This document shows, piece after piece, positions 1 through 64,000 of a stretch of 64,000 nt of DNA (its first letter is position 1; each line of letters begins with the position of its first letter). The translations under genes were made by a program, and so were the position numbers. Source of the stretch: Nocardia brasiliensis IFM 10847 (lineage in GTDB: Bacteria; Actinomycetota; Actinomycetes; Mycobacteriales; Mycobacteriaceae). The DNA lies in contig NZ_BAUA01000118.1 of assembly GCF_000710915.1 (NCBI RefSeq), positions 1-64,000 on the forward strand, written 5' to 3'. The notes under the pieces are model-generated. The model did no database searches. It was not told where the DNA came from and saw nothing but the letters and a program-made list of their open reading frames with translations.

Positions 1-1838
1 CCGACGTCCGCTACCCGACCGGACGGCGTCGGGCGCGCCCGCGCCGGGCCTTCCCGATCGTGTTGACCCAGTCGGCCTACGGGAAGGACAGCGCCGGGCT
101 CATGCGGTTGCTGTCCTACGAGGGGCTCGGTCCGCTCCTGGAGAACGCGTTGCCGAGTGTCATCGACGTCGCGAAGCAGATCAGCGATGCCGCGGGTTAC
201 GGCGACTACTTCGTCAAACGGGGCTACATCAGCGTGGTCGTCGATATCCGCGGCACCGGCTCGTCCAACGGTCAGTGGAGCATCCTGCAACCGCAAGAGC
301 GCGAAGACGCCGAGCGCGTGATCCAGTGGGCGGCCGGGCTGCCCGGTTCGACCGGCGAGGTCGGACTGTGGGGACTGTCCTACCTCGGGATGAGCGAACT
401 GTTCGCGGCCGGTGTGCTGGCACCGGATTCGCCGGTCAAGGCGATGTTCCCGCTGATGGCGGGCAATCACGCGTTCCAGGACCTGCTCGGGCACGACGGT
501 TTCTACAACATCGCGTTCCTCGCCTCGATGCTGCAATTCCCGATCACCGTGCTGCCGCAGCTCGATCCGATCCTCGGGTTGTATCGCGAGCCCGGCAAGA
601 TGGCCGGTGTTTTCGTCGATCACTTGCTCGCGCACTTGCGCGCCGAGGGCACCTGGCCGTCGGTGCTCAACGCGCTGGTCGACGGCGACCGGGCGTACAA
701 CGGCCCGTATTGGGAAGCCCGGGCGATCGACAATGTGCTGGACCGGATCGGATCCAACGGGATTCCGACCTACCTGGTCGGCGGGCAGTACGACCTGCTG
801 CAGGACGGCACGCCGCGGACCTTCGCCGGATTGCAGAACGCCTACGCGGGCCGCTCGCACCACGGCCCGATGCCCGCCGACGCGCCGTCCAGCGGCCGCT
901 TCCAAATGCTCACCGGCCCTTGGTTCCACGTCCAGCCGGGCGTGCAGCGCAACGCGGACATCGACATGCACGCCATCCAACTGGCGTGGTTCGATCGGTG
1001 GCTGAAGAACGACCACAACGGCATCGATGAGACCGCGACGCCGCTGCACGCGATCGATATCAACGGCAACGTGATCGAGAGCGCCACCTATCCGGTCCGC
1101 GAAACGCCCACGCAGCACCTCTATCTGGCGGAGGGTGGTCGGCTGACTACGGAACACCCTGGGGCCCAGACGGGTTCGGACCAAGTGTGGTTCAGCCCGG
1201 TCAATGGCGGCACCATCTGCAATGCCTCGTTCTCCCGCAACTTCTCCGGCGTCTACGAGCTGCTGACCACGCTGGCCGGGATCGACGATCCGTGCGCGCA
1301 GTTCCCCGCGCACCCGGATATCCCAGGGCTGCTGGACAATCCGCAGTACACGACCGAGCCGTTCACCGAACCGACCGTGCTCGCCGGGCCGATCGGCGCC
1401 ACGCTCTTCGCCACCTCGAACACGCCCGCCGCGGCATTCAGCGTGACCGTGCAGGACATCGCGCCGGACGGCACCGTCTTCGCGCTCACCGACGGGCAGC
1501 TCGCCGGGAACTTCCGGGCGCTGGACGAGGAGCGCACCTGGCGGGCCGCGGACGGCAGCGTGCTCGGCGCGTTCCACCCAGGTACCCGGGAGTCGCTGCT
1601 GCCGGTGGTGCCGGGGCAGGTGACCGAGTACGACGTGAAGGTGCGCCCGGCGTTCCACGTGTTCCAGCCCGGTCATCGGTTGCAGGTGACGATCGCCACC
1701 GGTGACGCGCCGACGCACATCTTCAACCCGAAGGACTACCCGGCGCTGCTCGGCGGTGTGTACGACATCCAGCGCACCGCGCACGCCGCGTCCTTCCTCA
1801 CGCTGCCGCTGGCAGGGGTGTCACAGCTGCGGCGCTGA
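1..1838 (+). CDS. CocE/NonD-family alpha/beta hydrolase (5' truncated)
   Basis: Serine hydrolase of the CocE/NonD (X-Pro dipeptidyl-peptidase-like, S15) family, which cleaves esters or acyl-peptide bonds. The reading frame is open to the left window edge and reads DVRYPTG, then PIVLTQSAYGK, which is the conserved early CocE block. The gene therefore starts outside the window, and the GTG at 60 is internal. Seen: the nucleophile elbow GLSYLG about 105 residues past that GTG, the Asp-containing block GGQYDLLQDG, a His in GPWFHVQPG, and a C-terminal jelly-roll part with FHVFQPGHRLQV. No membrane segment is visible in the part present; a signal peptide cannot be judged. Substrate is unknown. The stop at 1838 runs straight into a tandem repeat. 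Confidence 0.9.
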   Translation, partial: DVRYPTGRRRARPRRAFPIVLTQSAYGKDSAGLMRLLSYEGLGPLLENALPSVIDVAKQISDAAGYGDYFVKRGYISVVVDIRGTGSSNGQWSILQPQEREDAERVIQWAAGLPGSTGEVGLWGLSYLGMSELFAAGVLAPDSPVKAMFPLMAGNHAFQDLLGHDGFYNIAFLASMLQFPITVLPQLDPILGLYREPGKMAGVFVDHLLAHLRAEGTWPSVLNALVDGDRAYNGPYWEARAIDNVLDRIGSNGIPTYLVGGQYDLLQDGTPRTFAGLQNAYAGRSHHGPMPADAPSSGRFQMLTGPWFHVQPGVQRNADIDMHAIQLAWFDRWLKNDHNGIDETATPLHAIDINGNVIESATYPVRETPTQHLYLAEGGRLTTEHPGAQTGSDQVWFSPVNGGTICNASFSRNFSGVYELLTTLAGIDDPCAQFPAHPDIPGLLDNPQYTTEPFTEPTVLAGPIGATLFATSNTPAAAFSVTVQDIAPDGTVFALTDGQLAGNFRALDEERTWRAADGSVLGAFHPGTRESLLPVVPGQVTEYDVKVRPAFHVFQPGHRLQVTIATGDAPTHIFNPKDYPALLGGVYDIQRTAHAASFLTLPLAGVSQLRR

Positions 1839-1920
1839 GTGCTCGGTGCGTTGGCCGCGGGGTGCTCGGTGCGCCGGCCGCGGAGTGCTCGGTGCGGTGG
1901 GCCCGGAGTGCTCGGCTTGG
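1838..1920. repeat. 23-bp tandem repeat, about 3.5 copies
   Basis: Three consecutive 23-bp units start at 1838, 1861 and 1884, and a partial fourth starts at 1907. Each full unit begins with A/G-GTGCTCGGTGCG followed by a variable 10-nt GC-rich filler. The array starts on the last base of the upstream stop codon and ends before the DeoR gene. It contains no gene of its own. Confidence 0.8.
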
Positions 1921-2017
1921 CATCGCCACGCCGGAATCTCTACGGTCGGCGGGGTGCCTGTGATCAGATTGTCCGCGTGCCAAGTGAAACTGCAGGTCGC
2001 GTGCGAGGCGGTGTGAG

Positions 2018-2809
2018 ATGACGGGACCGACCGACCGCCCGCAACGGTGGAACCGCCTGCTGGAACTGCTCGCCGAATCCGGGCGGCTCTCGGTGGAGGA
2101 GGCCGCCGAGCGACTCGGCGTGTCCTCGGCGACCGTGCGCCGCGACTTCACCGCGCTGGCCGAGCAGCAGCTGGCCACCAGGACGCACGGCGGTGTGGTC
2201 GCGACCTCGGTGGCCTACGACCTGCCCGCCCGCTACCGCCAGACCGGCGGCGAGGCCAAACAGCGCATCGCCGAACATGCTGCGTCCCTGGTGGATCCGC
2301 GCGCGGTGATCGCGATGAACGGCGGCACCACGACCACCGCGGTGGCGCGGGCCCTGGCCGGGCGCACCGATCTGGGCATCACCGGTGACGAGCAGCTGAC
2401 CATCGTCACCAACGCGCTCAACATCGCGGGGGAGATGGTGCTGCGCCCGCATATGCGCACGGTCGTGCTCGGCGGCGTGGCCCGCCGCGAGTCCTACGAA
2501 CTGCACGGCCCCCTCGCCGAACGCGCGCTCGCCGAACTGCGGCTGGACGAGCTGATCCTCGGTGTCAACGCGATCTCGGCCGAGGGCGGCGCCCAGTGCC
2601 GGCATATCGATGAGGCGGGCGTGACCACCGAAATGGTGCGCCGTTCCCGCCACGTCATGGTGGTGGCCACCGCGGACAAACTGGAACGCACCGCGCTGGC
2701 CCGGATCTGCAGCATCGAGCAGGTGCAGGCGCTGGTCACCGACACCGACGCCGATCCGATGGCGGTCGCGGCGATCCGCTCGGCGGGAGTGCGCGTCGAC
2801 GTGGTGTGA
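2018..2809 (+). CDS. DeoR-family transcriptional regulator
   Basis: Cytoplasmic DNA-binding repressor of the DeoR/GlpR type, 263 aa, the usual length for the family. The N-terminal winged helix is clear (LSVEEAAERLGVSSATVRRD, about residues 23-42), followed by the RTHGG block that ends the DeoR HTH. The rest is the DeoRC sugar-phosphate sensor fold, with MNGGTTTTAVA as the ribose-phosphate-isomerase-like phosphate loop and VVATADKLERTA near the end. Family members sense phosphorylated sugars. No sugar transporter or kinase lies beside it, so target and inducer cannot be named. A strong hairpin follows 17 bp after the stop, so it looks monocistronic. Confidence 0.93.
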   Translation: MTGPTDRPQRWNRLLELLAESGRLSVEEAAERLGVSSATVRRDFTALAEQQLATRTHGGVVATSVAYDLPARYRQTGGEAKQRIAEHAASLVDPRAVIAMNGGTTTTAVARALAGRTDLGITGDEQLTIVTNALNIAGEMVLRPHMRTVVLGGVARRESYELHGPLAERALAELRLDELILGVNAISAEGGAQCRHIDEAGVTTEMVRRSRHVMVVATADKLERTALARICSIEQVQALVTDTDADPMAVAAIRSAGVRVDVV

Positions 2810-2825
2810 CCCTTCGATCCCCAGA

Positions 2826-2862
2826 CGAACAGCCCGGTGCGCCCATCGTGCCGGGCTGTTCG
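2826..2862 (+). terminator. Intrinsic-type hairpin after the DeoR gene
   Basis: Perfect 12-bp inverted repeat, CGAACAGCCCGG / CCGGGCTGTTCG, with a 13-nt loop. It lies 17 bp after the DeoR stop and has no U-run, as is common in high-GC actinobacteria. Confidence 0.75.
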
Positions 2863-2903
2863 CCTGTCCGGGTGCCGGGGTGTGCGGTGGTGGCTGATGC
2901 CCG

Positions 2904-2952
2904 TTGACTGGGTCGCTGTGTCTCACTACTGTGAGTGGGACAACACGTCCCA
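2904..2952 (+). promoter_or_regulatory. Promoter and operator-like palindrome for the P450-tetR operon
   Basis: TTGACT at 2904-2909 and TACTGT at 2927-2932 are separated by 17 bp, a good sigma-70-type promoter for this GC content. Directly after the -10 comes the palindrome TGGGAC-AACAC-GTCCCA (2936-2952), placed where a bound repressor would block initiation. The smaller inverted repeat TCAC-TACT-GTGA overlaps the -10. The downstream TetR protein is the obvious candidate ligand; that link is inferred. Confidence 0.6.
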
Positions 2953-2974
2953 TGTGAGTGGTAGGGGGCCTGCT

Positions 2975-4516
2975 ATGGCCGAGGTCGAGACCGTCGATTC
3001 CGTCGCAGACAAGACGCTGCACCCACCACGCTGGGCGCCGACCTTCATCCGGTGGCACCACACGCGGATCGGCTGGCGCGAGTCGATCAAGCTGTCGCTG
3101 GGCATCCTGCCGCGGGTGCGCGACCATACGGTGCTCGACTACGTGACCGCGTTTCCAGGCGAAGACGACGTGATCGTCGCGCGGGTGCCCTTCAAGAAGT
3201 TCGTCGTGGTGCGCAGCCCCGAACTGGCGCGCCATGTCCTGGTGTCGAACCAGAGCAACTACACCAAGAGTCCCGACTACGACATGCTCGCGGTGGCGTT
3301 CGGCCGCGGACTGGTCACCGACCTGAACGATGCGCTGTGGCAACGGAATCGACGGCTGGTGCAGCCGATCTTCGCCAAGCGCAACGTCGACGGCTTCGCG
3401 CCGGTGATGGTCGAGGCCGCCGCCGACGCGGTGGCTCGGATCCGGGGGCTGGCGCAGGGCGACGGCATCGTCGACGTCAACGCCGAAATGAACCGGCTCA
3501 CTTTGGACATCACGTCGCGCACGATGTTCGGCACCGATATCACCGGGCCCATGTCCGAAGTCACGCTGTACCGGTTGCTGCGGTTCTTCGGCCGCGGTTT
3601 CATGACCAACGCCAGTTATCCGATCCATTCCGTCGGGACCTGGCTGGACCGGCACGGCAGGCACCGCACCGAGGCCGGGAACTCGCGGCTGCCGATGCGC
3701 ATCATGCGGGCGGCGGGCTGGGTGATCGAGCCGCGCAGCATGCGCGATCTGCGCCACGCCGAGCAGGTCGTCGACGGGTTGATCGCCGACCACCGCAACG
3801 GCCGGATCGACCGCAAGGACAACCTGCTCGCCGCGCTGATCGACGCCGCCGATCCGGAAACCGGCTACAAGTATTCCGATCAGGAGATCCACGACGAGCT
3901 GATGACGTTCATCGGCGCGGGCATGGAGACCACCGCGACCGCGCTGAGCTGGGTGTGGCAGCTGCTGTCCGAACACCCCGAGGCCAGGGCCCGGCTGCGC
4001 GACGAGGTCACCGCGGTACTGGGCGGACGCCCCGCGACGGCCGCCGACCTGGACCGGCTGCCGTGGACCCAGGCCGTCGTCGCCGAGACCATGCGACTGC
4101 TGCCGCCCGTCGTCGGCCTGGCGCGCACCGCGAAAGAGCAGGATGTGCTGGGCGGCTACCTGATCGAGCCCGGTACCACCGTGATCACCCTGATCCACGG
4201 CGCGCACCACAGCACCCGGGTGTGGGACCGGCCGGACGAATTCGACCCGAGCCGGTACCTGCCGGAAAACGTCGAGCGCGAACACAAACGGGCGACCATG
4301 CCGTTCGGCGCGGGCAAACGGATGTGTGTCGCTTCGGGTTTCGCGAATATGGAGGCCGCGCTGGTGGTCGCGACCTTCGCGCAGCACCTGGAGTTCGACG
4401 CGGTGTCGGACAAGCGGATCCGTCGGCAGAACTCGTTCACCGGCGGGCCCGACGGGCCGCTGCCCATGCGTCCGCGGTTCCTGCCGGAACCGGAGCGGGC
4501 GGACACCGCCGTATAG
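2975..4516 (+). CDS. Cytochrome P450
   Basis: Heme-thiolate monooxygenase, 513 aa. All family marks are present: I-helix AGMETT (acid/Thr pair for O2 activation), K-helix ETMR, and heme loop FGAGKRMC with the axial Cys at about residue 451. I place the start at the ATG at 2975 because GTAGGGGG lies just upstream; the frame stays open further 5' but runs back into the DeoR terminator and the promoter. No membrane anchor is seen, so it is a soluble class I P450 that needs ferredoxin and reductase, and none is encoded nearby. Substrate unknown. A TetR gene follows 8 bp after the stop, suggesting control by a ligand or product. Confidence 0.93.
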   Translation: MAEVETVDSVADKTLHPPRWAPTFIRWHHTRIGWRESIKLSLGILPRVRDHTVLDYVTAFPGEDDVIVARVPFKKFVVVRSPELARHVLVSNQSNYTKSPDYDMLAVAFGRGLVTDLNDALWQRNRRLVQPIFAKRNVDGFAPVMVEAAADAVARIRGLAQGDGIVDVNAEMNRLTLDITSRTMFGTDITGPMSEVTLYRLLRFFGRGFMTNASYPIHSVGTWLDRHGRHRTEAGNSRLPMRIMRAAGWVIEPRSMRDLRHAEQVVDGLIADHRNGRIDRKDNLLAALIDAADPETGYKYSDQEIHDELMTFIGAGMETTATALSWVWQLLSEHPEARARLRDEVTAVLGGRPATAADLDRLPWTQAVVAETMRLLPPVVGLARTAKEQDVLGGYLIEPGTTVITLIHGAHHSTRVWDRPDEFDPSRYLPENVEREHKRATMPFGAGKRMCVASGFANMEAALVVATFAQHLEFDAVSDKRIRRQNSFTGGPDGPLPMRPRFLPEPERADTAV

Positions 4517-4524
4517 TCGGACTG

Positions 4525-5259
4525 GTGAAACCGCCCGCCAGCATGCGTACCCATCGCAGGCGCGGGGGCGGACAGCGCTGGCGTGAGCACAACTCGAACC
4601 GCCAGGCGCAGATCCTCGAGGCGGCCGTGGCGCTGATCGAGGACAACGATCCACACGTCGAGGTTTCCATCCAGCAGATCGCCGAGCGCGCCGGTCTGGC
4701 CCGCTCGGTGGTCTACCGGCAGTTCGACAATCGGGACGATCTGGACTCCCGGGTGCGTGAGTACATCCTCGAGAAATACGTGGCCGAGGTCGAGGCGGTG
4801 CTCGTGCTCGACCCGGCCAAGACGCTCGAGCAGATCATCTTCGAGGCGATGCGCACCGTGGTGCACTGGGCGGCGGCGCATCCGAAGCTGTATCAGTACG
4901 GCCAGAGCGGTTCGGTGCACGGGCACGCGGCGGGCGAGACCAGCCTCACCATCGGCAGGCACCGGGTCGCGGAAACGCTGTGGGAGAAGTTCGCCGCGGG
5001 CAGCGCGCTGCTCGGCATCGAGGTCGCCGAGTATCGGCCGGTGGTGTACGGGGTGGTCGGGCTGGTCGAGGGCATCGTCACGCAGTACATCGGTACACCG
5101 GCCGCCGAACGCCCCGACCAGGAGACCATCGCCCGGCTGCTCACCGCATCGGCCTGGCATCTCTACGCGGGCCACGCCGCCGACCGCGGATATCACTTCG
5201 AGCGCACGGCCACCATCTCCGAAACCTTCGCGGCCGTCCTCGCCGCCCGCGCGGACTGA
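4525..5259 (+). CDS. TetR-family transcriptional regulator
   Basis: DNA-binding regulator of 244 aa from the GTG at 4525 (an ATG six codons later is the alternative). The HTH lies at about residues 40-68, with QIAERAGLARSVVYRQFDNR being typical TetR recognition-helix sequence. The C-terminal half is an all-helical ligand-binding domain with no recognisable subfamily. It starts 8 bp after the P450 stop and is clearly co-transcribed with it, so it probably autoregulates the pair through the palindrome at 2936-2952 (inference). Before the HTH is a basic tail rich in Arg and Gly. Confidence 0.9.
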   Translation: MKPPASMRTHRRRGGGQRWREHNSNRQAQILEAAVALIEDNDPHVEVSIQQIAERAGLARSVVYRQFDNRDDLDSRVREYILEKYVAEVEAVLVLDPAKTLEQIIFEAMRTVVHWAAAHPKLYQYGQSGSVHGHAAGETSLTIGRHRVAETLWEKFAAGSALLGIEVAEYRPVVYGVVGLVEGIVTQYIGTPAAERPDQETIARLLTASAWHLYAGHAADRGYHFERTATISETFAAVLAARAD

Positions 5260-5262
5260 ATT

Positions 5263-5339
5263 CAGCCGCGCCCCTTCTGTTTTCCCGCACCCACTGACTT
5301 CTGCGGAACGGGTGCGGGAAGCCGGAAAGGGCGCGGCTG
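5263..5339. terminator. Two-tiered bidirectional terminator between tetR and arsM
   Basis: The outer stem CAGCCGCGCCC..TT pairs with AAGGGCGCGGCTG (5327-5339). The inner stem TTCCCGCACCC (5282-5292) pairs perfectly with GGGTGCGGGAA (5310-5320). The structure fills the whole space between two convergent genes, so it can end transcription from both sides. Confidence 0.8.
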
Positions 5340-5343
5340 TGGC

Positions 5344-6129
5344 TCACTGGCAGCACGACTCCGCGGCCGGCTCGGTCGCCGGCTTGACGGCCTTGATGAT
5401 CGCCGAATGCATGCCCTCGGCCACCTCGTGGGTGGGGGTCAGCTCGATCTCGGTGAAACCTGCCGCGCCCAAGTGGTTTCGGTATTCGGTGAACGAGAGC
5501 GCGCCGGCGATGCAGCCGACGTAGTCGCCCCGTTCGGCGCGCTGCTCGGGGGTGAGCTCGTCCGCGGCGACGACGTCGGCGATGCCGATGCGGCCGCCGG
5601 GCGCGAGCACACGCGCCATCTCGGCGAACACCGCGGGTTTGTCGACCGACAGATTGATCACGCAGTTGGAGATCACCACGTCGATGCTGTTGGCGGGCAA
5701 GGGGATCGACTCGATGTGTCCCTTCAGGAACTCCACGTTCGACACCTCGGCCTGCGCGGCGTTCGCCAGCGCGAGCGCCAGCATCTCCTCGGTCATGTCC
5801 AGGCCGTAGGCCTTGCCGGTGGGGCCGACTCGGCGGGCGGAGAGCAGCACGTCGATGCCGCCGCCCGAGCCCAGATCCAGCACCCGTTCGCCCGCCTGGA
5901 GTTCGGCGACCGCGGTCGGGTTGCCGCAGCCCAGCGACGCGGCCGCGGCCTGAACGGGCAGCTGGTCCCGGTCGGTCGCGCCGTACAGGCTCGCGCCGAA
6001 ATGCTGGTCGACGGCGATCGGGTCGGCGCCGCAACAGTCCTCGGCGACCCCACCGGTGGTCACCGTCTGCGCGGCCTGGGCGTAGCGGGCACGCACGGTT
6101 TCCCGGAGTTCCTCGCGTTGATCGGTCAT
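5344..6129 (-). CDS. arsM: Arsenite S-adenosylmethionine methyltransferase
   Basis: Converts As(III) to methylated arsenicals with SAM, in the cytoplasm. 261 aa, usual for ArsM. Seen: SAM-binding motif VLDLGSGGGID, a Cys in the N-terminal DCCGAD stretch, the As-binding Cys regions SLGCGNPT and VISNCVINL, DYVGCIAGAL, and a C-terminal CC pair close to the end. These Cys positions are those used for arsenic binding in characterised ArsM proteins. It is divergent from the arsR gene at 6245, and the shared intergenic space carries operator-like repeats. No arsB/acr3 efflux or arsC gene is adjacent, so methylation appears to be the local detoxification route. Confidence 0.93.
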   Translation of the reverse strand: MTDQREELRETVRARYAQAAQTVTTGGVAEDCCGADPIAVDQHFGASLYGATDRDQLPVQAAAASLGCGNPTAVAELQAGERVLDLGSGGGIDVLLSARRVGPTGKAYGLDMTEEMLALALANAAQAEVSNVEFLKGHIESIPLPANSIDVVISNCVINLSVDKPAVFAEMARVLAPGGRIGIADVVAADELTPEQRAERGDYVGCIAGALSFTEYRNHLGAAGFTEIELTPTHEVAEGMHSAIIKAVKPATEPAAESCCQ

Positions 6130-6186
6130 GACATCACTTCCTGACTGGTCGGAGCCGAGCGAAGAACAGGCCTTCGACCGGGTTGT

Positions 6187-6238
6187 ATCGATATCTATCG
6201 ATGCAACATTGCGCCCTTGGATTGAGTTCTGTCAATAT
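6187..6238. promoter_or_regulatory. arsM/arsR divergent promoter-operator region
   Basis: ATCGAT (6187-6192), ATCT, ATCGAT (6197-6202) forms a palindromic, AT-rich repeat, unusual in this GC-rich sequence and lying between the divergent genes. For arsR, TTGCGC (6209-6214) and CAATAT (6233-6238) are spaced 18 bp, with the GTG start 6 bp after the -10. A leaderless transcript is therefore plausible. Confidence 0.5.
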
Positions 6239-6244
6239 AGATGT

Positions 6245-6616
6245 GTGTCGAAACAGGATCTGCCGGTGTACGCCTCCGCCGATTGCTGCGCCTCGCTGAC
6301 CTCGCCGCTGAGTCAGGCGACCGCGGTCGAGCTGGCCGGGGCGTTCAAAGCGCTGGCCGACCCGGTCCGGCTGCGCCTGCTGTCCCTGATCACGGCCCGG
6401 GCAGGCGAGGAGGTCTGCGTCTGCGAACTCACGCCGCAGTTCGACCTGTCCCAGCCCACCATCTCCCACCACCTGAAGGTGCTGCGCGAAGCGGGCCTGA
6501 TCGACTGCGAACGCCGCGGCACCTGGGTCTACTACTGGGTGATTCCCGCAGCCCTACAACAACTTTCCGGCGTCTTGCGCCCTACCGAAGACGCCCGGGT
6601 ACCGGCACGCCCCTAA
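6245..6616 (+). CDS. arsR: ArsR/SmtB-family As(III)-sensing repressor
   Basis: Metalloregulatory repressor, 123 aa from the GTG at 6245. The core is a winged helix with LADPVRLRLLSLI, then the As(III) site CVCEL in the alpha-3 helix, and the recognition helix LSQPTISHHLKVLREAGLI. The CVC pair is the classic ArsR type I sensor. The frame is open upstream to 6128, but that extension reads through the arsM start and the operator repeats and has no homology-like features. There is no Shine-Dalgarno sequence before 6245, so it may be translated from a leaderless mRNA. It is expected to repress itself and divergent arsM until As(III) binds. Confidence 0.9.
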   Translation: MSKQDLPVYASADCCASLTSPLSQATAVELAGAFKALADPVRLRLLSLITARAGEEVCVCELTPQFDLSQPTISHHLKVLREAGLIDCERRGTWVYYWVIPAALQQLSGVLRPTEDARVPARP

Positions 6617-6910
6617 CCGAATCGGCGGCAAAGCTGCCCGCAGCGCAAGCCGCGGGTCATGGGATCGTCAGCCCCGTCACTGACACCGCCCAGCGCTGCC
6701 GCACCGTCCTCTGCATGGCGAAAGTGCTCCTCCAAAGGCGGATCACCAGTACCCCCGGCGTCGGCGCGGCGATTCATCCACGAAGGTCCTCAATGGCGAC
6801 GCGGAGTGTGTTCGGCCGGATGGCACCAATGCCGCGCGTCACCGCTACGAAATCTATGGTCTGGTCAGATCGGCTCGCGGACTTTCCGGCCGGGGTGACG
6901 AACGCGGCTG
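6617..6910. other. Gap of 294 bp with no recognisable gene
   Basis: Region between the 3' ends of arsR and pnuC. Short open frames exist on both strands, but none has a ribosome-binding site, a known motif or coding-like composition that I can recognise. No strong hairpin was found. Confidence 0.5.
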
Positions 6911-7633
6911 CTACAACTGAGCCGACGCGACCGGTACAGGGGCCGGTGCGGTGGTGGGGCGCATGCTGCGCATCCAGACGACGAAACCCCAGGCGACGAA
7001 GCCCGCGTAGACGAAGTACAGGGTGGCCGAGGGGTAGTAGCCCGCTTTCACCAGCAGCGGGATGCCGACGATGTCGACGGCGATCCAGATCAGCCAGAAC
7101 TCGGCGAGGCCGCGGGCCATGCCGTAGGTGGCCAGCACCGATCCGGTGAAGATCCAGGCCTCCGCCCACGGACCATAGGAGCCGATCGCGGCGAACAGCT
7201 GCGCGAACGCGGCGGTGCCGACGAGCATCGCCGCTACCAGCACCAGACGTTCCCGATTGCTCGCCCAGCGTGGATCGACGCCGCGGTGCTCCAGGCCGGT
7301 CTCGATCTTGGCGTGCCGATACCAGCTCCACCAGCCGTACACGCTGACCGCGATGAACATCAGCTGCCGCCCGGCCTGTCCCGCCATGTTCAGATGCTGC
7401 GGGGTGTTGAAGACTCCGCCGACGAATACGGTGAACAGCAGCGTGTTCCCCGCGATGCCGATCGGCCACGCCCACACCCGCCGCCGCATCCCGCCGATCG
7501 CGGAGGCGAGGCCGAATCCGTTGCCGATCACTTCGCGCCAGAGGATCTCCGAGCCGGCGATGTGCAGCTTGGCGTCGAGCAGCGTGAGGAGCGGGTTCAC
7601 CTGTCGTACAACCAGCGCGAGGACCGATCCCAT
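6911..7633 (-). CDS. pnuC: PnuC-family nicotinamide riboside/mononucleotide transporter
   Basis: Integral membrane facilitator of the PnuC family, which takes up nicotinamide riboside or related vitamin precursors. 240 aa with about seven hydrophobic segments. Family marks: WREVIGNGFGL near the N-terminus, the aromatic signature WWSWYRH in the middle, and WIAVDIVGIPLL near the end. It lies 34 bp downstream of the P450 gene on the same strand, so the two may be co-transcribed, with no obvious metabolic link. No NMN-sensing regulator or NadR-type kinase is adjacent. A GTG twelve codons downstream is a possible alternative start. Confidence 0.88.
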   Translation of the reverse strand: MGSVLALVVRQVNPLLTLLDAKLHIAGSEILWREVIGNGFGLASAIGGMRRRVWAWPIGIAGNTLLFTVFVGGVFNTPQHLNMAGQAGRQLMFIAVSVYGWWSWYRHAKIETGLEHRGVDPRWASNRERLVLVAAMLVGTAAFAQLFAAIGSYGPWAEAWIFTGSVLATYGMARGLAEFWLIWIAVDIVGIPLLVKAGYYPSATLYFVYAGFVAWGFVVWMRSMRPTTAPAPVPVASAQL

Positions 7634-7667
7634 CCACGGCCCGGATATCGGCTCGCGCGGATTCGAA

Positions 7668-9056
7668 TCACGGCCGGGGTCCGCGCGCGTGCAAAACGAC
7701 CGGGAGCGCCGACGGCGAGAGCACGAAATCGTTGTTCGACGCGCGCACCCGGTACTTCGGGTCCGGCTCGGGCCGCCAGCGGGCGAGCAGCGCCGCCGAG
7801 GCCAAGGTGATCTCCAGCAACGCGAAGTGGTCGCCGAGGCAGCGCCGCCTGCCGACGCCGAAGGACAGATTGGCCTTCTTGTCGATATCGCCGGCGCGCT
7901 CGGGCGACCAGCGCTCGGGATCGAAGGTGTCCGGGTCGGCGAAATAGCGGCTGTCGTGCTGAACCATGTAGGGGCTGAACATGATTGCCGCGCCGTCGGG
8001 GATGGTGAGCCCGCCGATGGTGATGTCGCCGTCGGCGGTGCCCGCGCTGATCCACGGACCCCAGAACCGGAGTACCTCTGCCACCACCTGTTTCAGGTAC
8101 GGCAGCGCGTTGATGTGTTCGGCGCGCACCGGACCGGCGCCTACCACGGCGTCGAGTTCCGCGTACAGGCGCTCGGCGATCTCGGGCCGGTGCATCACCT
8201 CGTGCCACAGCCACCCGGTCAGCGACGCCATCGAGCCGACACCGCCGGCCAGCATCAGGATGGCCTCGTCGATGATGTGTTCGTCGGACAGCCGCGCGCC
8301 GGTCTCGCTGTCGGTGTGCCGGATCAGCGCCGACACCACATCGTGGAAGTCCTCGTCGCGGCGGCGGTATTCGGCCACCACCTCGCCGATCGCGCCACGC
8401 AGGTGCCGGGCCTTGCGCCGCCACCGCCAGTTGGCGAGCAGGCGGAGCCGGCGCAGCTGCGGCGGCAGGGCGGTGCGCAGGATGACCTGGCTGAGCAGCC
8501 ACGGCACGTTGTCCCGGATCTCGCGGCGCGCGGCGTCGCTGAATTCGGCGGTGAACAGGGTCGAGGACACGGTGTCGAGCACCAGGCCGTGCGCCTCTTT
8601 CATCAGATTCACCCGCCCGCCCGCGGGCAGCCCGGCCGACCACCGCTCCGCGATGTCGGCGGCCGCCCTGGTGTACTCGGCGAGCCTGCTCTGCCGCAGT
8701 GCGGGCGCGATCATGCGGCGGCGCAGCTTGTGCTCCGCGCCGCGCAGCACGTTCACCGAGCCGCCCGCGATGTCCTTGATCGCCTCGCGCAGGTCTTCCC
8801 GGTTGAGTTCGCCGTCGCCGAGCCCGGCCTCGCGGACCAGGTCCGGCGTGGTCAGCAGATAGCCGGTCTGGTTGCCGAAGTAGATGCGCACGATCGGCCC
8901 GAGCGCGGGCAGCGACGTGACGAAACCCGGCGCGTCGCGCAAAGCGCGCAGACCGTGCCCTACCAGCGGGAGCCGGCCCGGTGCGGTGGGTACCTCCGCC
9001 AGCGAACGCGGTAGCACCATTTCGGGTGGGTAGTCCGTCGGCTCGGCAGTGTGCAC
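7668..9056 (-). CDS. Cytochrome P450 with atypical I-helix
   Basis: 462-aa P450 from the GTG at 9056; the ATG at 9020 is an alternative. Heme loop FGVGRRRCLG with Cys at about residue 406 and K-helix EVLR are normal. In the I-helix (about residues 266-274) the sequence is AGGVGSMAS where most P450s have AG-x-(D/E)-T. The acidic residue and Thr that deliver protons during O2 cleavage are thus missing. In known families that loss goes with peroxide-dependent, isomerising or otherwise unusual P450s. It is divergent from a glycosyltransferase gene 82 bp away, and the two may act on the same small molecule (inference). Confidence 0.92.
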   Translation of the reverse strand: MHTAEPTDYPPEMVLPRSLAEVPTAPGRLPLVGHGLRALRDAPGFVTSLPALGPIVRIYFGNQTGYLLTTPDLVREAGLGDGELNREDLREAIKDIAGGSVNVLRGAEHKLRRRMIAPALRQSRLAEYTRAAADIAERWSAGLPAGGRVNLMKEAHGLVLDTVSSTLFTAEFSDAARREIRDNVPWLLSQVILRTALPPQLRRLRLLANWRWRRKARHLRGAIGEVVAEYRRRDEDFHDVVSALIRHTDSETGARLSDEHIIDEAILMLAGGVGSMASLTGWLWHEVMHRPEIAERLYAELDAVVGAGPVRAEHINALPYLKQVVAEVLRFWGPWISAGTADGDITIGGLTIPDGAAIMFSPYMVQHDSRYFADPDTFDPERWSPERAGDIDKKANLSFGVGRRRCLGDHFALLEITLASAALLARWRPEPDPKYRVRASNNDFVLSPSALPVVLHARGPRP

Positions 9057-9138
9057 AATTGCACGGTACCTACGCGAACGCTTTGCTGTAGAGCCCACAG
9101 TTCTCCCGACTGCCCATCGCACGCGGAAAGAAGCGCCC

Positions 9139-10416
9139 TTGAGAATCGCGATCCCACTGACCGGAACCCGTGGTGACGTCCAGCCGGTGGTGGCGCTCGG
9201 GCTCGAATTGCGCCGGCGCGGCCACGACGTGCTGCTCGGTGCGCCGCCCAACCTGGTCGACTTCGTCACCGACGCCGGGCTGGCCGCGGTGCCGTGCGGT
9301 CCGGACGTGCAGCAGCTCTACAGCTCGGACGAGGGCCAGCGGGCGTTGGCGGCGGGTAACACGCTGCGGCTCATGCAGATGGTGGCCAAGCAGATGTCCG
9401 GCTACGCCCAGCAGATGAACCAGGAGGTCATCGAGGTCTGTGCGGGCGCGGACCTGATCGTCGCCAGCACCGTCACCGAGGACCGCGCGAGTTCGGTCGC
9501 CGAGGCGATGGGGGTGCCGCTGGTGAGCCTGCACTATTTCCCGTGCCGCAGCACCGGGGTGTATCCGTTCCCGGGTGCGCTTCCGCCGCACTGGAATCCG
9601 CCCGCGCTGGTCAACCGGGCCACCTGGGCGCTGGCCGAGAATCTGCGGCGCGTGGTGTTCATGCGCTACCTCAACGATCTGCGCACGACGCTGGGCCTGC
9701 CCAAATCGCGGGCGAGTACGGCCGCGGTGCTGGACCGCGCGCAGGTGCCGGAGATTCAGATCTACGACCCCGCACTGGTGCCGGGTCTGCCGCAGGAATG
9801 GGGCGCGCGCAGGCCGTTCACCGGCTTCCTCACCCTCGACGAGGCGACCAGGGCCGCGGTCGGTGACCTGGCGGGCGATCACGCGAGCATCCTGTCCTGG
9901 ATCGAGGCGGGCGAGGCGCCGGTGTTCTTCGGGTTCGGCAGTATGCCGATCCGGGATACCGCCGCCGTGCTCGCCATGGCCACCGAGGTCGCCGCCCGGC
10001 TCGGCGTGCGCGCGCTGGTGAGCGCGGGCTGGAGCGACCTCGATGTCGCGGCGGCACAAGCCGGTCCGGAGGTGAAGGTGGTCGGTCCGTTCGCGCACGA
10101 CGTGGTCTTCCCGCACTGCGCCGCGGCCGTGCATCACGGCGGCATCGGCACGCTGTTCGAGAGCCTGCGCGCGGGCCTGCCGACCCTGGTGTGCTCGGTG
10201 TCGTTCGAGCAGCCGATGTGGGGTGGTCAGGTCGAACGGCTCGGTGTCGGTGCGCATCTGAAGTTCACCCAGCTCACCACGGGCCGCCTCGAACAGGGCG
10301 TGGCCGCCCTGCTCACTCCCGAACGCCGTTCCCGGGCCGCGGAATTCGCGCGCACCCTGCGCACCGAGGGGGCGAGCGCCTACGCCGCGGACCTGGTCGA
10401 GGCTGCTGCCCGGTGA
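9139..10416 (+). CDS. GT1-type UDP-glycosyltransferase (MGT-like)
   Basis: Transfers a sugar from a nucleotide-sugar to a small lipophilic acceptor. 425 aa, two Rossmann-like halves of the GT-B fold. N-terminal signature MRIAIPLTGTRGDVQPVVAL; C-terminal donor-binding block HHGGIGTLFESLRAGLPTL, followed by a basic Gln-containing segment. This matches macrolide- and glycopeptidolipid-type glycosyltransferases. The TTG at 9139 is chosen as start because GGAAAG lies 8 bp upstream and the motif begins there; earlier starts would add non-homologous residues. Its stop overlaps the start of an ABC-2 permease (GTGA), and a P450 lies divergent, which suggests modification and export of one metabolite. 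Confidence 0.9.
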   Translation: MRIAIPLTGTRGDVQPVVALGLELRRRGHDVLLGAPPNLVDFVTDAGLAAVPCGPDVQQLYSSDEGQRALAAGNTLRLMQMVAKQMSGYAQQMNQEVIEVCAGADLIVASTVTEDRASSVAEAMGVPLVSLHYFPCRSTGVYPFPGALPPHWNPPALVNRATWALAENLRRVVFMRYLNDLRTTLGLPKSRASTAAVLDRAQVPEIQIYDPALVPGLPQEWGARRPFTGFLTLDEATRAAVGDLAGDHASILSWIEAGEAPVFFGFGSMPIRDTAAVLAMATEVAARLGVRALVSAGWSDLDVAAAQAGPEVKVVGPFAHDVVFPHCAAAVHHGGIGTLFESLRAGLPTLVCSVSFEQPMWGGQVERLGVGAHLKFTQLTTGRLEQGVAALLTPERRSRAAEFARTLRTEGASAYAADLVEAAAR

Positions 10417-11174
10417 CCAACCACGTGCTGGCGGACACCGTCGTCATGTTCCGGCGCTGTGCCAGGCACACCCTGCGCAGCAGGGACACGCTGGTGATCT
10501 CGATGCTCATGCCGGTGCTCGTCATGCTGCTGTTCACCTATGTGTTCGGCGGGGCGATCGATGTCGGCGGCCCGTACCTCGACTACGTCGTGCCGGGAAT
10601 TATGCTGCTGTGCACCGGATTCGGTTCCTCGATCACCGCGACGAGCGTATCCACCGATATGACGCGGGGCAGCATCGACCGCTTTCGCACGCTGCCGATG
10701 TTCCGGCAGGCGGTGCTCGCCGGACATGTCGCGGAGAGCGTGGTCCGGAATCTGGCGGCCATCGCGATCGCGGTGGGTGTGGCGCTCGTCCTCGGCTACC
10801 GACCGCAGGCGGGGCTCGGCGGTTGGCTCGCGGCGCTCGGCGTGATCACCCTGTTCGTCCTGGCGATCTCCTGGATCGCGGTGGCGCTAGGGCTGGTCGC
10901 CAAGAATCCCGAGGCGGCGGGCGGGCTCACCTACGCGATCATGTTCATCCCCTACATCAGCAGCGCGTTCGTGCAGACCGCGACGATGCCGCACTGGTTG
11001 CGCGGTTTCGCCGAGTACCAGCCGGCCACGCCGGTGCTGGAAACCGTGCGCGGACTGCTGAACGCCACCGGTGCCGGGCACCACGCGGTGCTCGCCGTGG
11101 CGTGGTGTGTGGGGCTGGCCGCGTTCGGATTCGCCTGGGCCGGTGTGGTGTTCGGGCGGTTGTCCCGGCACTGA
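10413..11174 (+). CDS. ABC-2 type transporter permease (DrrB-like), no ATPase partner nearby
   Basis: Membrane subunit of an ABC exporter, 253 aa, with six predicted hydrophobic segments and the conserved ABC-2 loop DRFRTLPMFR, in which DRFRxLP is the DrrB-type signature. The GTG start overlaps the glycosyltransferase stop by 4 bp, so translation is coupled. DrrB-type permeases normally sit next to a DrrA ATPase, but none is within several genes on either side. It must borrow an ATPase from elsewhere or work with an unlinked one. Likely cargo is the glycosylated product of the upstream enzyme (inference). Confidence 0.88.
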   Translation: MTNHVLADTVVMFRRCARHTLRSRDTLVISMLMPVLVMLLFTYVFGGAIDVGGPYLDYVVPGIMLLCTGFGSSITATSVSTDMTRGSIDRFRTLPMFRQAVLAGHVAESVVRNLAAIAIAVGVALVLGYRPQAGLGGWLAALGVITLFVLAISWIAVALGLVAKNPEAAGGLTYAIMFIPYISSAFVQTATMPHWLRGFAEYQPATPVLETVRGLLNATGAGHHAVLAVAWCVGLAAFGFAWAGVVFGRLSRH

Positions 11175-11248
11175 ACCAGGTTGGTCGGTGGGCCGGGCTA
11201 CTCTGAGCGTCGTTGCCAGCGCACCTGCTCGACCCTCGGAGGACCCAG

Positions 11249-11803
11249 ATGACCGTGCTGCCGGATCGGCCGAACACCGCCCTGCTGGTGATCGACGTGC
11301 AGAACGGCGTGGTGGCCGAGGCGTACCGGCGCGACGCCGTCCTCGCCAACATCGCCACGGTGATCGGCAAGGCCCGCGCCGCCGGGGTGCCGGTCGTGTG
11401 GATCCAGCACAGCGCCGATGACCTGGTGCCGGGCACCGAGGCCTGGGAATACGTGCCGGAACTGGTCCGGGAAGAGTCGGAGCCCTTGGTGCACAAGCGT
11501 TTCGGTGACTCCTTCGAGGAAACCGAGCTGGCCGGGCTGCTGGCGCGGGCCGGGGTCGGCAAGCTGGTGGTGACCGGCGCCGAGACCGACGCCTGCGTGC
11601 GCTCCACCATCCACGGCGCGTTCACCCGCGGCTACGACGTGACCCTGGTCGGCGACGGCCACACCACCTTCGACAAGAGCGAGTGGGGCGCGCCCGCACC
11701 CGAGGCGGTCATCGCACACACCAACCTGTACTGGCAGTACCAGCGGGCGCCGGGCCGCACGGCCGCGGTCACCAGCGCCGACGAAACGACCTTCGAGGGC
11801 TGA
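11249..11803 (+). CDS. Isochorismatase-family cysteine hydrolase
   Basis: Cytoplasmic hydrolase of 184 aa with the full catalytic triad of the family: Asp in LVIDVQNG, Lys in VHKRFGDSF and Cys in GAETDACVRST, with the cis-peptide bond region just before the Cys. Members act on amides, ureas or isochorismate; the exact substrate cannot be read from sequence. The ATG at 11249 is preferred over upstream codons because GGAGG lies 8 bp before it. A hairpin at 11892-11915 ends the transcript. It stands between the glycosyltransferase group and the purine importer; given the neighbourhood, hydrolysis of a ureido or amide compound is possible but unproven. Confidence 0.88.
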   Translation: MTVLPDRPNTALLVIDVQNGVVAEAYRRDAVLANIATVIGKARAAGVPVVWIQHSADDLVPGTEAWEYVPELVREESEPLVHKRFGDSFEETELAGLLARAGVGKLVVTGAETDACVRSTIHGAFTRGYDVTLVGDGHTTFDKSEWGAPAPEAVIAHTNLYWQYQRAPGRTAAVTSADETTFEG

Positions 11804-11891
11804 GTCCGCCTGTGACACATTCGACTGACCTGCGCGCGGGGCGGCGGATTGTGCGCGGGACGACGGAATGCTCGCGGCGGGCACTCGGCCC

Positions 11892-11915
11892 GGGCCGGAA
11901 ATTCGGGTCCGGCCC
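11892..11915 (+). terminator. Hairpin after the isochorismatase-family gene
   Basis: GGGCCGGA and TCCGGCCC form a perfect 8-bp stem around an 8-nt loop, 88 bp after the stop codon and upstream of the ABC importer promoter. Confidence 0.5.
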
Positions 11916-11930
11916 CGGCTGCGCGTAACG

Positions 11931-11988
11931 ATTGCGAAATCTGGGGTCGCGATTCGCAATGTCCGTGCAACGGGCTCCTTCTAGGGTG
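11931..11988 (+). promoter_or_regulatory. Operator and promoter of the purine-island ABC importer
   Basis: A perfect 8-bp inverted repeat ATTGCGAA (11931-11938) / TTCGCAAT (11953-11960) lies ahead of GTGCAAC-N6-CTTCTAGGGTG (11965-11988). The last element is also present as GTGGCAAC-N6-CTTCTAGGGTG before the xanthine dehydrogenase genes (22492-22516). TAGGGT is a plausible -10. There is no canonical -35, so an activator is likely. Confidence 0.5.
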
Positions 11989-12035
11989 ACCTTCATGAGG
12001 GAGCGCAGTACACGAAATATCGGCGGGGCCGGGTC

Positions 12036-12878
12036 ATGACCACCGCGAACGAAACCACCGGAGGCACCGGCATCCACATCAGCGGGTTGACCAAGACCTT
12101 CCGGGTGGGCCGCAAGACCGTGCAGGCGCTGGATTCGGTGGATCTGCACACCGAACAGGGGACCTTCCTGTCGTTGCTCGGCCCCTCGGGCTGCGGCAAG
12201 TCGACGGTGCTGCGCATCCTGGCCGGTCTGGAGACGCCGACCGCGGGCAAAACCCTGATCGACGGCCAGACACCCGCCGAACTGGTGGGGCGGCACGAAC
12301 TCGGCATCGCCTTCCAGGATTCGGCCCTGCTGCCGTGGCGTTCGGTGGAGTCGAACATCAAGCTGCCCCTGCAGGTCGCGGGCCTGCAGCCGGACCCGGG
12401 CCTGATCGCCGATCTGATCCAGCTGGTGGGGCTGGACGGGTTCGAGAAGGCCAAGCCCGCGCAGCTGTCCGGCGGTATGCGCCAACGTGTTTCGATCGCC
12501 CGGGCGCTGGTGGTGAAGCCGACCGTGCTGCTGCTGGACGAGCCCTTCGGCGCGCTCGACGATATGACCAGGCAGCGGCTCAACCTGGAACTGCTGCGGA
12601 TCTGGACGGAGAAGCCCGCGACCACGCTGATGGTCACGCACGGCATCGCCGAGGCGGTGTTCCTCTCCGATGTGGTCGCGGTGATGAGCCCGCGGCCGGG
12701 GCGGGTGCTGGAACTGGTGGAGATCGATCTGCCGCGCCCGCGCACCCCGGAGATGATGCGGACCCCCGAATTCCACCGGTTGCACGACTACCTGTCCGAG
12801 CTGCTGTTCGGGAAGTCCGGCACGGGCGGGGCGCTCGGCAGCGCGGCCGGCGCCGCGAGCACCGGCGGTGGCGCGTGA
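12036..12878 (+). CDS. ABC importer ATPase (SsuB/TauB/NMT1 type)
   Basis: Energising subunit of a small-molecule ABC importer, 280 aa. Walker A is GPSGCGKST (about residue 50), the Q-loop follows in [11 protein letters not shown], the signature is LSGGMRQR, and Walker B with D-loop is [13 protein letters not shown]. The FQDS-LLPWR Q-loop and the MTRQRLN helix are typical of the nitrate/sulfonate/taurine/pyrimidine-precursor group. A Gly/Ala/Ser tail of about 20 residues closes the protein. It is first in a four-gene operon with two permeases and a lipoprotein, and the xdh operon shares its promoter motif. Likely role: uptake of a purine or ureide nitrogen source. Confidence 0.92.
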
Positions 12879-12906
12879 GCGGCCGGCGAGCGCGCGGAGG
12901 GCGGGC

Positions 12907-13653
12907 ATGAAACGGATCGGTGGCCTGCTCGGCGTCGCCGGGCTGATCGGCGTGTGGTGGCTGCTCGCGGCGCTCGGCGTCGCGGGCGGCACGGTGCCGA
13001 GTCCGTGGACGGTGGTGCACACCATGTACACCGACGGCTGGGGACTGTACGGACCCAATTTCCGGATCACCGCGCTCGGCGCGTTGCAAGGTTTCGTGTG
13101 GGGCAACGGGCTCGCCATCGCGCTGGCCATCCTGATCATGCTGATCCCGCAGATCGAATCGCTGGCCACCCAGCTGGCGATCCTGAGCTACTGCACCCCG
13201 CTGCTCGCGCTGGGCCCGATCATCCTGGTGGTGTTCGGCGGGCGCACGCCGACGGTGTTCCTCGCGGCGATGTACTGCTTCTTCACCACCATGGTCGGCA
13301 CCGTGACCGGTCTGCGTTCCGCCGATCGGACCAGCCTGGATCTGGTGCGCGCGTACGGCGGCGGCCGGTGGCAGCAGCTGTATCGGGTGCAGTTGATCTC
13401 GGCGCTGCCGAATACCTTCGCGGCGTTGAAGATCGCCGCGCCCTCGGCGGTGCTCGGCGCGATCATCGGCGAATATCTCGGCGGTGTCGACAGCGGTATC
13501 GGCGTCGCGTTGACTGCCGCGCAGACCGCCTACAACGTGCCGCGCACCTGGGGCATGGCGCTGGCCGCGGCCGCGCTGGCCGGGCTCGGTTACGCCGTGG
13601 TCGCGCTCGGCGCGCGGCTGGTCGCCCCGTGGACTGCGCAGGAGGCGCGATGA
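12907..13653 (+). CDS. ABC importer permease, BPD type (first)
   Basis: Transmembrane subunit, 248 aa, about six helices. The cytoplasmic coupling (EAA) loop is visible as DLVRAYGGGRWQQLYRV, followed by LPNTFAALKIAAPSAVLGAIIGEYLGG, the standard arrangement for SsuC/TauC-type permeases. The ATG at 12907 is chosen as start; earlier in-frame codons overlap the ATPase gene end and would add a basic, non-homologous leader. The stop overlaps the second permease by ATGA, so the two should be made in equal amounts as a heterodimer with the ATPase at 12036 and the lipoprotein at 14543. Confidence 0.9.
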   Translation: MKRIGGLLGVAGLIGVWWLLAALGVAGGTVPSPWTVVHTMYTDGWGLYGPNFRITALGALQGFVWGNGLAIALAILIMLIPQIESLATQLAILSYCTPLLALGPIILVVFGGRTPTVFLAAMYCFFTTMVGTVTGLRSADRTSLDLVRAYGGGRWQQLYRVQLISALPNTFAALKIAAPSAVLGAIIGEYLGGVDSGIGVALTAAQTAYNVPRTWGMALAAAALAGLGYAVVALGARLVAPWTAQEAR

Positions 13654-14447
13654 AAGTACTGCTGCGGCTCGGGCGGTTCCTGTTCCCGCTGGTCACCTCG
13701 TTGATCCTGATGCTGCTCATCTGGTACGTCTTCTTGCAGGCGTTCCCGCAGGTCGGCCCGCGCGTGGGGAAGTCACCCGAAGACATCTGGCGCTATCTGG
13801 TGACCTCGCCGGGCGCGAGCAGCGCCCGCGCGACGATCCTGGACGACCTGCAGATCACCCTGCGCGACGCGGCGATCGGGTTCGGCTTCGGCATGCTGGC
13901 CGCGGTGGTGGTGGCCGCGCTGTTCGTGTCGTTCGCGGCGGTGGAGCAGACCTTTCTGCCGGTGGCGATGATCCTGCGCTCGGTACCGCTGGTGGTGCTC
14001 GCGCCGATCATCGTGCTGGTGTTCGGGCGCGGGCTCGGCGGGGTCACCGTGCTCACCGCCATCGTGGTGTTCTTCCCGGCGCTGGTGATGATCATGGCGG
14101 GGCTGCGCAACGCTCCGCGCCAAGCGATGGATCTGGTCGCCGCCTACGGCGGGTCCAAGTGGACCGGTCTACGGCTGGTCGCGGTGCCCGCCGCGCTGCC
14201 CTCGGTGTTCGCCGCGGCCCGCATCTCGGTGCCGGGCGCACTGATCGGTGCGCTGCTCGGCGAGTGGCTCGGCAGCGGAACGGGGTTGGGCGCCAGCCTG
14301 ATCCGGGCCATTCCGACCTTCCAGTACAACCAGCTGTGGGCCTCGATCGTGATCGTCACGATCGTCTCGGTGGTGCTGTACGCCATCGTCGGCGTGATCG
14401 AGAATCTCGTGCTCGCGCGCTTCGGCGCCGACGCGGGACGATCCTGA
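13650..14447 (+). CDS. ABC importer permease, BPD type (second)
   Basis: Second transmembrane subunit, 265 aa, about six helices. The EAA loop is DLVAAYGGSKWTGLRLV and is followed by GALIGALLGEWLGSGTGLG. The start overlaps the preceding stop (ATGA), with GGAGG 5 bp upstream. Its C-terminus ends in a short basic tail. With the first permease it would form the channel of the NMT1-type importer. Confidence 0.9.
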   Translation: MKVLLRLGRFLFPLVTSLILMLLIWYVFLQAFPQVGPRVGKSPEDIWRYLVTSPGASSARATILDDLQITLRDAAIGFGFGMLAAVVVAALFVSFAAVEQTFLPVAMILRSVPLVVLAPIIVLVFGRGLGGVTVLTAIVVFFPALVMIMAGLRNAPRQAMDLVAAYGGSKWTGLRLVAVPAALPSVFAAARISVPGALIGALLGEWLGSGTGLGASLIRAIPTFQYNQLWASIVIVTIVSVVLYAIVGVIENLVLARFGADAGRS

Positions 14448-14542
14448 ACGGCCGGTTCGCTGAACAAGACAAAATTCCCGAAATTCCGTGCTCGGAACGT
14501 CAAAGCAAAGAAAATGAAACGCGATCGACCTAGATTCACCGC

Positions 14543-15637
14543 ATGACACCCGCACAGCGTTCCTCGTTCGGGCCGGCACTGAATCGACGGTCTCTGCTCC
14601 GCTACTCCGCGCTGGCCGGCGCCGCACTCGGCGGCGCGGGCCTGCTCGCCGCCTGTGGCGACAATGCCGCCGACTCGTCGGGCGGTTCCACCCCGGACGG
14701 CTCCAAATACGGCACGGTGGCGGTACAGCTGTCCTGGCTGAAGAACATCGAGTTCGCCGGTGAATACTTCGCCGACTCGAAGGGCTACTTCAAGGAGGCG
14801 GGCTTCGGTTCGGTCAACCTGATCGCCGGCGGTGCGGCGAGCACCTCGGTCGAGGCCGGACTCGACACCGGCAAGATCTGGCTCGGCCTGTCCGCGCCGC
14901 AGACCACCGCCAAGGCGGTGCTGGAGGGGCTGCCCGCGAAGATCATCGCGACCACCTACCAGAAGAACCCCTTCGCGATCGTGAGCTCGGCGGCCAAGCC
15001 GATCAAGACCCCCGCGGACATGAAGGGCCGCAAGATCGGCGTGCAGGACACCAACCAGCTGATCTTCAACGCGCTGCTGACCGCCAACGGCCTGAAGCCC
15101 AGTGATGTCACCATCGTGCCCGCGCAGTTCGATCCGACGCCGCTGGCCAACGGCGAGGTCGACGGCTGGGTCAGCTACGTGACCAACGAACCGATCACGT
15201 TGACCGCCAAGGGATTCGCGAACACGCACTTCCTGTTCGCCGACTACAACCTGCCGCTGGTGGCCGAGACGCTCACGGTCAAGCAGGCGACCATCGACAA
15301 GGAGCGCGACAAGCTCAAGGCCTTCCTGGTCGCCGAGATCAAGGGCTGGAAGGACGCGGTGGCGAACCCGGCCGAATCGGCCAGGCTCGCGGTCGAGGTG
15401 TACGGCAAGGACCAGAAGCTCGACCTGGACGAGCAGACGAAAGAGGCGGTGGCACAGAACGATCTGGTCGTCTCGCCCGACACGGCCGCCAACGGCCTGT
15501 TGAGCATGACCGACAACTTGATCGAGCAGAACATCGCCGCGCTGCGGCTCGCCGATCTCGACATCAAGGCCGACCAGCTGTTCGACCTGTCCGTGCTGCG
15601 TGAGGTCTTCGCGGAGAATCCGGGCCTGAAAGGCTGA
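14543..15637 (+). CDS. NMT1/THI5-like substrate-binding lipoprotein (Tat signal)
   Basis: Extracellular solute receptor of the ABC importer, 364 aa. It begins with a twin-arginine motif RRSLLR (about residues 15-20), a hydrophobic stretch and lipobox LLAAC, so it is exported folded via Tat and anchored as a lipoprotein. The mature part is an NMT1-type periplasmic fold starting VAVQLSWLKNIEFAGEY, which in the family binds pyrimidine-like or other planar heterocycles. A 95-bp gap with AAAAT-rich bases separates it from the permease, so it may have an extra promoter. With urate and allantoin enzymes downstream and a promoter motif shared with xdh, a purine or allantoin ligand is the best guess, not shown. 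Confidence 0.9.
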   Translation: MTPAQRSSFGPALNRRSLLRYSALAGAALGGAGLLAACGDNAADSSGGSTPDGSKYGTVAVQLSWLKNIEFAGEYFADSKGYFKEAGFGSVNLIAGGAASTSVEAGLDTGKIWLGLSAPQTTAKAVLEGLPAKIIATTYQKNPFAIVSSAAKPIKTPADMKGRKIGVQDTNQLIFNALLTANGLKPSDVTIVPAQFDPTPLANGEVDGWVSYVTNEPITLTAKGFANTHFLFADYNLPLVAETLTVKQATIDKERDKLKAFLVAEIKGWKDAVANPAESARLAVEVYGKDQKLDLDEQTKEAVAQNDLVVSPDTAANGLLSMTDNLIEQNIAALRLADLDIKADQLFDLSVLREVFAENPGLKG

Positions 15638-15647
15638 GCGCCCCAGG

Positions 15648-16682
15648 CTAACTACCCAGCCCCACCGCCGTTTTCAGCGGTGGGGACTGGCTAGGGGTGT
15701 GCAGCGAATGCCGCCCCGTCTGCTCGGTTCTGGCGGCGAGTAGTTCGGCGGCGATGGCGACGGCGATCTCGGGCGCGGTGCGCGCCCCGACGTCGAGTCC
15801 GGCCGGAGAATGCAGACGGGCGAGCGTTGCTTCGTCGAAGCCGCCCGCCCGCAGGTCTTCCATGCGTCGCGTGTGCACGGTGGGCGAACCCATCGCGCCG
15901 AGATAGCCTAGCTGGGGTAGTCGCAGCGCGACGGTCAGCAGCGGGATCTCGAACTTCGGATCGTGCGAGGTGACCACAATGCCGGTGTCGCCGTCGATTT
16001 CGCCCGCCGCGGCCAGCGTGTTCAGGTAGCGGTGTGGCCAGTCCACGACCACCTCGGCACCGGGGAACTTCTCCGGTTGCGCGAAGGTCTCCCGGGAATC
16101 GCAGATGGTGACGCGGTAGCCGAGGAACTTGGCCTGCACGGTCAGGGCCGCGGCAAAAGAGTTGGCGCCGAAGATGATCAGGCGCGGCGGCGGCGCGAAC
16201 GAGGAGACGAACACGTCCGAATCCGGCAGCGCGAGCAGTTCGGTGTTGTGCCGTTTGTCGGTGACCAGGTGCTGGCCGATGAGATCGGCGTCGGAGTTCC
16301 ACACCACGGTGAAGACGGTGATCCGCCGGTGCGCCCTGATCTCGGCCGCGACGAGCGGGAACTCCGGAAAGTCCCTGCGCGAGAACGGTTCGGTGAACAC
16401 ATCCATCATGCCGTCACGGTCCGCACCGCCCGCGATACCGGTAGCCACGCCGTAGCGGTGCATCGCGCGCCGGCCGGTACGCGCCGCCTGTAATACCGCC
16501 TCGTAGGCGATCTCCTCCAGACCGCCGTCGGTCACCGCGCCGTAGACGCCGCCCTCCGGATCGACCAGCATCGCCGAGCCGATCGGCAACGGGGCAGAAC
16601 CCATCGTGCGCACGATGGTGGCCAGTCCTCCGGTCCGCCCGGAATGCCACACCCGCAGTAGGTCATCGACGATGTCCCGCAT
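15648..16682 (-). CDS. xdhC: XdhC-family xanthine dehydrogenase maturation factor
   Basis: Accessory protein that loads sulfurated molybdenum cofactor into xanthine dehydrogenase. 344 aa from the ATG at 16682, chosen because GGAG lies 8 bp upstream; an ATG at 16724 would overlap the upstream gene. The N-terminal XdhC/CoxI domain has LATIVRTMGSAPLPIGSAM and the acidic GAVTDGGLE loop. The C-terminal Rossmann domain has LIIFGANSFAAAL, TICDSRETF and GYLGAMGSPTVHTRR. It forms a two-gene minus-strand operon with the MobA-like gene and serves the xdh genes at 22.5-26.5 kb, which are transcribed separately. Confidence 0.92.
   Translation of the reverse strand: MRDIVDDLLRVWHSGRTGGLATIVRTMGSAPLPIGSAMLVDPEGGVYGAVTDGGLEEIAYEAVLQAARTGRRAMHRYGVATGIAGGADRDGMMDVFTEPFSRRDFPEFPLVAAEIRAHRRITVFTVVWNSDADLIGQHLVTDKRHNTELLALPDSDVFVSSFAPPPRLIIFGANSFAAALTVQAKFLGYRVTICDSRETFAQPEKFPGAEVVVDWPHRYLNTLAAAGEIDGDTGIVVTSHDPKFEIPLLTVALRLPQLGYLGAMGSPTVHTRRMEDLRAGGFDEATLARLHSPAGLDVGARTAPEIAVAIAAELLAARTEQTGRHSLHTPSQSPPLKTAVGLGS
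15660..15685. terminator. Bidirectional hairpin between the importer and xdhC
   Basis: CCCCACCGC (15660-15668) and GCGGTGGGG (15677-15685) form a perfect 9-bp stem with loop CGTTTTCA. It lies in the last codons of xdhC and 22 bp after the lipoprotein stop, where the two transcripts converge. Confidence 0.7.
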
Positions 16683-16695
16683 GAGCTCGCTCCGA

Positions 16696-17295
16696 TCACC
16701 GTGCGGACGAGGCCGGGTAATCATGATCGACGCCCGTCGCCAAATCGTCGCACGTGACGCACACCATATCTGCCCGGCCCGCCAAATAGGTGCGCGCGCC
16801 CGAATCTCCTACGGCCTCCTGACATATCGAGGTCCAGTGGTTGTGTGCGAGCACAACGGGATGCCCCGGTGTGTTGTGGAACACAGCACGGGCGAGGCCG
16901 CTCGGCGCCGCGAAAGCCGCGGCAGTGACCCGGGCGATCACCGCCGCACCGACATCGGGGGTATCCACCGGCATGATCGCGGCGTAGCGCACCGGGGTGC
17001 GCGCGGCGGCGATCAGGCCGGCCCGGACCGAGGCGCCGAGTCCGGTGGCCCAGTCCGCCGCCCAGACGGCGACGGCATCGGCGGGCAGGTGCACGGCCGC
17101 CGGATCGGGACCGGTCGCGCCGAGGACGACGATCACCGGATCGCAGCCGCCGTCGCGGAGCGCGGCCACCGCGCCGCGCAGCCAGGCACCACCCTCGGCC
17201 AGCGCTTTCGGCTTGCCGTAGCGCGTTCCGGCCCCCGCGGCGAGCACGATGCCCGCACAGCCGGGCGCGGGAACCGGACGATCGGGTAGAGCCAT
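16696..17295 (-). CDS. MobA/MocA-like molybdenum cofactor nucleotidyltransferase
   Basis: Attaches a nucleotide (CMP or GMP) to molybdopterin for enzymes of the xanthine dehydrogenase family. 199 aa with the nucleotidyltransferase signature AGIVLAAGAGTRYGKPKAL (about residues 13-31) and the metal-binding Asp in MPVDTPDVG. GNTxGHPVV is seen as FHNTPGHPVVL. The start is set at the ATG at 17295, where homology begins. It lies 13 bp upstream of the xdhC start on the same strand, and their co-transcription fits joint cofactor maturation. MocA-type CTP specificity is likely for XDH partners but not shown. Confidence 0.88.
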   Translation of the reverse strand: MALPDRPVPAPGCAGIVLAAGAGTRYGKPKALAEGGAWLRGAVAALRDGGCDPVIVVLGATGPDPAAVHLPADAVAVWAADWATGLGASVRAGLIAAARTPVRYAAIMPVDTPDVGAAVIARVTAAAFAAPSGLARAVFHNTPGHPVVLAHNHWTSICQEAVGDSGARTYLAGRADMVCVTCDDLATGVDHDYPASSAR

Positions 17296-17444
17296 GCCAC
17301 GACGGTATCTCGGAACCGTCGCCGGCGCGTGCCGCAAGAGTGCTGCTCGGCGGCGGAAACGCCAGGTTTCCAGGCGGCGACACGCCGGTCGTCCGGTGGC
17401 GCTCTCCGGTGGCGGCCGGGCGGGTCGTATTCGATGCTGGTCCG

Positions 17445-17948
17445 ATGACAGACGACGCGGACGGCCTCGACCGATTCGACGCTATGCCCCAGGACGCGGC
17501 CGTCGAGGCGTTGCTTGCCTGTTGCTCGTCGCCGCAGTGGGCGCGCGCGTTGGCCGCCGGACGGCCATACTCGAGTGTCGGCGCCGTGCTCGATACCGCC
17601 GACACCGTGCTCGCCGGGCTGCCCGAAGCCGAGATCGACCGGGCGCTCGCCGGGCATCCGCGGATCGGTGAGCGGCCGCATTCGGCGGCTTCGGCGCGAG
17701 AGCAGGCCGGGGTGGCCGGCGCACCGGACGAGGTGCACGCGGCGCTCGCGGCGGGTAACCGGGCCTACGAGCAGCGGTTCGGTTACCGGTACCTGGTGTG
17801 CGCGAGCGGGAGGACCGGCAGCGAGCTGCTCGCGCTGCTGCAAGACCGGCTGCACAACGATGTCGAGACCGAAAGGCGGGTCATGCGAACAGAATTGGCG
17901 AAGATCAATCGGCTCCGGTTGCGCGCGCTGCTCACGGCGGCGGCATGA
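17445..17948 (+). CDS. 2-oxo-4-hydroxy-4-carboxy-5-ureidoimidazoline (OHCU) decarboxylase
   Basis: Third step of urate breakdown: OHCU to S-allantoin plus CO2. 167 aa, usual family size. The catalytic His is in GHPRIGERP and the Glu-Gln pair in AREQAGV, as in known decarboxylases; YEQRFGYRYLVCASGR matches the substrate pocket region. The ATG at 17445 is selected by homology (DRFDAMP start), while the frame stays open about 35 codons upstream. The stop overlaps the HIU hydrolase start by ATGA. It is the first gene of the urate operon, divergent from the mobA-xdhC pair. Confidence 0.92.
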   Translation: MTDDADGLDRFDAMPQDAAVEALLACCSSPQWARALAAGRPYSSVGAVLDTADTVLAGLPEAEIDRALAGHPRIGERPHSAASAREQAGVAGAPDEVHAALAAGNRAYEQRFGYRYLVCASGRTGSELLALLQDRLHNDVETERRVMRTELAKINRLRLRALLTAAA

Positions 17949-18262
17949 GCACGCTGAGCACCCACGTGCTGGACGCGATGCGCGGCACGCCCGCGGCCGG
18001 TATCACCGTGACCCTGTACGGCGATGCCGGGCAACTGGATTCGAGCAGCACCGACGCCGACGGCCGGATCGCCGGACTGGGTGGTGAGTTGACGGCGGGG
18101 ACCTATCGGCTGGTCTTCGACACCGGAGCCTACTTCGCCGCACAGCAGGTCGAGACGTTCTACCCCGAGGTCTGCGTGAGTTTCGCCGTCACCGCGGCGC
18201 GCCACTATCACGTCCCGTTGTTGTTGTCGCCGTTCGCCTTTTCCACCTATCGAGGGAGCTGA
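17945..18262 (+). CDS. 5-hydroxyisourate hydrolase (transthyretin-like)
   Basis: Second step of urate breakdown: HIU to OHCU. 105 aa, full length. Catalytic His in STHVLD at the N-terminus, Arg in DADGR, His in the HYHVPLLLSP block, and the diagnostic C-terminal YRGS tetrapeptide. No signal peptide, so cytoplasmic. It is translationally coupled to OHCU decarboxylase upstream and followed after 7 bp by urate oxidase, matching the chemistry of consecutive unstable intermediates. Confidence 0.95.
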   Translation: MSTLSTHVLDAMRGTPAAGITVTLYGDAGQLDSSSTDADGRIAGLGGELTAGTYRLVFDTGAYFAAQQVETFYPEVCVSFAVTAARHYHVPLLLSPFAFSTYRGS

Positions 18263-18269
18263 ATCCAGC

Positions 18270-19172
18270 ATGGAGTTGACCGGGCCGATCGTGCTCACCG
18301 ACCACCGATACGGCAAGGCCGAGAACCGCGTGGTGCGGATCCGGCGGGAGACGGCGCGGCACGAGATCCGCGATGTGAACGTGTCCACCGTACTGCGCGG
18401 CGACTTCGCCGACGCCTACGCCGGTGACCAGCGCAAGGTGCTGCCCACCGACACCCAGAAGCAGACCGCGTTCGCCTACGCGAAACAGCCTGGGCTACAG
18501 ACGATCGAGGACTACGGGCTGGCCTTGGCCGGTCACTTCGTCGACGATATCGAGCCGGTGTCCAGCGCCCGGATCGAGATCGACGAGTACGGCTGGCAGC
18601 GGGTGACGGTCGACGGCCGCGAACACGATCACACCTGGGTGCGGCAGGGCCCGGAGGTGCGCACGGCGGCGATCACGGTGGCGGGCACGGGCGCCGACCG
18701 GCAGGCGTGGGTGATCGGCGGCGTGAAGGACCTGACCATCCTCAAGTCGACCGGGTCCGAGTTCGCCGACTTCCTCAGCGACGAATTCACCGTGCTGGCC
18801 CCGACCCACGATCGGATGCTGGCCACCACCCTCGTCGTCGCGTGGCGCTTCGCGGCGACCACCGGCATCGCCTGGGACGACGTGTACGCGGGCATTCGCG
18901 CGCGACTGGTCGAGACCTTCGCGACCCACCATTCGAAGGCGTTGCAGCAGACCCTGTTCGAGATGGGCAAGGCCGCGCTGCAGGCCTACCCGGTGCTCGC
19001 CGAGATCCGGCTCGCCGCGCCGAACAAGCACCACTTCGACTACGACCTGGCGCGATTCGGCATCGAGAACAACGGCGAGGTCTACTACGCGGCGGACCGG
19101 CCGTACGGCCTGATCCATGCGACCCTGCAGCGCGCCGACGCACCGGAGGCAGGCCCCGCATGGTTGCCGTGA
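18270..19172 (+). CDS. Urate oxidase (uricase)
   Basis: Cofactor-free oxidation of urate to 5-hydroxyisourate with release of H2O2. 300 aa, two T-fold halves. Seen: catalytic Lys in HRYGKAENRV, Thr in LPTDTQKQT, urate-binding ILKSTGSEF, and His in APNKHHFDYDL, the complete set for the family. The C-terminus overlaps the start of the 8-oxoguanine deaminase gene by 13 bp. No catalase gene is in the operon to deal with the H2O2. Confidence 0.95.
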   Translation: MELTGPIVLTDHRYGKAENRVVRIRRETARHEIRDVNVSTVLRGDFADAYAGDQRKVLPTDTQKQTAFAYAKQPGLQTIEDYGLALAGHFVDDIEPVSSARIEIDEYGWQRVTVDGREHDHTWVRQGPEVRTAAITVAGTGADRQAWVIGGVKDLTILKSTGSEFADFLSDEFTVLAPTHDRMLATTLVVAWRFAATTGIAWDDVYAGIRARLVETFATHHSKALQQTLFEMGKAALQAYPVLAEIRLAAPNKHHFDYDLARFGIENNGEVYYAADRPYGLIHATLQRADAPEAGPAWLP

Positions 19173-20521
19173 CCGTCCTCGAGAACTGTGCCGTCGCCAC
19201 CGTCGACCCGGCGGGCACCGAATACCGCCACGGTCATGTGGTGGTGCGCGGCAACCGGATCGAGGCGGCCGGGCCGGGAGCGGCCCCGCCGGTGGATCAT
19301 TCGGCACACCGCATCGACGGCCGAGGCTGCGTGCTCACCCCCGGTCTGGTGAATACCCATCACCATCTCTATCAGTGGATCACCCGCGGTCTGGCCGCGG
19401 ACAACACGCTGTTCGAATGGCTCACCACGCTCTACCCCATCTGGGCAGGTATCGACGAGGACGCGGTGCGGGTGGCGGCGACCGGCGGGCTGGCCGCGTT
19501 GGCGCGCACCGGATGCACCACCAGCACCGACCATCACTACGTCTTCCCGCGCGAGGGCGGCGACGTGCTCGGCGCGGAGATCGCGGCCGCCGCCGAGGTC
19601 GGCCTGCGGTTCCACCCGTGCCGCGGCTCGATGGATCTGGGGCAGAGCGCCGGTGGTCTGCCGCCGGATCACGTGGTGCAGCCGCTCGACACCATCCTGG
19701 CCGACAGTGCGGACGCCGTTGCCCGCCATCATGATCCGTCGTTCGACTCGATGCTGCGCATCGCGCTCGCGCCCTGCTCGCCGTTCTCGGTGAGCTCCGA
19801 GCTGCTCCGGGAATCCGCCGTGCTGGCCCGCGAGCTGGGTGTCCGGTTGCACACGCACGTCGCCGAGACGATCGACGAACAGGACTACTGCGCGCAGACA
19901 TTCGGCTGTACTCCCGCCGAGTACATGGCGCAGCTCGGCTGGGTCGGCTCGGACGTGTGGTGGGCGCACGCCATCCATCTGGACGACACCGCCATCGCCG
20001 CGATGGCGAAAACCGGTACCGGCGTTGCCCATTGCCCGACTTCCAACGCGCGCATCGGCGCGGGCGTGGCGCGCACCGCCGATCTGGTGCGGGCGGGTGT
20101 GCCGGTCGGCCTCGGCGTGGACGGCGCGGCGAGCAACGAAGCGAGCTCGATGCTCGAGGAACCGCGCAACGCGCTCTTCTTCGCGCGAAATCGCGGCGGC
20201 CCCCGCGCCATGACGACCCGAACAGCGTTGGCGCTGGCCACGATCGGCGGCGCCCGCGTGCTCGGGCGGGCCGCCGAGATCGGCTCGATCGAGCCCGGCA
20301 AACTCGCCGATCTCGCCCTGTGGCGGCTCGACACCCCCGCCCACGCGGGCATCGACGATCCGGTGACCGCCCTCGTGCTGGGCGCGGCGCCACCCCTCGC
20401 GGCGCTGCTGGTGAACGGCCGTGAGGTGGTGCGCGACGGCAGACTGGTCACGGTCGACGAGGACGCCGTCGGCGCGGCGGTCGCCGCCGCGCAGGCCGCG
20501 CTGGTCGCGAAGGCGGGGTAG
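19160..20521 (+). CDS. 8-oxoguanine deaminase-type amidohydrolase
   Basis: Metal-dependent deaminase of the AtzA/TrzN/8-oxoguanine deaminase group (COG0402), 453 aa. Metal ligands: HxH in VNTHHHLYQ (about residue 67), His in LHTHVAET and Asp in GVDGAASNEAS. The WAHAIHLDD block carries the next His. Deamination of 8-oxoguanine gives urate directly, so the enzyme would feed the uricase encoded just upstream, with which its start overlaps by 13 bp. Substrate is inferred from family and context; other triazine- or guanine-like substrates cannot be excluded. Confidence 0.88.
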   Translation: MVAVTVLENCAVATVDPAGTEYRHGHVVVRGNRIEAAGPGAAPPVDHSAHRIDGRGCVLTPGLVNTHHHLYQWITRGLAADNTLFEWLTTLYPIWAGIDEDAVRVAATGGLAALARTGCTTSTDHHYVFPREGGDVLGAEIAAAAEVGLRFHPCRGSMDLGQSAGGLPPDHVVQPLDTILADSADAVARHHDPSFDSMLRIALAPCSPFSVSSELLRESAVLARELGVRLHTHVAETIDEQDYCAQTFGCTPAEYMAQLGWVGSDVWWAHAIHLDDTAIAAMAKTGTGVAHCPTSNARIGAGVARTADLVRAGVPVGLGVDGAASNEASSMLEEPRNALFFARNRGGPRAMTTRTALALATIGGARVLGRAAEIGSIEPGKLADLALWRLDTPAHAGIDDPVTALVLGAAPPLAALLVNGREVVRDGRLVTVDEDAVGAAVAAAQAALVAKAG

Positions 20522-20534
20522 CGGGCGGTGGCCC

Positions 20535-21356
20535 TCAGCCACAGCGGCGGGCCACCAGCAATGCCAAAGTATCTGCGCAGGCGCGCATTTCGCTGATCAG
20601 CACGTGGTGCTCGGTGTCCGGGCCCGCGCCGCGCGGTCCGAACAAGCAGCATTCGATGCCCGCACGGCTCAGGTGCGTGGTCTCGTTGCCGCAGTAGGAG
20701 TGGGGCAGCGCGAGGTCACGGTCCTGCACCCGGAAATCCGAGACCTGGGGGAGCAGTTCGGCGATATCGCGGACCACGGCGAATTCGTGGACCCCGGCGG
20801 TGCGGGTGATCACCCGGCGTACCGAATAGGGTTCGGGTACTACGGCGGCGTCGGCGGTGAGCCCGCTGCGCAGTGCGTGCCTGGTGCCGGCGCCGTCTTG
20901 CAACTCGCCGACGACGAACTCGAGCAGTAGCGGGCGGCGCAGGGCAATACCGCTGCGGCGCACCATGATCGCGGCGCCGAGGATGGCGGCGAGGCCGCTC
21001 TTCATATCGTGCAGGCCCGCGCCGTACAGCCGGTCGCCGTCGCGGCGTGCGGTGAACGGCGTCCGCAGTTGGTCGTGGCCGAGCGGTTCCATGTCGAGGT
21101 GCCCGTTGAGCAGCAGCGCGGGTGTCCCGGTTTCCGGGCCGAGCCGGGCGATCGTCTGCAGGCGACCGGGTTGTACCTCTTGGTGGTAGGCGTAAATATC
21201 GTTGCGGAGCAGGGTGTTACGGACATGCACCGCCAGCGGCGTCTCTTGCCCGGTGACCGAGGCAATGGCGGTGAGCCCGGCGGCCAGCCGCACGAGCTCG
21301 GCCTCGGGGAGCAGGCGGGACAACTGGTCGACGAAGGTCGTCGTCGAACTAGGCAC
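20535..21356 (-). CDS. Reduced M20-family peptidase/amidohydrolase homologue
   Basis: M20-type metallo-aminoacylase fold, but only 273 aa against the usual 370-430. The first metal-site block LNGHLDMEPLG and the bridging Asp GLHDMKSG are present. At the catalytic pair the sequence is VVGELQDGAGT, keeping one Glu but having Leu where most members have the second, metal-binding Glu. After VPEPYSVRRV the protein goes almost directly to the final block, so the roughly 110-residue dimerisation lid is missing. It overlaps the dioxygenase gene upstream by 8 bp and is surely co-expressed with it. Activity is uncertain; it may be a deacylase, a binding protein or a pseudo-enzyme. Confidence 0.75.
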   Translation of the reverse strand: MPSSTTTFVDQLSRLLPEAELVRLAAGLTAIASVTGQETPLAVHVRNTLLRNDIYAYHQEVQPGRLQTIARLGPETGTPALLLNGHLDMEPLGHDQLRTPFTARRDGDRLYGAGLHDMKSGLAAILGAAIMVRRSGIALRRPLLLEFVVGELQDGAGTRHALRSGLTADAAVVPEPYSVRRVITRTAGVHEFAVVRDIAELLPQVSDFRVQDRDLALPHSYCGNETTHLSRAGIECCLFGPRGAGPDTEHHVLISEMRACADTLALLVARRCG

Positions 21357-22167
21357 GCCGCCGGAATCCGATCAGCAGAACGTCGCATAACCCGGCGCCC
21401 GCGGCGGGATCGGTCACGGTGATCGGCGAGGTGTAGTGCAGCACCCGCGCATTGTCGAAAACGTAAGAGTCGAGCGGATCTTCGAGCACGAAGCTGCGTA
21501 ATCCGCGGTCCGGGTCGTAGCGGTCGTAGATGGCGCAGACGCCGCCGCTGACATTGGTTCGCCGGATCAGATGCGCGGAACCCGCGATCAGGCCGTCGCG
21601 GTGCTTGCCCTCCGGCGCCGGACCCGCCGGCGCGATCAGGCGCAGGTATTGGGCGTCGACCAGGCAGTCCGGGGTGGCCGCAGCGGAGAGCACCCGGTGC
21701 GCGGTGAGCAACCGCGCCACCGCGGTGGCGATCTGCTTGGCCGGCTCGGTCGCCGGATGCTCCGGCGGGATCAATGTGAAGCGGCGGGCTATGCCGTCCG
21801 CCACCGGATCGACCTGTTCGGATTGCCCACACGGCGGCTGATCGATCGCGGTGAAGGCGGCGGGGCCGTCCGTGGTCAGGCGGGTCAGGTCGAGCCGGAA
21901 GCATTGGCAGGCGCGCCGCCGATACTGCTCGCCGTCGGGCAGCCGGTGGTCGAGTTCGGTGTAGTCCCGGACCGTGCGCCGCAGGACGTGCAGATCGGGG
22001 CCGGAAAGCGGGAAATCGGCCGCGGTCATCAGCCAGGAGGACGGCGGCTCCGCGTCGGGCGTGGCCGGCAGCTCTCGGTCGGCAGACGCCGTCCGCTGAT
22101 CGATGTTTATCGGTGGCCCTTCCGCGTCAGGACATGGCGGGCCACAGCTGGGCTGCGGGCCACGCAT
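21349..22167 (-). CDS. 2-oxoglutarate/Fe(II) dioxygenase, amino-acid hydroxylase (IDO-like) family
   Basis: Belongs by motif to the 2OG-Fe dioxygenase family typified by L-isoleucine 4-hydroxylase. Up to 272 aa. Iron ligands: His-x-Asp in KHRDGLIAG and the distal His in RVLHYTSPI; the 2OG-binding Arg is likely in LLIGFRRR at the C-terminus. NVSGGVCAIYD matches the strand between them. The start is unsure: the ATG at 22167 has no Shine-Dalgarno sequence, and the ATG at 22029 would give a 226-aa protein without the Pro-rich leader. It overlaps the short M20 gene by 8 bp. Likely reaction: hydroxylation of a free or acylated amino acid. It is antiparallel to the surrounding purine genes. Confidence 0.75.
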   Translation of the reverse strand: MRGPQPSCGPPCPDAEGPPINIDQRTASADRELPATPDAEPPSSWLMTAADFPLSGPDLHVLRRTVRDYTELDHRLPDGEQYRRRACQCFRLDLTRLTTDGPAAFTAIDQPPCGQSEQVDPVADGIARRFTLIPPEHPATEPAKQIATAVARLLTAHRVLSAAATPDCLVDAQYLRLIAPAGPAPEGKHRDGLIAGSAHLIRRTNVSGGVCAIYDRYDPDRGLRSFVLEDPLDSYVFDNARVLHYTSPITVTDPAAGAGLCDVLLIGFRRRA

Positions 22168-22546
22168 ATCGGTGAGGGATGGCCCGTCGGCGGCGTGGGA
22201 AATATCACATCGAGCGAGCCGCGATGGACATTAATCACGCCGCTGCCCGGTGTCGAGTGTGCACCGGGCACGAACTTGCGTGTCGAGGCCGCCAGCACCG
22301 GGGCGTGCTGAGTAAGTCCTGTTCAGAGGGTATGCGAGATACTGGAACAGTGCCGCCTCTGACTGATCTCGGGCGGACCGGGTGGACACCTGACGGTGCG
22401 CGGTCGGCCGGGCGAGCCGTGGCCGGTCGCCGACCGCGGCGGATCGACGGGGTAACGGCCGCGCAATCCGGCGCGGAGTTTGCGCAACATCGTGGCAACT
22501 CCGCGCTTCTAGGGTGGGCGGCAGCGGCAGTGGAGTGAGGTGAGAG
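22168..22546. other. 379-bp divergent intergenic region upstream of xdh
   Basis: Lies between the divergent dioxygenase and xdh genes. GCGCAA (22461-22466) and TTGCGC (22480-22485) form an inverted repeat with a 13-bp spacer. GTGGCAAC-N6-CTTCTAGGGTG (22492-22516) repeats the element seen before the ABC importer operon, with TAGGGT at 22510-22515 as a plausible -10 for xdh. A purine-rich stretch GTGAGGTGAGAGG precedes the GTG start. I see no gene in the remainder. Confidence 0.5.
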
Positions 22547-23401
22547 GTGGACCTGGACACGATCCGGGAAGTGCTGGTGGCGCGGGAACGGGCGGACCTG
22601 GGGGCGCTGAGTGCTTCGTGCGCGGTGCTGGCGGGTGGGACATTCCTGTTCGCCGAGCCACAGGACCGGCTCGACCGGCTGGTCGACATCACCGCCCTCG
22701 GCTGGCCCGCGGTGACCGTGGTGGCGCAGGGGCTGGAGATCGCGGCCACCTGCACGCTGGCGGAACTGGCCGGTGCGGGACCGGGGCGTGAACTCGGCAT
22801 GCCGGTGTTTCGCGAGGATTGGCCGGGGACAAGGCTTTTCGCGCAAGGATGCCGGGCTTTGCTCGCATCGCACAAGATCTGGCGGACCGCGACCGTCGGG
22901 GGAAATATCTGTTCGTCGCTGCCCGCCGGTGGTGTGCTCGCGGCCCTGACCGCGCTCGACGGCGTGGCATTGCTCTGGGGCCCGGACGGGGTGGACCGGC
23001 GGATTCCGTTGCGGGAGTTCGTGCTCGGCCCCGAGCGCAATGTGCTGTTGCCCGGTGAGGTGTTGCGATCGGTAACTGTTCCGACGGCAAGCTTGCGGGC
23101 GCGCACGAGTTTCCGGAAGATCGCGCTCGCGCCGCTGGGGCGTTCCGGCGCGGTCGTGATGGGGCGGCGTGATCCGGACGGCCGGTGCGCGATCACCGTG
23201 AGTGCGGCTACGGTCCGGCCGATCGTGCTGGACTTCGGTGACGTGCCCAGCACGGCCGAGGTCGACGCATCGGTCGCGGGACTCGATCCGCTGCTCTGGT
23301 TCGACGACCCGCACGGTGCGCCTGATTGGCGGGCGCACGTCACCGGACTGCTCGCCCGCGAGGTCGCCGCCGAGCTACAGCTCGCACAGGATCCACTATG
23401 A
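22547..23401 (+). CDS. Xanthine dehydrogenase FAD-binding subunit
   Basis: Medium (FAD) subunit of a molybdenum hydroxylase, 284 aa from the GTG at 22547. Flavin-binding loops are seen as VLAGGTFLF near residue 30 and [13 protein letters not shown] near residue 120, both standard for the FAD-binding-5 domain, followed by the CO-dehydrogenase flavoprotein C-terminal-like part ([17 protein letters not shown]). It passes electrons from the iron-sulfur clusters to NAD+ or another acceptor. The stop overlaps the start of the large subunit by ATGA. It is first of a five-gene operon that ends with allantoinase. Confidence 0.92.
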
Positions 23402-26400
23402 GACTCGAAATCGACGGCAGGGCGGTCGAAGTCGACCCCCGTCCGGGGCAATGCCTGCGCACCCTGCTTCGCGAACAGGGCACCTTCGCTGTCAAAAAAG
23501 GCTGTGACACAGGCGATTGCGGCGCCTGCACGGTCCAGCTCGATGGTGTCCCCGTGCACTCCTGCCTCATTCCGGCCCACCGCGCCGCCGACCGCACGGT
23601 CACCACCGCCGCCGGTCTCGGCACCGCGGCGGACCCCCACCCGGTCCAGCGCCGCTTCGTCGAGCACGCCGCCTTCCAATGCGGATTCTGCACCGCGGGA
23701 ATGGTCGTGACGGCCGCAGGACTCGGCCTCGCCGGAGCCACACCGTGCGGGCGGACCGGTGCCGAGATCGCCGAGCTGATGAAGGGAAACCTGTGCCGCT
23801 GCACGGGCTACCGCGCCATCGCGGACGCACTCGCCTTTGCCCCGGCGGTCGAGACCGACATCGCCGACGCACGGCCTCACGCTGCCGTCGTCGGCGCACA
23901 ACATGGTTCGGTGGCACCGGAGGCCGGACCGCAACAGTGTGCTGGGTCTGTGGCGTGTGAACGATCTGCCGACGCAACCGCCGCGGGGGCGGCGCAGAGC
24001 CGTGCCGGGTCACGGGTCGCGCCCTGCGCAGGGTCGTCGACGGGAGCTGACGTCGGGGTAGCCGATGGGACGGACCAGGTTTTCACCGGTAGCGACCGAT
24101 ACCGGGCCGAAAGGGGCCACGGCCTGACTCCCGAGCAGACGCGCGGTGACTTGCCCGGGGCCGGGTGGGTGGGGAGTGGCGTCGGTGCGCCCGCCGGTCC
24201 GCGGATCGTGCGTGGGGGCGAGGCGTTCACGTTCGATGTCGCGCCCGGTGATGAGATGGAGTCCGCCGCGTCGGACCGGATTCCGACTGGTGTGGGGGCG
24301 GTTTCGCCGCCGAGCGCGCCGTTGCACCTCGCGGTCTTGCCGAGTCCGCACGCGCACGCGCGCATTCTGTCCATCGAGACGGCCGCCGCCGCGGCGGTGC
24401 CCGGGGTGCGGGCGGTGCTCACCTATGCGGACGCACCGGAGGTGGCGTTCTCCACGGCCCGGCACGAGTTGCGGGCCGACGATCCGGATGACACGTATGT
24501 GCTCGACCGGACGGTGCGGTTCGTGGGGCAGCGGGTGGCGGCGGTGGTCGCGGACAGCCTCGCGGCCGCGCGCGCGGGCTGCCGGGCGCTGGAGGTGACA
24601 TACGAGGTGCTGCCCGCGGTGTTCGAGCCGGCGGCGGCACTGCTGCCCGACGCACCGAAACTGCATGCGGAGAAACCGGATTCGGCACGCATCGCGGACC
24701 CGCGCCGCAATCTGATCGCCGAGGTGCACGGCGAGGTCGGCGATACCGCGGCGGGGCTCGCGGCGGCGGCGAAAGTGGTCAGCGGCGTATGGCATTCGCC
24801 GCGCGGGCAGCACGTGCACCTGGAAACCCACGGCGGCGTCGGCTGGCTCGATGCCGACGGCAGGCTGGTCGTCCGGTGCAGCACCCAGGTGCCGTTCCTG
24901 GTGCGCGACGAGCTGTGCCAGATCTTCGGCCTGCGCAAGGACCGGGTGCGGGTGTTCGCCACCCGGGTCGGCGGCGGCTTCGGCGCGAAGCAGGAAATGC
25001 TCGCCGAGGACCTCATCGCGTTGGCGGTGCTGCGTACCGGCCGCCCGGTGCAGTACGAGTTCACCCGTGGCGACGAATTCACCGCGGCCACCTGCCGCCA
25101 TCCGATGCGGGTCGCGGTCACCGCGGGCGCCGGCGCCGACGGCGTGCTCACCGCGCTGACGGTGGACGTGCTCGCCGACGGCGGCGCGTACGGCAATCAC
25201 AGTGCGGGCGTGATGTTCCACGGCGTCGGCGAATCGATCGGCGTCTACCGTTGCGCCAATAAGCGGGTGGACGCACAAGCTGTGTACACCAACAACATTC
25301 CGTCCGGCGCCTTCCGCGGCTACGGGCTCGGCCAGGTGATATTCGGGATCGAGTCCGCGCTCGACGACCTGGCGCGCGCCCTCGGGATAGACCCGTTCGA
25401 GTTCCGCCGGCGCAATGTGGTGCGGCCGGGCGACGCGTTCGTCGGCGCCGAGGTGGACGAGAGCGACCTGACCTTCGGCAGCTACGGCCTCGATCAGTGC
25501 ATCGATCTGGCCGAGCGAGCACTGTTGCGCGGCAACGACGTTGCCGCACCGGATCCGAGCTGGCGAGTCGGCACCGGCATGGCGGTGTCCATGATCGCGA
25601 CCATTCCGCCGCGCGGCCACCGCGCCGACGCGACGGCCACCCTGCTGCCGGACGGCCGCTACGAGATCCGGGTCGGTACCGCGGAATTCGGCAACGGCAC
25701 CAGCACGGTGCACGCGCAACTCGCGGCGTCCGCGCTGGAAACCACGGTGTCGCGCATCGTGCTCCGGCAGTCCGACACCGACCTGGTCGGCCACGACACC
25801 GGCGCGTTCGGCTCCACCGGGATCGTGGTCGCGGGCAAGGCGACCTATGCCGCGGCCTCGGAGCTGCGCAGGCTGCTGCTCGGGCGGGCGGCGAAACTGG
25901 CCGGGCTGCCCGAACACGACTGCGTGCTGGAGGCCGCGGGCGTCCGGTGTGCGGACCAGTTCTTCGACGCGGCGGCGCTGCTGGCCGACGGCCCGTTGAC
26001 CGCGCACGGGGAGCACGCGGGCAGCCCCCGTTCGGTGAGTTTCAACGTGCACGCCTTCCGGGTCGCGGTGCGGCCGGACACGGGCGCGATCCGTATCCTG
26101 CAGTCCGTCCAGGCCGCCGACGCGGGGACCGTGCTCAATCCGGTGCAGTGCCGCGGTCAGGTCGAGGGTGGCGTCGCGCAGGCGCTCGGCACCGCGCTGT
26201 ACGAGGACATGCGCAGCGCGCAGGGACTGGTCACCACACAGTCGCTGCGCCACTATCACATCCCGCAGTTCGCGGACGTGCCGCGGACCGAGGTGTATTT
26301 CGCCGATACCGCCGATGCGCTGGGCCCGCTCGGCGCGAAGTCGATGAGCGAGTCCCCCTACAACCCGGTCGCCCCTGCGCTGGCGAACGCGATACGCGAT

Positions 26401-26481
26401 GCTGTCGGGGTGCGGCCGGACCGGCTGCCGATGACCGCCGACCGTATCTGGCGGGCCATGCAGGAAGGAGGACCACGGTGA
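23398..26481 (+). CDS. Xanthine dehydrogenase, fused [2Fe-2S]-molybdopterin subunit
   Basis: Hydroxylates hypoxanthine/xanthine to urate. 1027 aa. The N-terminal plant-type ferredoxin has CDTGDCGAC and a fourth Cys; the second cluster domain has CGFCTAG and CRCTGY (to about residue 148). The Moco-binding half starts near residue 305 with SPHAHARI, then [11 protein letters not shown], substrate-pocket GAFRGYG, and the catalytic Glu in KSMSESP close to the C-terminus. The two halves, often separate genes, are joined by an Ala/Gly/Ser-rich linker of about 150 residues without recognisable domain. Start overlaps the FAD-subunit stop by ATGA. Maturation would need XdhC and the MobA-like protein. 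Confidence 0.92.
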
Positions 26482-27707
26482 AACTGTTGCCGGAAAATGT
26501 CCGAGCGCGGATCGATGCGATGCTCGACACCGTCGACAGCGAGTTGCGCACGCGCTATCCGGGACCGGACGCCAGGGCGCAGCCGATCCATGTCGCGTAT
26601 GTCCCCGCGGACCGGATCGCCGAGGACACCCCCGGTGTGTGGGGCGCGGCGGCCGTCGACCTGCTGGACGAGCACGCCGCCCTGCTGACCGAGCTGGACG
26701 CGACCGGCTCGCTGCCCGATGTGCGCAAACGGCTCGAGCAGGATCCGATCCAGGATCTGCGCATCGATTTCGAGGACGGCTACGGGTTCCGCGCCGACGA
26801 CGAGGAGGACAAGGCGGCCCACGAGGCGGGCTCGGTGCTGGCCGCCTGGGCACAGCGGGCCGATCGCCCGCGCAGCTTCGGCATCCGGACGAAGGGCCTC
26901 GCCGCGGCGGAGCGCGGTCGCACGCTGCGCACGCTCGAGTTGGTGCTGGCCGCGATGGGTGAGGTGCCCGCGGGATTCGTGTTCACCGTGCCCAAGATCC
27001 GTGCGGCGGAACAGGTTCGGGCGCTGGCCGCGCTGTGCGAGGGCTTGGAGAGCGGTTACGGCCTCGCCGCGGGGGCACTGCGGTTCGAATTGCAGATCGA
27101 GAGCCCGCAGGCGATCATCGCCGCGGACGGCACCGCGCCCATCGCGCGGATGCTCGGCCTGGCCGAGGGGCGGTGCAGCGCACTGCATTTCGGCACCTAC
27201 GACTACACCGCCGCGTGCGGCGTCGCGGCCCCGGATCAGGCGCTCGATCACCCGGCCGCCGACTACGCGAAGGCCGTCATGCAGGTGGCCGTCGCGCAGA
27301 CCGGGGTCTGGGTGTGCGACGGCTCCACCCAGATCGTGCCCGATGCCGCGCCGGAGGCCGCGCTGCGCAACCATCACCGCCTGGTCGGCCGGGCGCTGCG
27401 GCGCGGCTACTACCAGGGCTGGGACATGCATCCGGGCCACCTGGTCACCCGCTGGCTGGCGACCTACGACTTCTTCCGGCAGGCGATCGAGGTGGCCGTG
27501 CCGCGGTTGCAGGCCTACCTCGACCGGCGCTCGGGCGGCGTCATGGACGAGCCGGCCACCGCGGAAGCCTTGGCCGCCACCGTGTTACGCGGACTCGACT
27601 GCGGGGCTCGCACCCCGGCGGAACTGACCGCCCGCGCACCCGAGCTGACCACGGCGGTGCTGCGTGCCCTGGTCACTCGCGCGCCGCTGCCGAAGGAGAC
27701 CCGATGA
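26478..27707 (+). CDS. HpcH/HpaI aldolase-citrate lyase-like protein (DUF6986 type)
   Basis: 409 aa from a GTG preceded by GGAGG and overlapping the XDH stop. TIM-barrel of the citrate-lyase-beta/HpcH type: metal/acid region [12 protein letters not shown] near residue 97, [18 protein letters not shown] and a second acidic His-rich part [10 protein letters not shown]. These proteins cleave or form C-C bonds next to a 2-keto or glyoxylate unit with a divalent metal. The gene lies between xanthine dehydrogenase and allantoicase with overlaps at both ends, so its product should act at the end of the purine path. Handling of ureidoglycolate or glyoxylate is my inference; databases sometimes name such proteins phosphoenolpyruvate kinase, which nothing here supports. 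Confidence 0.75.
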
Positions 27708-28669
27708 CCGACGCGGACTTCACCCTGCTGCCCGACCTGGCGGTGCGCCCGCTGGGCGGCTCGGTGATCTGGGCGAACGACGAATTCTTCGCGGAGAAGG
27801 AGAATTTGATCAATCCGGGTCCGGCCGACTACCAGACCTCGACGTTCGGGCACAAGGGTCAGGTCTACGACGGCTGGGAAACCCGCAGGCACCGTGGCCG
27901 GCCCGGCGACGATTCGGCCATCGTGCGGCTCGGTGTGCCCGGCGTGATCCGCGGCATCGTGGTGGACACCGCCTGGTTCAAGGGCAACTACCCGCCGGCG
28001 GTATCGGTGTCCGCGCTGGAGGTGCAGGACTATCCGACCGCGGAAAGCATTGCCGCCCGCGAGGACTGGGTGACGCTGGTCGATCGCGCCCCCGTCGCCG
28101 GGGACAGCCGTAACCCGTTCGCCGTCGCGAGCGAACGACGGTGGACGCACGTGAAGCTCACCATGCATCCCGACGGCGGGGTGGCACGGCTGCGGGTGCA
28201 CGGCGAAGGCAGTCCCGATCCCCGCTTGCTCGGCCTCGGCCCGCTCGATCTGGCGGCACTGGAAAACGGTGCGCTGGTGCTGGATTGCTCTAACCGCTTC
28301 TACAGCTCGCCGAATCAACTGTTGTATCCCGGCCTGGCCCGGCGGATGGGGGACGGCTGGGAGACCGCGCGGCGTCGCGACGACGGCAACGACTGGGTGC
28401 GGATCCGGCTGGCCGGTCCCGGTCTGATCCGGTTGGCCGAGATCGACACCTCGTATTTCCTCGGCAACAGTCCGGGCGCGGCTCGGCTCACCGGGCGCAC
28501 CAACGACGGCACCGAGCTCGAATTGCTGCCGCGCACCGACCTTTTGCCCGACACCAGGCATCAGTTCGCGATCGCGCCGATGGCGGCGTCGGTGGAGGAG
28601 GTCCGCCTCGACATCTATCCCGACGGCGGTCTGGCCCGGCTGCGCCTCTACGGGGAGCTGGGCGGGTGA
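27704..28669 (+). CDS. alc: Allantoicase
   Basis: Hydrolyses allantoate to S-ureidoglycolate and urea. 321 aa with the expected duplicated jelly-roll: the first half has DGWETRRHR and VDTAWFKGNYP, and the second half repeats these as DGWETARRR and IDTSYFLGNSP. Both halves end in a YPDGG/HPDGG-ARLR-hG block. Start and stop overlap neighbouring genes by 4 bp each. The urea formed would need urease, which is not in this window. Confidence 0.95.
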   Translation: MTDADFTLLPDLAVRPLGGSVIWANDEFFAEKENLINPGPADYQTSTFGHKGQVYDGWETRRHRGRPGDDSAIVRLGVPGVIRGIVVDTAWFKGNYPPAVSVSALEVQDYPTAESIAAREDWVTLVDRAPVAGDSRNPFAVASERRWTHVKLTMHPDGGVARLRVHGEGSPDPRLLGLGPLDLAALENGALVLDCSNRFYSSPNQLLYPGLARRMGDGWETARRRDDGNDWVRIRLAGPGLIRLAEIDTSYFLGNSPGAARLTGRTNDGTELELLPRTDLLPDTRHQFAIAPMAASVEEVRLDIYPDGGLARLRLYGELGG

Positions 28670-29568
28670 ACCGGGAATTCGTCGGGTACGGCCCGACGCC
28701 GCCGGACCCGCAGTGGCCCGGCGGCGCGCGGCTGGCCGTCCAGTTCGTGCTGAACTACGAGGAGGGCGGGGAGAACAATGTCCTCGACGGCGACCCGCAC
28801 TCGGAGACCTTCCTCTCGGAAATGACTCCGGCGCAGGCGTTTCCGAATCGGCACATGAGCATGGAGTCGCTCTACGAGTACGGATCGCGGGCCGGGCTGT
28901 GGCGGGTGCTGCGGGCGTTCGAACGGCGCGGGTTGCCGTTGACCATCTTCGCGGTCGCGCGGGCTTTGCAGCGAAATCCGGAGGCGGTGTCGGCTTTTCG
29001 CGAGCTCGGGCACGAGATCGCCGGGCACGGCCTGCGCTGGCAGTCCTACCAGCTGGTCGACCGGGACACCGAGCGGGCGCATCTGGCCGAGGCGGTGCGC
29101 ATCCTCACCGAACTCACCGGGGCCGCCCCGCTCGGCTGGTACACCGGGCGGGATTCGCCGAACACCCGTGAGCTGGTGGTCGAGCACGGCGGTTTCGTCT
29201 ACGACTCCGATTCCTACGCCGACGACCTGCCCTACTGGGTCACCGTGCACGGGACGGACCAGTTGGTGGTGCCGTACACGCTGGACACCAACGACATGCG
29301 GTTCGCCTCGCCTGCCGGTTTCCCGACCGGCGAGCAGTTCTTCGCGCACCTGCGCGACGCCTTCGACGTGCTGTATCGCGAAGGCGCGGAAGGCAATCCG
29401 AAAATGCTGTCGGTGGGCCTGCACTGCCGCATCGTCGGCCGTCCCGCGCGCATGGCCGCCCTGGAACGCTTCCTCGAGCACGTGCAGTCCCACGACAAGG
29501 TCTGGATCGCCCGCCGCATCGAGATCGCCGAGCACTGGCGCCGGGTGCACCCCGCGCGGGTCCACTGA
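28666..29568 (+). CDS. puuE: PuuE-type allantoinase (polysaccharide-deacetylase fold)
   Basis: Ring-opening hydrolysis of allantoin to allantoate by the NodB-fold alternative to AllB. 300 aa. The start is a GTG overlapping the allantoicase stop. Family marks: FVLNYEEGGENN near residue 30, HEIAGHGLRWQSY with the metal His residues, and WYTGRDSPNT. Metal use by these PuuE proteins is reduced compared with sugar deacetylases. Last gene of the xdh-alc-puuE operon, and followed by a strong hairpin. With this gene the path from xanthine to ureidoglycolate is complete inside the island. Confidence 0.93.
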   Translation: MNREFVGYGPTPPDPQWPGGARLAVQFVLNYEEGGENNVLDGDPHSETFLSEMTPAQAFPNRHMSMESLYEYGSRAGLWRVLRAFERRGLPLTIFAVARALQRNPEAVSAFRELGHEIAGHGLRWQSYQLVDRDTERAHLAEAVRILTELTGAAPLGWYTGRDSPNTRELVVEHGGFVYDSDSYADDLPYWVTVHGTDQLVVPYTLDTNDMRFASPAGFPTGEQFFAHLRDAFDVLYREGAEGNPKMLSVGLHCRIVGRPARMAALERFLEHVQSHDKVWIARRIEIAEHWRRVHPARVH

Positions 29569-29741
29569 GCGCCGCCGCCACCCTGGCCGGAACCGGCGCG
29601 GCACCCCTGCCGCTCGAACCGCATACGCCGGTGGCGACCGAGTCGGTCGCGGGCAGCTGCGGTGGTATCACCGAGCCGTTCGCGGCGCTGGTCTGCGCGC
29701 TCAGCAGCCTGTCCGGCAACCAGGGCCCCGGTTTTCCGTGA
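29565..29741 (+). other. Open frame without start codon (possible gene remnant)
   Basis: A frame overlapping the last codons of puuE and ending at a TGA at 29739-29741 reads as an Ala/Pro-rich exported-protein-like tail (AGTGAAPLPLEPHTPVATES, later ALVCALSSLS). It has no usable start codon or ribosome-binding site. It could be the leftover 3' end of a secreted small-protein gene, or chance. Confidence 0.25.
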
Positions 29742-29747
29742 TCGGTG

Positions 29748-29780
29748 GTGCCGTGGCCGCTCGACGAGCGGCCACGGCAC
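29748..29780. terminator. 16-bp perfect hairpin between puuE and the lipase gene
   Basis: GTGCCGTGGCCGCTCG and its exact complement are separated by a single base. The hairpin lies between the converging purine operon and the lipase gene, whose stop is 6 bp further on, and probably terminates both. Confidence 0.85.
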
Positions 29781-29785
29781 GCGGC

Positions 29786-30919
29786 TCAGCCGAACAGTCG
29801 TGCCACGAATGGCAGCGAATCCGGCAGTGAGGCGTTCACGGTGCCGCTGTGATCCTCAGGGTAGGTGTGCAGCTGGACCGGCTGCCCGTTCGCCTGCAGT
29901 ACGGCGGCGAAGCGCAGCGTCTCCGGCGTGATCACATCGGTGTCGCGCAGGCCCTGGCCGAGGAAGATCGGCTTGTCGTAACCGGATTCGGGCAGGCCGA
30001 GGTAGCGGCTCAGCAGCCCGTGCAGGTCGGGGATCTGCGCGAGCGGCTTGCTGAACAGATCGCCCACGATCACGCGATTCGCGCCCAGTTCGTCGCCGAG
30101 CGGCAGCAGGCACTCGGTCCGGGCCGTGGACAGCCACGCGCGGCCCGCGTCGGTCAGGTAGGACTCGATGTCCAGCTCGGGGAACGTGGTGCGCAGTCCG
30201 TTGAGGATGTAGAGCACGTACGCGGTGGTGTGCGGGCTGAGTTTCACCGGCGGCACGTGCGGGCCGAGCGGCAGCAGAATGTCTTCGATATAGGCGGGCG
30301 TGCCGGTGCCCACCGCGCCGCGATAATCGAGTTCCGGCCCGCCGAATTCGGTGGCATAGCGCGCGGTGAAGATCGCGGCGCCCGCGCCCTGGGATTGCCC
30401 GACCACCGCCCATTTCTTCGACAGCGACGAATAGTGTCCCGTTGCGGCTTTGACCGCGTCCACGACGTTGTGCGCCTCGACCACCCCGTCGAGATACGGG
30501 TGCTCGCCCGGCGTGCCGAGCCCGGCGTAGTCGGCGGCAACTATCGCGTAACCCTGGCTCAGCCAGGTGCCCAGGTAGGCCCAGTCGCGTTCGACCGCGC
30601 TCGGCCCCGCGACGCTGTACGCGCAGTCGTCGCCGATCCCGACGGTGCCGTGCGCCCAGGCGATGACCGGCCAGCCGCCCGCGGGCGGCGCGCCCGGCGG
30701 GAAGTAGACGGCCGCGCTCGCGGTGGTCGGCACGTCGTTCGCGGTGGTCGAGCTGTACAGAATGCGACTCGACTGGGCCGCGCCCGGCGGCGTCGCGGCC
30801 GGGGACAGCGCGCCGGCCGATTCGACGGTGCCGACCGGCGTCGCCGCCGCGGTGGGCAGATTCAGCAGGCTGAAGGCGCAGGCGAGGGTGACCGCCGCGG
30901 CGATGACCGGTTTCCGCAT
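29786..30919 (-). CDS. Secreted LIP-family lipase/esterase
   Basis: Exported alpha/beta hydrolase, 377 aa. The ATG at 30919 follows AGGAG and opens a Sec signal peptide (basic MRKP, hydrophobic core, cleavage near AAA-TPV). Nucleophile motif GQSQG, acidic residue region GLRDTDVITP and His in DHSGTV make the triad; VIAWAHGTVG is the oxyanion strand. The block AYVLYILNGLRTTFPELD is typical of secretory LIP lipases of actinobacteria. It is divergent from aceA, and the shared upstream region has a perfect CRP/GlxR-type site 136 bp before its start, so carbon-source control is likely. Confidence 0.88.
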   Translation of the reverse strand: MRKPVIAAAVTLACAFSLLNLPTAAATPVGTVESAGALSPAATPPGAAQSSRILYSSTTANDVPTTASAAVYFPPGAPPAGGWPVIAWAHGTVGIGDDCAYSVAGPSAVERDWAYLGTWLSQGYAIVAADYAGLGTPGEHPYLDGVVEAHNVVDAVKAATGHYSSLSKKWAVVGQSQGAGAAIFTARYATEFGGPELDYRGAVGTGTPAYIEDILLPLGPHVPPVKLSPHTTAYVLYILNGLRTTFPELDIESYLTDAGRAWLSTARTECLLPLGDELGANRVIVGDLFSKPLAQIPDLHGLLSRYLGLPESGYDKPIFLGQGLRDTDVITPETLRFAAVLQANGQPVQLHTYPEDHSGTVNASLPDSLPFVARLFG

Positions 30920-31054
30920 GAGGGCTCCTGGGTCCGAGGTGCGGGCTGCCTTCCGCGGGCAGCCGGACGTACGTCCAGGCCGAGTCTGCCCGACCCCACG
31001 CGCTCGGCCCAGGCGCGGGTGGCGTGGGCCACACCTACGGCACCCGCCCCGGCT

Positions 31055-31070
31055 TGTGAACGTCCTCACA
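31055..31070. promoter_or_regulatory. Perfect CRP/GlxR-type site TGTGA-N6-TCACA
   Basis: TGTGA (31055-31059), six bases, TCACA (31066-31070), extended to TTGTGA..TCACAA. It lies 136 bp from the lipase start and 328 bp from the aceA start. In related corynebacteria and mycobacteria such sites bind the cAMP-responsive regulator GlxR/CRP, which controls glyoxylate-cycle genes. Confidence 0.7.
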
Positions 31071-31172
31071 AACCGGAATGCGCGCGGGGGTCGATGAGTG
31101 ACGACCGGTCGAGGCCAAACAGTACGGGCGTTACGCTAAAACCGCACGTCAGGGCTACCGGCGGGTAGGTTC

Positions 31173-31216
31173 CACCTTTGCAATTCACAGGCAAATTTTG
31201 CAAAGTTAGCAAACCA
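31173..31216 (+). promoter_or_regulatory. RamB-like boxes upstream of aceA
   Basis: Three TTTGCAA-like elements stand in a locally AT-rich stretch: CCTTTGCAATT (31175-31185), TTTTGCAAAG (31196-31205) and TTAGCAAACC (31206-31215). They resemble the TTTGCAAA-type boxes bound by RamB, which controls isocitrate lyase in corynebacteria and mycobacteria. The rest of the 478-bp gap between the lipase and aceA starts holds no gene that I recognise. Confidence 0.55.
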
Positions 31217-31397
31217 GTGTGGAAACCTAGCTGAGATTCACATTAGCAACAGGTAGACGGCCATTTCGCATTGTGCAATCGTGTGGAAGTACACCCCATG
31301 GGCCTAGCAAGCCTGCAAATTGCCGCTCCAGCAGTTCGAGTCGTTTATCCGCTCGGCCGTGGGGCACATCGACCTAAACGAGGAAGTGGAGTCAGAG

Positions 31398-32687
31398 ATG
31401 TCGAACGCCGGCACCCCGAAGACCGCTGCGGAAATCCAGCAGGATTGGGACACCAACCCGCGCTGGAAGGGCGTCACCCGTAACTACACCGCGGAGCAGG
31501 TGTCGAAGCTCCAGGGCACCGTCGTCGAAGAGGCCACTCTCGCCCGCCGCGGTTCGGAGATCCTCTGGGATCTGGTGAACAACGAGGACTACATCAACTC
31601 GCTCGGCGCCCTCACCGGTAACCAGGCGGTCCAGCAGGTCCGCGCCGGCCTGAAGGCCATCTACCTGTCCGGTTGGCAGGTCGCCGGTGACGCGAACCTG
31701 TCCGGCCACACCTACCCGGACCAGTCGCTGTACCCGGCCAACTCGGTGCCGTCGGTGGTGCGCCGCATCAACAACGCGCTGCTGCGCGCCGACGAGATCG
31801 CCAAGGTCGAGGGTGACGACTCGGTCAAGAACTGGCTGGCCCCGATCGTCGCCGACGCCGAAGCCGGCTTCGGTGGCGCGCTGAACGCCTACGAGCTGCA
31901 GAAGGCCATGATCGCCGCCGGCGCCGCCGGTGTGCACTGGGAAGACCAGCTGGCCTCGGAGAAGAAGTGCGGCCACCTCGGTGGCAAGGTGCTGATCCCC
32001 ACCCAGCAGCACATCCGCACCCTGACCTCCGCGCGCCTGGCCGCCGACGTCGCCGACGTGCCCTCGGTGATCATCGCCCGCACCGACGCCGAGGCCGCCA
32101 CGCTGATCACCTCGGACGTGGACGAGCGCGACCGTGAGTTCCTGGACGGCACCCGCACCGCCGAGGGCTTCTTCGGCGTGAAGAACGGCATCGAGCCCTG
32201 CATCGCGCGGGCCAAGGCCTACGCCCCGTACGCCGACCTCATCTGGATGGAGACCGGCGTGCCGGACCTCGAGGTCGCGCGCAAGTTCGCCGAGGCCGTC
32301 CGTGGCGAGTTCCCGGACCAGCTGCTGGCCTACAACTGCTCGCCGTCCTTCAACTGGAAGGCGCACCTGGACGACGCGACCATCGCGAAGTTCCAGCGTG
32401 AGCTCGGCGCGATGGGCTTCAAGTTCCAGTTCATCACCCTGGCCGGCTTCCACTCGCTCAACTACGGCATGTTCGACCTGGCCTACGGCTACGCCCGCGA
32501 GGGCATGACCGCCTTCGTCGACCTGCAGGAGCGCGAGTTCAAGGCCGCTTCCGAGCGTGGCTTCACCGCCATCAAGCACCAGCGTGAGGTCGGCGCCGGC
32601 TACTTCGACACCATCGCCACCACCGTCGACCCGAACACCAGCACCGCTGCGCTGAAGGGCTCGACCGAAGAGGGCCAGTTCCACTGA
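31398..32687 (+). CDS. aceA: Isocitrate lyase
   Basis: First enzyme of the glyoxylate shunt: isocitrate to glyoxylate plus succinate. 429 aa, collinear with mycobacterial Icl1 over its whole length. Catalytic loop KKCGH with Cys at residue 191, the same number as in M. tuberculosis Icl1; NCSPSFNWK closes the active site. The ATG at 31398 is chosen because homology ([10 protein letters not shown]) starts there, with GGAAGTGGAG upstream, although the frame is open earlier. It is needed for growth on fatty acids or acetate. fadB2 follows 192 bp later, the same gene order as Rv0467-Rv0468, but separated by a strong terminator. Its glyoxylate pool could also receive purine-derived glyoxylate (inference). 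Confidence 0.97.
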
Positions 32688-32754
32688 GCCGAGGTTTCGC
32701 CTAGGGAATGAGGTTCCCGACGTGAATACCCACATCCCCCATTAGGGGTGTACC

Positions 32755-32788
32755 GCCCTCCCCGCTGAACAGCCCCAGCGGGGAGGGC
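32755..32788 (+). terminator. Terminator of aceA
   Basis: Perfect 13-bp stem GCCCTCCCCGCTG / CAGCGGGGAGGGC with an 8-nt loop, 67 bp after the aceA stop, followed by ATCCCTATACCTT. Confidence 0.85.
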
Positions 32789-32879
32789 ATCCCTATACCT
32801 TGGACGATCGAGAGGCCGCTCGCACCAGAGCACACCCTCTCCAGCCACCGACTAGCCAGACCAACAGCAGGAGCGGGAC

Positions 32880-33752
32880 GTGAGCAGCGAGAAGATTCAA
32901 CGCGTCGGCATCATCGGCGCCGGACAGATGGGTGCCGGAATCGCGGAGGTGTGCGCCCGGGCGCACGTCGACGTGCTCGTCTACGAGCAGACCCGGGAAC
33001 TGGCCGCCGCCGGCCGCGCCCGCATTCTGCGCTCCCTCGACCGCGGCGTCAGCAGCGGCAAGATCACCGAGCGCGAGCGCGAACAGGCCGCTTGGCGCCT
33101 GCGGTTCACCTCCGACCTCAACGACTTCGCCGACCGCCAGCTGGTGGTCGAGGCGGTGCTCGAGGACGAGAAGGTGAAGACCGCCATCTTCGCCGAGCTC
33201 GACAAGGTCGTCACCGACCCGTCGGCCGTGCTGGCCTCCAACACCTCCTCCATCCCGATCATGAAGATCGCGGTCGCCACCACCCAGCCCGAGCGGGTCG
33301 TCGGCATGCACTTCTTCAACCCGGTCCCGGTGCTGCCGCTGGTCGAGCTGGTCACCACGCTGAAGACCAGCGAGGCCGTGTCCAAGCGGGCCGAGGCGTT
33401 CGCCGGCGAGGTGCTCGACAAGCAGGTCGTGCGCTCCGCCGATCGCTCCGGCTTCGTGGTGAACGCGCTGCTGGTGCCGTACCTGCTCTCGGCCATCCGG
33501 ATGGTCGAGTCCGGTTTCGCCACCAAGGACGACGTGGACAAGGCCATGGTGCTCGGTTGTGCGCACCCCATGGGTCCGCTCGCGCTGACCGACCTGGTCG
33601 GCCTGGACACCGTGAAGTCGATCGCCGACTCGATGTACGAGGAATTCAAGGAGCCGCTGTACTCCGCTCCGCCGCTGCTCATGCGTATGGTCGAAGCTGG
33701 GTTGCTCGGCAAGAAGACCGGCGCGGGCTTCTACCAGTACAACCGAGCCTGA
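32880..33752 (+). CDS. fadB2: 3-hydroxybutyryl-CoA dehydrogenase
   Basis: NAD(P)-dependent oxidation/reduction of 3-hydroxybutyryl-CoA/acetoacetyl-CoA. 290 aa, complete. N-terminal dinucleotide motif GIIGAGQMGAGIAEV, catalytic Ser in NTSSIPI, catalytic His in GMHFFNPVPV with Glu in LVELV, and the Asn in SGFVVNALLVPYL. The start is a GTG with GGAG about 7 bp upstream. It follows aceA as in mycobacteria and links beta-oxidation intermediates with the glyoxylate shunt. A promoter between the two genes is likely because aceA ends in a terminator. Confidence 0.95.
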   Translation: MSSEKIQRVGIIGAGQMGAGIAEVCARAHVDVLVYEQTRELAAAGRARILRSLDRGVSSGKITEREREQAAWRLRFTSDLNDFADRQLVVEAVLEDEKVKTAIFAELDKVVTDPSAVLASNTSSIPIMKIAVATTQPERVVGMHFFNPVPVLPLVELVTTLKTSEAVSKRAEAFAGEVLDKQVVRSADRSGFVVNALLVPYLLSAIRMVESGFATKDDVDKAMVLGCAHPMGPLALTDLVGLDTVKSIADSMYEEFKEPLYSAPPLLMRMVEAGLLGKKTGAGFYQYNRA

Positions 33753-33785
33753 GCTCTTTCGATCCAACCCCAGGCGCATTAGCGT

Positions 33786-33815
33786 GCGGCGTCCATTCCA
33801 GGCAATGGGCGCCGC
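33786..33815 (+). terminator. Terminator after fadB2
   Basis: GCGGCGTCCATT pairs with AATGGGCGCCGC (one G-U pair) around the 6-nt loop CCAGGC. It lies 34 bp after the fadB2 stop and 28 bp before the MetE-like start. Transcription of the latter must begin within or after it, or depend on read-through. Confidence 0.65.
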
Positions 33816-33842
33816 GCAGCCATCGAAGGGAGCAGCGCGCTC

Positions 33843-36146
33843 ATGGTGAACGTGACCGACGGCTACGGGTCGAGCATCCTCGGCTATCCGCGGATCGGGC
33901 CGCATCGAGAACTCAAGCGGGCCCTCGAGGCCTATTGGCGCGGTGCGCTCGACCGCGACGAACTGCTCGCGGTGGGCCGTGACATCCAAGAACGGCAGTT
34001 CAACGAGCTGGCCGCGACCGGGCTGACCCAGGTGCCGGGCAATACCTTCTCCTTCTACGACCACGTGCTGGACAACGCCCTGTTGTTCGGCGCGGTGCCC
34101 AAGCGGTTCGAACCGTACCGCGACGAGATGGACCCGCTGGACTTCTATTTCCTGATGGCACGCGGTCGTCCCGACCTCCCGCCGCTGGAACTGGTCCGGT
34201 TCTTCGGCACGAACTACCACTACCGGCAGCCGGAATTGGAAGCGGGGACCGAATTCTCGCTGCATCCCGAGGCGCTGCTCGACGAATTCGACCGGGCCAA
34301 GGCGCAGCACATCGAGTTGCGCCCGGTGGTGCTCGGCCCGCTGTCGCTGCTGCTGTTGTCCAAGGCGGGGCAGACGCCGGGCCAGGACGAATTCGATACG
34401 GTCAGCTTGCTGGACAAGCTGCTGCCGGTGTACGAACAGCTCTTCGAGATCCTCGCCAAGCGCGGCGCGACCTGCGTGCAGCTCGACGAGCCCGCGTTCA
34501 CCAGTGAGCGCACCCCCGCCGAGCTGGCCGCGTTCGAGCGGGCCTACCAACGGCTGGCGAAGGCGCCGTTGCGCCCGCGGATGCTGGTGACCGGGCAGTA
34601 CGGCGATTTCGGTGAGGCGCTGCGCATCCTGGCTGCCAGCAATGTGGAGGCGATCGGGCTCGACCTGGCCAGCTACCGCATCCGGCCCGACGACCTGGCG
34701 GCGATCCCGGGTATTCGCCGGAAGCGGTTGTACGCCGGTGTGATCAGCGGCCGCAACGTGTGGCGCGCCGACCGCTACGTGACGCTGGAATACCTGAACC
34801 AGCTCGCGCAGGTGTGCCCCGACCTGGTGGTCTCGACCGGCACGACGCTGCTGCACGTGCCCTACGACCTGCTCATCGAGTACGACATCCCCGGCAACGT
34901 GGCCGACCGGCTCGCCTTCGCGAAACAGAAGGTGGGCGAGGTGGTTTCGCTCGCCAAGGCGCTCACCGAGGGCCCGTCGGACAAGTGGCGCAAGCGGCCG
35001 ACCGAGGTGCACTTCAAGCAGAAGCACGCGGTGCGGCAACGGGTTTACGCGGTGACGCCGGAAATGCGTTCGCGCGAACCGTACGAGGTGCGCAAGGAGG
35101 CACAGCAGGCCAGGCTGAACCTGCCGCCGGTGCCCGCGACGACGCTGGGTTCGTTCCCGCAGACCACCGCGGTCCGGCAGGCGCGCCACGAACTCGGTCA
35201 GGGCCGGCTGTCCTACGACGACTACCGCAAACGGATCGAAGCCGAGATCGAGTCGACCATCCGGTTGCAGGAAGACATCGGGCTAGACGTGCTGGTGCAC
35301 GGCGAGCACGAGCGCAACGACATGATCCAGTACTTCGCCGAGCTGCTCGACGGCTTCGCGACCACCCACTTCGGCTGGGTGCAGGTGTACGGATCCCGTT
35401 GTGTGCGACCGCCGATCATCTACGGTGACGTGTCGCGGCCCGCGCCGATGTCGGTGGAGTGGATCAGCTACGCGCAGTCGCTGACCGACAAGCCGGTCAA
35501 GGGCATGGTGACCGGACCGGTCACCATGATCGCGCGCTCGTTCGTCCGGCAGGATCAGCCGCTGCACGAGACCGCGGACCAGGTGGCGCTCGCCATCCGG
35601 GACGAACTCGCGGACCTGGAGAAGGCGGGCATCGCGATCATCCAGGTCGACGAGCCCGCGATCCGGGAGATGCTGCCGCTGCGTCCCGAGGGGCGCCCGG
35701 AGTACCTGCGCTGGGCGGTCGGCGCGTTCCGGCTGGCCACCTCCGGGGTCAAGCCGGACACCCAGATCCATACGCACATCGGCTATTCCGGCCGGGCCGA
35801 GGTGGTCGACGCGATCGAGGAACTGGACGCCGACGTCACCGCGATCGTCGCGACCCGGTCGATCGAATGGGTGGTCAACGCGCTCGAGGCGGACAGCGGC
35901 ACCGATCACGGCCTGAGTCACGGTGTCGGTCCCGGTGTCTACGAGAGCCGGTCGGCCCGCATCCCGGACATCGACGAGCTCGACGAATTGCTCACCGCTG
36001 CAGCGAAAGCCATCACGCCCGAACGACTATGGGCGAATCCGGACGGTGGTTTGAAGACCCGGCACTACTGGCAACTGGAGCCGTCGCTGCGCAACCTGGT
36101 CGCGGCAGCCCGCCGAGTCCGTCGCCGCGCACTCGCCGCCGAATAA
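33843..36146 (+). CDS. MetE-like cobalamin-independent methionine synthase homologue lacking zinc ligands
   Basis: 767 aa, full-length MetE architecture with both barrels. N-terminal SSILGYPRIGPHRELK; C-terminal substrate blocks LGSFPQTT, HGEHERNDM, WVQVYGSRCVRPP and VDEPAIRE are intact, so homocysteine and folate sites look kept. The zinc site is not: of the four ligands in E. coli MetE (His641, Cys643, Glu665, Cys726), only the His remains (THIGYS, about residue 645). The others are Gly647 (THIGYS for THMCYC), Val669 (AIVATR for TIETSR) and Gly735 (NPDGGLK for NPDCGLK). The codons GGC, GTC and GGT are unambiguous. Without zinc to activate the thiol it is unlikely to be a normal methionine synthase. 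It stands alone between two terminators. Confidence 0.9.
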   Translation: MVNVTDGYGSSILGYPRIGPHRELKRALEAYWRGALDRDELLAVGRDIQERQFNELAATGLTQVPGNTFSFYDHVLDNALLFGAVPKRFEPYRDEMDPLDFYFLMARGRPDLPPLELVRFFGTNYHYRQPELEAGTEFSLHPEALLDEFDRAKAQHIELRPVVLGPLSLLLLSKAGQTPGQDEFDTVSLLDKLLPVYEQLFEILAKRGATCVQLDEPAFTSERTPAELAAFERAYQRLAKAPLRPRMLVTGQYGDFGEALRILAASNVEAIGLDLASYRIRPDDLAAIPGIRRKRLYAGVISGRNVWRADRYVTLEYLNQLAQVCPDLVVSTGTTLLHVPYDLLIEYDIPGNVADRLAFAKQKVGEVVSLAKALTEGPSDKWRKRPTEVHFKQKHAVRQRVYAVTPEMRSREPYEVRKEAQQARLNLPPVPATTLGSFPQTTAVRQARHELGQGRLSYDDYRKRIEAEIESTIRLQEDIGLDVLVHGEHERNDMIQYFAELLDGFATTHFGWVQVYGSRCVRPPIIYGDVSRPAPMSVEWISYAQSLTDKPVKGMVTGPVTMIARSFVRQDQPLHETADQVALAIRDELADLEKAGIAIIQVDEPAIREMLPLRPEGRPEYLRWAVGAFRLATSGVKPDTQIHTHIGYSGRAEVVDAIEELDADVTAIVATRSIEWVVNALEADSGTDHGLSHGVGPGVYESRSARIPDIDELDELLTAAAKAITPERLWANPDGGLKTRHYWQLEPSLRNLVAAARRVRRRALAAE

Positions 36147-36159
36147 CCGAAAACGTTGC

Positions 36160-36187
36160 GCCGCCCTCTGTTCCGACAGGGGGCGGC
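36160..36187. terminator. Hairpin between the MetE-like and kinase genes
   Basis: GCCGCCCTCTG pairs with CAGGGGGCGGC (one wobble pair), loop TTCCGA, followed by CTTCGTT. It lies 13 bp after the MetE-like stop, between convergent genes. Confidence 0.75.
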
Positions 36188-36213
36188 CTTCGTTCGCCGA
36201 CGCCCGACTCGAC

Positions 36214-38061
36214 TCAGTCCGCGCCGAGATCCCAAAGCCGCACAGCATCGCCGCCGAGGGCGAGCAACGGGCGGGCCGGGCTGAACGCCAGCGACTGCAC
36301 AGCGCCCACCTCGCCAGAACGAGCGGCTACCGCACGGCCGGTGCGCACATCGCGGAGCAACACGTTCTGATCGTCGCCGCCGCTGGCCAGCACGGTGCCG
36401 TCCGGGCTGAACGTCACGGTGCGCACCCAGTCCGTGTGGCCCGGCCAAGGGTCGCCGATCCGTCGGCGGGTGCGCAGATCCCACAGCCAGACCGTGCTGT
36501 TCCAGTGACCGCTGGCCAGCAGGGTGCCGTCGGGGCTGAACGCCAGATCGCTGACATAGGTGCCGAGGCCGGTGAGCCGCCCCGGTTCCGGGCGACGGGT
36601 GGCGACGTTCCACAGGCCGATGGTGAATCCGACTCCGCCCGCGGCGATCAGCGTGCCGCTCGGCTGGCAGGCCACGGCGTGTATCGCGTCGTCGCCGGTC
36701 ACCGGCGGTGCGAACAGCGCCCCGTTGCCGACGTTCCAGACCCGCAGCGATTTGTCGCTGCTGCCGGTGACCAGGAGGCTGCCGTCGGGACTGAATGCCA
36801 CGGACTGCACCCAGTCGGTGTGTCCGGTAAGCGGTGGCCCGACGGGCCGCCGGGTGCGGGCATCCCACAGCCGCGCTGTGTGATCCCAACTGCCCGTGGC
36901 GATCAGCGTGCCGTCCGGGCTGAATGCCACCGCCGCGACATTCTCCCGATGACCGGTCAGCGGTCTGCCGACGGAGCGCCGGGTGCGCGGATCCCACAGG
37001 TCGACGGTGTCTGCGTTCGGAACGGCGAGCAGGGCCCCGTCCGGACTGAAGGCGAGGGACCACACATTCCCGGTGTCGCACAACAGCTCCAGCGGAACAT
37101 CGGAGGTCTGAGCGCGCGTGGCGAGCTCGACCGCTGAGCGCGGTGCGGGAGAACCGCCGCGGCCGGTGCGGTCTTCGAGTCGCCTGGTGGGCGGAAGTGG
37201 TTGCCGGACCACGGTTTCCCGCTGGGCGTAGGCCAGGATCTGATCGGCCGCGATGGCCATGGCCGTGCAGCTCGGATACCGGTCACCGGGGTCCTTGGCC
37301 ATGGCGGTGGCGATGACGTCGTCGAATCCCGGGGGCAGGCCGGGCTGGAGCGCTGTCGGTCTGGGCGGGGCGTCGTTCAGGTGCGCGCTGATCACCGCCG
37401 CTTGGTTGGTGCGCTCGAAAGGTGTTCGGCCGGTGAGGAGTTGGTACAGCGTGCAGCCGAGAGAATAGATATCGGCACGCTGGTCGCCCGGCTCGCCACG
37501 AAAGCGTTCGGGCGCGGTGTAGGCGATGCTCGCAGTGAGGCCGGACAGGGTGACGGTGTCGTCGAGCGTGCGCGCGATGCCGAAATCGGTGATCAGCGCC
37601 CGCTCCACGCCCTCGCCGTCCCGGGCGACCAGCAGGTTGGCGGGCTTGATGTCCCGGTGCAGCACACCTTGGCGGTGCGCGTAGTCGAGTCCCTGTGCGG
37701 CCTCGGCGATCAGGCGGGTCGCGCGGGGGGCGGGCAGCCGGCCCGCTGCGGCGAGGAGCTCGTTCGCATCGCCGCCGTCGACGTATTTCATCGATAGCCA
37801 GAGGTTTTCGTCGCCGGGACCGCTGCGGTCGTAGACCGGCACGATATTCGCGTGATCCAGCCTGCTGGCCAGCGCGGCCTCGCGCTCGAAACGCGCCCGG
37901 ACCCGCACGTCGGCGCTGAGCGCGTCACTGAGCACCTTCAACGCGACCTGCCGGTCGAGCCGGGGATGCCCGGCCAGATAGACGACCCCCATGCCGCCGG
38001 CACCGAGCAGACGCCGAATCGTGTAGCCCGCGAACATCGAACCCGGCTGCAACCGCACCAC
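36214..38061 (-). CDS. Ser/Thr protein kinase with C-terminal WD40 propeller
   Basis: 615 aa from the GTG at 38061 (GTG again at 38058), preceded by GAAAGG. Hanks-type kinase domain at about residues 8-270: P-loop LLGAGGMGVVYLA, VAIK-type Lys in VALKVL, HRDIKPANLL, DFGIA and YTAPERF, so it should be active. A short linker follows, then seven WD40 blades, recognisable by SFSPDG-like starts and LWD endings (LWDPRTRR, LWDARTRR, VWNVGNG, LWNVATRR, LWDLRTRR, LRDVRTGR, LWDLGAD). No transmembrane segment is visible, unlike most actinobacterial receptor kinases, so it is probably soluble with the propeller as protein-binding platform. Targets unknown. Confidence 0.93.
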   Translation of the reverse strand: MVRLQPGSMFAGYTIRRLLGAGGMGVVYLAGHPRLDRQVALKVLSDALSADVRVRARFEREAALASRLDHANIVPVYDRSGPGDENLWLSMKYVDGGDANELLAAAGRLPAPRATRLIAEAAQGLDYAHRQGVLHRDIKPANLLVARDGEGVERALITDFGIARTLDDTVTLSGLTASIAYTAPERFRGEPGDQRADIYSLGCTLYQLLTGRTPFERTNQAAVISAHLNDAPPRPTALQPGLPPGFDDVIATAMAKDPGDRYPSCTAMAIAADQILAYAQRETVVRQPLPPTRRLEDRTGRGGSPAPRSAVELATRAQTSDVPLELLCDTGNVWSLAFSPDGALLAVPNADTVDLWDPRTRRSVGRPLTGHRENVAAVAFSPDGTLIATGSWDHTARLWDARTRRPVGPPLTGHTDWVQSVAFSPDGSLLVTGSSDKSLRVWNVGNGALFAPPVTGDDAIHAVACQPSGTLIAAGGVGFTIGLWNVATRRPEPGRLTGLGTYVSDLAFSPDGTLLASGHWNSTVWLWDLRTRRRIGDPWPGHTDWVRTVTFSPDGTVLASGGDDQNVLLRDVRTGRAVAARSGEVGAVQSLAFSPARPLLALGGDAVRLWDLGAD

Positions 38062-38181
38062 GGCCAACCTTTCTCGACTGCCGAACCGGGAGCAAGAATA
38101 CGCCGGGTGAGCGGGGTGGCGCGGTGCTATCGCAGCTGGTCGGACCTTTGCCGATCGACGCACGGGGTCGGATGCGCCGGC

Positions 38182-38913
38182 TCAGTGGTTCAGGGCGGCG
38201 ACGACGAACATGAGGGCGGCGCCGAGGACGGTACAGGCCAGGGTGAGGCGGGACGGGTGTACGGCGTGCGCCTCGGGCAGGATGTCGGCGGTGGCGAGGT
38301 AGAGCAGGAAGCCGCTGAAGTAGCCGAGATAGAGGCCGACCATGCCCTCGGGCACATGGATGAGCGTGCCGACCACCGCGCCGATCACCGGTGCGATGGC
38401 GTCGAGTCCGAGCAGGGTGAGTGCGCGTTTGCGGGCGTTGCCGTAGAGCGTCGAGATGGTGAAAGTGTTGAAACCGTCGGCGAAGTCGTGCGAGATGACG
38501 GCGATGGCCACCGCCGCACCGACGGTGGCGCCCGCCTGGAAGCCGAGCCCGATACCGAGTCCGTCCAAGAAGCTGTGGAAGATCAGTCCGGCCGCGGCGA
38601 GCACGCCGACCGACTCGAAACCGTGTGTGTGCGTGCCGAATTCCTGTTCGTGGCCGGTATGGATGGCCACCGCGCGCTCGATGACGTGGATGGTGAGGAA
38701 GCCGCCGACGGCGGCGATCAGCACGGCGGGCACGCCGAGCACATCCTGCTCGGATTGTTCCAGGGCCTCGGGGATCAGATCGAAGAACACCACGCCGAGC
38801 ATCACGCCCGCGGCGAGCCCGAGCACCAGGTGTCTGCGGTCGCCGATGCGGACCGCGACGAATCCGCCGACCAGCGTGGAGCACATGGAAACCAGCGCCA
38901 GCAGAATCGCCAT
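38182..38913 (-). CDS. ZIP-family divalent metal transporter
   Basis: Membrane importer for Zn or a similar divalent ion, 243 aa with about eight helices. Metal-path motifs: HSFLDGLGIGLG in the fourth helix and SHDFADGFN in the fifth. A His-containing cytoplasmic loop (HTGHEQEFGTHTHGFES) lies between helices three and four, as is usual. The start is at the ATG at 38913, where the first helix begins. No Zur gene or box was recognised nearby. The upstream gene on the same strand starts 111 bp away. Confidence 0.85.
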   Translation of the reverse strand: MAILLALVSMCSTLVGGFVAVRIGDRRHLVLGLAAGVMLGVVFFDLIPEALEQSEQDVLGVPAVLIAAVGGFLTIHVIERAVAIHTGHEQEFGTHTHGFESVGVLAAAGLIFHSFLDGLGIGLGFQAGATVGAAVAIAVISHDFADGFNTFTISTLYGNARKRALTLLGLDAIAPVIGAVVGTLIHVPEGMVGLYLGYFSGFLLYLATADILPEAHAVHPSRLTLACTVLGAALMFVVAALNH

Positions 38914-39024
38914 CGCACCAGCATGGGCGATCGGTCGCGGCGCGCCCGGCATCTCCGATCGGCGAGTTCGTCACCCGGTTGGTCGGCCACGGTGCATCCC
39001 GCCGACAAGCGGTTCGGCGCGCGA

Positions 39025-40254
39025 CTACGCGCCTTTCGAACGATCGGTGCCGGTGAAACGGATGGTCAGCTGCCGGGCCCACTTTCGGTGCGGCTTGGGC
39101 GGCGGCGGGGGCAGCGGCGCGTCCAGGTCGACATCGGTCTGCACTTCGTAGCGCCGGATGTAGGCCCCGGCGAAAGCCTGAACCGTCGCGGTGACCGGAA
39201 TAGCGAGCAGCGCACCGGTCGCGCCGAGCAGAGCGGCGCCCGCCAGCACCGCGCCGAAGGCGACGGCCGGATGCATGTCCAGCGTGGTCGCGGTGATTCT
39301 CGGTTGCAGCACATAGTTTTCGAACTGCTGGTAGAGGACGATGAAGCCGAGGATCCACAGCGCGTCCGACGGTCCGTGCACCAGCGCCACGATGACCGGT
39401 AGTGCGCCCGCGAGGTAGGTGCCGACCGTCGGGATGAACTGCGACACCACGCCCACCCACAGCGCGAGCGCGAACGCCGAGGGCACGTCGAGCACCCGCA
39501 ACGCCACGTAGTGCGCCAAAGTCGAAGCGAGCGCGAGCAATCCGCGCGAGTAGATGTAGCCGCCGGTCTTCTGCACGGCGATATCCCAGGCGCGCAGCAC
39601 GTGCAGCTGCTTGCGCGGCGGCAGCAGCGAGCACACGGCGTTGCGGAACCGCGGGCCGTCGGCGGCGAAGTAGTACGTGAACAGCAGCACCCCGAGCGAC
39701 TGGAACACCACGCTCACCGCTTTCGTGCTGATGTCCCAGGCGTTTCCGGCCGCGCCCTCGAGGTACTTGCTCCAGTTGCTGGTGTACTTCTCGAGGTCGG
39801 TGCCGGATATGTGGGTGTGGAAGGTCCGATTGACCCAGTCGATGCCTTGATCGGCGTACTCCGGCGCGTTGTTGACCAGGGTGGTGATCTGGTCGATCAG
39901 CAGCGAGCCGAGCGTCCAGAAGAACGCGACGACCACCGAGATCAGGACGAGGAAGACCACCCCTGTCGCGAGTCCGCGCTTCATGCCGCGGCGCGCGAGC
40001 CAGTTCACCGCGGGCTCGATGGCGAAGGCCAGGAACAGCGAGACCAGCACGATGGTGAGCAAGCCTTGCAACCGGGTCAGCGCCCAGAATCCCGCGAAGA
40101 GTCCGGCCACCGTGGCCGCGGCGAGCAGGAACGCGCGCAGCAGCCACGGCGGCGGCGTGGACGTCATCTCCGCGGTGACCACGGCCTCGCCGGGCGCTAC
40201 CGGGGCCTGCGCGTCCGAGGGCGCTGGCGCGTTGTCGTCTTCTTCCGAGGCCAC
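39025..40254 (-). CDS. AI-2E family (PerM-like) membrane permease
   Basis: 409 aa, seven to eight membrane helices in the usual pattern for the family: two hairpins, a long extracytoplasmic segment with TFHTHISGTDLEKY, then the C-terminal bundle with SQFIPTVGTYLAGALPV and LYQQFENYVLQPRI, the family signature. The N-terminal 30 residues are acidic and Pro-rich, and the C-terminal tail has a Pro run followed by basic residues. Family functions include export of AI-2-like or osmotic solutes; the substrate here is unknown. The GTG start at 40254 lies 63 bp after the alcohol dehydrogenase stop on the same strand. Confidence 0.88.
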   Translation of the reverse strand: MASEEDDNAPAPSDAQAPVAPGEAVVTAEMTSTPPPWLLRAFLLAAATVAGLFAGFWALTRLQGLLTIVLVSLFLAFAIEPAVNWLARRGMKRGLATGVVFLVLISVVVAFFWTLGSLLIDQITTLVNNAPEYADQGIDWVNRTFHTHISGTDLEKYTSNWSKYLEGAAGNAWDISTKAVSVVFQSLGVLLFTYYFAADGPRFRNAVCSLLPPRKQLHVLRAWDIAVQKTGGYIYSRGLLALASTLAHYVALRVLDVPSAFALALWVGVVSQFIPTVGTYLAGALPVIVALVHGPSDALWILGFIVLYQQFENYVLQPRITATTLDMHPAVAFGAVLAGAALLGATGALLAIPVTATVQAFAGAYIRRYEVQTDVDLDAPLPPPPPKPHRKWARQLTIRFTGTDRSKGA

Positions 40255-40317
40255 ATCGCAAACGTACCCATACCGGACCGTCTCACCGCGTTATCGCCGG
40301 TACGGATACCTCGCGGC

Positions 40318-41370
40318 TCACATGGTCGAGACGTCGATGACGAACCGGTACCGGACGTCGCTGGCCACCACCCGGTCGTAGGCGCCGTCGATCTCGTCGG
40401 CGGAGATCACCTCGATCTCCGCGCCGATGCCGTGGGCGGCGCAGAAGTCCAGCATCTCCTGGGTCTGCGCGATACCGCCGATCGTCGAACCGGCCAGCGA
40501 GCGGCGCAGCCCGGTGAGGGTGAACGGCTTGATGCTCATCGGGTTCTCCGGCAGGCCGAGGATCACCAGCGTGCCGTCGAGCTTCAGCATCCTCAGGTAG
40601 GAGTCGATCGGCAGGTCCGCCGAGACGGTGTTGAGGATCAAGTCGAATTGGCCGCGCAGGTCGCGGAAGGTCTGCTTGTCGCTGGTGGCGTAGTAGTGGC
40701 TCGCGCCGAACAGCTTGCCGTCCTCCTGTTTGCTCAGCGAGTGGCTGAGCACGGTCACCTCGGCGCCCAGCGCCGCGGCGATCTTCACCCCGACGTGACC
40801 GAGCCCGCCCATGCCGATGATGGCCACCTTCTTGCCCGGCCCGGCGTTCCAGTGCCGCAGCGGCGAGAACAGGGTGACGCCCGCGCAGAGCAGCGGGGCC
40901 GCCGCGTCGAGCCCGATGCCCTCGGGAATGCCGACGACGAAGTTCTCGGTCACCACGATCTGGGTGGAGTAGCCGCCGAGGGTGTATCCGCCGGGCTGTA
41001 CCGACTCCTCGACAGGCGTGTTGTAGGTCATGGTGGCGCCGCGGACGCAGTACTGCTCCTCGTCGGCCAGACACGGGCCGCAGACGCCGCACGAGTCGAC
41101 CATGCAGCCGACCCCGACACGATCGCCCACCTGGTATTTGCGCACCGCGGAGCCGACCGCGGCGACCAGGCCCGCGATCTCGTGGCCGGGCACGCAGGGG
41201 TACTTCGTACCGCCCCACTCGCCGCGTGCGGTGTGGATGTCGGAGTGGCAGATGCCCGCGTATTTGATGTCGATCAGCACATCGTGCGGGCCCAGCTCCC
41301 GGCGTTCGATGGTCTGCTTCTCGAACGAGCCATCGGGTGCGGATATCGCGTATGCGGCTGCTGTCGTCAT
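40318..41370 (-). CDS. Zinc-dependent NADP alcohol/aldehyde dehydrogenase (AdhC/YahK type)
   Basis: 350 aa medium-chain dehydrogenase. Catalytic zinc ligands Cys in [13 protein letters not shown], His-Glu in PGHEIAG, and Cys at LLCAGVT; structural zinc loop [15 protein letters not shown] with four Cys. Nucleotide fold [13 protein letters not shown]. The [12 protein letters not shown] pattern puts it with broad-range cinnamyl-alcohol-dehydrogenase-like enzymes such as AdhC of mycobacteria. Likely reduces aldehydes with NADPH in the cytoplasm. Confidence 0.93.
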
Positions 41371-41519
41371 GCATACATGCCTACCGTCGCATGCGCCCGG
41401 TTGCCAACCATGACAGGTAAACAGTTCCGTACGGCGGCGGCTCGCAGAGTCGTCGATAGCCCCCGGACATGATCATCGCCAGCCACAATGGAATGCGCAG
41501 GTGGACCGAGCGGAGAGCG

Positions 41520-42602
41520 ATGAGCGAACAACGGTATGGGGGCCGCGCGTTGGCGACGATCGTCGCCGCGCTGCTCGCGGTGGCCGGATTCCTCGGCTAT
41601 CGAGGCGAACTGCCCGGCTGGCCGCCGGGTACGGCCGAGATCGCCGCGCCGGTCGAGCTACCGCCGCCGCTCGATCCGGTCGCGGTCGCCGCCGCCGTCG
41701 ACCCGGCGCTGGTCGACATCAGCGCGTCGATGCGGCCGTTCGGGCTCGGCGCGGCCGGGTCGGGCATCGTGCTCACCGCCGATGGCCAGGTGCTGACCAG
41801 TCATCACGTGGTCAAGGGAGCCGACACGGTGACGGCGACCGATGTCGGCAACGGCCGCACCTACGACGCGATGGTGCTCGGTTACGACGCCGCCGCCGAT
41901 ATCGCGCTGCTCGCGCTCTCCGGCGCCGCCGACCTGGCGACGGCCCGCATCGGCAACTCGGCCGAATTGCACGTGCACGACGAGGTATTGGCGATCGGCA
42001 ACGCGGGCGGCATCGGCGGCACGCCGACCGCCATCCAGGGCACGCTCACCGATCTGGACAGCACCATCGTCGCGCTCAACTCCGCCGATCTGTCCCGCAA
42101 GCCGCTCACCGGCATGCTCGAGGTGGCCGCCGCGGTGAGCTCCGGGCAGTCCGGCGGCGCGCTGGCCGACCGGCACGGCGCGGTGGTCGGGGTGATCGCG
42201 GCCGCCTCCGGTGATCCGGCGCGTGCCGGGGGCAGGCCGCCGAACGGATACGCGGTGCCGATCGACACCGCGATGCAGGTGGTGCGGCAGATCCGTTCCG
42301 GCGTGCCCACCGACACCGTGCACATCGGGCCGACCGCGACTCTCGGCGTGCTGACCTCCGACGCGAAACCCGTTGGGGCACGGATCGATCTGGCCATCTA
42401 CGGGCTGCCCGCCCACGCGGCCGGGCTGACTCACGGCGAGGTGATCACGTCGGTGGACGGTCGCGCGATCACCTCGGCTCGCGCCCTGCACTCGGCGATC
42501 AACGTGCGCAAACCCGACGACGCGATTCAGCTCGACGTGACCGACACCGGCGGCAACCGCCGCACGGTGACCGTCGTGCTCGCCCGCGGCACCCCCAACT
42601 AG
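41520..42602 (+). CDS. Membrane-anchored HtrA/PepD-like serine protease with PDZ domain
   Basis: 360 aa from the ATG at 41520, which has GGAG 6 bp upstream. An N-terminal hydrophobic helix (about residues 10-27) anchors it, with the protease outside. Chymotrypsin-fold triad: His in TSHHVVKG, Asp in AADIALL, Ser in SSGQSGGAL. A PDZ-like C-terminal part has HAAGLTHGEVITSVDGRAI and INVRKPDD. Shorter than DegP-type HtrA and with a single PDZ. Likely envelope protein quality control. It is convergent with the vkor-dsbA pair, which also acts on exported proteins; only 4 bp separate the stop codons. Confidence 0.88.
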   Translation: MSEQRYGGRALATIVAALLAVAGFLGYRGELPGWPPGTAEIAAPVELPPPLDPVAVAAAVDPALVDISASMRPFGLGAAGSGIVLTADGQVLTSHHVVKGADTVTATDVGNGRTYDAMVLGYDAAADIALLALSGAADLATARIGNSAELHVHDEVLAIGNAGGIGGTPTAIQGTLTDLDSTIVALNSADLSRKPLTGMLEVAAAVSSGQSGGALADRHGAVVGVIAAASGDPARAGGRPPNGYAVPIDTAMQVVRQIRSGVPTDTVHIGPTATLGVLTSDAKPVGARIDLAIYGLPAHAAGLTHGEVITSVDGRAITSARALHSAINVRKPDDAIQLDVTDTGGNRRTVTVVLARGTPN

Positions 42603-42606
42603 CCGA

Positions 42607-43173
42607 TCAGAACAGCGACAGCCAGTAGTCCTGGAAGCGCAGGAAGATCAGCAGCAGCACCACCGCGTAGAACAGCGCGACGATGGTCCACCGCCATTCC
42701 GCGAGCACCCGCAGCGGACCGCGTGAGCCGCCCCAGAGCTGATCGGTGACCACCGCGAGCAGTGGCGTGATGATCGCCCACACCACCATGCAGTACGGGC
42801 AGAGCGCGTTGATCCGGTACAGGCTCTGGAAGATCAACCAGCAGACGAAGCCGACACCGAGCAGCGTGCCCAGCCACAGCCCGCCCCAGATCCAGCGCGG
42901 CAACCCCACCCCGGCCACCGAGAGCACCCCGAGGGTGACCACCACCGAGAAGGCCGCGATGCCGATGATCGGGTTGGGGAACCCGAACGCCGCGGCCTGG
43001 TCGGTCACCATCACCGAGCCACAGGACAGGATCGGATTGATGCTGCACGACGGGGTGTAACCCGGTTCGGTGAACAGCTTGAACCGTTCGATGGTCAGCG
43101 CCATCGAGGCCAGCCAGCCGGCCAGCCCGCCCAGGAGCAGTACCCAGGCGGCCCGGGGCGGGGCGGTGATCAC
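42607..43173 (-). CDS. Vitamin K epoxide reductase (VKOR) family membrane protein
   Basis: Reoxidises DsbA-like thiol oxidases using menaquinone. 188 aa with about five helices. Redox-active CPYC in the fourth helix region (NALCPYCMVVW) and the loop cysteines CSINPILSC after the first helix, giving the four-Cys relay of bacterial VKORs. Start overlaps the dsbA-like stop by ATGA, so they are made together, as for Rv2968c-Rv2969c in M. tuberculosis. Supplies disulfides to exported proteins. Confidence 0.93.
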   Translation of the reverse strand: MITAPPRAAWVLLLGGLAGWLASMALTIERFKLFTEPGYTPSCSINPILSCGSVMVTDQAAAFGFPNPIIGIAAFSVVVTLGVLSVAGVGLPRWIWGGLWLGTLLGVGFVCWLIFQSLYRINALCPYCMVVWAIITPLLAVVTDQLWGGSRGPLRVLAEWRWTIVALFYAVVLLLIFLRFQDYWLSLF

Positions 43174-43946
43174 TGCGCCGCGGCGGCGGCGATCACAGGA
43201 CCGAGACCGCCGGGCCCGAAGATCTCCTGACTCGACTCGACCTGCTTGCCGTTGACGAACACCGACGGGGTCGACTTGATGCCGCTCTTCAGCACGTCAT
43301 CGGTGCGGGCCTGGATGTACTTGTCGTACTTCACATCCGTGATGCAGTTCGCCACCGCGTCGGGATAGCCCGCGTCCTTGGCGATCTGGACCAGCTTGTC
43401 GTTGGGCAAGCCCGCGCCGCCTTCCGGCGGCTGCTGGGCGAACATCGAGGACACCCAGGCCTGGTACTTGGTCGGGTCCGCCTCGGCCACGCAGTACGAG
43501 GCGTTCGCCGCGCGGGTCGAGTAGCGGGTGGTGGACGCCTTGTCCAAGAAGGCGATCACGTCGTATTCGACCGCGGCCGTGCCGTTGTTCACCGCGTCGG
43601 CGAGCACCTGGGCGTTCGCGCCCTCGAAGCCCTTGCACGCAGGGCACTGCAGGTCGGCGACGACCCGCACGGTGACCTTCGCGTTCGGCTTGCCGATGCG
43701 CACCGCCCCGTTGTCGGTGATGGTGCCGGTGACCCCGTCCGGGGATGCGTTGGCGGCCGCCGGAATCGAGGGGGTGGGGCCGGGATCGTCCTTGCGGGCC
43801 TTCTTCACCGCGACACCGATGCCGATCGCGGCGATCAGGCCGATCAGCACGGCGGCCACGGCCACCTGGATGAAGATCTTGCGATTGCGGTCGGCGCGAT
43901 TCGCCGCCAGCAACGGATTCTTCTTCCCACCCGGGTTCTTGCTCAC
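43170..43946 (-). CDS. Membrane-tethered DsbA-like thiol-disulfide oxidoreductase
   Basis: 258 aa from the GTG at 43946. A basic N-terminus is followed by one transmembrane helix (IQVAVAAVLIGLIAAIGIGV), then an extracytoplasmic thioredoxin-fold domain with active site CPACKGF and cis-Pro region STPSVFVNGK. A second Cys pair (YCVAEAD and NCITDV) may stabilise the fold. The open frame extends further upstream, but without homology. It is coupled to VKOR, its predicted electron acceptor. Introduces disulfides into exported proteins. Confidence 0.9.
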   Translation of the reverse strand: MSKNPGGKKNPLLAANRADRNRKIFIQVAVAAVLIGLIAAIGIGVAVKKARKDDPGPTPSIPAAANASPDGVTGTITDNGAVRIGKPNAKVTVRVVADLQCPACKGFEGANAQVLADAVNNGTAAVEYDVIAFLDKASTTRYSTRAANASYCVAEADPTKYQAWVSSMFAQQPPEGGAGLPNDKLVQIAKDAGYPDAVANCITDVKYDKYIQARTDDVLKSGIKSTPSVFVNGKQVESSQEIFGPGGLGPVIAAAAAQ

Positions 43947-44138
43947 CGTGCGTTCACCACGCCTTTCGCTCGACTGCCGGTACCTGCCGCCACGATGGTA
44001 GAGCGCGAACTCGTCCCCGTGTGGTCGGGCCACGGCCCACATCATCGTGAACGAACCTGAGAGATTCCGAAATATCGGGCACTGGCGACGCCGAAAAATC
44101 CGTGTGGGTATTCGGGAGTTCCGGTCGAGAATGGTGGG

Positions 44139-44999
44139 ATGACTGCTCTCGGTGCTGTGTTTCGTCCGCAAAATCCGCCGGAACGGCTGCGTGCCGTCAC
44201 CCGGGTCGCCGAGGAATCGGGGCTGGCACAACTGTGGCTGTGGGAGGACTGTTTCTTCGAGAGCGGTATCGCCAGTGCGGCGGCCGCTCTCGCGTGGACC
44301 GAGCGACTGCACATCGGCATCGGGCTGCTGCCGGTGCCGCTGCGCAATGTGGCGTTGACCGCGATGGAAGCCGCGACGCTGCACCGGTTGTTCCCCGAGC
44401 GGGTACTGCTCGGCGTCGGGCACGGCGTGCTGGACTGGATGGGTCAGGTGGGCGCGCGGGTCGAGTCGCCGGTGACGTTGCTGGCCGAGTACCTGGACGC
44501 GTTGCGCGCCCTGCTCGCGGGCCAGCGGGTCACCACCTCGGGACGTTATGTGCAGCTCGAGGATGTGGCCCTGGACTGGCCGCCACTGGCGCCGCCGCGC
44601 ATCTACGCGGGAGCCAGGGGGCCGCGCTCGATCCGGCTGTGCGGGTCGCATGCCGATGGGACGCTGCTGGATTCGATCGCGGGCCCGGACAGCGTGCGGG
44701 CCGCTCGGGCGTTGATCGACGAAGGCCGGGCCGCGGCGGGCCGCACCGACCGGCATGTGGTGGTGGCGAACCTGCTCGCGGTGACCGGCCCGGACGCGGC
44801 GGCGCGGCTCGCGCACGTCCAAGCCACCACGACACCGCCGCTGGCCGGTGTCGCCGGTGACGCGCAGGCGGTCGCGGACGCGGTCCGCGCGCTGGCCGAG
44901 GCGGGCGCCGACACCGTGGTGATCCAGCCGACCGGAGACGAGCCGGATCCCGAAGGCTTCGTTCGCTTTGTCGCCGAACAGGTTCGCCCGCTCATCTAG
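44139..44999 (+). CDS. LLM-class (luciferase-like) flavin/F420-dependent oxidoreductase
   Basis: 286 aa TIM-barrel enzyme. Seen: LGAVFRPQNPPERL at the N-terminus, LWLWEDCFFESGI, IGIGLLPVPLRN, and GVGHGVLDWMGQVG, the typical F420/FMN-binding loops of the family. Shorter than full LLM enzymes of about 330 aa because of a compact C-terminus. Nocardiae use F420 widely, so F420 is the more likely cofactor. Substrate unknown. Upstream space of 192 bp separates it from the divergent dsbA-like gene; it ends 3 bp before the convergent ppk2 stop. Confidence 0.88.
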   Translation: MTALGAVFRPQNPPERLRAVTRVAEESGLAQLWLWEDCFFESGIASAAAALAWTERLHIGIGLLPVPLRNVALTAMEAATLHRLFPERVLLGVGHGVLDWMGQVGARVESPVTLLAEYLDALRALLAGQRVTTSGRYVQLEDVALDWPPLAPPRIYAGARGPRSIRLCGSHADGTLLDSIAGPDSVRAARALIDEGRAAAGRTDRHVVVANLLAVTGPDAAARLAHVQATTTPPLAGVAGDAQAVADAVRALAEAGADTVVIQPTGDEPDPEGFVRFVAEQVRPLI

Positions 45000-45002
45000 T
45001 GC

Positions 45003-45851
45003 TCAGGCTTTGTCGAGTCGCCGCTTCTGCTCCTCGACGTCGAACTGCGCGGCGGGCCACTCGAGGTCGAGCCGCTCCAGGGCGTCGATGAGCAGTTCGG
45101 TGACGGCGAGCCGGGAGAACCACTTGCGATCGGCGGGCACCACGTGCCACGGCGCGTACTCGGTGGACGTGCGATCCAGCATCGCCTGGTACGCCTCCTG
45201 ATAGGCGGGCCAGTAGCCGCGCTCATCGATATCGGAGGGGTTGAACTTCCAGTACTTGTCCGGCCGGTCCAGCCGTTCGCGCAGCCGCTTCTTCTGCTCG
45301 TCCAGCGAGACGAACATCGCCACCTTGACCACCGTGGTGCCCTCGTCGACGAGTTCCCGCTCGAAGGCGTTGATCTCGTCGTAGCGCGGTTCCCATTCCT
45401 TTTTCGACACCAGGTTGTGCACCCGGACCACCAGCACGTCCTCGTAGTGCGAGCGATCGAACACGCCGAGCTGGCCGCCGCGCGGCAGCGCGTTGCGGAT
45501 CCGCCACAGGTAGTGGTGGCGCTTCTCCTCCTCGGTCGGCACGCCGAACGCGTGGTGGTCCACACCCTGCGGATCGACCGAACCGATCACGTGCCGGACG
45601 ATGCCGCCCTTGCCCGCGGTGTCCATGCCCTGCAGCACCAGCAGCACACTGCGCAGGTCGCCGGAGCGCCCGTTGGCATAGAGCCGTTCCTGCAGCGCGG
45701 ACAGCACCGTGGTGCGTTCGGCCAGCAGGTCCAGCCCCGCTGCCTTGTCACCGGCGAAGCCCGGTGTCGCGGAGGTGTCCAGCTCGGCGATCTGTAAGCC
45801 GTCGGCCTGCAGCGCTTCGGTAGCCGGAACGGACCAGCCCTTCTTAGCCAT
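45003..45851 (-). CDS. Polyphosphate kinase 2 (PPK2) family
   Basis: Transfers phosphate between polyphosphate and nucleotides. 282 aa single-domain PPK2. Walker A is LQGMDTAGKGG, Walker B-like FDRSHYEDVLV, and the lid has Arg/Lys residues in KKRLRERLDRPDKYWKFNPSD. The Gly-Met-Asp loop is the usual class I/III type; which nucleotide it favours cannot be read with certainty. Cytoplasmic. Monocistronic, convergent with the LLM oxidoreductase. Confidence 0.93.
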   Translation of the reverse strand: MAKKGWSVPATEALQADGLQIAELDTSATPGFAGDKAAGLDLLAERTTVLSALQERLYANGRSGDLRSVLLVLQGMDTAGKGGIVRHVIGSVDPQGVDHHAFGVPTEEEKRHHYLWRIRNALPRGGQLGVFDRSHYEDVLVVRVHNLVSKKEWEPRYDEINAFERELVDEGTTVVKVAMFVSLDEQKKRLRERLDRPDKYWKFNPSDIDERGYWPAYQEAYQAMLDRTSTEYAPWHVVPADRKWFSRLAVTELLIDALERLDLEWPAAQFDVEEQKRRLDKA

Positions 45852-45905
45852 GCACTACAGCTAACCAGGTGCGCGCCGCGCGGGTCGGTGCGACGGCGCA
45901 GCGTG

Positions 45906-46637
45906 TCACCCCCGGATATGGGCGAGCGCGACGAGTTGCGCGGCGAAATCCTCGTCCGAGACCGGAGTGAGGATGAGGTCCTGCGAGGTGGTCAGCAGGT
46001 AGCGGCCGTCGCCGGTGAAATCGAGCCAGGTGCGATGGCGGGTGGGCGGCGACATCGGATTGTCGGGTTCGACGGTGACGGTCAGGAAGCCCCGCCCGTC
46101 GACCGGCTTGCGCAGCGTGTGCCGGAAGCGGGCGGCGCCACGCTGTCCGTTGGCGCCGAACGGTTCGGTGCGTTCCTGGCCGAGCACCGCGTCCTGGGGC
46201 TCGCGCATGGTGCCGAGTTTCCCCGCGCGGGCCGGGCCGATGATCTGCACCAGACGCTCGCCCACCGCACGGGCGTGGCACATCAGCACCGTGACCTTCT
46301 CCGGGGTGGCGACCAGGATGCCCGCGTGATTGTGCACCACCGCGGCGAAGGCCAGGATGCGTTCGGTATCGGCGCCGGAACCGTTGCGCGGCGGGGTGTT
46401 CCGTTCCCCGGACAGGGTGAGGGTGGTGGCGTCGGTGCGGCCGCACAGCATGAGCGCGGCGGCCAGGTCCGGGTCGGCCTGCCGGGCGAAGCGCTGCGGC
46501 AGACGCAGTGCGGCGTACTCGGATTCGGTGCGCACGGTGGCCGCGGGCACCATGTTGACCGGATACGGCCTGCGATCCAGACCCGTCTCGTTTTCCCAGA
46601 CATGCGAGAACTCGTCCGGGGTCAGCACCCATTTCAC
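45906..46637 (-). CDS. EspG-family type VII secretion chaperone
   Basis: 243 aa. EspG proteins hold PE/PPE-type substrates soluble in the cytoplasm before ESX export. The pattern of the family is seen: WVLTPDEFSHVWENE start, RPYPVNM, a central beta sheet, the C-terminal half with GQRGAARFRHTLRKPVDG, and a final domain RYLLTTSQDLILTPVSDEDF. The start overlaps the stop of the PPE-like gene by 4 bp, the normal order of substrate then chaperone. No EccB-E or mycosin gene is in the window, so the cargo must use an ESX system encoded elsewhere. Confidence 0.85.
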   Translation of the reverse strand: MKWVLTPDEFSHVWENETGLDRRPYPVNMVPAATVRTESEYAALRLPQRFARQADPDLAAALMLCGRTDATTLTLSGERNTPPRNGSGADTERILAFAAVVHNHAGILVATPEKVTVLMCHARAVGERLVQIIGPARAGKLGTMREPQDAVLGQERTEPFGANGQRGAARFRHTLRKPVDGRGFLTVTVEPDNPMSPPTRHRTWLDFTGDGRYLLTTSQDLILTPVSDEDFAAQLVALAHIRG

Positions 46638-47272
46638 CGCGCGCCGCCCCCGTCGCCGGCCGGTCGCGGTCCGTCGGGCGGGGCGAGGAATTGGGGCACG
46701 CAGTCGCCGGAGGCGGGCATGGTCGGCGCGTAGACGTAGGTCATCGTGTCCCGGACATCGGCCTCGACATCGGCGGCGGCGCTGTCGTGCGCCATCCGCC
46801 GCTTGCCGCCGTAGACGGCCTCGGCGGCCGGATCGTCCAGCGGCCGATACGGTTCGGGCGGCGGGATCGCGCTCCGAATGGTCTGCGCGGCATCAGCGTT
46901 CAGTTCCATCAGCCGCGCCACCGCACGGCAGACGTCCTGTGCCTCGATCCCGGTGCGGACGAACTCCCGGGTGGCGCGCAGCGCGGCGTCGGCGGTCTGG
47001 CCCGACCAGCGGGCGAATTCGCGGTTGGCGGCATCGGAGAAGGCCTGGAACGCCTCGGCCAACGCGCCGGCGTTCGCCAGCCAGGCCGCGGCGACCTGGC
47101 CGAGCGCGGCCGGGTTCAGCGGCTCGCGGGCCAGCTCCCAGATCTCCTGGTGGGTATAGGAACCGAACAACTCCCGATCCGCCGCGTACGCGGGATCGGT
47201 TGCGCCGGTGCGTAACCCGGCGAGCTCCTGGCGGATGAGCGCGGCGACGGCCCGGGCTGCGGAGTCTGCCAT
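46634..47272 (-). CDS. PPE-like helical substrate of type VII secretion
   Basis: 212 aa, mostly alpha-helical, Ala-rich. A WSGQ motif in FARWSGQTADAAL gives the WxG turn of the PPE/WXG100 superfamily. The C-terminal part is Pro-rich with TYVYAPTMPASG. It lacks the strict N-terminal PPE triplet, so I call it PPE-like. Between a small helical gene (21 bp upstream) and espG (4-bp overlap), it has the position of an ESX substrate. Function of the exported protein is unknown. Confidence 0.65.
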   Translation of the reverse strand: MADSAARAVAALIRQELAGLRTGATDPAYAADRELFGSYTHQEIWELAREPLNPAALGQVAAAWLANAGALAEAFQAFSDAANREFARWSGQTADAALRATREFVRTGIEAQDVCRAVARLMELNADAAQTIRSAIPPPEPYRPLDDPAAEAVYGGKRRMAHDSAAADVEADVRDTMTYVYAPTMPASGDCVPQFLAPPDGPRPAGDGGGAR

Positions 47273-47293
47273 CGCTTCAGTTCCCTGCTGCTC

Positions 47294-47683
47294 TCATCGC
47301 GATTCCAGATGCGCGGTGACCACCGCGAGCGCGGCACGGTGCGCCGCCTCCGCGTCGGCGAAGCGTTTGCCCGCGGCCAGATACGCGGCCTTGAACAGCA
47401 GCGCCGTCTCCTGAAAGGCCGCGAGCGTGTCCAGGTACTGCCTGCCCTTGTCGCGGAAGCCGCGGGTGAGGCCGTGGCCGGTGGGCAGGTTCGGGAAGCC
47501 CGTCACTTCGGTCACCAGATGGCCGGTGGTCATGGCGCGGCGTAGGTCCTCGACGAGCTTGTCGCATGCGGCAGCGAGGTTTTCGGCAACCTCGGCGTCC
47601 AACTCGAAGGGCTTGCCCGTGCCGCCGGTGGCCGCCGCGTACAGCAGCCGTGCCGTTCCCTGCCCGGTATCCGGTACCGCCAT
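47294..47683 (-). CDS. Small helical protein, putative ESX partner of the PPE-like protein
   Basis: 129 aa from the ATG at 47683, preceded by GAGGGGG. Two long predicted helices, around ELDAEVAENLAAACDKLV and DTLAAFQETALLFKAAYLAA, with a Gly/Pro loop (TGFPNLPTGHG) between them, the layout of ESAT-6/PE-type hairpins though longer. No clear WxG and no exact YxxxD/E signal at the C-terminus. As first gene of the ppe-espG operon it is the likely heterodimer partner of the PPE-like protein (inference). I do not recognise a named family. Confidence 0.55.
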   Translation of the reverse strand: MAVPDTGQGTARLLYAAATGGTGKPFELDAEVAENLAAACDKLVEDLRRAMTTGHLVTEVTGFPNLPTGHGLTRGFRDKGRQYLDTLAAFQETALLFKAAYLAAGKRFADAEAAHRAALAVVTAHLESR

Positions 47684-47737
47684 GTGGGAACCCCCTCTGT
47701 TCGGTCCACTGCCTGCCGCGGTATTGGATGGGCACTC

Positions 47738-47749
47738 TACCGGTCGGTA
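47738..47749. promoter_or_regulatory. Palindrome TACCG-GT-CGGTA upstream of the ESX satellite operon
   Basis: Perfect inverted repeat TACCGGTCGGTA, 55 bp upstream of the first ATG of the minus-strand operon. On that strand TAGAGT overlaps its edge and could be the -10. Likely a repressor site of TetR type; the regulator is unknown. Confidence 0.4.
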
Positions 47750-47858
47750 AGGCGCGGCGGGCGCGCCTTCGGCGGCTGTGACCAGGGGCACGATTGCCGG
47801 CCGGCGGCGGTGCGCGCAGCGTCGCGGCCGGCCCGTGACAGGTCCGTATGCTGGCTGG

Positions 47859-49088
47859 ATGGGCGCGCTGGCGGGCACTTTGGTGACGGTCGCCGAGGAT
47901 CTGGACTCGGTGACGACGGTGGGGCGTGAGGACGACCCCGCCGCGGCGGGCTCGACCCGCGCGGCGGTCGACGCGGTGTGGGAGTCCGTGCGCGACTGGT
48001 ACCGGATGGGCACCACCCCGGCCATCCAGCTCTGCCTGCGGCGCGACGGCAAGATCGTGCTGAACCGCGCCATCGGGCACGGCTGGGGGAACGCGCCGGG
48101 CGACGCGCCCGACGCGGTGCAGGTGCTCGCCACGCCGGACAGCCCGTTCTGCGGGTTCTCGACCGCGAAGGGGGTCGCGGCCGCGGTGATGTGCATGCTC
48201 GCCGAACAGGGCGCGTTCGGCCTGGACGAGCCGGTATGCGCCTACATTCCGGAGTTCGCGGCCAACGGCAAGGATCGGATCACCATCGGTGACGTGCTGT
48301 CGCATTCGGCGGGCGTGCCGTTCATCACCCCGCCCTACAAGGGTTTTCAGCTCATCGTCGACGAAGATCTGGCGGTGCGCGCGCTGACCGATCTGGTGCC
48401 CAGTTGGCCGACCGGCCGCTTCCGGATCTATCACGCGATGACCGGCGGGCTCATCCAGCGGTTGCTCGTGCAGCGGGCGACCGGCAAACGGATGCGCGAG
48501 CACCTGGCCGAGCAGGTGCTGGACCCGCTCGGGTTCCGGTGGACCAATTTCGGCGTCGACGCCGCCGAGGTCGACCAGGTCGTGCCGAGCGTGCAGACCG
48601 GTCCCGGACCTTCGCGGGTGTCGAAGTTCCTGGCGCGCAAGGCCCTCGGCGGCGGCATGGGCAAAGCGGTCTCCGATGCGGGCACGCGGGCGCTGCTCAC
48701 CGCGGAGCTGCCCTCCGGCAACCTGGTCACCACGGCGGCCGAGCTGTCGCGCTTCTACGAAATCCTCGCGCGCGGCGGCGAATTGGACGGGATCCGGATC
48801 ATGCGGCCCGAGACCGTGCGCGCCGCGGTACAACCGGCGAAATGGCTGCCCGGTCTCGCCGGCCGCGTCAGCCGGGCCGGGTACGAACTGGGCGGTCGCA
48901 GATCGAAGTTCGGCCGCGACACCCGCGCGCACTTCGGCCGCAGCGGCCTCACCACCCAGTACGGCTGGGCCGACCCGGCACGTGGGCTCGCCGGGGCCGT
49001 GCTCACCAGCGGCAAGGCGACCACCGACACCGACCGTCCGTGGCGGCTGGTCGCCCAGATCTCCGACACCTTCCCGCCGGTGCGCTGA
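47859..49088 (+). CDS. Class C beta-lactamase-fold serine hydrolase (esterase/LACTB type)
   Basis: 409 aa. The start is set at the ATG at 47859, where family similarity begins. Active-site Ser-Lys in FSTAKGVAAA (SxxK), Tyr in the FRIYHAMTGG block, and ending with GLTTQYGW close to the third motif. The neighbouring LSHSAGVPF is the typical loop after the nucleophile. No signal peptide, so cytoplasmic; members in actinobacteria are usually carboxylesterases rather than beta-lactamases. Divergent from the ESX satellite operon. Confidence 0.88.
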   Translation: MGALAGTLVTVAEDLDSVTTVGREDDPAAAGSTRAAVDAVWESVRDWYRMGTTPAIQLCLRRDGKIVLNRAIGHGWGNAPGDAPDAVQVLATPDSPFCGFSTAKGVAAAVMCMLAEQGAFGLDEPVCAYIPEFAANGKDRITIGDVLSHSAGVPFITPPYKGFQLIVDEDLAVRALTDLVPSWPTGRFRIYHAMTGGLIQRLLVQRATGKRMREHLAEQVLDPLGFRWTNFGVDAAEVDQVVPSVQTGPGPSRVSKFLARKALGGGMGKAVSDAGTRALLTAELPSGNLVTTAAELSRFYEILARGGELDGIRIMRPETVRAAVQPAKWLPGLAGRVSRAGYELGGRRSKFGRDTRAHFGRSGLTTQYGWADPARGLAGAVLTSGKATTDTDRPWRLVAQISDTFPPVR

Positions 49089-49240
49089 GGCCGGTCCCGC
49101 AGCGCTCACCGAATGAGAGCAAAGGGATATAGGCTGAGGCAACGGCGTGAAAGTAACTGGTATGTATCGAATTCGAGCGTTCGGCCGATAGGGGAGCGGG
49201 GGTGCGGTATGCGCGCCTGTGCTCGAAATGGAGGTCGAAC

Positions 49241-49840
49241 ATGGTGAATCCGGGAAGAAGTAGCCGCAAGTTCCGGCGACTGGTCCTGCTGACAGTTGTC
49301 ATCGGAGCCTCGGCCCTCGCGCCGGTGGCGGCCTTCGCGGCCCCGGACACGACCGCGCCCGCTGCGCCCACCACCGCCGCGCCGGTCACCCCGGCCCCGC
49401 CGGTGACACCCCCGCCGACCAACTCGCCCGCACCGACGACCCCGCCGCCCACCACGGCGCCCAAGCCGCCGGCCGATCCGTACGGTCCCGACGGCTACGA
49501 CTCCTCCGGTTACGACCGGTTCGGGTATGACCGATTCGGTTACGACCGCGACGGATTCGACCGCTCCGGGCTGGACCGCTGGGGTAACGACCGGTCCGGC
49601 TACGGCCGCGACGGTTTCAACGACGAGGGCTTCGACCGTTCCGGCTTCGACCGTTCAGGTTATGACCGGTGGGGTTACGACCGATCCGGCTACAACCACA
49701 ACGGATTCGACCGGTGGGGTTATGACCGCTGGGGATACACCGCACAGGGCTGCGCCCGTTCCGGGGAGGACAAGCCGGATGCCGATCACGCCGCCTGCGA
49801 AGCGCGACGGCAGCGTCCGCCCACCGGCAGTGCTTCCTGA
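49241..49840 (+). CDS. Secreted protein with 17 pentapeptide (G-Y/F-D-R-x) repeats
   Basis: 199 aa. The ATG at 49241 is chosen because GGAGG lies 8 bp upstream. A Sec signal peptide (basic SSRKFRR, hydrophobic core, cleavage around AFA-APD) is followed by a Thr/Pro/Ala-rich, cell-wall-spanning-type linker of about 50 residues. Then come 17 tandem five-residue units with consensus G-(Y/F)-D-R-(F/S/W/D), and a short tail with two Cys (GCARSGED, ACEARR). Aromatic, Asp and Arg residues repeat every five positions, suggesting a regular coil or solenoid exposed on the cell surface. I know no function for it. It lies between two serine hydrolase genes. Confidence 0.85.
   Translation: MVNPGRSSRKFRRLVLLTVVIGASALAPVAAFAAPDTTAPAAPTTAAPVTPAPPVTPPPTNSPAPTTPPPTTAPKPPADPYGPDGYDSSGYDRFGYDRFGYDRDGFDRSGLDRWGNDRSGYGRDGFNDEGFDRSGFDRSGYDRWGYDRSGYNHNGFDRWGYDRWGYTAQGCARSGEDKPDADHAACEARRQRPPTGSAS
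49493..49747 (+). repeat. 17 x 15-bp coding repeat
   Basis: Each 15-bp unit encodes G-aromatic-D-R-x. Units at the protein level run GYDSS, GYDRF twice, GYDRD, GFDRS, GLDRW, GNDRS and so on to GYTAQ. Codons vary between units (GGT/GGC, TAC/TAT), so the array is old enough to have diverged while the protein pattern was kept. Confidence 0.9.
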
Positions 49841-49898
49841 GTGTCGTTGACCTGGCTGCCCTTTCGCAGTCGGGGCCGGGGTAGGTGATCGTCCGGGT

Positions 49899-51032
49899 TC
49901 AGCCCGCGCAGAAGGCCGCGTCGAGCACGCTGTTCATCGCCGCCTGATACATCACGGTGGTGAGCGGATCGGGCAGCAGGTTCATGCTGAGCGTGACGGC
50001 GCGGGTCGGCGTGGCGGCGTTGACGACCAAGAAGCCGTTCATCGCGCCGCCGTGGCTCCAGATCTCCATCCCGCAGGCGTTGATCCGGCGGAACAGCCCG
50101 AGACCGAAATCGGCGTCGCGGAGCGGGTCGCCGGAGGGCACGGTGCGCTGCATCTGCGCCAGCTGCGCGGGCGGCAACAGTTCGCCGGACAGCAGGGCCA
50201 TGAAGAACCGGCCGAGGTCGGCGCCGGTGGCGACCATCGCGCCGTCGGCCAGTCCCCAGCCCGGATCGATATCGGTGATGTCCACCAGCGCGCCGTCGAA
50301 GGCGTGGTATCCGCGCGGATGCGGCGCGCGAATCACGTGCTCCAGCGGGAACAATGGCCAGTAGGTGTCGCGCAGGCCGAGCGGGATGATGATCCGCCGG
50401 GTGACCTCGACCCCCACCGGTACCCCCATGACGCGTTCGATCAACTCGCCCGCCAGCAGGAAATCCGTATTGGAATAGCCGGAACTGGTGCGCGGGGCGA
50501 AGACCGCGGGCTGATCGAGACCGAGCCGGATCAGCTCCGCGGCCGGTCGCGGACGCTGCAATCGGTCGACCGAGGTCAGATCCAGGTAGGCCAGGTAGTC
50601 GGGTATCCCACTGGTGTGCTGCAACAGATCTCGCACGGTGATCTGGTGCCCGTCGCCGCCGGGACCGTTGACCACTCCCGGCAGGTACTGCTCGATCGGC
50701 GCGTCCAGCTCGACCCTGCCCTCTGCGGCGAGCTGCAACACCACCGTCGCCACGAAGGTCTTGGTATTGCTGGCGATCCGCACCTGCGCGTTGTCCGGGA
50801 ACGGCGCGCCGGTGGCCAGATCGCCTACGCCGCTGTCGATCTGCGCGTTCGCGTCGGCGCCGCGCACCACCAGCTGGGCGCCGGGCACACCGATGGACCG
50901 GATCAGCAGATCGAGGTCGGCCTGCAATCCCACCGGGGCGGAGCCGGGTTCGGCGACCGCGACCCCCGCCCCGGCGAACGTCGACATCGTCACCGCCGCA
51001 ACTACGGCGGCCGTCAGCCAGGAATACCGCAC
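49899..51032 (-). CDS. Secreted class C beta-lactamase/D-Ala-D-Ala carboxypeptidase-like serine hydrolase
   Basis: 377 aa from a GTG preceded by GGAG. Signal peptide with a hydrophobic core (WLTAAVVAAVTMSTFAGAGV) and cleavage near VAVA-EPG. Catalytic motifs SNTK (SxxK), YSN in SSGYSNTDFLL, and HGG in WSHGGAMNGF, all complete. The LLQHTSGIPDYL loop follows. Typical of exported peptidases and esterases that act on peptidoglycan or on small esters; beta-lactam hydrolysis cannot be excluded. Convergent with the pentapeptide-repeat gene. Confidence 0.9.
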   Translation of the reverse strand: MRYSWLTAAVVAAVTMSTFAGAGVAVAEPGSAPVGLQADLDLLIRSIGVPGAQLVVRGADANAQIDSGVGDLATGAPFPDNAQVRIASNTKTFVATVVLQLAAEGRVELDAPIEQYLPGVVNGPGGDGHQITVRDLLQHTSGIPDYLAYLDLTSVDRLQRPRPAAELIRLGLDQPAVFAPRTSSGYSNTDFLLAGELIERVMGVPVGVEVTRRIIIPLGLRDTYWPLFPLEHVIRAPHPRGYHAFDGALVDITDIDPGWGLADGAMVATGADLGRFFMALLSGELLPPAQLAQMQRTVPSGDPLRDADFGLGLFRRINACGMEIWSHGGAMNGFLVVNAATPTRAVTLSMNLLPDPLTTVMYQAAMNSVLDAAFCAG

Positions 51033-51125
51033 CAGATCTCCACTCCGTCGCCCGTGACCCCTTACCGGTATCTCGTCCGACGGGGCAACCGTTTACGCCC
51101 CAGGAGATTTCGTGCGGCCTGCGGC

Positions 51126-52376
51126 TCAGGCGGTTTCGACCTCGATGGTCATGCCCGCGCCGCGCAGGCGCTCGGTGAGCGCGTCGCCCATGGCCGCGCC
51201 CGGGGTGAGGATGCCCGCGAGTTCCGGCTGGTTCGCGGTGTCGAAGGCCAGGCACAGCCCGCTCTCCCCGAGCAGCACCGCGGTCGCCTTATAGCCGGGA
51301 TCGCCCTGGCCGGCGAAGGTCGCGACGTACCTCGCGCCGGAGGAGGTGCGGGTGAACGTCTTCATGGTGAACCAGCCGCTGTCCCTGGCCTTTTCGCTGG
51401 GGCCGGTACCGGGCTTGGGCAGCACGCGGTCGAGCAGCTTGCGGCCCACCGCCACCCGGGACAGCACCGCGCCCGCGGCCATGCCCGCGACGATGCCGCC
51501 CGCCAGGCCGGCCGCGACCAGCGGCGCCGCGGGCGACTTGCCCGCGCTCATCACCTCGCGGTAGCGGAAGTTCTTGCCGTACACCCAGCCGAGCAGGCCG
51601 TTGGTGCGGCGGACGATCTTGGTGTTGTGCGACGCCATGACGAAGGTGCTCACCCAGCCGTCCAGGCTCGGGTCGATGGCGCTGGCGCGCGAGAGGGCCT
51701 GGTCGGTCTGGCGGCCGACATCGGGGTCCATCGACTTGTCGGGGCTGAGTGAATACGGGTGGCTCAGCACGGCCCCCTTCTTCGGGTCGGCGGCGATCGC
51801 CTCCATCATCGCCCGGCCGGAATCGATGGTGCCGCCGCTGACCCCGCCCTTGAGCCAGGCGACCAGCGTCGTCTCCTCCAGCTCACCGGTGTTGTCCGCG
51901 ACCGAGCGCCGGTACAGCTGGTAGACGCTCAGGTCCGACGGAATCGAGTCGTAGCCACAGGAATTCACGATCTTCGCGCCGGTCTGCGCGGCCTGCTCGT
52001 GGTACTGGTCGATCGCGTCGCGGATGAACAGCGGCTCGCCGGTGAGGTCGGCGTAGTGCGTGCCCGCCTTCGCGCAGGCGGCGACCAGCGGCAGGCCGTA
52101 GCGCAGGTACGGCCCGACCGTGGTGACGACGACCTTGGTCTGCGCGGCGAGTGCGTCGAGCGCGGACTGATCGCTGGAATCGGCCACCACCAGACCCCAG
52201 CCCGCGGCGGGCGGGCCGAGTTCGTCGCGCACCTTGGTCAGCTTGTCCAGCGAGCGACCGGCGAGCGCGATGCGCGCGGATTCCGGTGCGGCGGTGAGCA
52301 GGTACTGCGCGGTGAGCTTGCCGACGAAGCCGGTCGCGCCGAACAGGACCAGGTCGAATTCTCGAGTGTCTGCCAT
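51126..52376 (-). CDS. Saccharopine dehydrogenase-like NADP oxidoreductase (trans-acting enoyl reductase type)
   Basis: 416 aa from the ATG at 52376, which follows GGAAG. N-terminal Rossmann fold with FGATGFVGKLTAQYL and TVGPYLRYG; NSCGYDSIPSDL and GGVSGGTIDSG are typical of the actinobacterial group related to Rv2449c and to the phthiocerol enoyl reductase Rv2953. A hydrophobic helix (APLVAAGLAGGIVAGMAAGA, about residues 287-306) suggests membrane association. Likely reduces a lipid-linked double bond or ketone. It lies 19 bp after the ABC1 kinase gene, with which it forms an operon. Confidence 0.88.
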   Translation of the reverse strand: MADTREFDLVLFGATGFVGKLTAQYLLTAAPESARIALAGRSLDKLTKVRDELGPPAAGWGLVVADSSDQSALDALAAQTKVVVTTVGPYLRYGLPLVAACAKAGTHYADLTGEPLFIRDAIDQYHEQAAQTGAKIVNSCGYDSIPSDLSVYQLYRRSVADNTGELEETTLVAWLKGGVSGGTIDSGRAMMEAIAADPKKGAVLSHPYSLSPDKSMDPDVGRQTDQALSRASAIDPSLDGWVSTFVMASHNTKIVRRTNGLLGWVYGKNFRYREVMSAGKSPAAPLVAAGLAGGIVAGMAAGAVLSRVAVGRKLLDRVLPKPGTGPSEKARDSGWFTMKTFTRTSSGARYVATFAGQGDPGYKATAVLLGESGLCLAFDTANQPELAGILTPGAAMGDALTERLRGAGMTIEVETA

Positions 52377-52395
52377 TGTCTTCCGTTCTGCGGGT

Positions 52396-53844
52396 TCAGG
52401 CCTGGGGACGGGCGGCCTTGGTGGGCTTGGCGGCCTTGGCGGCCTTGGTGCGCGACTTCTTCGGCGCGACCGGCGGATGATCGGCCAGCCAGACATGGTG
52501 CGCCTGACCGAGTTCGGTGACCGGCGGCTCGTTGTAGAGCCATTCCCGGGAAATGCGATGCCAATTCGCGGTGCAGCCCAGCTGGCCGAGCATGCCGAAG
52601 GTGAGGAAATCGGCCCGGCGGGAGAACAGGTGCTCCGGCGGCAGGTTCTGCTGCTTCATCCCGGCGAACTCGCTGGCCCGCGGGTCGACCGCGAGCAGGA
52701 AAGCGCCGCTGGCCAATTCGGGGGTGATCGTCAGATCCTCGTCGATCAAACACCATTCGGACGCGGCCAGCACGTATTCCAGGCACTCCTCGGCGCCGAT
52801 CTCGTCCGGCGAATCGATCACACCGCGCTCGATCATCAACTGGCGCAGGTCTTCCGCGCGATCCTCCGCGGCCGCGCGCAGACAGGTCAGCTCGAACTGC
52901 ACGTGGTCGGCGTCCATCCGGTTGAACAACCCGAAGTCGAGGAACCCGACCCGGCCGTCCGCGGCGAGCAGCACATTGCCCGGGTGCGGGTCGCCGCAGA
53001 ACTCGTTGAAGGTGAACAGCGAACCGACGTAGAAGCGGTAGATGATCTCACCGATCCGGTCGCGCTCGGCGTCGGGCAGCTGGCGGATCTCCTCGAAGCC
53101 CTTGCCCGCCACGTATTCGCTGACGAGCACGCGGGTGGTGCTGAGCTCCGGCATCGAGCGGGGCACCACGATGAACGGATGCCCGGCGTAGAGCTCGGCG
53201 ATCTGCAACTGGGTGTTCGCCTCGGCCTGGTAGTCGAGCTCGCTCTCCATATTGAGCCGCAACTCGTCGAGCACGGCCGGGGTCACCCACGGCATCGCCG
53301 ATTGCAGCACCCGGCGGAACATGGCCAGGTTCTTCAGGTCCGCGCGCACGGCGGCGTCGATCCCGGGGTACTGCACTTTCACCGCGACCTGGCGACCGTC
53401 GCGCAACCGGGCGCGGTAGACCTGGCCGATCGAGGCGGCGGCGATCGGCTCGGCCTCGAACTCGGCGAAGATCGCGTCCAGCGGCTGACCGAAATCGTCC
53501 TCGATCACCTGGCGCATCGATTCGAAGGACACCGACGGCGCCGCGTTGCGCAGCACCGCCAGTCGTTTCTGGAAGCGCTCGCGATGGTCCTCCGGCACCA
53601 GATCGAGATCGAGCACCGACATCATCTGCCCGAGCTTCATCGCGACGCCCTTCATGGTGCCGAGCACCATGACCACCTGCTCGGTGGTGCGAATCATCGA
53701 CTCCTCGGCCATCTTCGCGCGCACCGCCTCGGATCTGCCGCGCATCGACAGCCGCGCGCGTTGCGTGCGGATCACCGAGCTGGCTGCGACGGCACCGAGC
53801 TTGGTGCCACGAGCAAGCCGCGAGGTCGGTACTTGCTTCGCCAT
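52396..53844 (-). CDS. ABC1 (AarF/UbiB-like) atypical kinase with Lys/Ala-rich tail
   Basis: 482 aa from the ATG at 53844, which has GGAGG 7 bp upstream. Kinase-like fold with the ABC1 signature KxGQ seen as MKLGQMM, the Ala-rich nucleotide loop AAASIGQVY, VAVKVQYPGI, the catalytic CGDPHPGNVLL and FLDFG. The family supports isoprenoid quinone or lipid metabolism. The last 25 residues (KKSRTKAAKAAKPTKAARP) form a basic Lys/Ala/Pro tail like that of HBHA, not normal for ABC1 proteins. Co-transcribed with the saccharopine dehydrogenase-like gene, whose substrate may be the same lipid. Its upstream region holds two exact copies of GCTAGCACCC. Confidence 0.92.
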   Translation of the reverse strand: MAKQVPTSRLARGTKLGAVAASSVIRTQRARLSMRGRSEAVRAKMAEESMIRTTEQVVMVLGTMKGVAMKLGQMMSVLDLDLVPEDHRERFQKRLAVLRNAAPSVSFESMRQVIEDDFGQPLDAIFAEFEAEPIAAASIGQVYRARLRDGRQVAVKVQYPGIDAAVRADLKNLAMFRRVLQSAMPWVTPAVLDELRLNMESELDYQAEANTQLQIAELYAGHPFIVVPRSMPELSTTRVLVSEYVAGKGFEEIRQLPDAERDRIGEIIYRFYVGSLFTFNEFCGDPHPGNVLLAADGRVGFLDFGLFNRMDADHVQFELTCLRAAAEDRAEDLRQLMIERGVIDSPDEIGAEECLEYVLAASEWCLIDEDLTITPELASGAFLLAVDPRASEFAGMKQQNLPPEHLFSRRADFLTFGMLGQLGCTANWHRISREWLYNEPPVTELGQAHHVWLADHPPVAPKKSRTKAAKAAKPTKAARPQA

Positions 53845-53958
53845 CGAGGTACCTCCATTGGTGCCGGCGCGCGGGGCGGTGACGCAGCGCACTCGGCGCA
53901 CCGCTCGGGTTCAGAGTAGCCAACCGCACGGCGTTGTCGAGCCCTGTGTCACACTTTT

Positions 53959-54024
53959 GCTAGCACCCCAGCTAGCGCCGTGCCCAGGAACTTCCGCGCT
54001 CGTTCGGGCACGCCGCTAGCACCC
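53959..54024. promoter_or_regulatory. Repeated GCTAGCACCC elements upstream of the ABC1 kinase operon
   Basis: GCTAGCACCC occurs at 53959-53968 and 54015-54024, with another GCTAGC at 53971-53976. The same 10-mer, inverted, lies at the promoter of the XRE/hbhA operon (56293-56302). GCTAGC is rare in such GC-rich DNA, so a common regulator is likely. TACTCT further downstream on the minus strand may be the -10 of the ABC1 operon. Confidence 0.5.
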
Positions 54025-54041
54025 GGAACTCGGACGTGCGA

Positions 54042-54722
54042 TCAGTTTTCCGCGTCGGCGCCCGGCGTAGGCAGCACATGCGGCTGCGCGTTGAAGATCT
54101 CCCGCGAACCGTTGGCGCGCGCCATCCCGTCGATGGCGCTCCAGGTCATCATGGTGAGGTAGTCGATCACTTCCTCGCGCGACATCGACTTGTTCGTGGT
54201 CCACCAGTGCGTGGCCAGCTGGATGCCGCCGACCAGCACGTAGGACCACAGCATCGCGCCGTCGGTCTGGATGCCCTTGGCCGACGCGCGGTCGATGATG
54301 ACCGCGGCGACCACCTCGGCGAACAGCTTCTCGAACTCGGCGAGCGAGGACGGATCCGAGCCGTTGCCCATGATGAAGCGATAGACCTCGGGGTCCTCGT
54401 CCACCGTGCCGACATACTCCGCCAGCGCCGAGCGAACCAGCTGGTACTCGTCCGCGTCGAGGCTGATCGCGCCGTACACCCGCGGCATCAGCGTGGTCTC
54501 GATGAACCGCTGCATGGTCGCGTGGACCAGGTCGTTCTTGTCGGAGAAGTAGCGGTAGAGCACAGTTTTGGAGACGCCGATCTCGGCGGCGATCTCGTCC
54601 ATCCCCGCGTTGCTGCCACGGGCTCGCACAGCGGCCAGGGTGCCGTCGACGAGCTCCTCGCGGCGATCGATCTTGTGCTGGCGCCATCGGCGTTTGCGGC
54701 CGTCCGTTCGGCCGGTGCGCAC
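54042..54722 (-). CDS. TetR-family regulator (Rv0472c-like)
   Basis: 226 aa from the GTG at 54722. HTH region MDEIAAEIGVSKTVLYRYFSDKNDL at about residues 41-65 (core SKTVLYRYFSDKNDL), then a helical ligand domain with HWWTTNKSMSREEVIDYL. Position, and divergence from the DUF445 gene, match Rv0472c of M. tuberculosis. The frame continues upstream for 18 codons to a CTG at 54776 that has AAGGGAG 6 bp before it, while the GTG at 54722 has no clear ribosome-binding site; a non-standard start is possible. Target genes are unknown. Confidence 0.9.
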   Translation of the reverse strand: MRTGRTDGRKRRWRQHKIDRREELVDGTLAAVRARGSNAGMDEIAAEIGVSKTVLYRYFSDKNDLVHATMQRFIETTLMPRVYGAISLDADEYQLVRSALAEYVGTVDEDPEVYRFIMGNGSDPSSLAEFEKLFAEVVAAVIIDRASAKGIQTDGAMLWSYVLVGGIQLATHWWTTNKSMSREEVIDYLTMMTWSAIDGMARANGSREIFNAQPHVLPTPGADAEN

Positions 54723-54916
54723 CGCCGCCGGTCGGTCGGCGATCTCGCCGACGTCGACAAGGTCATCGGTGGACAGCGTGGGCTCCCTTGTTAGTCGGAT
54801 TCTCCGTGCGCCTCAAGCTTAGGTCCCGGCAGGCGGTGATATGCGCGTTTGGGTCCCAGTGCGACGGGTTGCACAACTTCTGTGCCTGCGGCGCTGTGCC
54901 GGGTATGCACAGCAGA

Positions 54917-56263
54917 ATGGAGGACATGGAGAAAGCTCCCGGCAACATCGCGGTGGTGGAGGCGGCCCCGGCGCCGCCCGCGGCCGCGCCTCTCGGCTTC
55001 GCCGCCGTCCTCGACGAGGCGGGGAAACGGCGGGATCTGTGGCGGATGAAAGCGCTCGCCACCGGGCTGCTCGCCACGGCGACGGCGATCTATCTGTTCT
55101 GTCGCTGGCTCGAATCGCGCGGTTCGGGCGGGGACTGGGTCGGCTACGTACGGGCCGCGTCGGAGGCGGGCATGGTCGGCGCGCTGGCCGACTGGTTCGC
55201 CGTCACCGCGCTGTTCCGGCATCCGCTCGGCCTGCCCATCCCGCACACCGCGATCATCCGGAAGAAGAAGGATCAGCTCGGCGAGAGCCTCGGCGCGTTC
55301 GTCGGCACCAACTTCCTCTCCCCGGAAGTGGTTTCGGCGAAGGTCAATTCGGCGCAGATCTCCTGGCGGGTCGGGCGCTGGATGGCCGATCCCGGGCACG
55401 CCGCCCGGGTTGCGCAGGAGAGTTCCACCCTGCTGCGCGCGGTGGTCGGCGTGCTGCGCGACGAGGACGTGGAACAGATCATCGACCAGACCATCGTGAA
55501 GCGGATCGCCGAACCGCTCTGGGGTCCGCCGATCGGCCGGGTGCTCGCCGAACTGCTGGCCGACAACCGGCAACTCGCGCTGCTCGATCTGCTCGCCGAG
55601 CGCGCGCACCAGTGGGCGCTCGGCTCGCAGGAGACGATCGATCGGATCGTGCTGCGCGACGCGCCGCAGTGGGCGCCGAAGTTCGTCAACATCTTGCTGT
55701 CCGAGCGGATCTATCGGGAACTGGTCGAGTTCACCTGGAAGGTGCGCTCGAATCCGGAGCACGAGGTGCGGCTGGCGGCGAATCGTTTTCTCGAGGAATT
55801 CGCCGACGATCTCCAGCACGACGACGCCATGATCAAAAAGGCGGAGCGGATCAAGGCGCAGATCATGGGCCGCGAGGAAATCACCGGAATGGCCGAGGCG
55901 ACCTGGCGCGCGGCCAAACGGTTGATCTTGGAATCGGCCGACGATCCGAACAGCACATTGCGGCGTAAGGTCGGCGAGAATGTGCGGCAACTCGGCGAGC
56001 GGTTGCGCGACGACGCCGACATGCGTGCCAAAGTGGACGGGTGGATCGACCGCGGGGCAAGGTATCTCGTGGAGAACTACGCCGGGGAGATCTCGACGCT
56101 GGTCACCGATACGGTTGCCAGGTGGGATGCCGATGAGGCGAGTAAGAAGATCGAATTGCAGGTCGGTCGTGACCTGCAATTCATTCGGATCAACGGAACG
56201 GTCGTGGGTTCGCTTGCGGGCCTGGCGATCTACACGATCTCGCAGCTGATGTTCGGCGGCTGA
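54917..56263 (+). CDS. DUF445 membrane protein (Rv0473-like)
   Basis: 448 aa if started at the ATG at 54917; the ATGs at 54905 and 54926 are alternatives. Two membrane segments: one at about residues 45-60 (LATGLLATATAIYLFCRWLE) and one at the C-terminus (VVGSLAGLAIYTISQLMF). Between them is a long, mostly helical cytoplasmic or surface part starting with the DUF445 block ADWFAVTALFRHPLGLPIPHTAIIP-like sequence (here HTAIIRKKKDQLG). Function of the family is not known. It is divergent from the TetR gene and followed by the XRE-hbhA operon, conserved order with mycobacteria. Confidence 0.88.
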   Translation: MEDMEKAPGNIAVVEAAPAPPAAAPLGFAAVLDEAGKRRDLWRMKALATGLLATATAIYLFCRWLESRGSGGDWVGYVRAASEAGMVGALADWFAVTALFRHPLGLPIPHTAIIRKKKDQLGESLGAFVGTNFLSPEVVSAKVNSAQISWRVGRWMADPGHAARVAQESSTLLRAVVGVLRDEDVEQIIDQTIVKRIAEPLWGPPIGRVLAELLADNRQLALLDLLAERAHQWALGSQETIDRIVLRDAPQWAPKFVNILLSERIYRELVEFTWKVRSNPEHEVRLAANRFLEEFADDLQHDDAMIKKAERIKAQIMGREEITGMAEATWRAAKRLILESADDPNSTLRRKVGENVRQLGERLRDDADMRAKVDGWIDRGARYLVENYAGEISTLVTDTVARWDADEASKKIELQVGRDLQFIRINGTVVGSLAGLAIYTISQLMFGG

Positions 56264-56292
56264 GCGACAGCCGCGCCGAATGTTTGCCGAGA

Positions 56293-56338
56293 GGGTGCTA
56301 GCAGACTGCTTGCAATAGTTAGCACCCTGACCTAGAAT
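56293..56338 (+). promoter_or_regulatory. Promoter of the XRE-hbhA operon with 8-bp inverted repeat
   Basis: GGGTGCTA (56293-56300) and TAGCACCC (56320-56327) are perfect inverted repeats. They surround TTGCAA (56310-56315), which with TAGAAT (56333-56338) at 17-bp spacing forms a convincing promoter. A protein bound at the repeats would cover the -35. GCTTGCAATAG (56308-56318) nearly recurs as GCTTGCACTAG at 58030-58040. Confidence 0.65.
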
Positions 56339-56368
56339 TGAACCCGTACAACCGCCAGAAGGTGAGTG

Positions 56369-56872
56369 ATGGCAGACCAGCCCGAGGTTTCCGCCGAGTA
56401 CCCCGAAGGTGCGGCCGAGCAATCGGCCGGCGTCGGAGAAAAAGCGGCGCGCGTCGTGCACGCGGCGCATGACATCGGAGGCTTCATCAGGGCACAGCGA
56501 GAGGCCGCGCAAGTCTCGCTGCGCCAGCTCGCCACCCTTGCGGGAGTGAGCAATCCGTACCTCAGTCAGATCGAGCGCGGGTTGCGCAATCCGTCCGCCG
56601 AGGTACTCGCGCAGATCGCCAAAGCCCTGCGGGTGTCTTCGGAGGTGTTGTACGTCCGGGCCGGCTATCTCGAACAGCGGGCACACAGCCCGGTTCGCGA
56701 TGCCCTGCTTGCCGATACGTCGATCAGCGAACGGCAGAAGCAGGTGCTGCTCGAGATCTATGAATCGTTTCGCCGGGAAAACGGAGGGAACGAGCCCGGG
56801 GGGGAAGGGGACAGCGCCGTTCCACGCACGAATACCGAAACTCCGCCACGCCAGGAGCACGAAACACCATGA
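56369..56872 (+). CDS. XRE-family transcriptional regulator (Rv0474-like)
   Basis: 167 aa from the ATG at 56369 with AGAAGG about 6 bp upstream. A Cro/CI-type HTH sits in the middle (about residues 38-95): FIRAQREAAQVSLRQLATLA, then GVSNPYLSQIERGLRNPS as recognition helix. It is flanked by an acidic N-terminal tail and a C-terminal segment rich in Glu, Gly and Pro. Stop and HBHA start overlap (ATGA), so regulator and adhesin are translated together. It is a good candidate to bind the 8-bp inverted repeat in its own promoter. Same order as Rv0474-Rv0475. Confidence 0.92.
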   Translation: MADQPEVSAEYPEGAAEQSAGVGEKAARVVHAAHDIGGFIRAQREAAQVSLRQLATLAGVSNPYLSQIERGLRNPSAEVLAQIAKALRVSSEVLYVRAGYLEQRAHSPVRDALLADTSISERQKQVLLEIYESFRRENGGNEPGGEGDSAVPRTNTETPPRQEHETP

Positions 56873-57537
56873 CAGACAAGACCAATCCCACCGTGACCAA
56901 GCCGCTGCTCGCCACCGTCGGCGCGGGCGACGCGCTCTACACCGCCGTCACCGATGTCGTCACCCAGGTGCGTGAGCGCGCCGCAGCCACCGACGTCTCC
57001 GCCCGGGTCGAGGAGGCGCGCGAGCGCTTCGCCAACGTGCCCGCCGACGTGCAGGCCCAGTTCGAGACCCTGCGCGAGCGCCTGGCTGGACTGCCCTCGG
57101 AGCTGCCGGAGGACCTCGCCGAGCTGCGCGAGAAGTTCACCCCCGAGGAGCTGCGCGCGCTGGCCGACAAGTACTACCACCAGGTGCTCGACCTTTACGC
57201 CGATCTCGCCGTGCGCGGTGAGGAGACGGTCGAGCGGCTGCGCACGAACCACCTGGTCGAGGAGCAGATCGAGCGCGTCAAGCCGCTCTACACCGACGCC
57301 GTCACTCGCGCCGAGGACGTGCTGGGCCGGGTCAACGGCTTGCTCGGCCGTCCGGCCAAGGTCGAGGACGAGGCCGTCGCGCCGGTCGTCGACGCCGAGG
57401 TCGTCACGGTGACCACCGAGACCGCCCCGGCCGCCGCCGAGGAGCCCGCCGCGCCGGTCGCCAAGGCGCCCGCCGCCAAGAAGGCCCCGGCCAAGAAGGT
57501 CGCGCCCGCCAAGAAGGCGGCGCCGAAGAAGGCGTGA
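56869..57537 (+). CDS. hbhA: Heparin-binding hemagglutinin (HBHA)-like protein
   Basis: 222 aa. Surface adhesin that in mycobacteria binds heparan sulfate on epithelial cells and is methylated on its Lys-rich tail. Seen: short N-terminal hydrophobic patch (LLATVGAGDALYTAV), a long coiled-coil (about residues 25-150) with regular RxR/E heptads, an acidic Ala/Val/Thr hinge, and a C-terminal tail with repeated (P)AKKA units (KAPAKKVAPAKKAAPKKA). There is no signal peptide, as in the known HBHA. It overlaps the XRE regulator stop and ends in a strong terminator. Confidence 0.93.
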   Translation: MTDKTNPTVTKPLLATVGAGDALYTAVTDVVTQVRERAAATDVSARVEEARERFANVPADVQAQFETLRERLAGLPSELPEDLAELREKFTPEELRALADKYYHQVLDLYADLAVRGEETVERLRTNHLVEEQIERVKPLYTDAVTRAEDVLGRVNGLLGRPAKVEDEAVAPVVDAEVVTVTTETAPAAAEEPAAPVAKAPAAKKAPAKKVAPAKKAAPKKA

Positions 57538-57606
57538 CAACGCCCCGTCGCCTGCCGCACGGAGGGTTGATTCCGTAGGGCCGCAAGGTGATTGAAGATC
57601 GATGAG

Positions 57607-57644
57607 GCAACGCCCCCGCACACCCTGAGGTGCGGGGGCGTTGC
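57607..57644 (+). terminator. Terminator of the XRE-hbhA operon
   Basis: A perfect 15-bp stem (GCAACGCCCCCGCAC and its complement, loop ACCCTGAG), 69 bp after the hbhA stop. It is the strongest terminator in this part of the window. Confidence 0.9.
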
Positions 57645-57666
57645 TCGTATGATGGGTGAGGTGAAT

Positions 57667-57957
57667 ATGGTGCACGGATTGACCGGGATGATCCTGCTCG
57701 TGCTGTGGCTTGCGGCACTAGGCGCGACGATCTTTGCGCTGATTCATGCCGTGCGGCAGCGGCCCGACGCGTTCACCGCGGTAGACAAGCTGACCAAGCC
57801 GATCTGGCTGGCCATCCTCGGCGTCGCGGTACTGCTGTTGCTGCTCTCGCCCGCGGGTCTGGGCCTGCTCTCGTTCGCCGCGATCATCGCGACCGGCGTC
57901 TACCTGGCCGATGTGCGGCCCAAGGTGGACGAGATCCAGCGCGGTCCGCGCTGGTGA
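57667..57957 (+). CDS. DUF2516 small membrane protein (Rv0476-like)
   Basis: 96 aa from the ATG at 57667, which has GTGAGG 6 bp upstream; in-frame ATGs at 57649 and 57652 lie nearly in the terminator. Three hydrophobic segments (MILLVLWLAALGATIFALIH, LAILGVAVLLLLLSPAGL, FAAIIATGVYLADV) and an IQRGPRW end, as in the family. Function unknown. It follows hbhA as in mycobacteria but lies beyond its terminator, so it has its own promoter or depends on read-through. Confidence 0.88.
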   Translation: MVHGLTGMILLVLWLAALGATIFALIHAVRQRPDAFTAVDKLTKPIWLAILGVAVLLLLLSPAGLGLLSFAAIIATGVYLADVRPKVDEIQRGPRW

Positions 57958-58029
57958 GCCTGCGCGGCAGCGCCGCGATTTTCGCCGGTCGAGCAGTTCC
58001 GGCCGCGAATAATCGATAACTTTTTGCGT

Positions 58030-58079
58030 GCTTGCACTAGCAAGCGGCACGGATCGGAGTTACTGTATCGAGCAGTAAC
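58030..58079 (+). promoter_or_regulatory. Two inverted repeats upstream of the alpha/beta hydrolase
   Basis: GCTTGC-ACTA-GCAAGC (58030-58045) resembles the element in the XRE-hbhA promoter. GTTACTG-N7-CAGTAAC (58059-58079) is a 7-bp perfect palindrome of the kind bound by TetR-type lipid or fatty-acid regulators and ends 15 bp before the start codon. AAAGGAG follows as ribosome-binding site. Confidence 0.55.
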
Positions 58080-58094
58080 ACAAAGGAGTGTCCG

Positions 58095-59132
58095 ATGCGT
58101 GCAATGCTGCCGTCTGCGTTGGCGAACTTCCCGGGACAGATTCGGGGGGCGCTCGACGCGCACCGTGCGAGCCTGCGTTCGCGTACCTACGCGACCGCGG
58201 CGTTCAACCCGCCGACCGTCCCGCACGAGGAGATCCCCGTCGTCACCCGCGACGGCGCCCGGCTGCGGGTGCTCGCCTACGGCGCCGCCGATCGCCCGGT
58301 CGTCGTGCTGGTGCACGGGTGGACCTGCAGCATCGAATATTGGAACGCCCAGATCAATGCCTTCGCCGGCGAGTACCGGGTGATCGCCTTCGACCTGCGC
58401 AGTCACGGCGAGAGCGAATCGGGCTCCAGCCCGCTGACCATGGACCTGCTCGCCGACGACCTGGCCGACGTGCTCGACGCGGCCCTGCGGCCCGGCCAGC
58501 GGGCCGTGCTGGTCGGCCACAGCCTCGGCGGGATGACCCTGCAGGCGTGGGCCGGGCGCTACCCCGAGCGCGTCGCCAAGCAGGCCCTCGCGGTGCTGCT
58601 GAACAACAGCGCGCCCGATCGGCTGGTCCTCGAGACCACGGTGGTGCCGCTGCTGAACCGGCCCATGCGACTGCTGCAGCTGAAAGTGCCGCTGCCCTTC
58701 CTGCTCGGCAGCCTCGGCCTCGGCACGCCGATCGTCTTCCCGCCCATCGCGCCGGTGCGCTGGTTGTTCGCGCGTCAGGTGATGAGCACCGCGGCCAAGG
58801 GCGACGTGCTCGACTACGGCATGAACATCGTGCGCGGCTGCCGCGCCTGGGTCCGGGCCGAGTTCGGCAAACTGCTCGCGCACATGGACGTCGGCGAATC
58901 CGCGCGCAACCTGGTGGTGCCGACCACCGTGATCGCGGGCGAATTCGACGACCTGACCCCGGTGGTGCATTCGCAGCGCATCGCCGAAATGGTCCGGGAG
59001 ACCGGCACATTGGCGCGGTACGTGGTGCTGTCCACCGGCCATCTGGGCAACGTCGAGGCCTACGAGAAGTTCAACGACGAACTGCGCCACATCCTCGAAT
59101 CCGCGCGTCAGCGCGTCGAGCTCGCGGGCTGA
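58095..59132 (+). CDS. Alpha/beta-fold hydrolase
   Basis: 345 aa from the ATG at 58095 with AAGGAG 8 bp upstream. Oxyanion motif VLVHGWTCS, nucleophile GHSLGG, acid in AGEFDDLTPV and His in STGHLGN give a full catalytic triad. FDLRSHGESE is typical of the epoxide hydrolase/lipase-like group with a helical lid (about residues 160-240) rich in Leu and Pro. No signal peptide, but the lid is hydrophobic, so lipid-like substrates are plausible. A strong palindrome in its promoter suggests inducible expression. Convergent with purU. Confidence 0.9.
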   Translation: MRAMLPSALANFPGQIRGALDAHRASLRSRTYATAAFNPPTVPHEEIPVVTRDGARLRVLAYGAADRPVVVLVHGWTCSIEYWNAQINAFAGEYRVIAFDLRSHGESESGSSPLTMDLLADDLADVLDAALRPGQRAVLVGHSLGGMTLQAWAGRYPERVAKQALAVLLNNSAPDRLVLETTVVPLLNRPMRLLQLKVPLPFLLGSLGLGTPIVFPPIAPVRWLFARQVMSTAAKGDVLDYGMNIVRGCRAWVRAEFGKLLAHMDVGESARNLVVPTTVIAGEFDDLTPVVHSQRIAEMVRETGTLARYVVLSTGHLGNVEAYEKFNDELRHILESARQRVELAG

Positions 59133-59142
59133 GCGGCGGTCC

Positions 59143-59165
59143 CCGTCGTCAGCTGAAGACGACGG
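59143..59165. terminator. Hairpin between the hydrolase gene and purU
   Basis: CCGTCGTC (59143-59150) and GACGACGG (59158-59165) form an 8-bp stem that includes the last codons of purU, 10 bp after the hydrolase stop. Confidence 0.5.
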
Positions 59166-60039
59166 TGCGCTTGCCGTGCACCAGGACTCGTCCCTCCAGG
59201 TGCCAGCGCAGTCCGCGGGCCAGCACGACGCGTTCGATATCGCGGCCCTGCCGGACCATGTCGCGCACGTCGTCGGCGTGATCGATGCGGCTGACGTCCT
59301 GCTCGATGATCGGGCCCGCGTCCAATTCCGCCGTGACGTAGTGGCAGGTGGCGCCGATCAGCTTCACCCCGCGCGCGAAAGCCTGGTGATACGGACGGGC
59401 GCCGACGAAGGACGGCAGGAAGCTGTGGTGGATGTTGATCGCCTTACCCGCCCAGTGCGCGCACAGTTCCGGCGGCAGCACCTGCATGAAACGGGCCAGC
59501 ACCACCGCGTCCGGATCGTACGCGTCGACCAGCGCGCGCACTTGCGCGAACGCCGGTCCGCGCTCGGCCGGGTCCTTCGGGAACGGCACGTGATGGAACT
59601 TCACGCCGTGCGCTTCGGTCAGTCCGGCCAGATCGGGATGGTTGCCGATCACCGCCTCGATCGTCGCGGGCAGCTCGCCGCTCACCGCGCGCCCGAGCAG
59701 ATCGTGCAGGCAGTGCCCGTCTTTGCTGACCAGCAGCACGGCCCGGCGGCGGGCGCCCGAATCGAGTAACTGCCACTCGGTCTCGGGCCCGAGCCGCGCG
59801 GCAACTTCGGCGAACCGGTCCCGCAACTCCGCGAGCCCGAACGGCACCGTCGCCGCCTTGATCGCCTGCCGGGTGAAGAACCAGCCGGTGTCGGTATCCG
59901 AGTGGTACCCCGCCTCCACGATCGACCCGCCGAACCCGGCGATGAACGAGGTGATCCCGGCGATGATGCCCGGGCGGTCCGGGCAGCCGAGGGTCAGCAC
60001 GAACCGGCGGTCATCGGAGGTGGGGAGGGTGGAACTCAT
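59149..60039 (-). CDS. purU: Formyltetrahydrofolate deformylase
   Basis: Hydrolyses 10-formyl-THF to formate and THF, balancing one-carbon pools. 296 aa. N-terminal ACT domain with LGCPDRPGIIAGIT; C-terminal formyltransferase-like domain with the catalytic triad seen as Asn-His in INIHHSFLPSF and Asp in ELDAGPIIEQD. HxSFLPSFxGA is the signature. Monocistronic. Confidence 0.95.
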   Translation of the reverse strand: MSSTLPTSDDRRFVLTLGCPDRPGIIAGITSFIAGFGGSIVEAGYHSDTDTGWFFTRQAIKAATVPFGLAELRDRFAEVAARLGPETEWQLLDSGARRRAVLLVSKDGHCLHDLLGRAVSGELPATIEAVIGNHPDLAGLTEAHGVKFHHVPFPKDPAERGPAFAQVRALVDAYDPDAVVLARFMQVLPPELCAHWAGKAINIHHSFLPSFVGARPYHQAFARGVKLIGATCHYVTAELDAGPIIEQDVSRIDHADDVRDMVRQGRDIERVVLARGLRWHLEGRVLVHGKRTVVFS

Positions 60040-60192
60040 CCCCTGATGCTATTGGCCGCGTGGCCGCGGCGTGGTTCGCGGCCCCGTGTTTCAGCATCGC
60101 GGAGCGATTCAGTGAGGGGTCGCGAACGGTCGCTCGTCGGGCTCGCTCCGTGGTGTGGCGTCAGGTGGTGATCTCGCCCGCCGAAGGCGCGG

Positions 60193-60732
60193 TCAAAGGT
60201 CGTAGAAGGGTTCCGGGTAGCGGAATTCGCCGGTGATCTGCGAGTCGTAGGCGCTGAGCGGTCGGACCTGGAAGTGCGAGACCCAGGATGGGTCGTCGGG
60301 GGTGATGCCGAGCCGGGCGGCGGGGACGAAGCCGAAGCGCGGGTAGTAGTCCAGGTGGCCGAGCAGACAGACCAGTGGTTCGTCGAGCGCGTCCGCGGCC
60401 CCGAGGACGGCGTGCATCAGCGCCGCGCCGACCCCGCTGCCCTGGTGCTCGGCGAGCACACCGATCGGGCCCAGTGCCAATGCCGGGAACGGGCCGACCG
60501 CGGCCCGGGTCAGGCAGACGTGACCGACCACGGTGTCGTACTCCACCGCGACCATCGAGAGGGTGGGTATCCAGCCCGCATCGCTGCGCAGCCGGGCGAC
60601 CAGGTCGACCTCGGGCGGTTCGGCGTCCGGCGGTGCAGCCGGGTCGCGGTCCGCGGCCTGCGGTCCGAACGCACTGCGATGGACGGCCGCAATCGCCGCG
60701 ATGTCGTCGGCGCGTTCGCGACGGATCAGCAC
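60193..60732 (-). CDS. GNAT-family N-acetyltransferase
   Basis: 179 aa from the GTG at 60732, which follows a strong GGGAGGAG; the frame is open further upstream but would run across the deoC start. Typical GNAT order: [20 protein letters not shown], then beta-4/acetyl-CoA loop [20 protein letters not shown], and [10 protein letters not shown] at the C-terminus. This is the YhbS-like subgroup. Substrate is unknown. Confidence 0.9.
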
Positions 60733-60889
60733 GGTGTTGTCTCCTCCCGAACCAAGTAGAGCCCCATCCGCACACGTTAACCAGTCGGCCGCCGCGTCAC
60801 TACCGTCGATCCGGCACCAGTACGAGTGTGCGGGAAGTGTCGCCAGGCGCGCAACGGAATTCGCCACCGGTGTGCCAGACTCTCGGGCC

Positions 60890-61558
60890 ATGGCTAGTTC
60901 CGCGTCACCGACCAGGGCCGAAGTGGCCGCCATGATCGATCACACGCTGCTGGCGCCGGGGGCGACCCCCGCCGACGTCGCCGCGCTGATCGACGAAGCC
61001 CGCGAACTGGGGGTGCTGGCGATCTGCGTGTCGCCGTCGATGCTGCCGGTGCGGGCGCCGGGGCTGGTGCTGGCCACCGTCGCCGGATTCCCTTCGGGCA
61101 AACACCATTCGCTGGTCAAGGGCGCGGAGGCGCGGCTGGCCGTGGATCAGGGTGCGGCCGAGGTGGACATGGTGATCGATGTCGGCGCCGCGCTGGCGGG
61201 CGAATACAACGCGGTCCTCGCCGATATCGTCACGGTGCGCGAGGCGATCGGCGACCGGGCGGTGCTGAAGGTGATCATCGAGGCGGCCGCGCTGCCGGAC
61301 GCCGCGATCGTCGAGGTGTGCCGGGCCGCCGAACGCGCGGGCGCGGATTTCGTGAAGACCTCCACCGGCTTTCATCCCGCGGGCGGCGCCAGTGTGCACG
61401 CCGTCGAGCTGATGGCGGCGACCGTCGGCGGGCGGCTCGGCGTCAAGGCCAGCGGCGGTATCCGCACCGCCGAGGCCGCGGCGGAGCTGATCGCGGCGGG
61501 CGCGACGCGACTCGGATTGTCGAAATCGCGCGAAGTGCTGGCAGGCTTTTCGGCCTGA
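60890..61558 (+). CDS. deoC: Deoxyribose-phosphate aldolase
   Basis: Splits 2-deoxyribose-5-phosphate into acetaldehyde and glyceraldehyde-3-phosphate for deoxynucleoside catabolism. 222 aa from the ATG at 60890. Schiff-base Lys in FVKTSTGF, proton-relay Lys in [10 protein letters not shown], catalytic Asp in [19 protein letters not shown] opens the barrel. Same neighbourhood position as Rv0478 in M. tuberculosis. The frame extends upstream of 60890 but overlaps the GNAT gene and has no homology. Confidence 0.95.
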
Positions 61559-61639
61559 GCGGACCACGGCCGGCCGCGCGCCAGACGATTTCGGCCCCCA
61601 GCGGGTAGAAGTCGTTGACGCTCGGCCGCTTTCATCCGG

Positions 61640-62371
61640 TCATGCGCAGGTGGCGTTGCTGTCGCCGGTCGCGGCGGGCAGTTCGGCGCGGGTGCCGGCG
61701 AGCTTGACCGCGATGCCGTTGTCGGTGACCTTCACCTCGGTCGGCCGCATGTTGTACGGGTAGCTCTGCAGGCTCTGCGTGAACACCTCGACGATGCCCT
61801 GCACGAGGTCGGTCGGCAGGCCCATGCCGAGCAGCTGGGCCGACATCGTCTCCACCTCGATGACGCCGTTCTTGATCACCGGCTGCACCTGCAATTGGGC
61901 CAGCCCGCCGAGCACGTCCAGCGACAGCATGTCCGAACCCGGCGTCGACCGGACGCCGCTGACCAGGTTGCCCAGCGTCTGCCGGATGCCGTCGTTGCTC
62001 CAGGTGACCTCGGCCGACGAACTGCCGATGGCGCCGCCGCCGCGCCCGTTGTCCACGACCTCGACATCGTGGAATTCGGCGTGCACCACCATGCCGACGG
62101 CGGGACCGAACTTGGTGTCGTCACTGTCCACTGTCACAGTGGGCACCTTGCCGTCGATCCAGGTGATCAGCATCGGTTTGAAGCCGAAGCCGACATCGAT
62201 CTTCGACCCCATCTCCTTCTCGAATTGCGTACTGATGCAGCGGGACACGGTGTGCCGGGCGTACGCCTCGCCGCCGACCAGCACCGTGGCCAGCAGGATC
62301 GCCACCACGGTCAGGGCGATCAGCAGGGTCCGCCGGTTGATCGTCGAGCTGGACGGAGACTTGGTATTCAT
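61640..62371 (-). CDS. DUF2993 (LmeA-like) lipid-binding envelope protein
   Basis: 243 aa. A single N-terminal membrane helix or uncleaved signal (TLLIALTVVAILLATVLVGG) and an extracytoplasmic domain of the DUF2993 type with GFGFKPMLITWIDGKVPTV, a central beta-rich part and YPYNMRPTEVKV near the end. Two Cys (SRCISTQ and the C-terminal ATCA) could pair. In mycobacteria a relative (LmeA) acts in lipomannan elongation. Position matches Rv0479c, next to deoC. Confidence 0.85.
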   Translation of the reverse strand: MNTKSPSSSTINRRTLLIALTVVAILLATVLVGGEAYARHTVSRCISTQFEKEMGSKIDVGFGFKPMLITWIDGKVPTVTVDSDDTKFGPAVGMVVHAEFHDVEVVDNGRGGGAIGSSSAEVTWSNDGIRQTLGNLVSGVRSTPGSDMLSLDVLGGLAQLQVQPVIKNGVIEVETMSAQLLGMGLPTDLVQGIVEVFTQSLQSYPYNMRPTEVKVTDNGIAVKLAGTRAELPAATGDSNATCA

Positions 62372-62430
62372 GCGGCCGATTCTTCCGCACATTTCTGTGC
62401 CGTCTCTGAGGGGTCTTTGAGGGCTTCGAT

Positions 62431-62463
62431 TGTGACATCTGACACAAGAATCGGGCGTAGCCT
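62431..62463 (+). promoter_or_regulatory. CRP-like site and -10 ahead of the AbiEi-like gene
   Basis: TGTGA-CATCTG-ACACA (62431-62446) differs from the CRP/GlxR consensus by one base. TAGCCT (62458-62463) is a -10 located 7 bp before the ATG at 62471, the spacing of a leaderless transcript. Confidence 0.4.
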
Positions 62464-62470
62464 GATGCAC

Positions 62471-63079
62471 ATGGCTGGCGATGCGGTGGGCCGCGCTCTC
62501 GGATCCGCGGAACACGGCTGGCGTGTGCTGCGGCGATTGGCCGGTCGGCACGCCGGGTTCTTCACCACCCGGCAGGTGTTGCGCACCGGCTGCGAGGCGC
62601 AGGTCCGGGCCGGTCTCGGGGCGGGCACCGTGACCAGGGCCGGGGTCGGCATGCTGCGGCTGGCGGAATGGCCGACCGGTCCGCTCGACGAATACGCCAT
62701 GTGGGCGGCCTGGTTCGACGGGGCCGCCGCGGTCTCCCACCACAGCGCCGCCGACCTGCACGGCATCGGCAGGCTGCGGCCCCGGTTCCTGCACCTGTCG
62801 GTGGGGGCAGGCCGGCCGCCGGTGACGCCGCGGCTGGTGGTGCTGCGCCGCTCGCTGATCGGCGCGGAGATCGAGTCCGCGGGGCCCTTCCTGGTCACCA
62901 CGCCGCTGCGCACGGTGCTCGACCTCGCCGAAAGCGATATCGGCCAGACCGCCCTGGACGAGGTGATCGGCGACGCCGTCGCCATCAGCCGCTGCACCGC
63001 TGACGAAATACGTTTGGCCAGTGCGCAATTGACAGCCCGAGCGGTCGAACGGGTGCACCGGGCGCTGTCCGGGGCGTAG
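62471..63079 (+). CDS. AbiEi-like antitoxin/restriction-endonuclease-like protein
   Basis: 202 aa from the ATG at 62471 (62465 is possible). N-terminal winged helix-type region: LRRLAGRHAGFFTTRQVLR, followed by GVGMLRLAEWP and the block WAAWFDGAAAVSHHSAADLHGIG, typical of type IV TA antitoxin AbiEi-like proteins in actinobacteria; FLVTTPLRTVLDLAE follows. No AbiEii-type nucleotidyltransferase toxin lies beside it, so it is a solitary member. No usable Shine-Dalgarno sequence, perhaps leaderless. Confidence 0.65.
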   Translation: MAGDAVGRALGSAEHGWRVLRRLAGRHAGFFTTRQVLRTGCEAQVRAGLGAGTVTRAGVGMLRLAEWPTGPLDEYAMWAAWFDGAAAVSHHSAADLHGIGRLRPRFLHLSVGAGRPPVTPRLVVLRRSLIGAEIESAGPFLVTTPLRTVLDLAESDIGQTALDEVIGDAVAISRCTADEIRLASAQLTARAVERVHRALSGA

Positions 63080-63102
63080 CGATCGCGGTGACCCGTTGTC
63101 GG

Positions 63103-63912
63103 TCAGGCGATTCCGGGATTCGGCGCGACCGTTTCCCACGGGACCGAGAGCACGCAGTCACGCATGCGCCGCCGATAGATTCGAATCGGAAAGCCTTCTC
63201 GGCGTAGCGATTCGGCGGCGGCGCGCCAGCGCACCCGCGGACCGTACGGTGCCAGGGGCGCGGCGTGCGCCCAGGCGCGGTCGGCCGCCGTGAGCAGAGC
63301 GTGGATCGGCTCGCCCGGAATATTGCGGTGGATCAACGCTTTCGGCAGGCGTTCGGCGATATCGGACGGCTGCTCGACGGTGAACGGATCCCACGCCAGG
63401 GTGAGCGAGCGCGGCCCGGCGCGGTCCAGCAGCACCCAGGCGCAGCGGCGGCCCAGCTCGTCGCAGGTGCCGTCGACGAGCAGGCCGTCCGGTGCCAGAC
63501 CGGACCGGATGGTCGCCCACGCCTCGGGCACCGCCGCCTCCGGATACTGCCGCAGCACATTGAACGCCCGCACCAGAACCGGTCGCAGCCCGGCCAATTC
63601 GAACCCGCCGCGGGCGAAGGTGACGCCGTCCCGCCCGGGCACCACTCGCTCCGGATCGATCTCCAGCCCGACCACTCGGACATCGGCGCGCACTGTACGC
63701 AACCGCGTCGCCAGCTCCAGCGTGGTCCACGGGCTCGCCCCGTAGCCGAGATCGACCACCAGCGGATCGGGGGCCGCCAGCAGCCGGGCGGTGACCAGTT
63801 CGTCGTGCACCAGCCAGCGGTCGCTGCGGCGCAGCCGATTCACCCCGGTGGTGCCGCGGGTGATGGTGCCGACCGGTTTGCTCAGCTGGTCGGGTGATTT
63901 TCGTCGAGCCAC
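63103..63912 (-). CDS. Class I SAM-dependent methyltransferase-like protein
   Basis: 269 aa from the GTG at 63912. Nucleotide-binding motif I is VVDLGYGASPWTTLELA (about residues 52-68) and motif II VVGLEIDPERV. The basic N-terminus (MARRKSPDQLSK) and the RGTTGVNRLRRSDRWL block mark an actinobacterial group of unknown target. The start lies inside the last codons of the upstream gene (31-bp overlap), so they are co-expressed. Whether it methylates RNA, protein or lipid is unknown. Confidence 0.8.
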   Translation of the reverse strand: MARRKSPDQLSKPVGTITRGTTGVNRLRRSDRWLVHDELVTARLLAAPDPLVVDLGYGASPWTTLELATRLRTVRADVRVVGLEIDPERVVPGRDGVTFARGGFELAGLRPVLVRAFNVLRQYPEAAVPEAWATIRSGLAPDGLLVDGTCDELGRRCAWVLLDRAGPRSLTLAWDPFTVEQPSDIAERLPKALIHRNIPGEPIHALLTAADRAWAHAAPLAPYGPRVRWRAAAESLRREGFPIRIYRRRMRDCVLSVPWETVAPNPGIA

Positions 63913-64000
63913 TGCACCGTGAATTCGGCCTCGGCGCGGAACAGATCCACCAGGTTCACCAGCATCAGCTGCTCGAGGCGCGGACCGACCATCGGGATGA
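63882..64000 (-). CDS. DUF2505-like protein, C-terminal end (partial)
   Basis: The frame entering from the right edge reads IPMVGPRLEQLMLVN, then LFRAEAEFTVQWLDE and stops at 63882. This looks like the C-terminus of DUF2505 proteins, a START-like lipid-binding family common in mycolata. It overlaps the methyltransferase start by 31 bp. Most of the gene lies outside the window. Confidence 0.6.
   Translation of the reverse strand, partial: IPMVGPRLEQLMLVNLVDLFRAEAEFTVQWLDENHPTS

Follow-up and report, generated by a model that had tools for sequence, protein, structure and literature searches.

The open reading frame at positions 49241-49840 (+) of the window, i.e., of the 64,000-nucleotide stretch of Nocardia brasiliensis IFM 10847 that was analysed, encodes a member of a real and conserved Nocardia protein family that is apparently exported and, as far as the searches reach, undescribed. 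The protein of 199 residues (the stop codon follows; coordinates, strand and frame were rechecked) carries all the marks of the family: an apparent signal peptide, an array with a period of five residues and the consensus G-[Y/F]-D-R-x, two cysteines spaced as C-x14-C, and a [TS]GS tail. With a probability of about 45%, it is an exported stand-alone structural protein of the envelope or surface that acts as a spacer or rod. A previous sequence-only reading had described a secreted repeat protein that could form a surface fibre, a binding lattice or a cell-wall spacer; its observation is confirmed, and its interpretation is partly supported.

The array occupies residues 85-169 (49493-49747, +) and comprises 17 units, namely GYDSS GYDRF GYDRF GYDRD GFDRS GLDRW GNDRS GYGRD GFNDE, followed by GFDRS GFDRS GYDRW GYDRS GYNHN GFDRW GYDRW GYTAQ. 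From residue 85 onward, 19 consecutive glycines stand in register, one every five residues, as against maxima of 7 and 8 in 20,000 shuffles each of the whole protein and of the array region. The coordinates, the 17 in-register units and the strict period of the sequence-only reading were thus borne out. The glycine register runs through the 17 units and then through GCARS and GEDKP, and therefore the cysteine module continues the array. Glycine occupies the first position in all 17 units, tyrosine or phenylalanine the second in 15, aspartate the third in 13 and arginine the fourth in 13. The claim that an aromatic residue, Asp and Arg occur in every unit was too strong, given that the strict form G[YF]DRx is found in only 10 of the 17.

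The DNA differs in each of the 17 units, and Nei-Gojobori dN/dS values of the array (own script) are 0.099, 0.098, 0.025 and 0.231 against four orthologues (L084, L085, L086 and L100, respectively). The array is under purifying selection, with dN/dS of about 0.03-0.23, in agreement with the earlier claim that selection acts on the protein pattern. When the array codons of 63 family members were pooled and compared with 339 neighbouring open reading frames called by a simple script, a lean toward GAC (0.89 vs 0.69), TCC (0.59 vs 0.28), GGT (0.34 vs 0.19) and AAC (0.91 vs 0.75) was apparent, which is compatible with strong expression without being proof of it.

The start codon ATG at 49241 is favoured over an upstream GTG at 49202 by the spacing to a GGAGGT motif and by the starts of the homologues. 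Residues 1-33 (49241-49339, +) were read by eye as a signal peptide with typical n, h and c regions, RKFRR - LVLLTVVIGASALAPV - AFA/A (the stroke marks the predicted cut), and on this reading the protein is apparently exported and the peptide would be cleaved. A31 and A33 are invariant in 42 homologues, and AxA occurs between residues 19 and 50 in 57 of the 63 members. Next comes a Thr/Pro-rich linker of 47 residues (34-80; 49340-49480, +), 64% of which are T or P, so that the order of signal peptide and linker given previously stands. In 33 of the 63 members the linker has 30 residues or more, half or more of them T, P or S; the other members have a short linker, some with a Cys pair of their own.

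The C-terminal module (residues 170-199; 49748-49837, +; alignments A1 and A3) contains C171 and C186, both invariant in the 42 aligned homologues, and a helix predicted by AF2 at residues 183-191. The two cysteines already remarked upon after the array are indeed conserved: C-x14-C is present in 61 of the 63 members and absent from L114 and L120. The invariant columns of the 42 aligned members are A31, A33, G145, G155, G170, C171, C186 and R190. The module ends in the conserved tail PPTGSAS (49817-49837, +): [TS]GS[ASG] occurs within the last ten residues of 58 of the 63 members, and the other five end in DRTGLL. A genome-wide C-terminal sorting tail was rejected, as ends of the TGSA[GS]-stop type gave fewer matches in the window's genome than in a reversed control (40 vs 51). 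Among 30 of these 40 matches inspected by eye, the array gene was the only open reading frame with a signal peptide and such an end. Of 9,025 open frames of at least 60 residues in 982,649 bases (the loci and the window), 79 end in such a tail; 51 of them are family members and none of the remaining 28 was taken for one, and the tail therefore looks family-specific.

It should be noted how the 63 members were obtained. They were drawn from 74 array rows, with near-identical orthologues counted separately; six open reading frames of more than 420 residues, L057, and L104 (a true member with a mis-set start) were left out, as were a frame-shifted-looking L076 frame, L113 and L115, which have no end of the GSA, GSS or TGLL type. 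Starts were chosen by rule and are probably too far upstream in L007, L073, L081, L071 and L077. No homologue devoid of the period appeared, in a member list that was itself chosen by the five-residue period. Not all marks are universal, as the counts for C-x14-C (61 of 63), the tail (58 of 63) and the long T/P linker (33 of 63) illustrate.

The family was sought at several taxonomic depths. A whole-protein search matched 28 of 60 relatives, 20 within the genus and 8 outside; those of the 8 outside matches (L020-L022, L024-L028) and of the same-genus match L023 that were read proved to be other-frame, antisense or Pro/Ala-rich repeats and were rejected. Among 150 Nocardia genomes, a typed consensus of the C-terminal module matched 48 and alignment A3 matched 50, the window's genome included; the remaining 100 gave no match, and the protein is therefore not a general part of the envelope. 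Relatives in other mycolata, which the sequence-only reading had proposed to look for, were not found for the module beyond two marginal matches outside the genus: 301 genomes of the taxonomic family yielded 14 matches, 13 of them congeneric and one from an assembly with 7% contamination (E 3e-4), and 397 genomes of the order yielded eight, seven in the same genus and one at E 9e-4. By these searches, the family defined by the module appears confined to Nocardia and does not convincingly extend beyond it. In a further scan, 12 of the 17 loci among the matches listed belong to Nocardia (N. brasiliensis, N. donostiensis, N. brevicatena, N. vermiculata and others), N. brasiliensis being 92% identical in its best segment, and some of these 12 loci have no Cys module. 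In open-licence papers, nothing bearing on the GYDRx repeat or the family was found, and eight-letter forms of the repeat returned zero papers.

Arrays of this type also occur in larger proteins. Two Nocardia open frames of 1717 and 1761 residues on the minus strand (L118 in G002 and L119 in G035) each contain several G[YF]Dxx arrays, set apart by acidic and Pro/Gly-rich stretches, and are possibly large secreted effectors, and a multi-pass membrane protein (L017, minus strand, 654-residue open frame) carries an array of about 16 G[YF]Dxx units on its hydrophilic C-terminal tail.

The number of units, counted by the authors' own rule, ranges from 6 to 21 over the 63 members, and the copy-number variation that had been suggested as a check is found between species as well as between paralogues. 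At the syntenic locus, the window and ten further loci have 17, 17, 17, 17, 17, 11, 7, 7, 7, 12 and 12 units, i.e., 17 in the window protein, L084, L085, L086 and L100, and 7, 11 or 12 in six more distant genomes. Such whole-unit length changes at a syntenic locus are as expected of a spacer. One copy, in Nocardia amamiensis BJ06-0157 (L168), has an in-frame stop within the array, and the copy of N. amamiensis NBRC 102102 (L166) is open.

A serine-hydrolase-like gene on the same strand precedes the window gene, and a second serine-hydrolase-like gene lies downstream in convergent orientation (names from sequence reading). An orthologue of the first neighbour lies upstream of the array gene in 10 of 60 fetched loci; the second is found downstream in 8 of these 10, on the other side in L098, and was not found in L063, a short contig. 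In another subgroup, an SDR-like gene adjoins the array gene in 18 loci and an htpG-like gene lies upstream in 16, and further subgroups sit in other surroundings. No operon partner stands out, because the flanking genes vary between subgroups.

Upstream of the gene lies a promoter-like pair (49163-49191, +), TGTATC at 49163-49168 and CGATAG at 49186-49191. TGTA...CGAT is shared by 40 of the 63 members, in which TGTA lies at -68 to -78 relative to the start codon, and GTA is invariant in 29 aligned leaders. The 23 members without the pair include many short-linker paralogues, besides a contig edge, starts that are probably mis-set and a few changed first elements. The ribosome-binding region was read as a Shine-Dalgarno-like GGAGGT at 49230-49235 (+), of which GGAG is invariant in the 29 leaders of alignment A4.

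A hairpin is predicted at 49194-49224 (+), just after the presumed transcription start, with 5 + 7 base pairs, a 1x1 internal loop and a loop of 5 nucleotides. Many family members have a predicted hairpin in this interval, between the promoter-like pair and GGAG. The 47-nucleotide leader of the window has a minimum free energy of -23.3 kcal/mol (z -3.94); among 44 distinct leaders with CGAT in range, z is below -1 in 29 and below -2 in 21 (median -1.85), and two are positive beyond 0.9. Covariation was counted in 16 leaders of relatives that were chosen for their shape and do not include the window. In these, 95.2% of the 186 cells of the 12-bp stem are paired, compared with 91.3% in shuffles; both partners are changed in three pairs, in 13 cells, and pairing falls to 18-45% when the partner is slid. 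Neither the covariation score nor the 13 doubly changed cells were attained in any of 500 shuffles, whereas 55 of the 500 had at least as many doubly changed pairs and 488 at least as many pair types. The alignment of 29 leaders yields only a weak consensus of seven pairs (-2.22 kcal/mol). As an alternative to a role of the RNA, the hairpin sequence may be a palindromic operator.

Rfam had no match in 49000-49950 up to E 1. A model of the leader (R1) gave 13 matches at E 1.5e-8 or better in 11 genomes, all just before family genes, and five further weak matches (E 0.14-0.58) elsewhere in these genomes. A regulon sharing the leader was accordingly rejected for the 11 genomes, although the scan is a weak test of absence elsewhere, because the model already included 7 of the 13 leaders and the others are closely related.

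A conserved promoter-like element and leader in front of a gene for a small, apparently secreted, stand-alone protein, with zero to two module matches per genome among the matches listed, might be expected of a surface protein with a developmental role in aerial hyphae or in mycelium that fragments, comparable to the rodlins and chaplins of Streptomyces. This is rather improbable: chaplin and rodlin families gave no profile match (Pfam, NCBIfam), two thirds of the 150 genus genomes (100) are without a module match, and a FliA/WhiG-type reading of the promoter found no stretch of the genome above the 189.6-bit cut-off of the sigma family, with nine at 98-115 bits.

Profile searches assigned the protein to no known family. 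Pfam scanned to E 10 returned only Chorion_1 (E 8), which upholds the earlier statement that the array is not the A(D/N)LxX solenoid. Matches in NCBIfam (MXAN_5187, E 0.0032, 17.3 bits against a cut-off of 200; Rcas_1661, E 0.039) and PHROGs (the Zot-like phrog_197, E 0.0029, and three weaker ones) were not taken as real, the best of them falling on the signal peptide and linker. A PDB sequence search gave four weak rows (E 0.059-0.18), of which three fall on the linker and the fourth on the array, and phage records contained no match. An Enterococcus plasmid match (H8) was dropped, as by its coordinates it is out of frame with the annotated gene.

The spacer or rod gains from the apparent signal sequence and in-register array in all 63 collected members and from C-x14-C in 61 of them, from an AF2 model built on 10 sequences, in which the blocks of residues 81-170 have a predicted pLDDT of 92-95, and from a DotG-like protein (L163) with a similar array before its TrbI domain. 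The AF2 model contains isolated bridge residues only, no strand of three or more residues and a single helix (183-191); its pTM is low (0.46), and AF2 may be over-confident on repeats. A 329-residue array protein of Caryophanon modelled without an alignment reached a mean pLDDT of only 45.9. Foldseek returned nothing at E 10 or better against 350,542 PDB chains, a zero that may reflect masking of the periodic sequence, and one meaningless row (E 7.7) against BFVD. Composition alone predicts disorder, with a FoldIndex-type score of -0.338 for residues 81-169. The composition-based disorder, the low pTM, the poor Caryophanon model and the missing Foldseek chain count against the rod. The main rival is an intrinsically disordered array that would act as an adhesive or elastic self-associating polymer, with aromatic and Arg stickers and Gly/Asp/Ser spacers, in a surface film or matrix. 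It can be likened to resilin-type and FUS-type low-complexity sequences, and the prevalence of G, D, R, Y, S and F, a net charge near neutral and the FoldIndex-type score agree with it. Nevertheless, a register of 19 glycines with mostly fixed D and R exceeds what stickers and spacers need, and a predicted pLDDT above 90 in the array speaks for local order; we regard the polymer as unlikely.

Similar arrays are not restricted to Nocardia, at least five other loci with G[YF][DN]xx arrays being present among the matches listed, from Anaeroplasma, Syntrophomonas, a Deinococcales bacterium, a gammaproteobacterium and Caryophanon. The protein of the Deinococcales bacterium has a signal-like N-terminus by eye. 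An Anaeroplasma array protein has a UvrD-helicase domain and looks cytosolic, and therefore an array as such does not imply a role at the surface. A Syntrophomonas array has 51 glycines in register and a zinc ribbon. Seven Gordonia plasmid records matched the array, and two that were opened contain an in-frame array with hydrophobic segments near TraM-recognition and peptidoglycan-cleaving genes. Three of four viral-contig loci have such arrays, and the fourth (L204) failed the filter; on one IMG/VR viral contig (L203), three consecutive paralogues resemble one another in the N-terminal domain and carry a G[YF]DxD array at the C-terminus. Among 396 Actinomycetota genomes, six matched the generic array at E 1e-10, four of them outside the genus, and only that of G1004 is a true G[YF]D array (L206, minus strand), in a protein that also has a membrane segment and a C-terminal domain that looks HEPN-like (by eye). 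The matches L207, L209 and L211 were set aside as arrays of PGHDR, of SGTDN and of a frame opposite PPGEN. L207 (G907, minus strand) has a signal-like sequence and, by eye, a lamin-tail-like domain; its G-[HQN]-D-R-P array may be an analogue of the GYDRx array that arose by convergence.

The arrays of the Gordonia plasmids, Syntrophomonas, Caryophanon, the Deinococcales bacterium, Anaeroplasma and the viral contigs share the unit type of Nocardia, but their flanking domains are different and no C-x14-C module was seen in them; convergence is as likely as common descent. That G-[Y/F]-D-x-x arrays all represent one undescribed five-residue rod, neither helical nor sheet, which arose or spread in several phyla and viruses and serves as a length-adjustable spacer for surface proteins of Nocardia as well as for proteins of conjugation or type IVB secretion, is an unlikely generalization.

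Several of the arrays from other phyla and viruses are often acidic or Asn at position 5 and DxDG-like. With the regular rows of aromatics and charges, this would suit an array that binds a ligand, be it a cell-wall glycan, a heparin-like sugar or calcium, to which each unit would present an aromatic residue and an Asp/Arg pair. Within the family, position 5 is instead taken by F, W or S in 57% of the 748 units and by an acidic residue in about 17%, and the net charge is -0.23 per unit and thus near neutral. For these reasons calcium binding looks less likely, and as no binding-repeat family gave a profile match, ligand binding in general is quite improbable.

Taken from the computed parts, their conservation, the selection and the shared leader, the role that we infer for the spacer or rod would be as follows. 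The signal peptide would direct export through the membrane. The Thr/Pro segment, which some members have in shortened form or lack, would be a flexible and possibly glycosylated stalk. The array would form a rod of repeated, locally ordered structure, in which Asp-Arg and aromatic contacts recurring every five residues hold it together; its length varies by whole units between species. The C-terminal module, with a putative C171-C186 disulfide and the PxTGSx tail, may cap the rod or tie it to a partner. The gene's own promoter-like element, the 5' hairpin and the strong ribosome site suggest independent and probably strong expression.

Nocardia has a testable protein family with its own conserved leader that is undescribed as far as the searches reach, and its genus-limited C-terminal module could mark subgroups of Nocardia. 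Distant bacteria also have the short G[YF]Dxx repeat, in proteins of the envelope and of secretion. If the array is a regular rod, it would be a new and very simple building block; if it is disordered, it would be a natural sticker-and-spacer polymer that a bacterium makes for export.

Among known repeat proteins, RHS/YD repeats were not among the profile matches listed (Pfam, NCBIfam; the HMMER filters drop most matches above about E 0.1), and the acidic DxDxDG spacing of calcium-binding DxDG repeats of the TSP3 and dockerin kind is not seen in the family. The A(D/N)LxX pentapeptide repeats (PF00805 class) have the five-residue period in common with the window array, but are built around a central Leu instead of Gly and an aromatic residue and gave no profile match. 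Sortase substrates of the LPXTG type share an apparent signal peptide, a Thr/Pro segment, repeats and a tail of the [RK]Px[TS]G type (45 of the 63 members). A literal LPxTG is present in only 3 of the 63, and the motif is followed by neither a hydrophobic segment nor a basic tail, the protein ending a few residues later; the window protein ends in RPPTGSAS, which does not fit LPXTG anchoring. A TM-like stretch beyond residue 50 was found in three members (L073, L081 and L007), where it is read as a signal peptide behind a start set too far upstream.

A close architectural parallel is offered by DotG/IcmE and other VirB10/TrbI proteins, in which a long repeat lies between the membrane segment and the core domain of an envelope protein. 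The window protein differs from them in having no TrbI match (Pfam) and no membrane anchor; the DotG repeat in the PDB is of the type GF[ST]AxxLxxA, and the window protein itself (P0001) gave no DotG match. The array of Caryophanon matches the DotG repeat zone in the PDB at E 5.9e-11, which is weak evidence of kinship because repeat was matched against repeat. Tomography is reported to place DotG's own repeats in the stalk (PMC7511231). A gammaproteobacterial DotG/IcmE-like protein (L163:7785-9956; TrbI E 1.4e-12, DotG E 4e-45) carries a G[YF]Dxx array that is flanked by a hydrophobic segment on the N-terminal side (by eye) and by the TrbI domain at residues 506-680, its repeat zone consisting of G[YF]DRD-type units with Cys-containing breaks.
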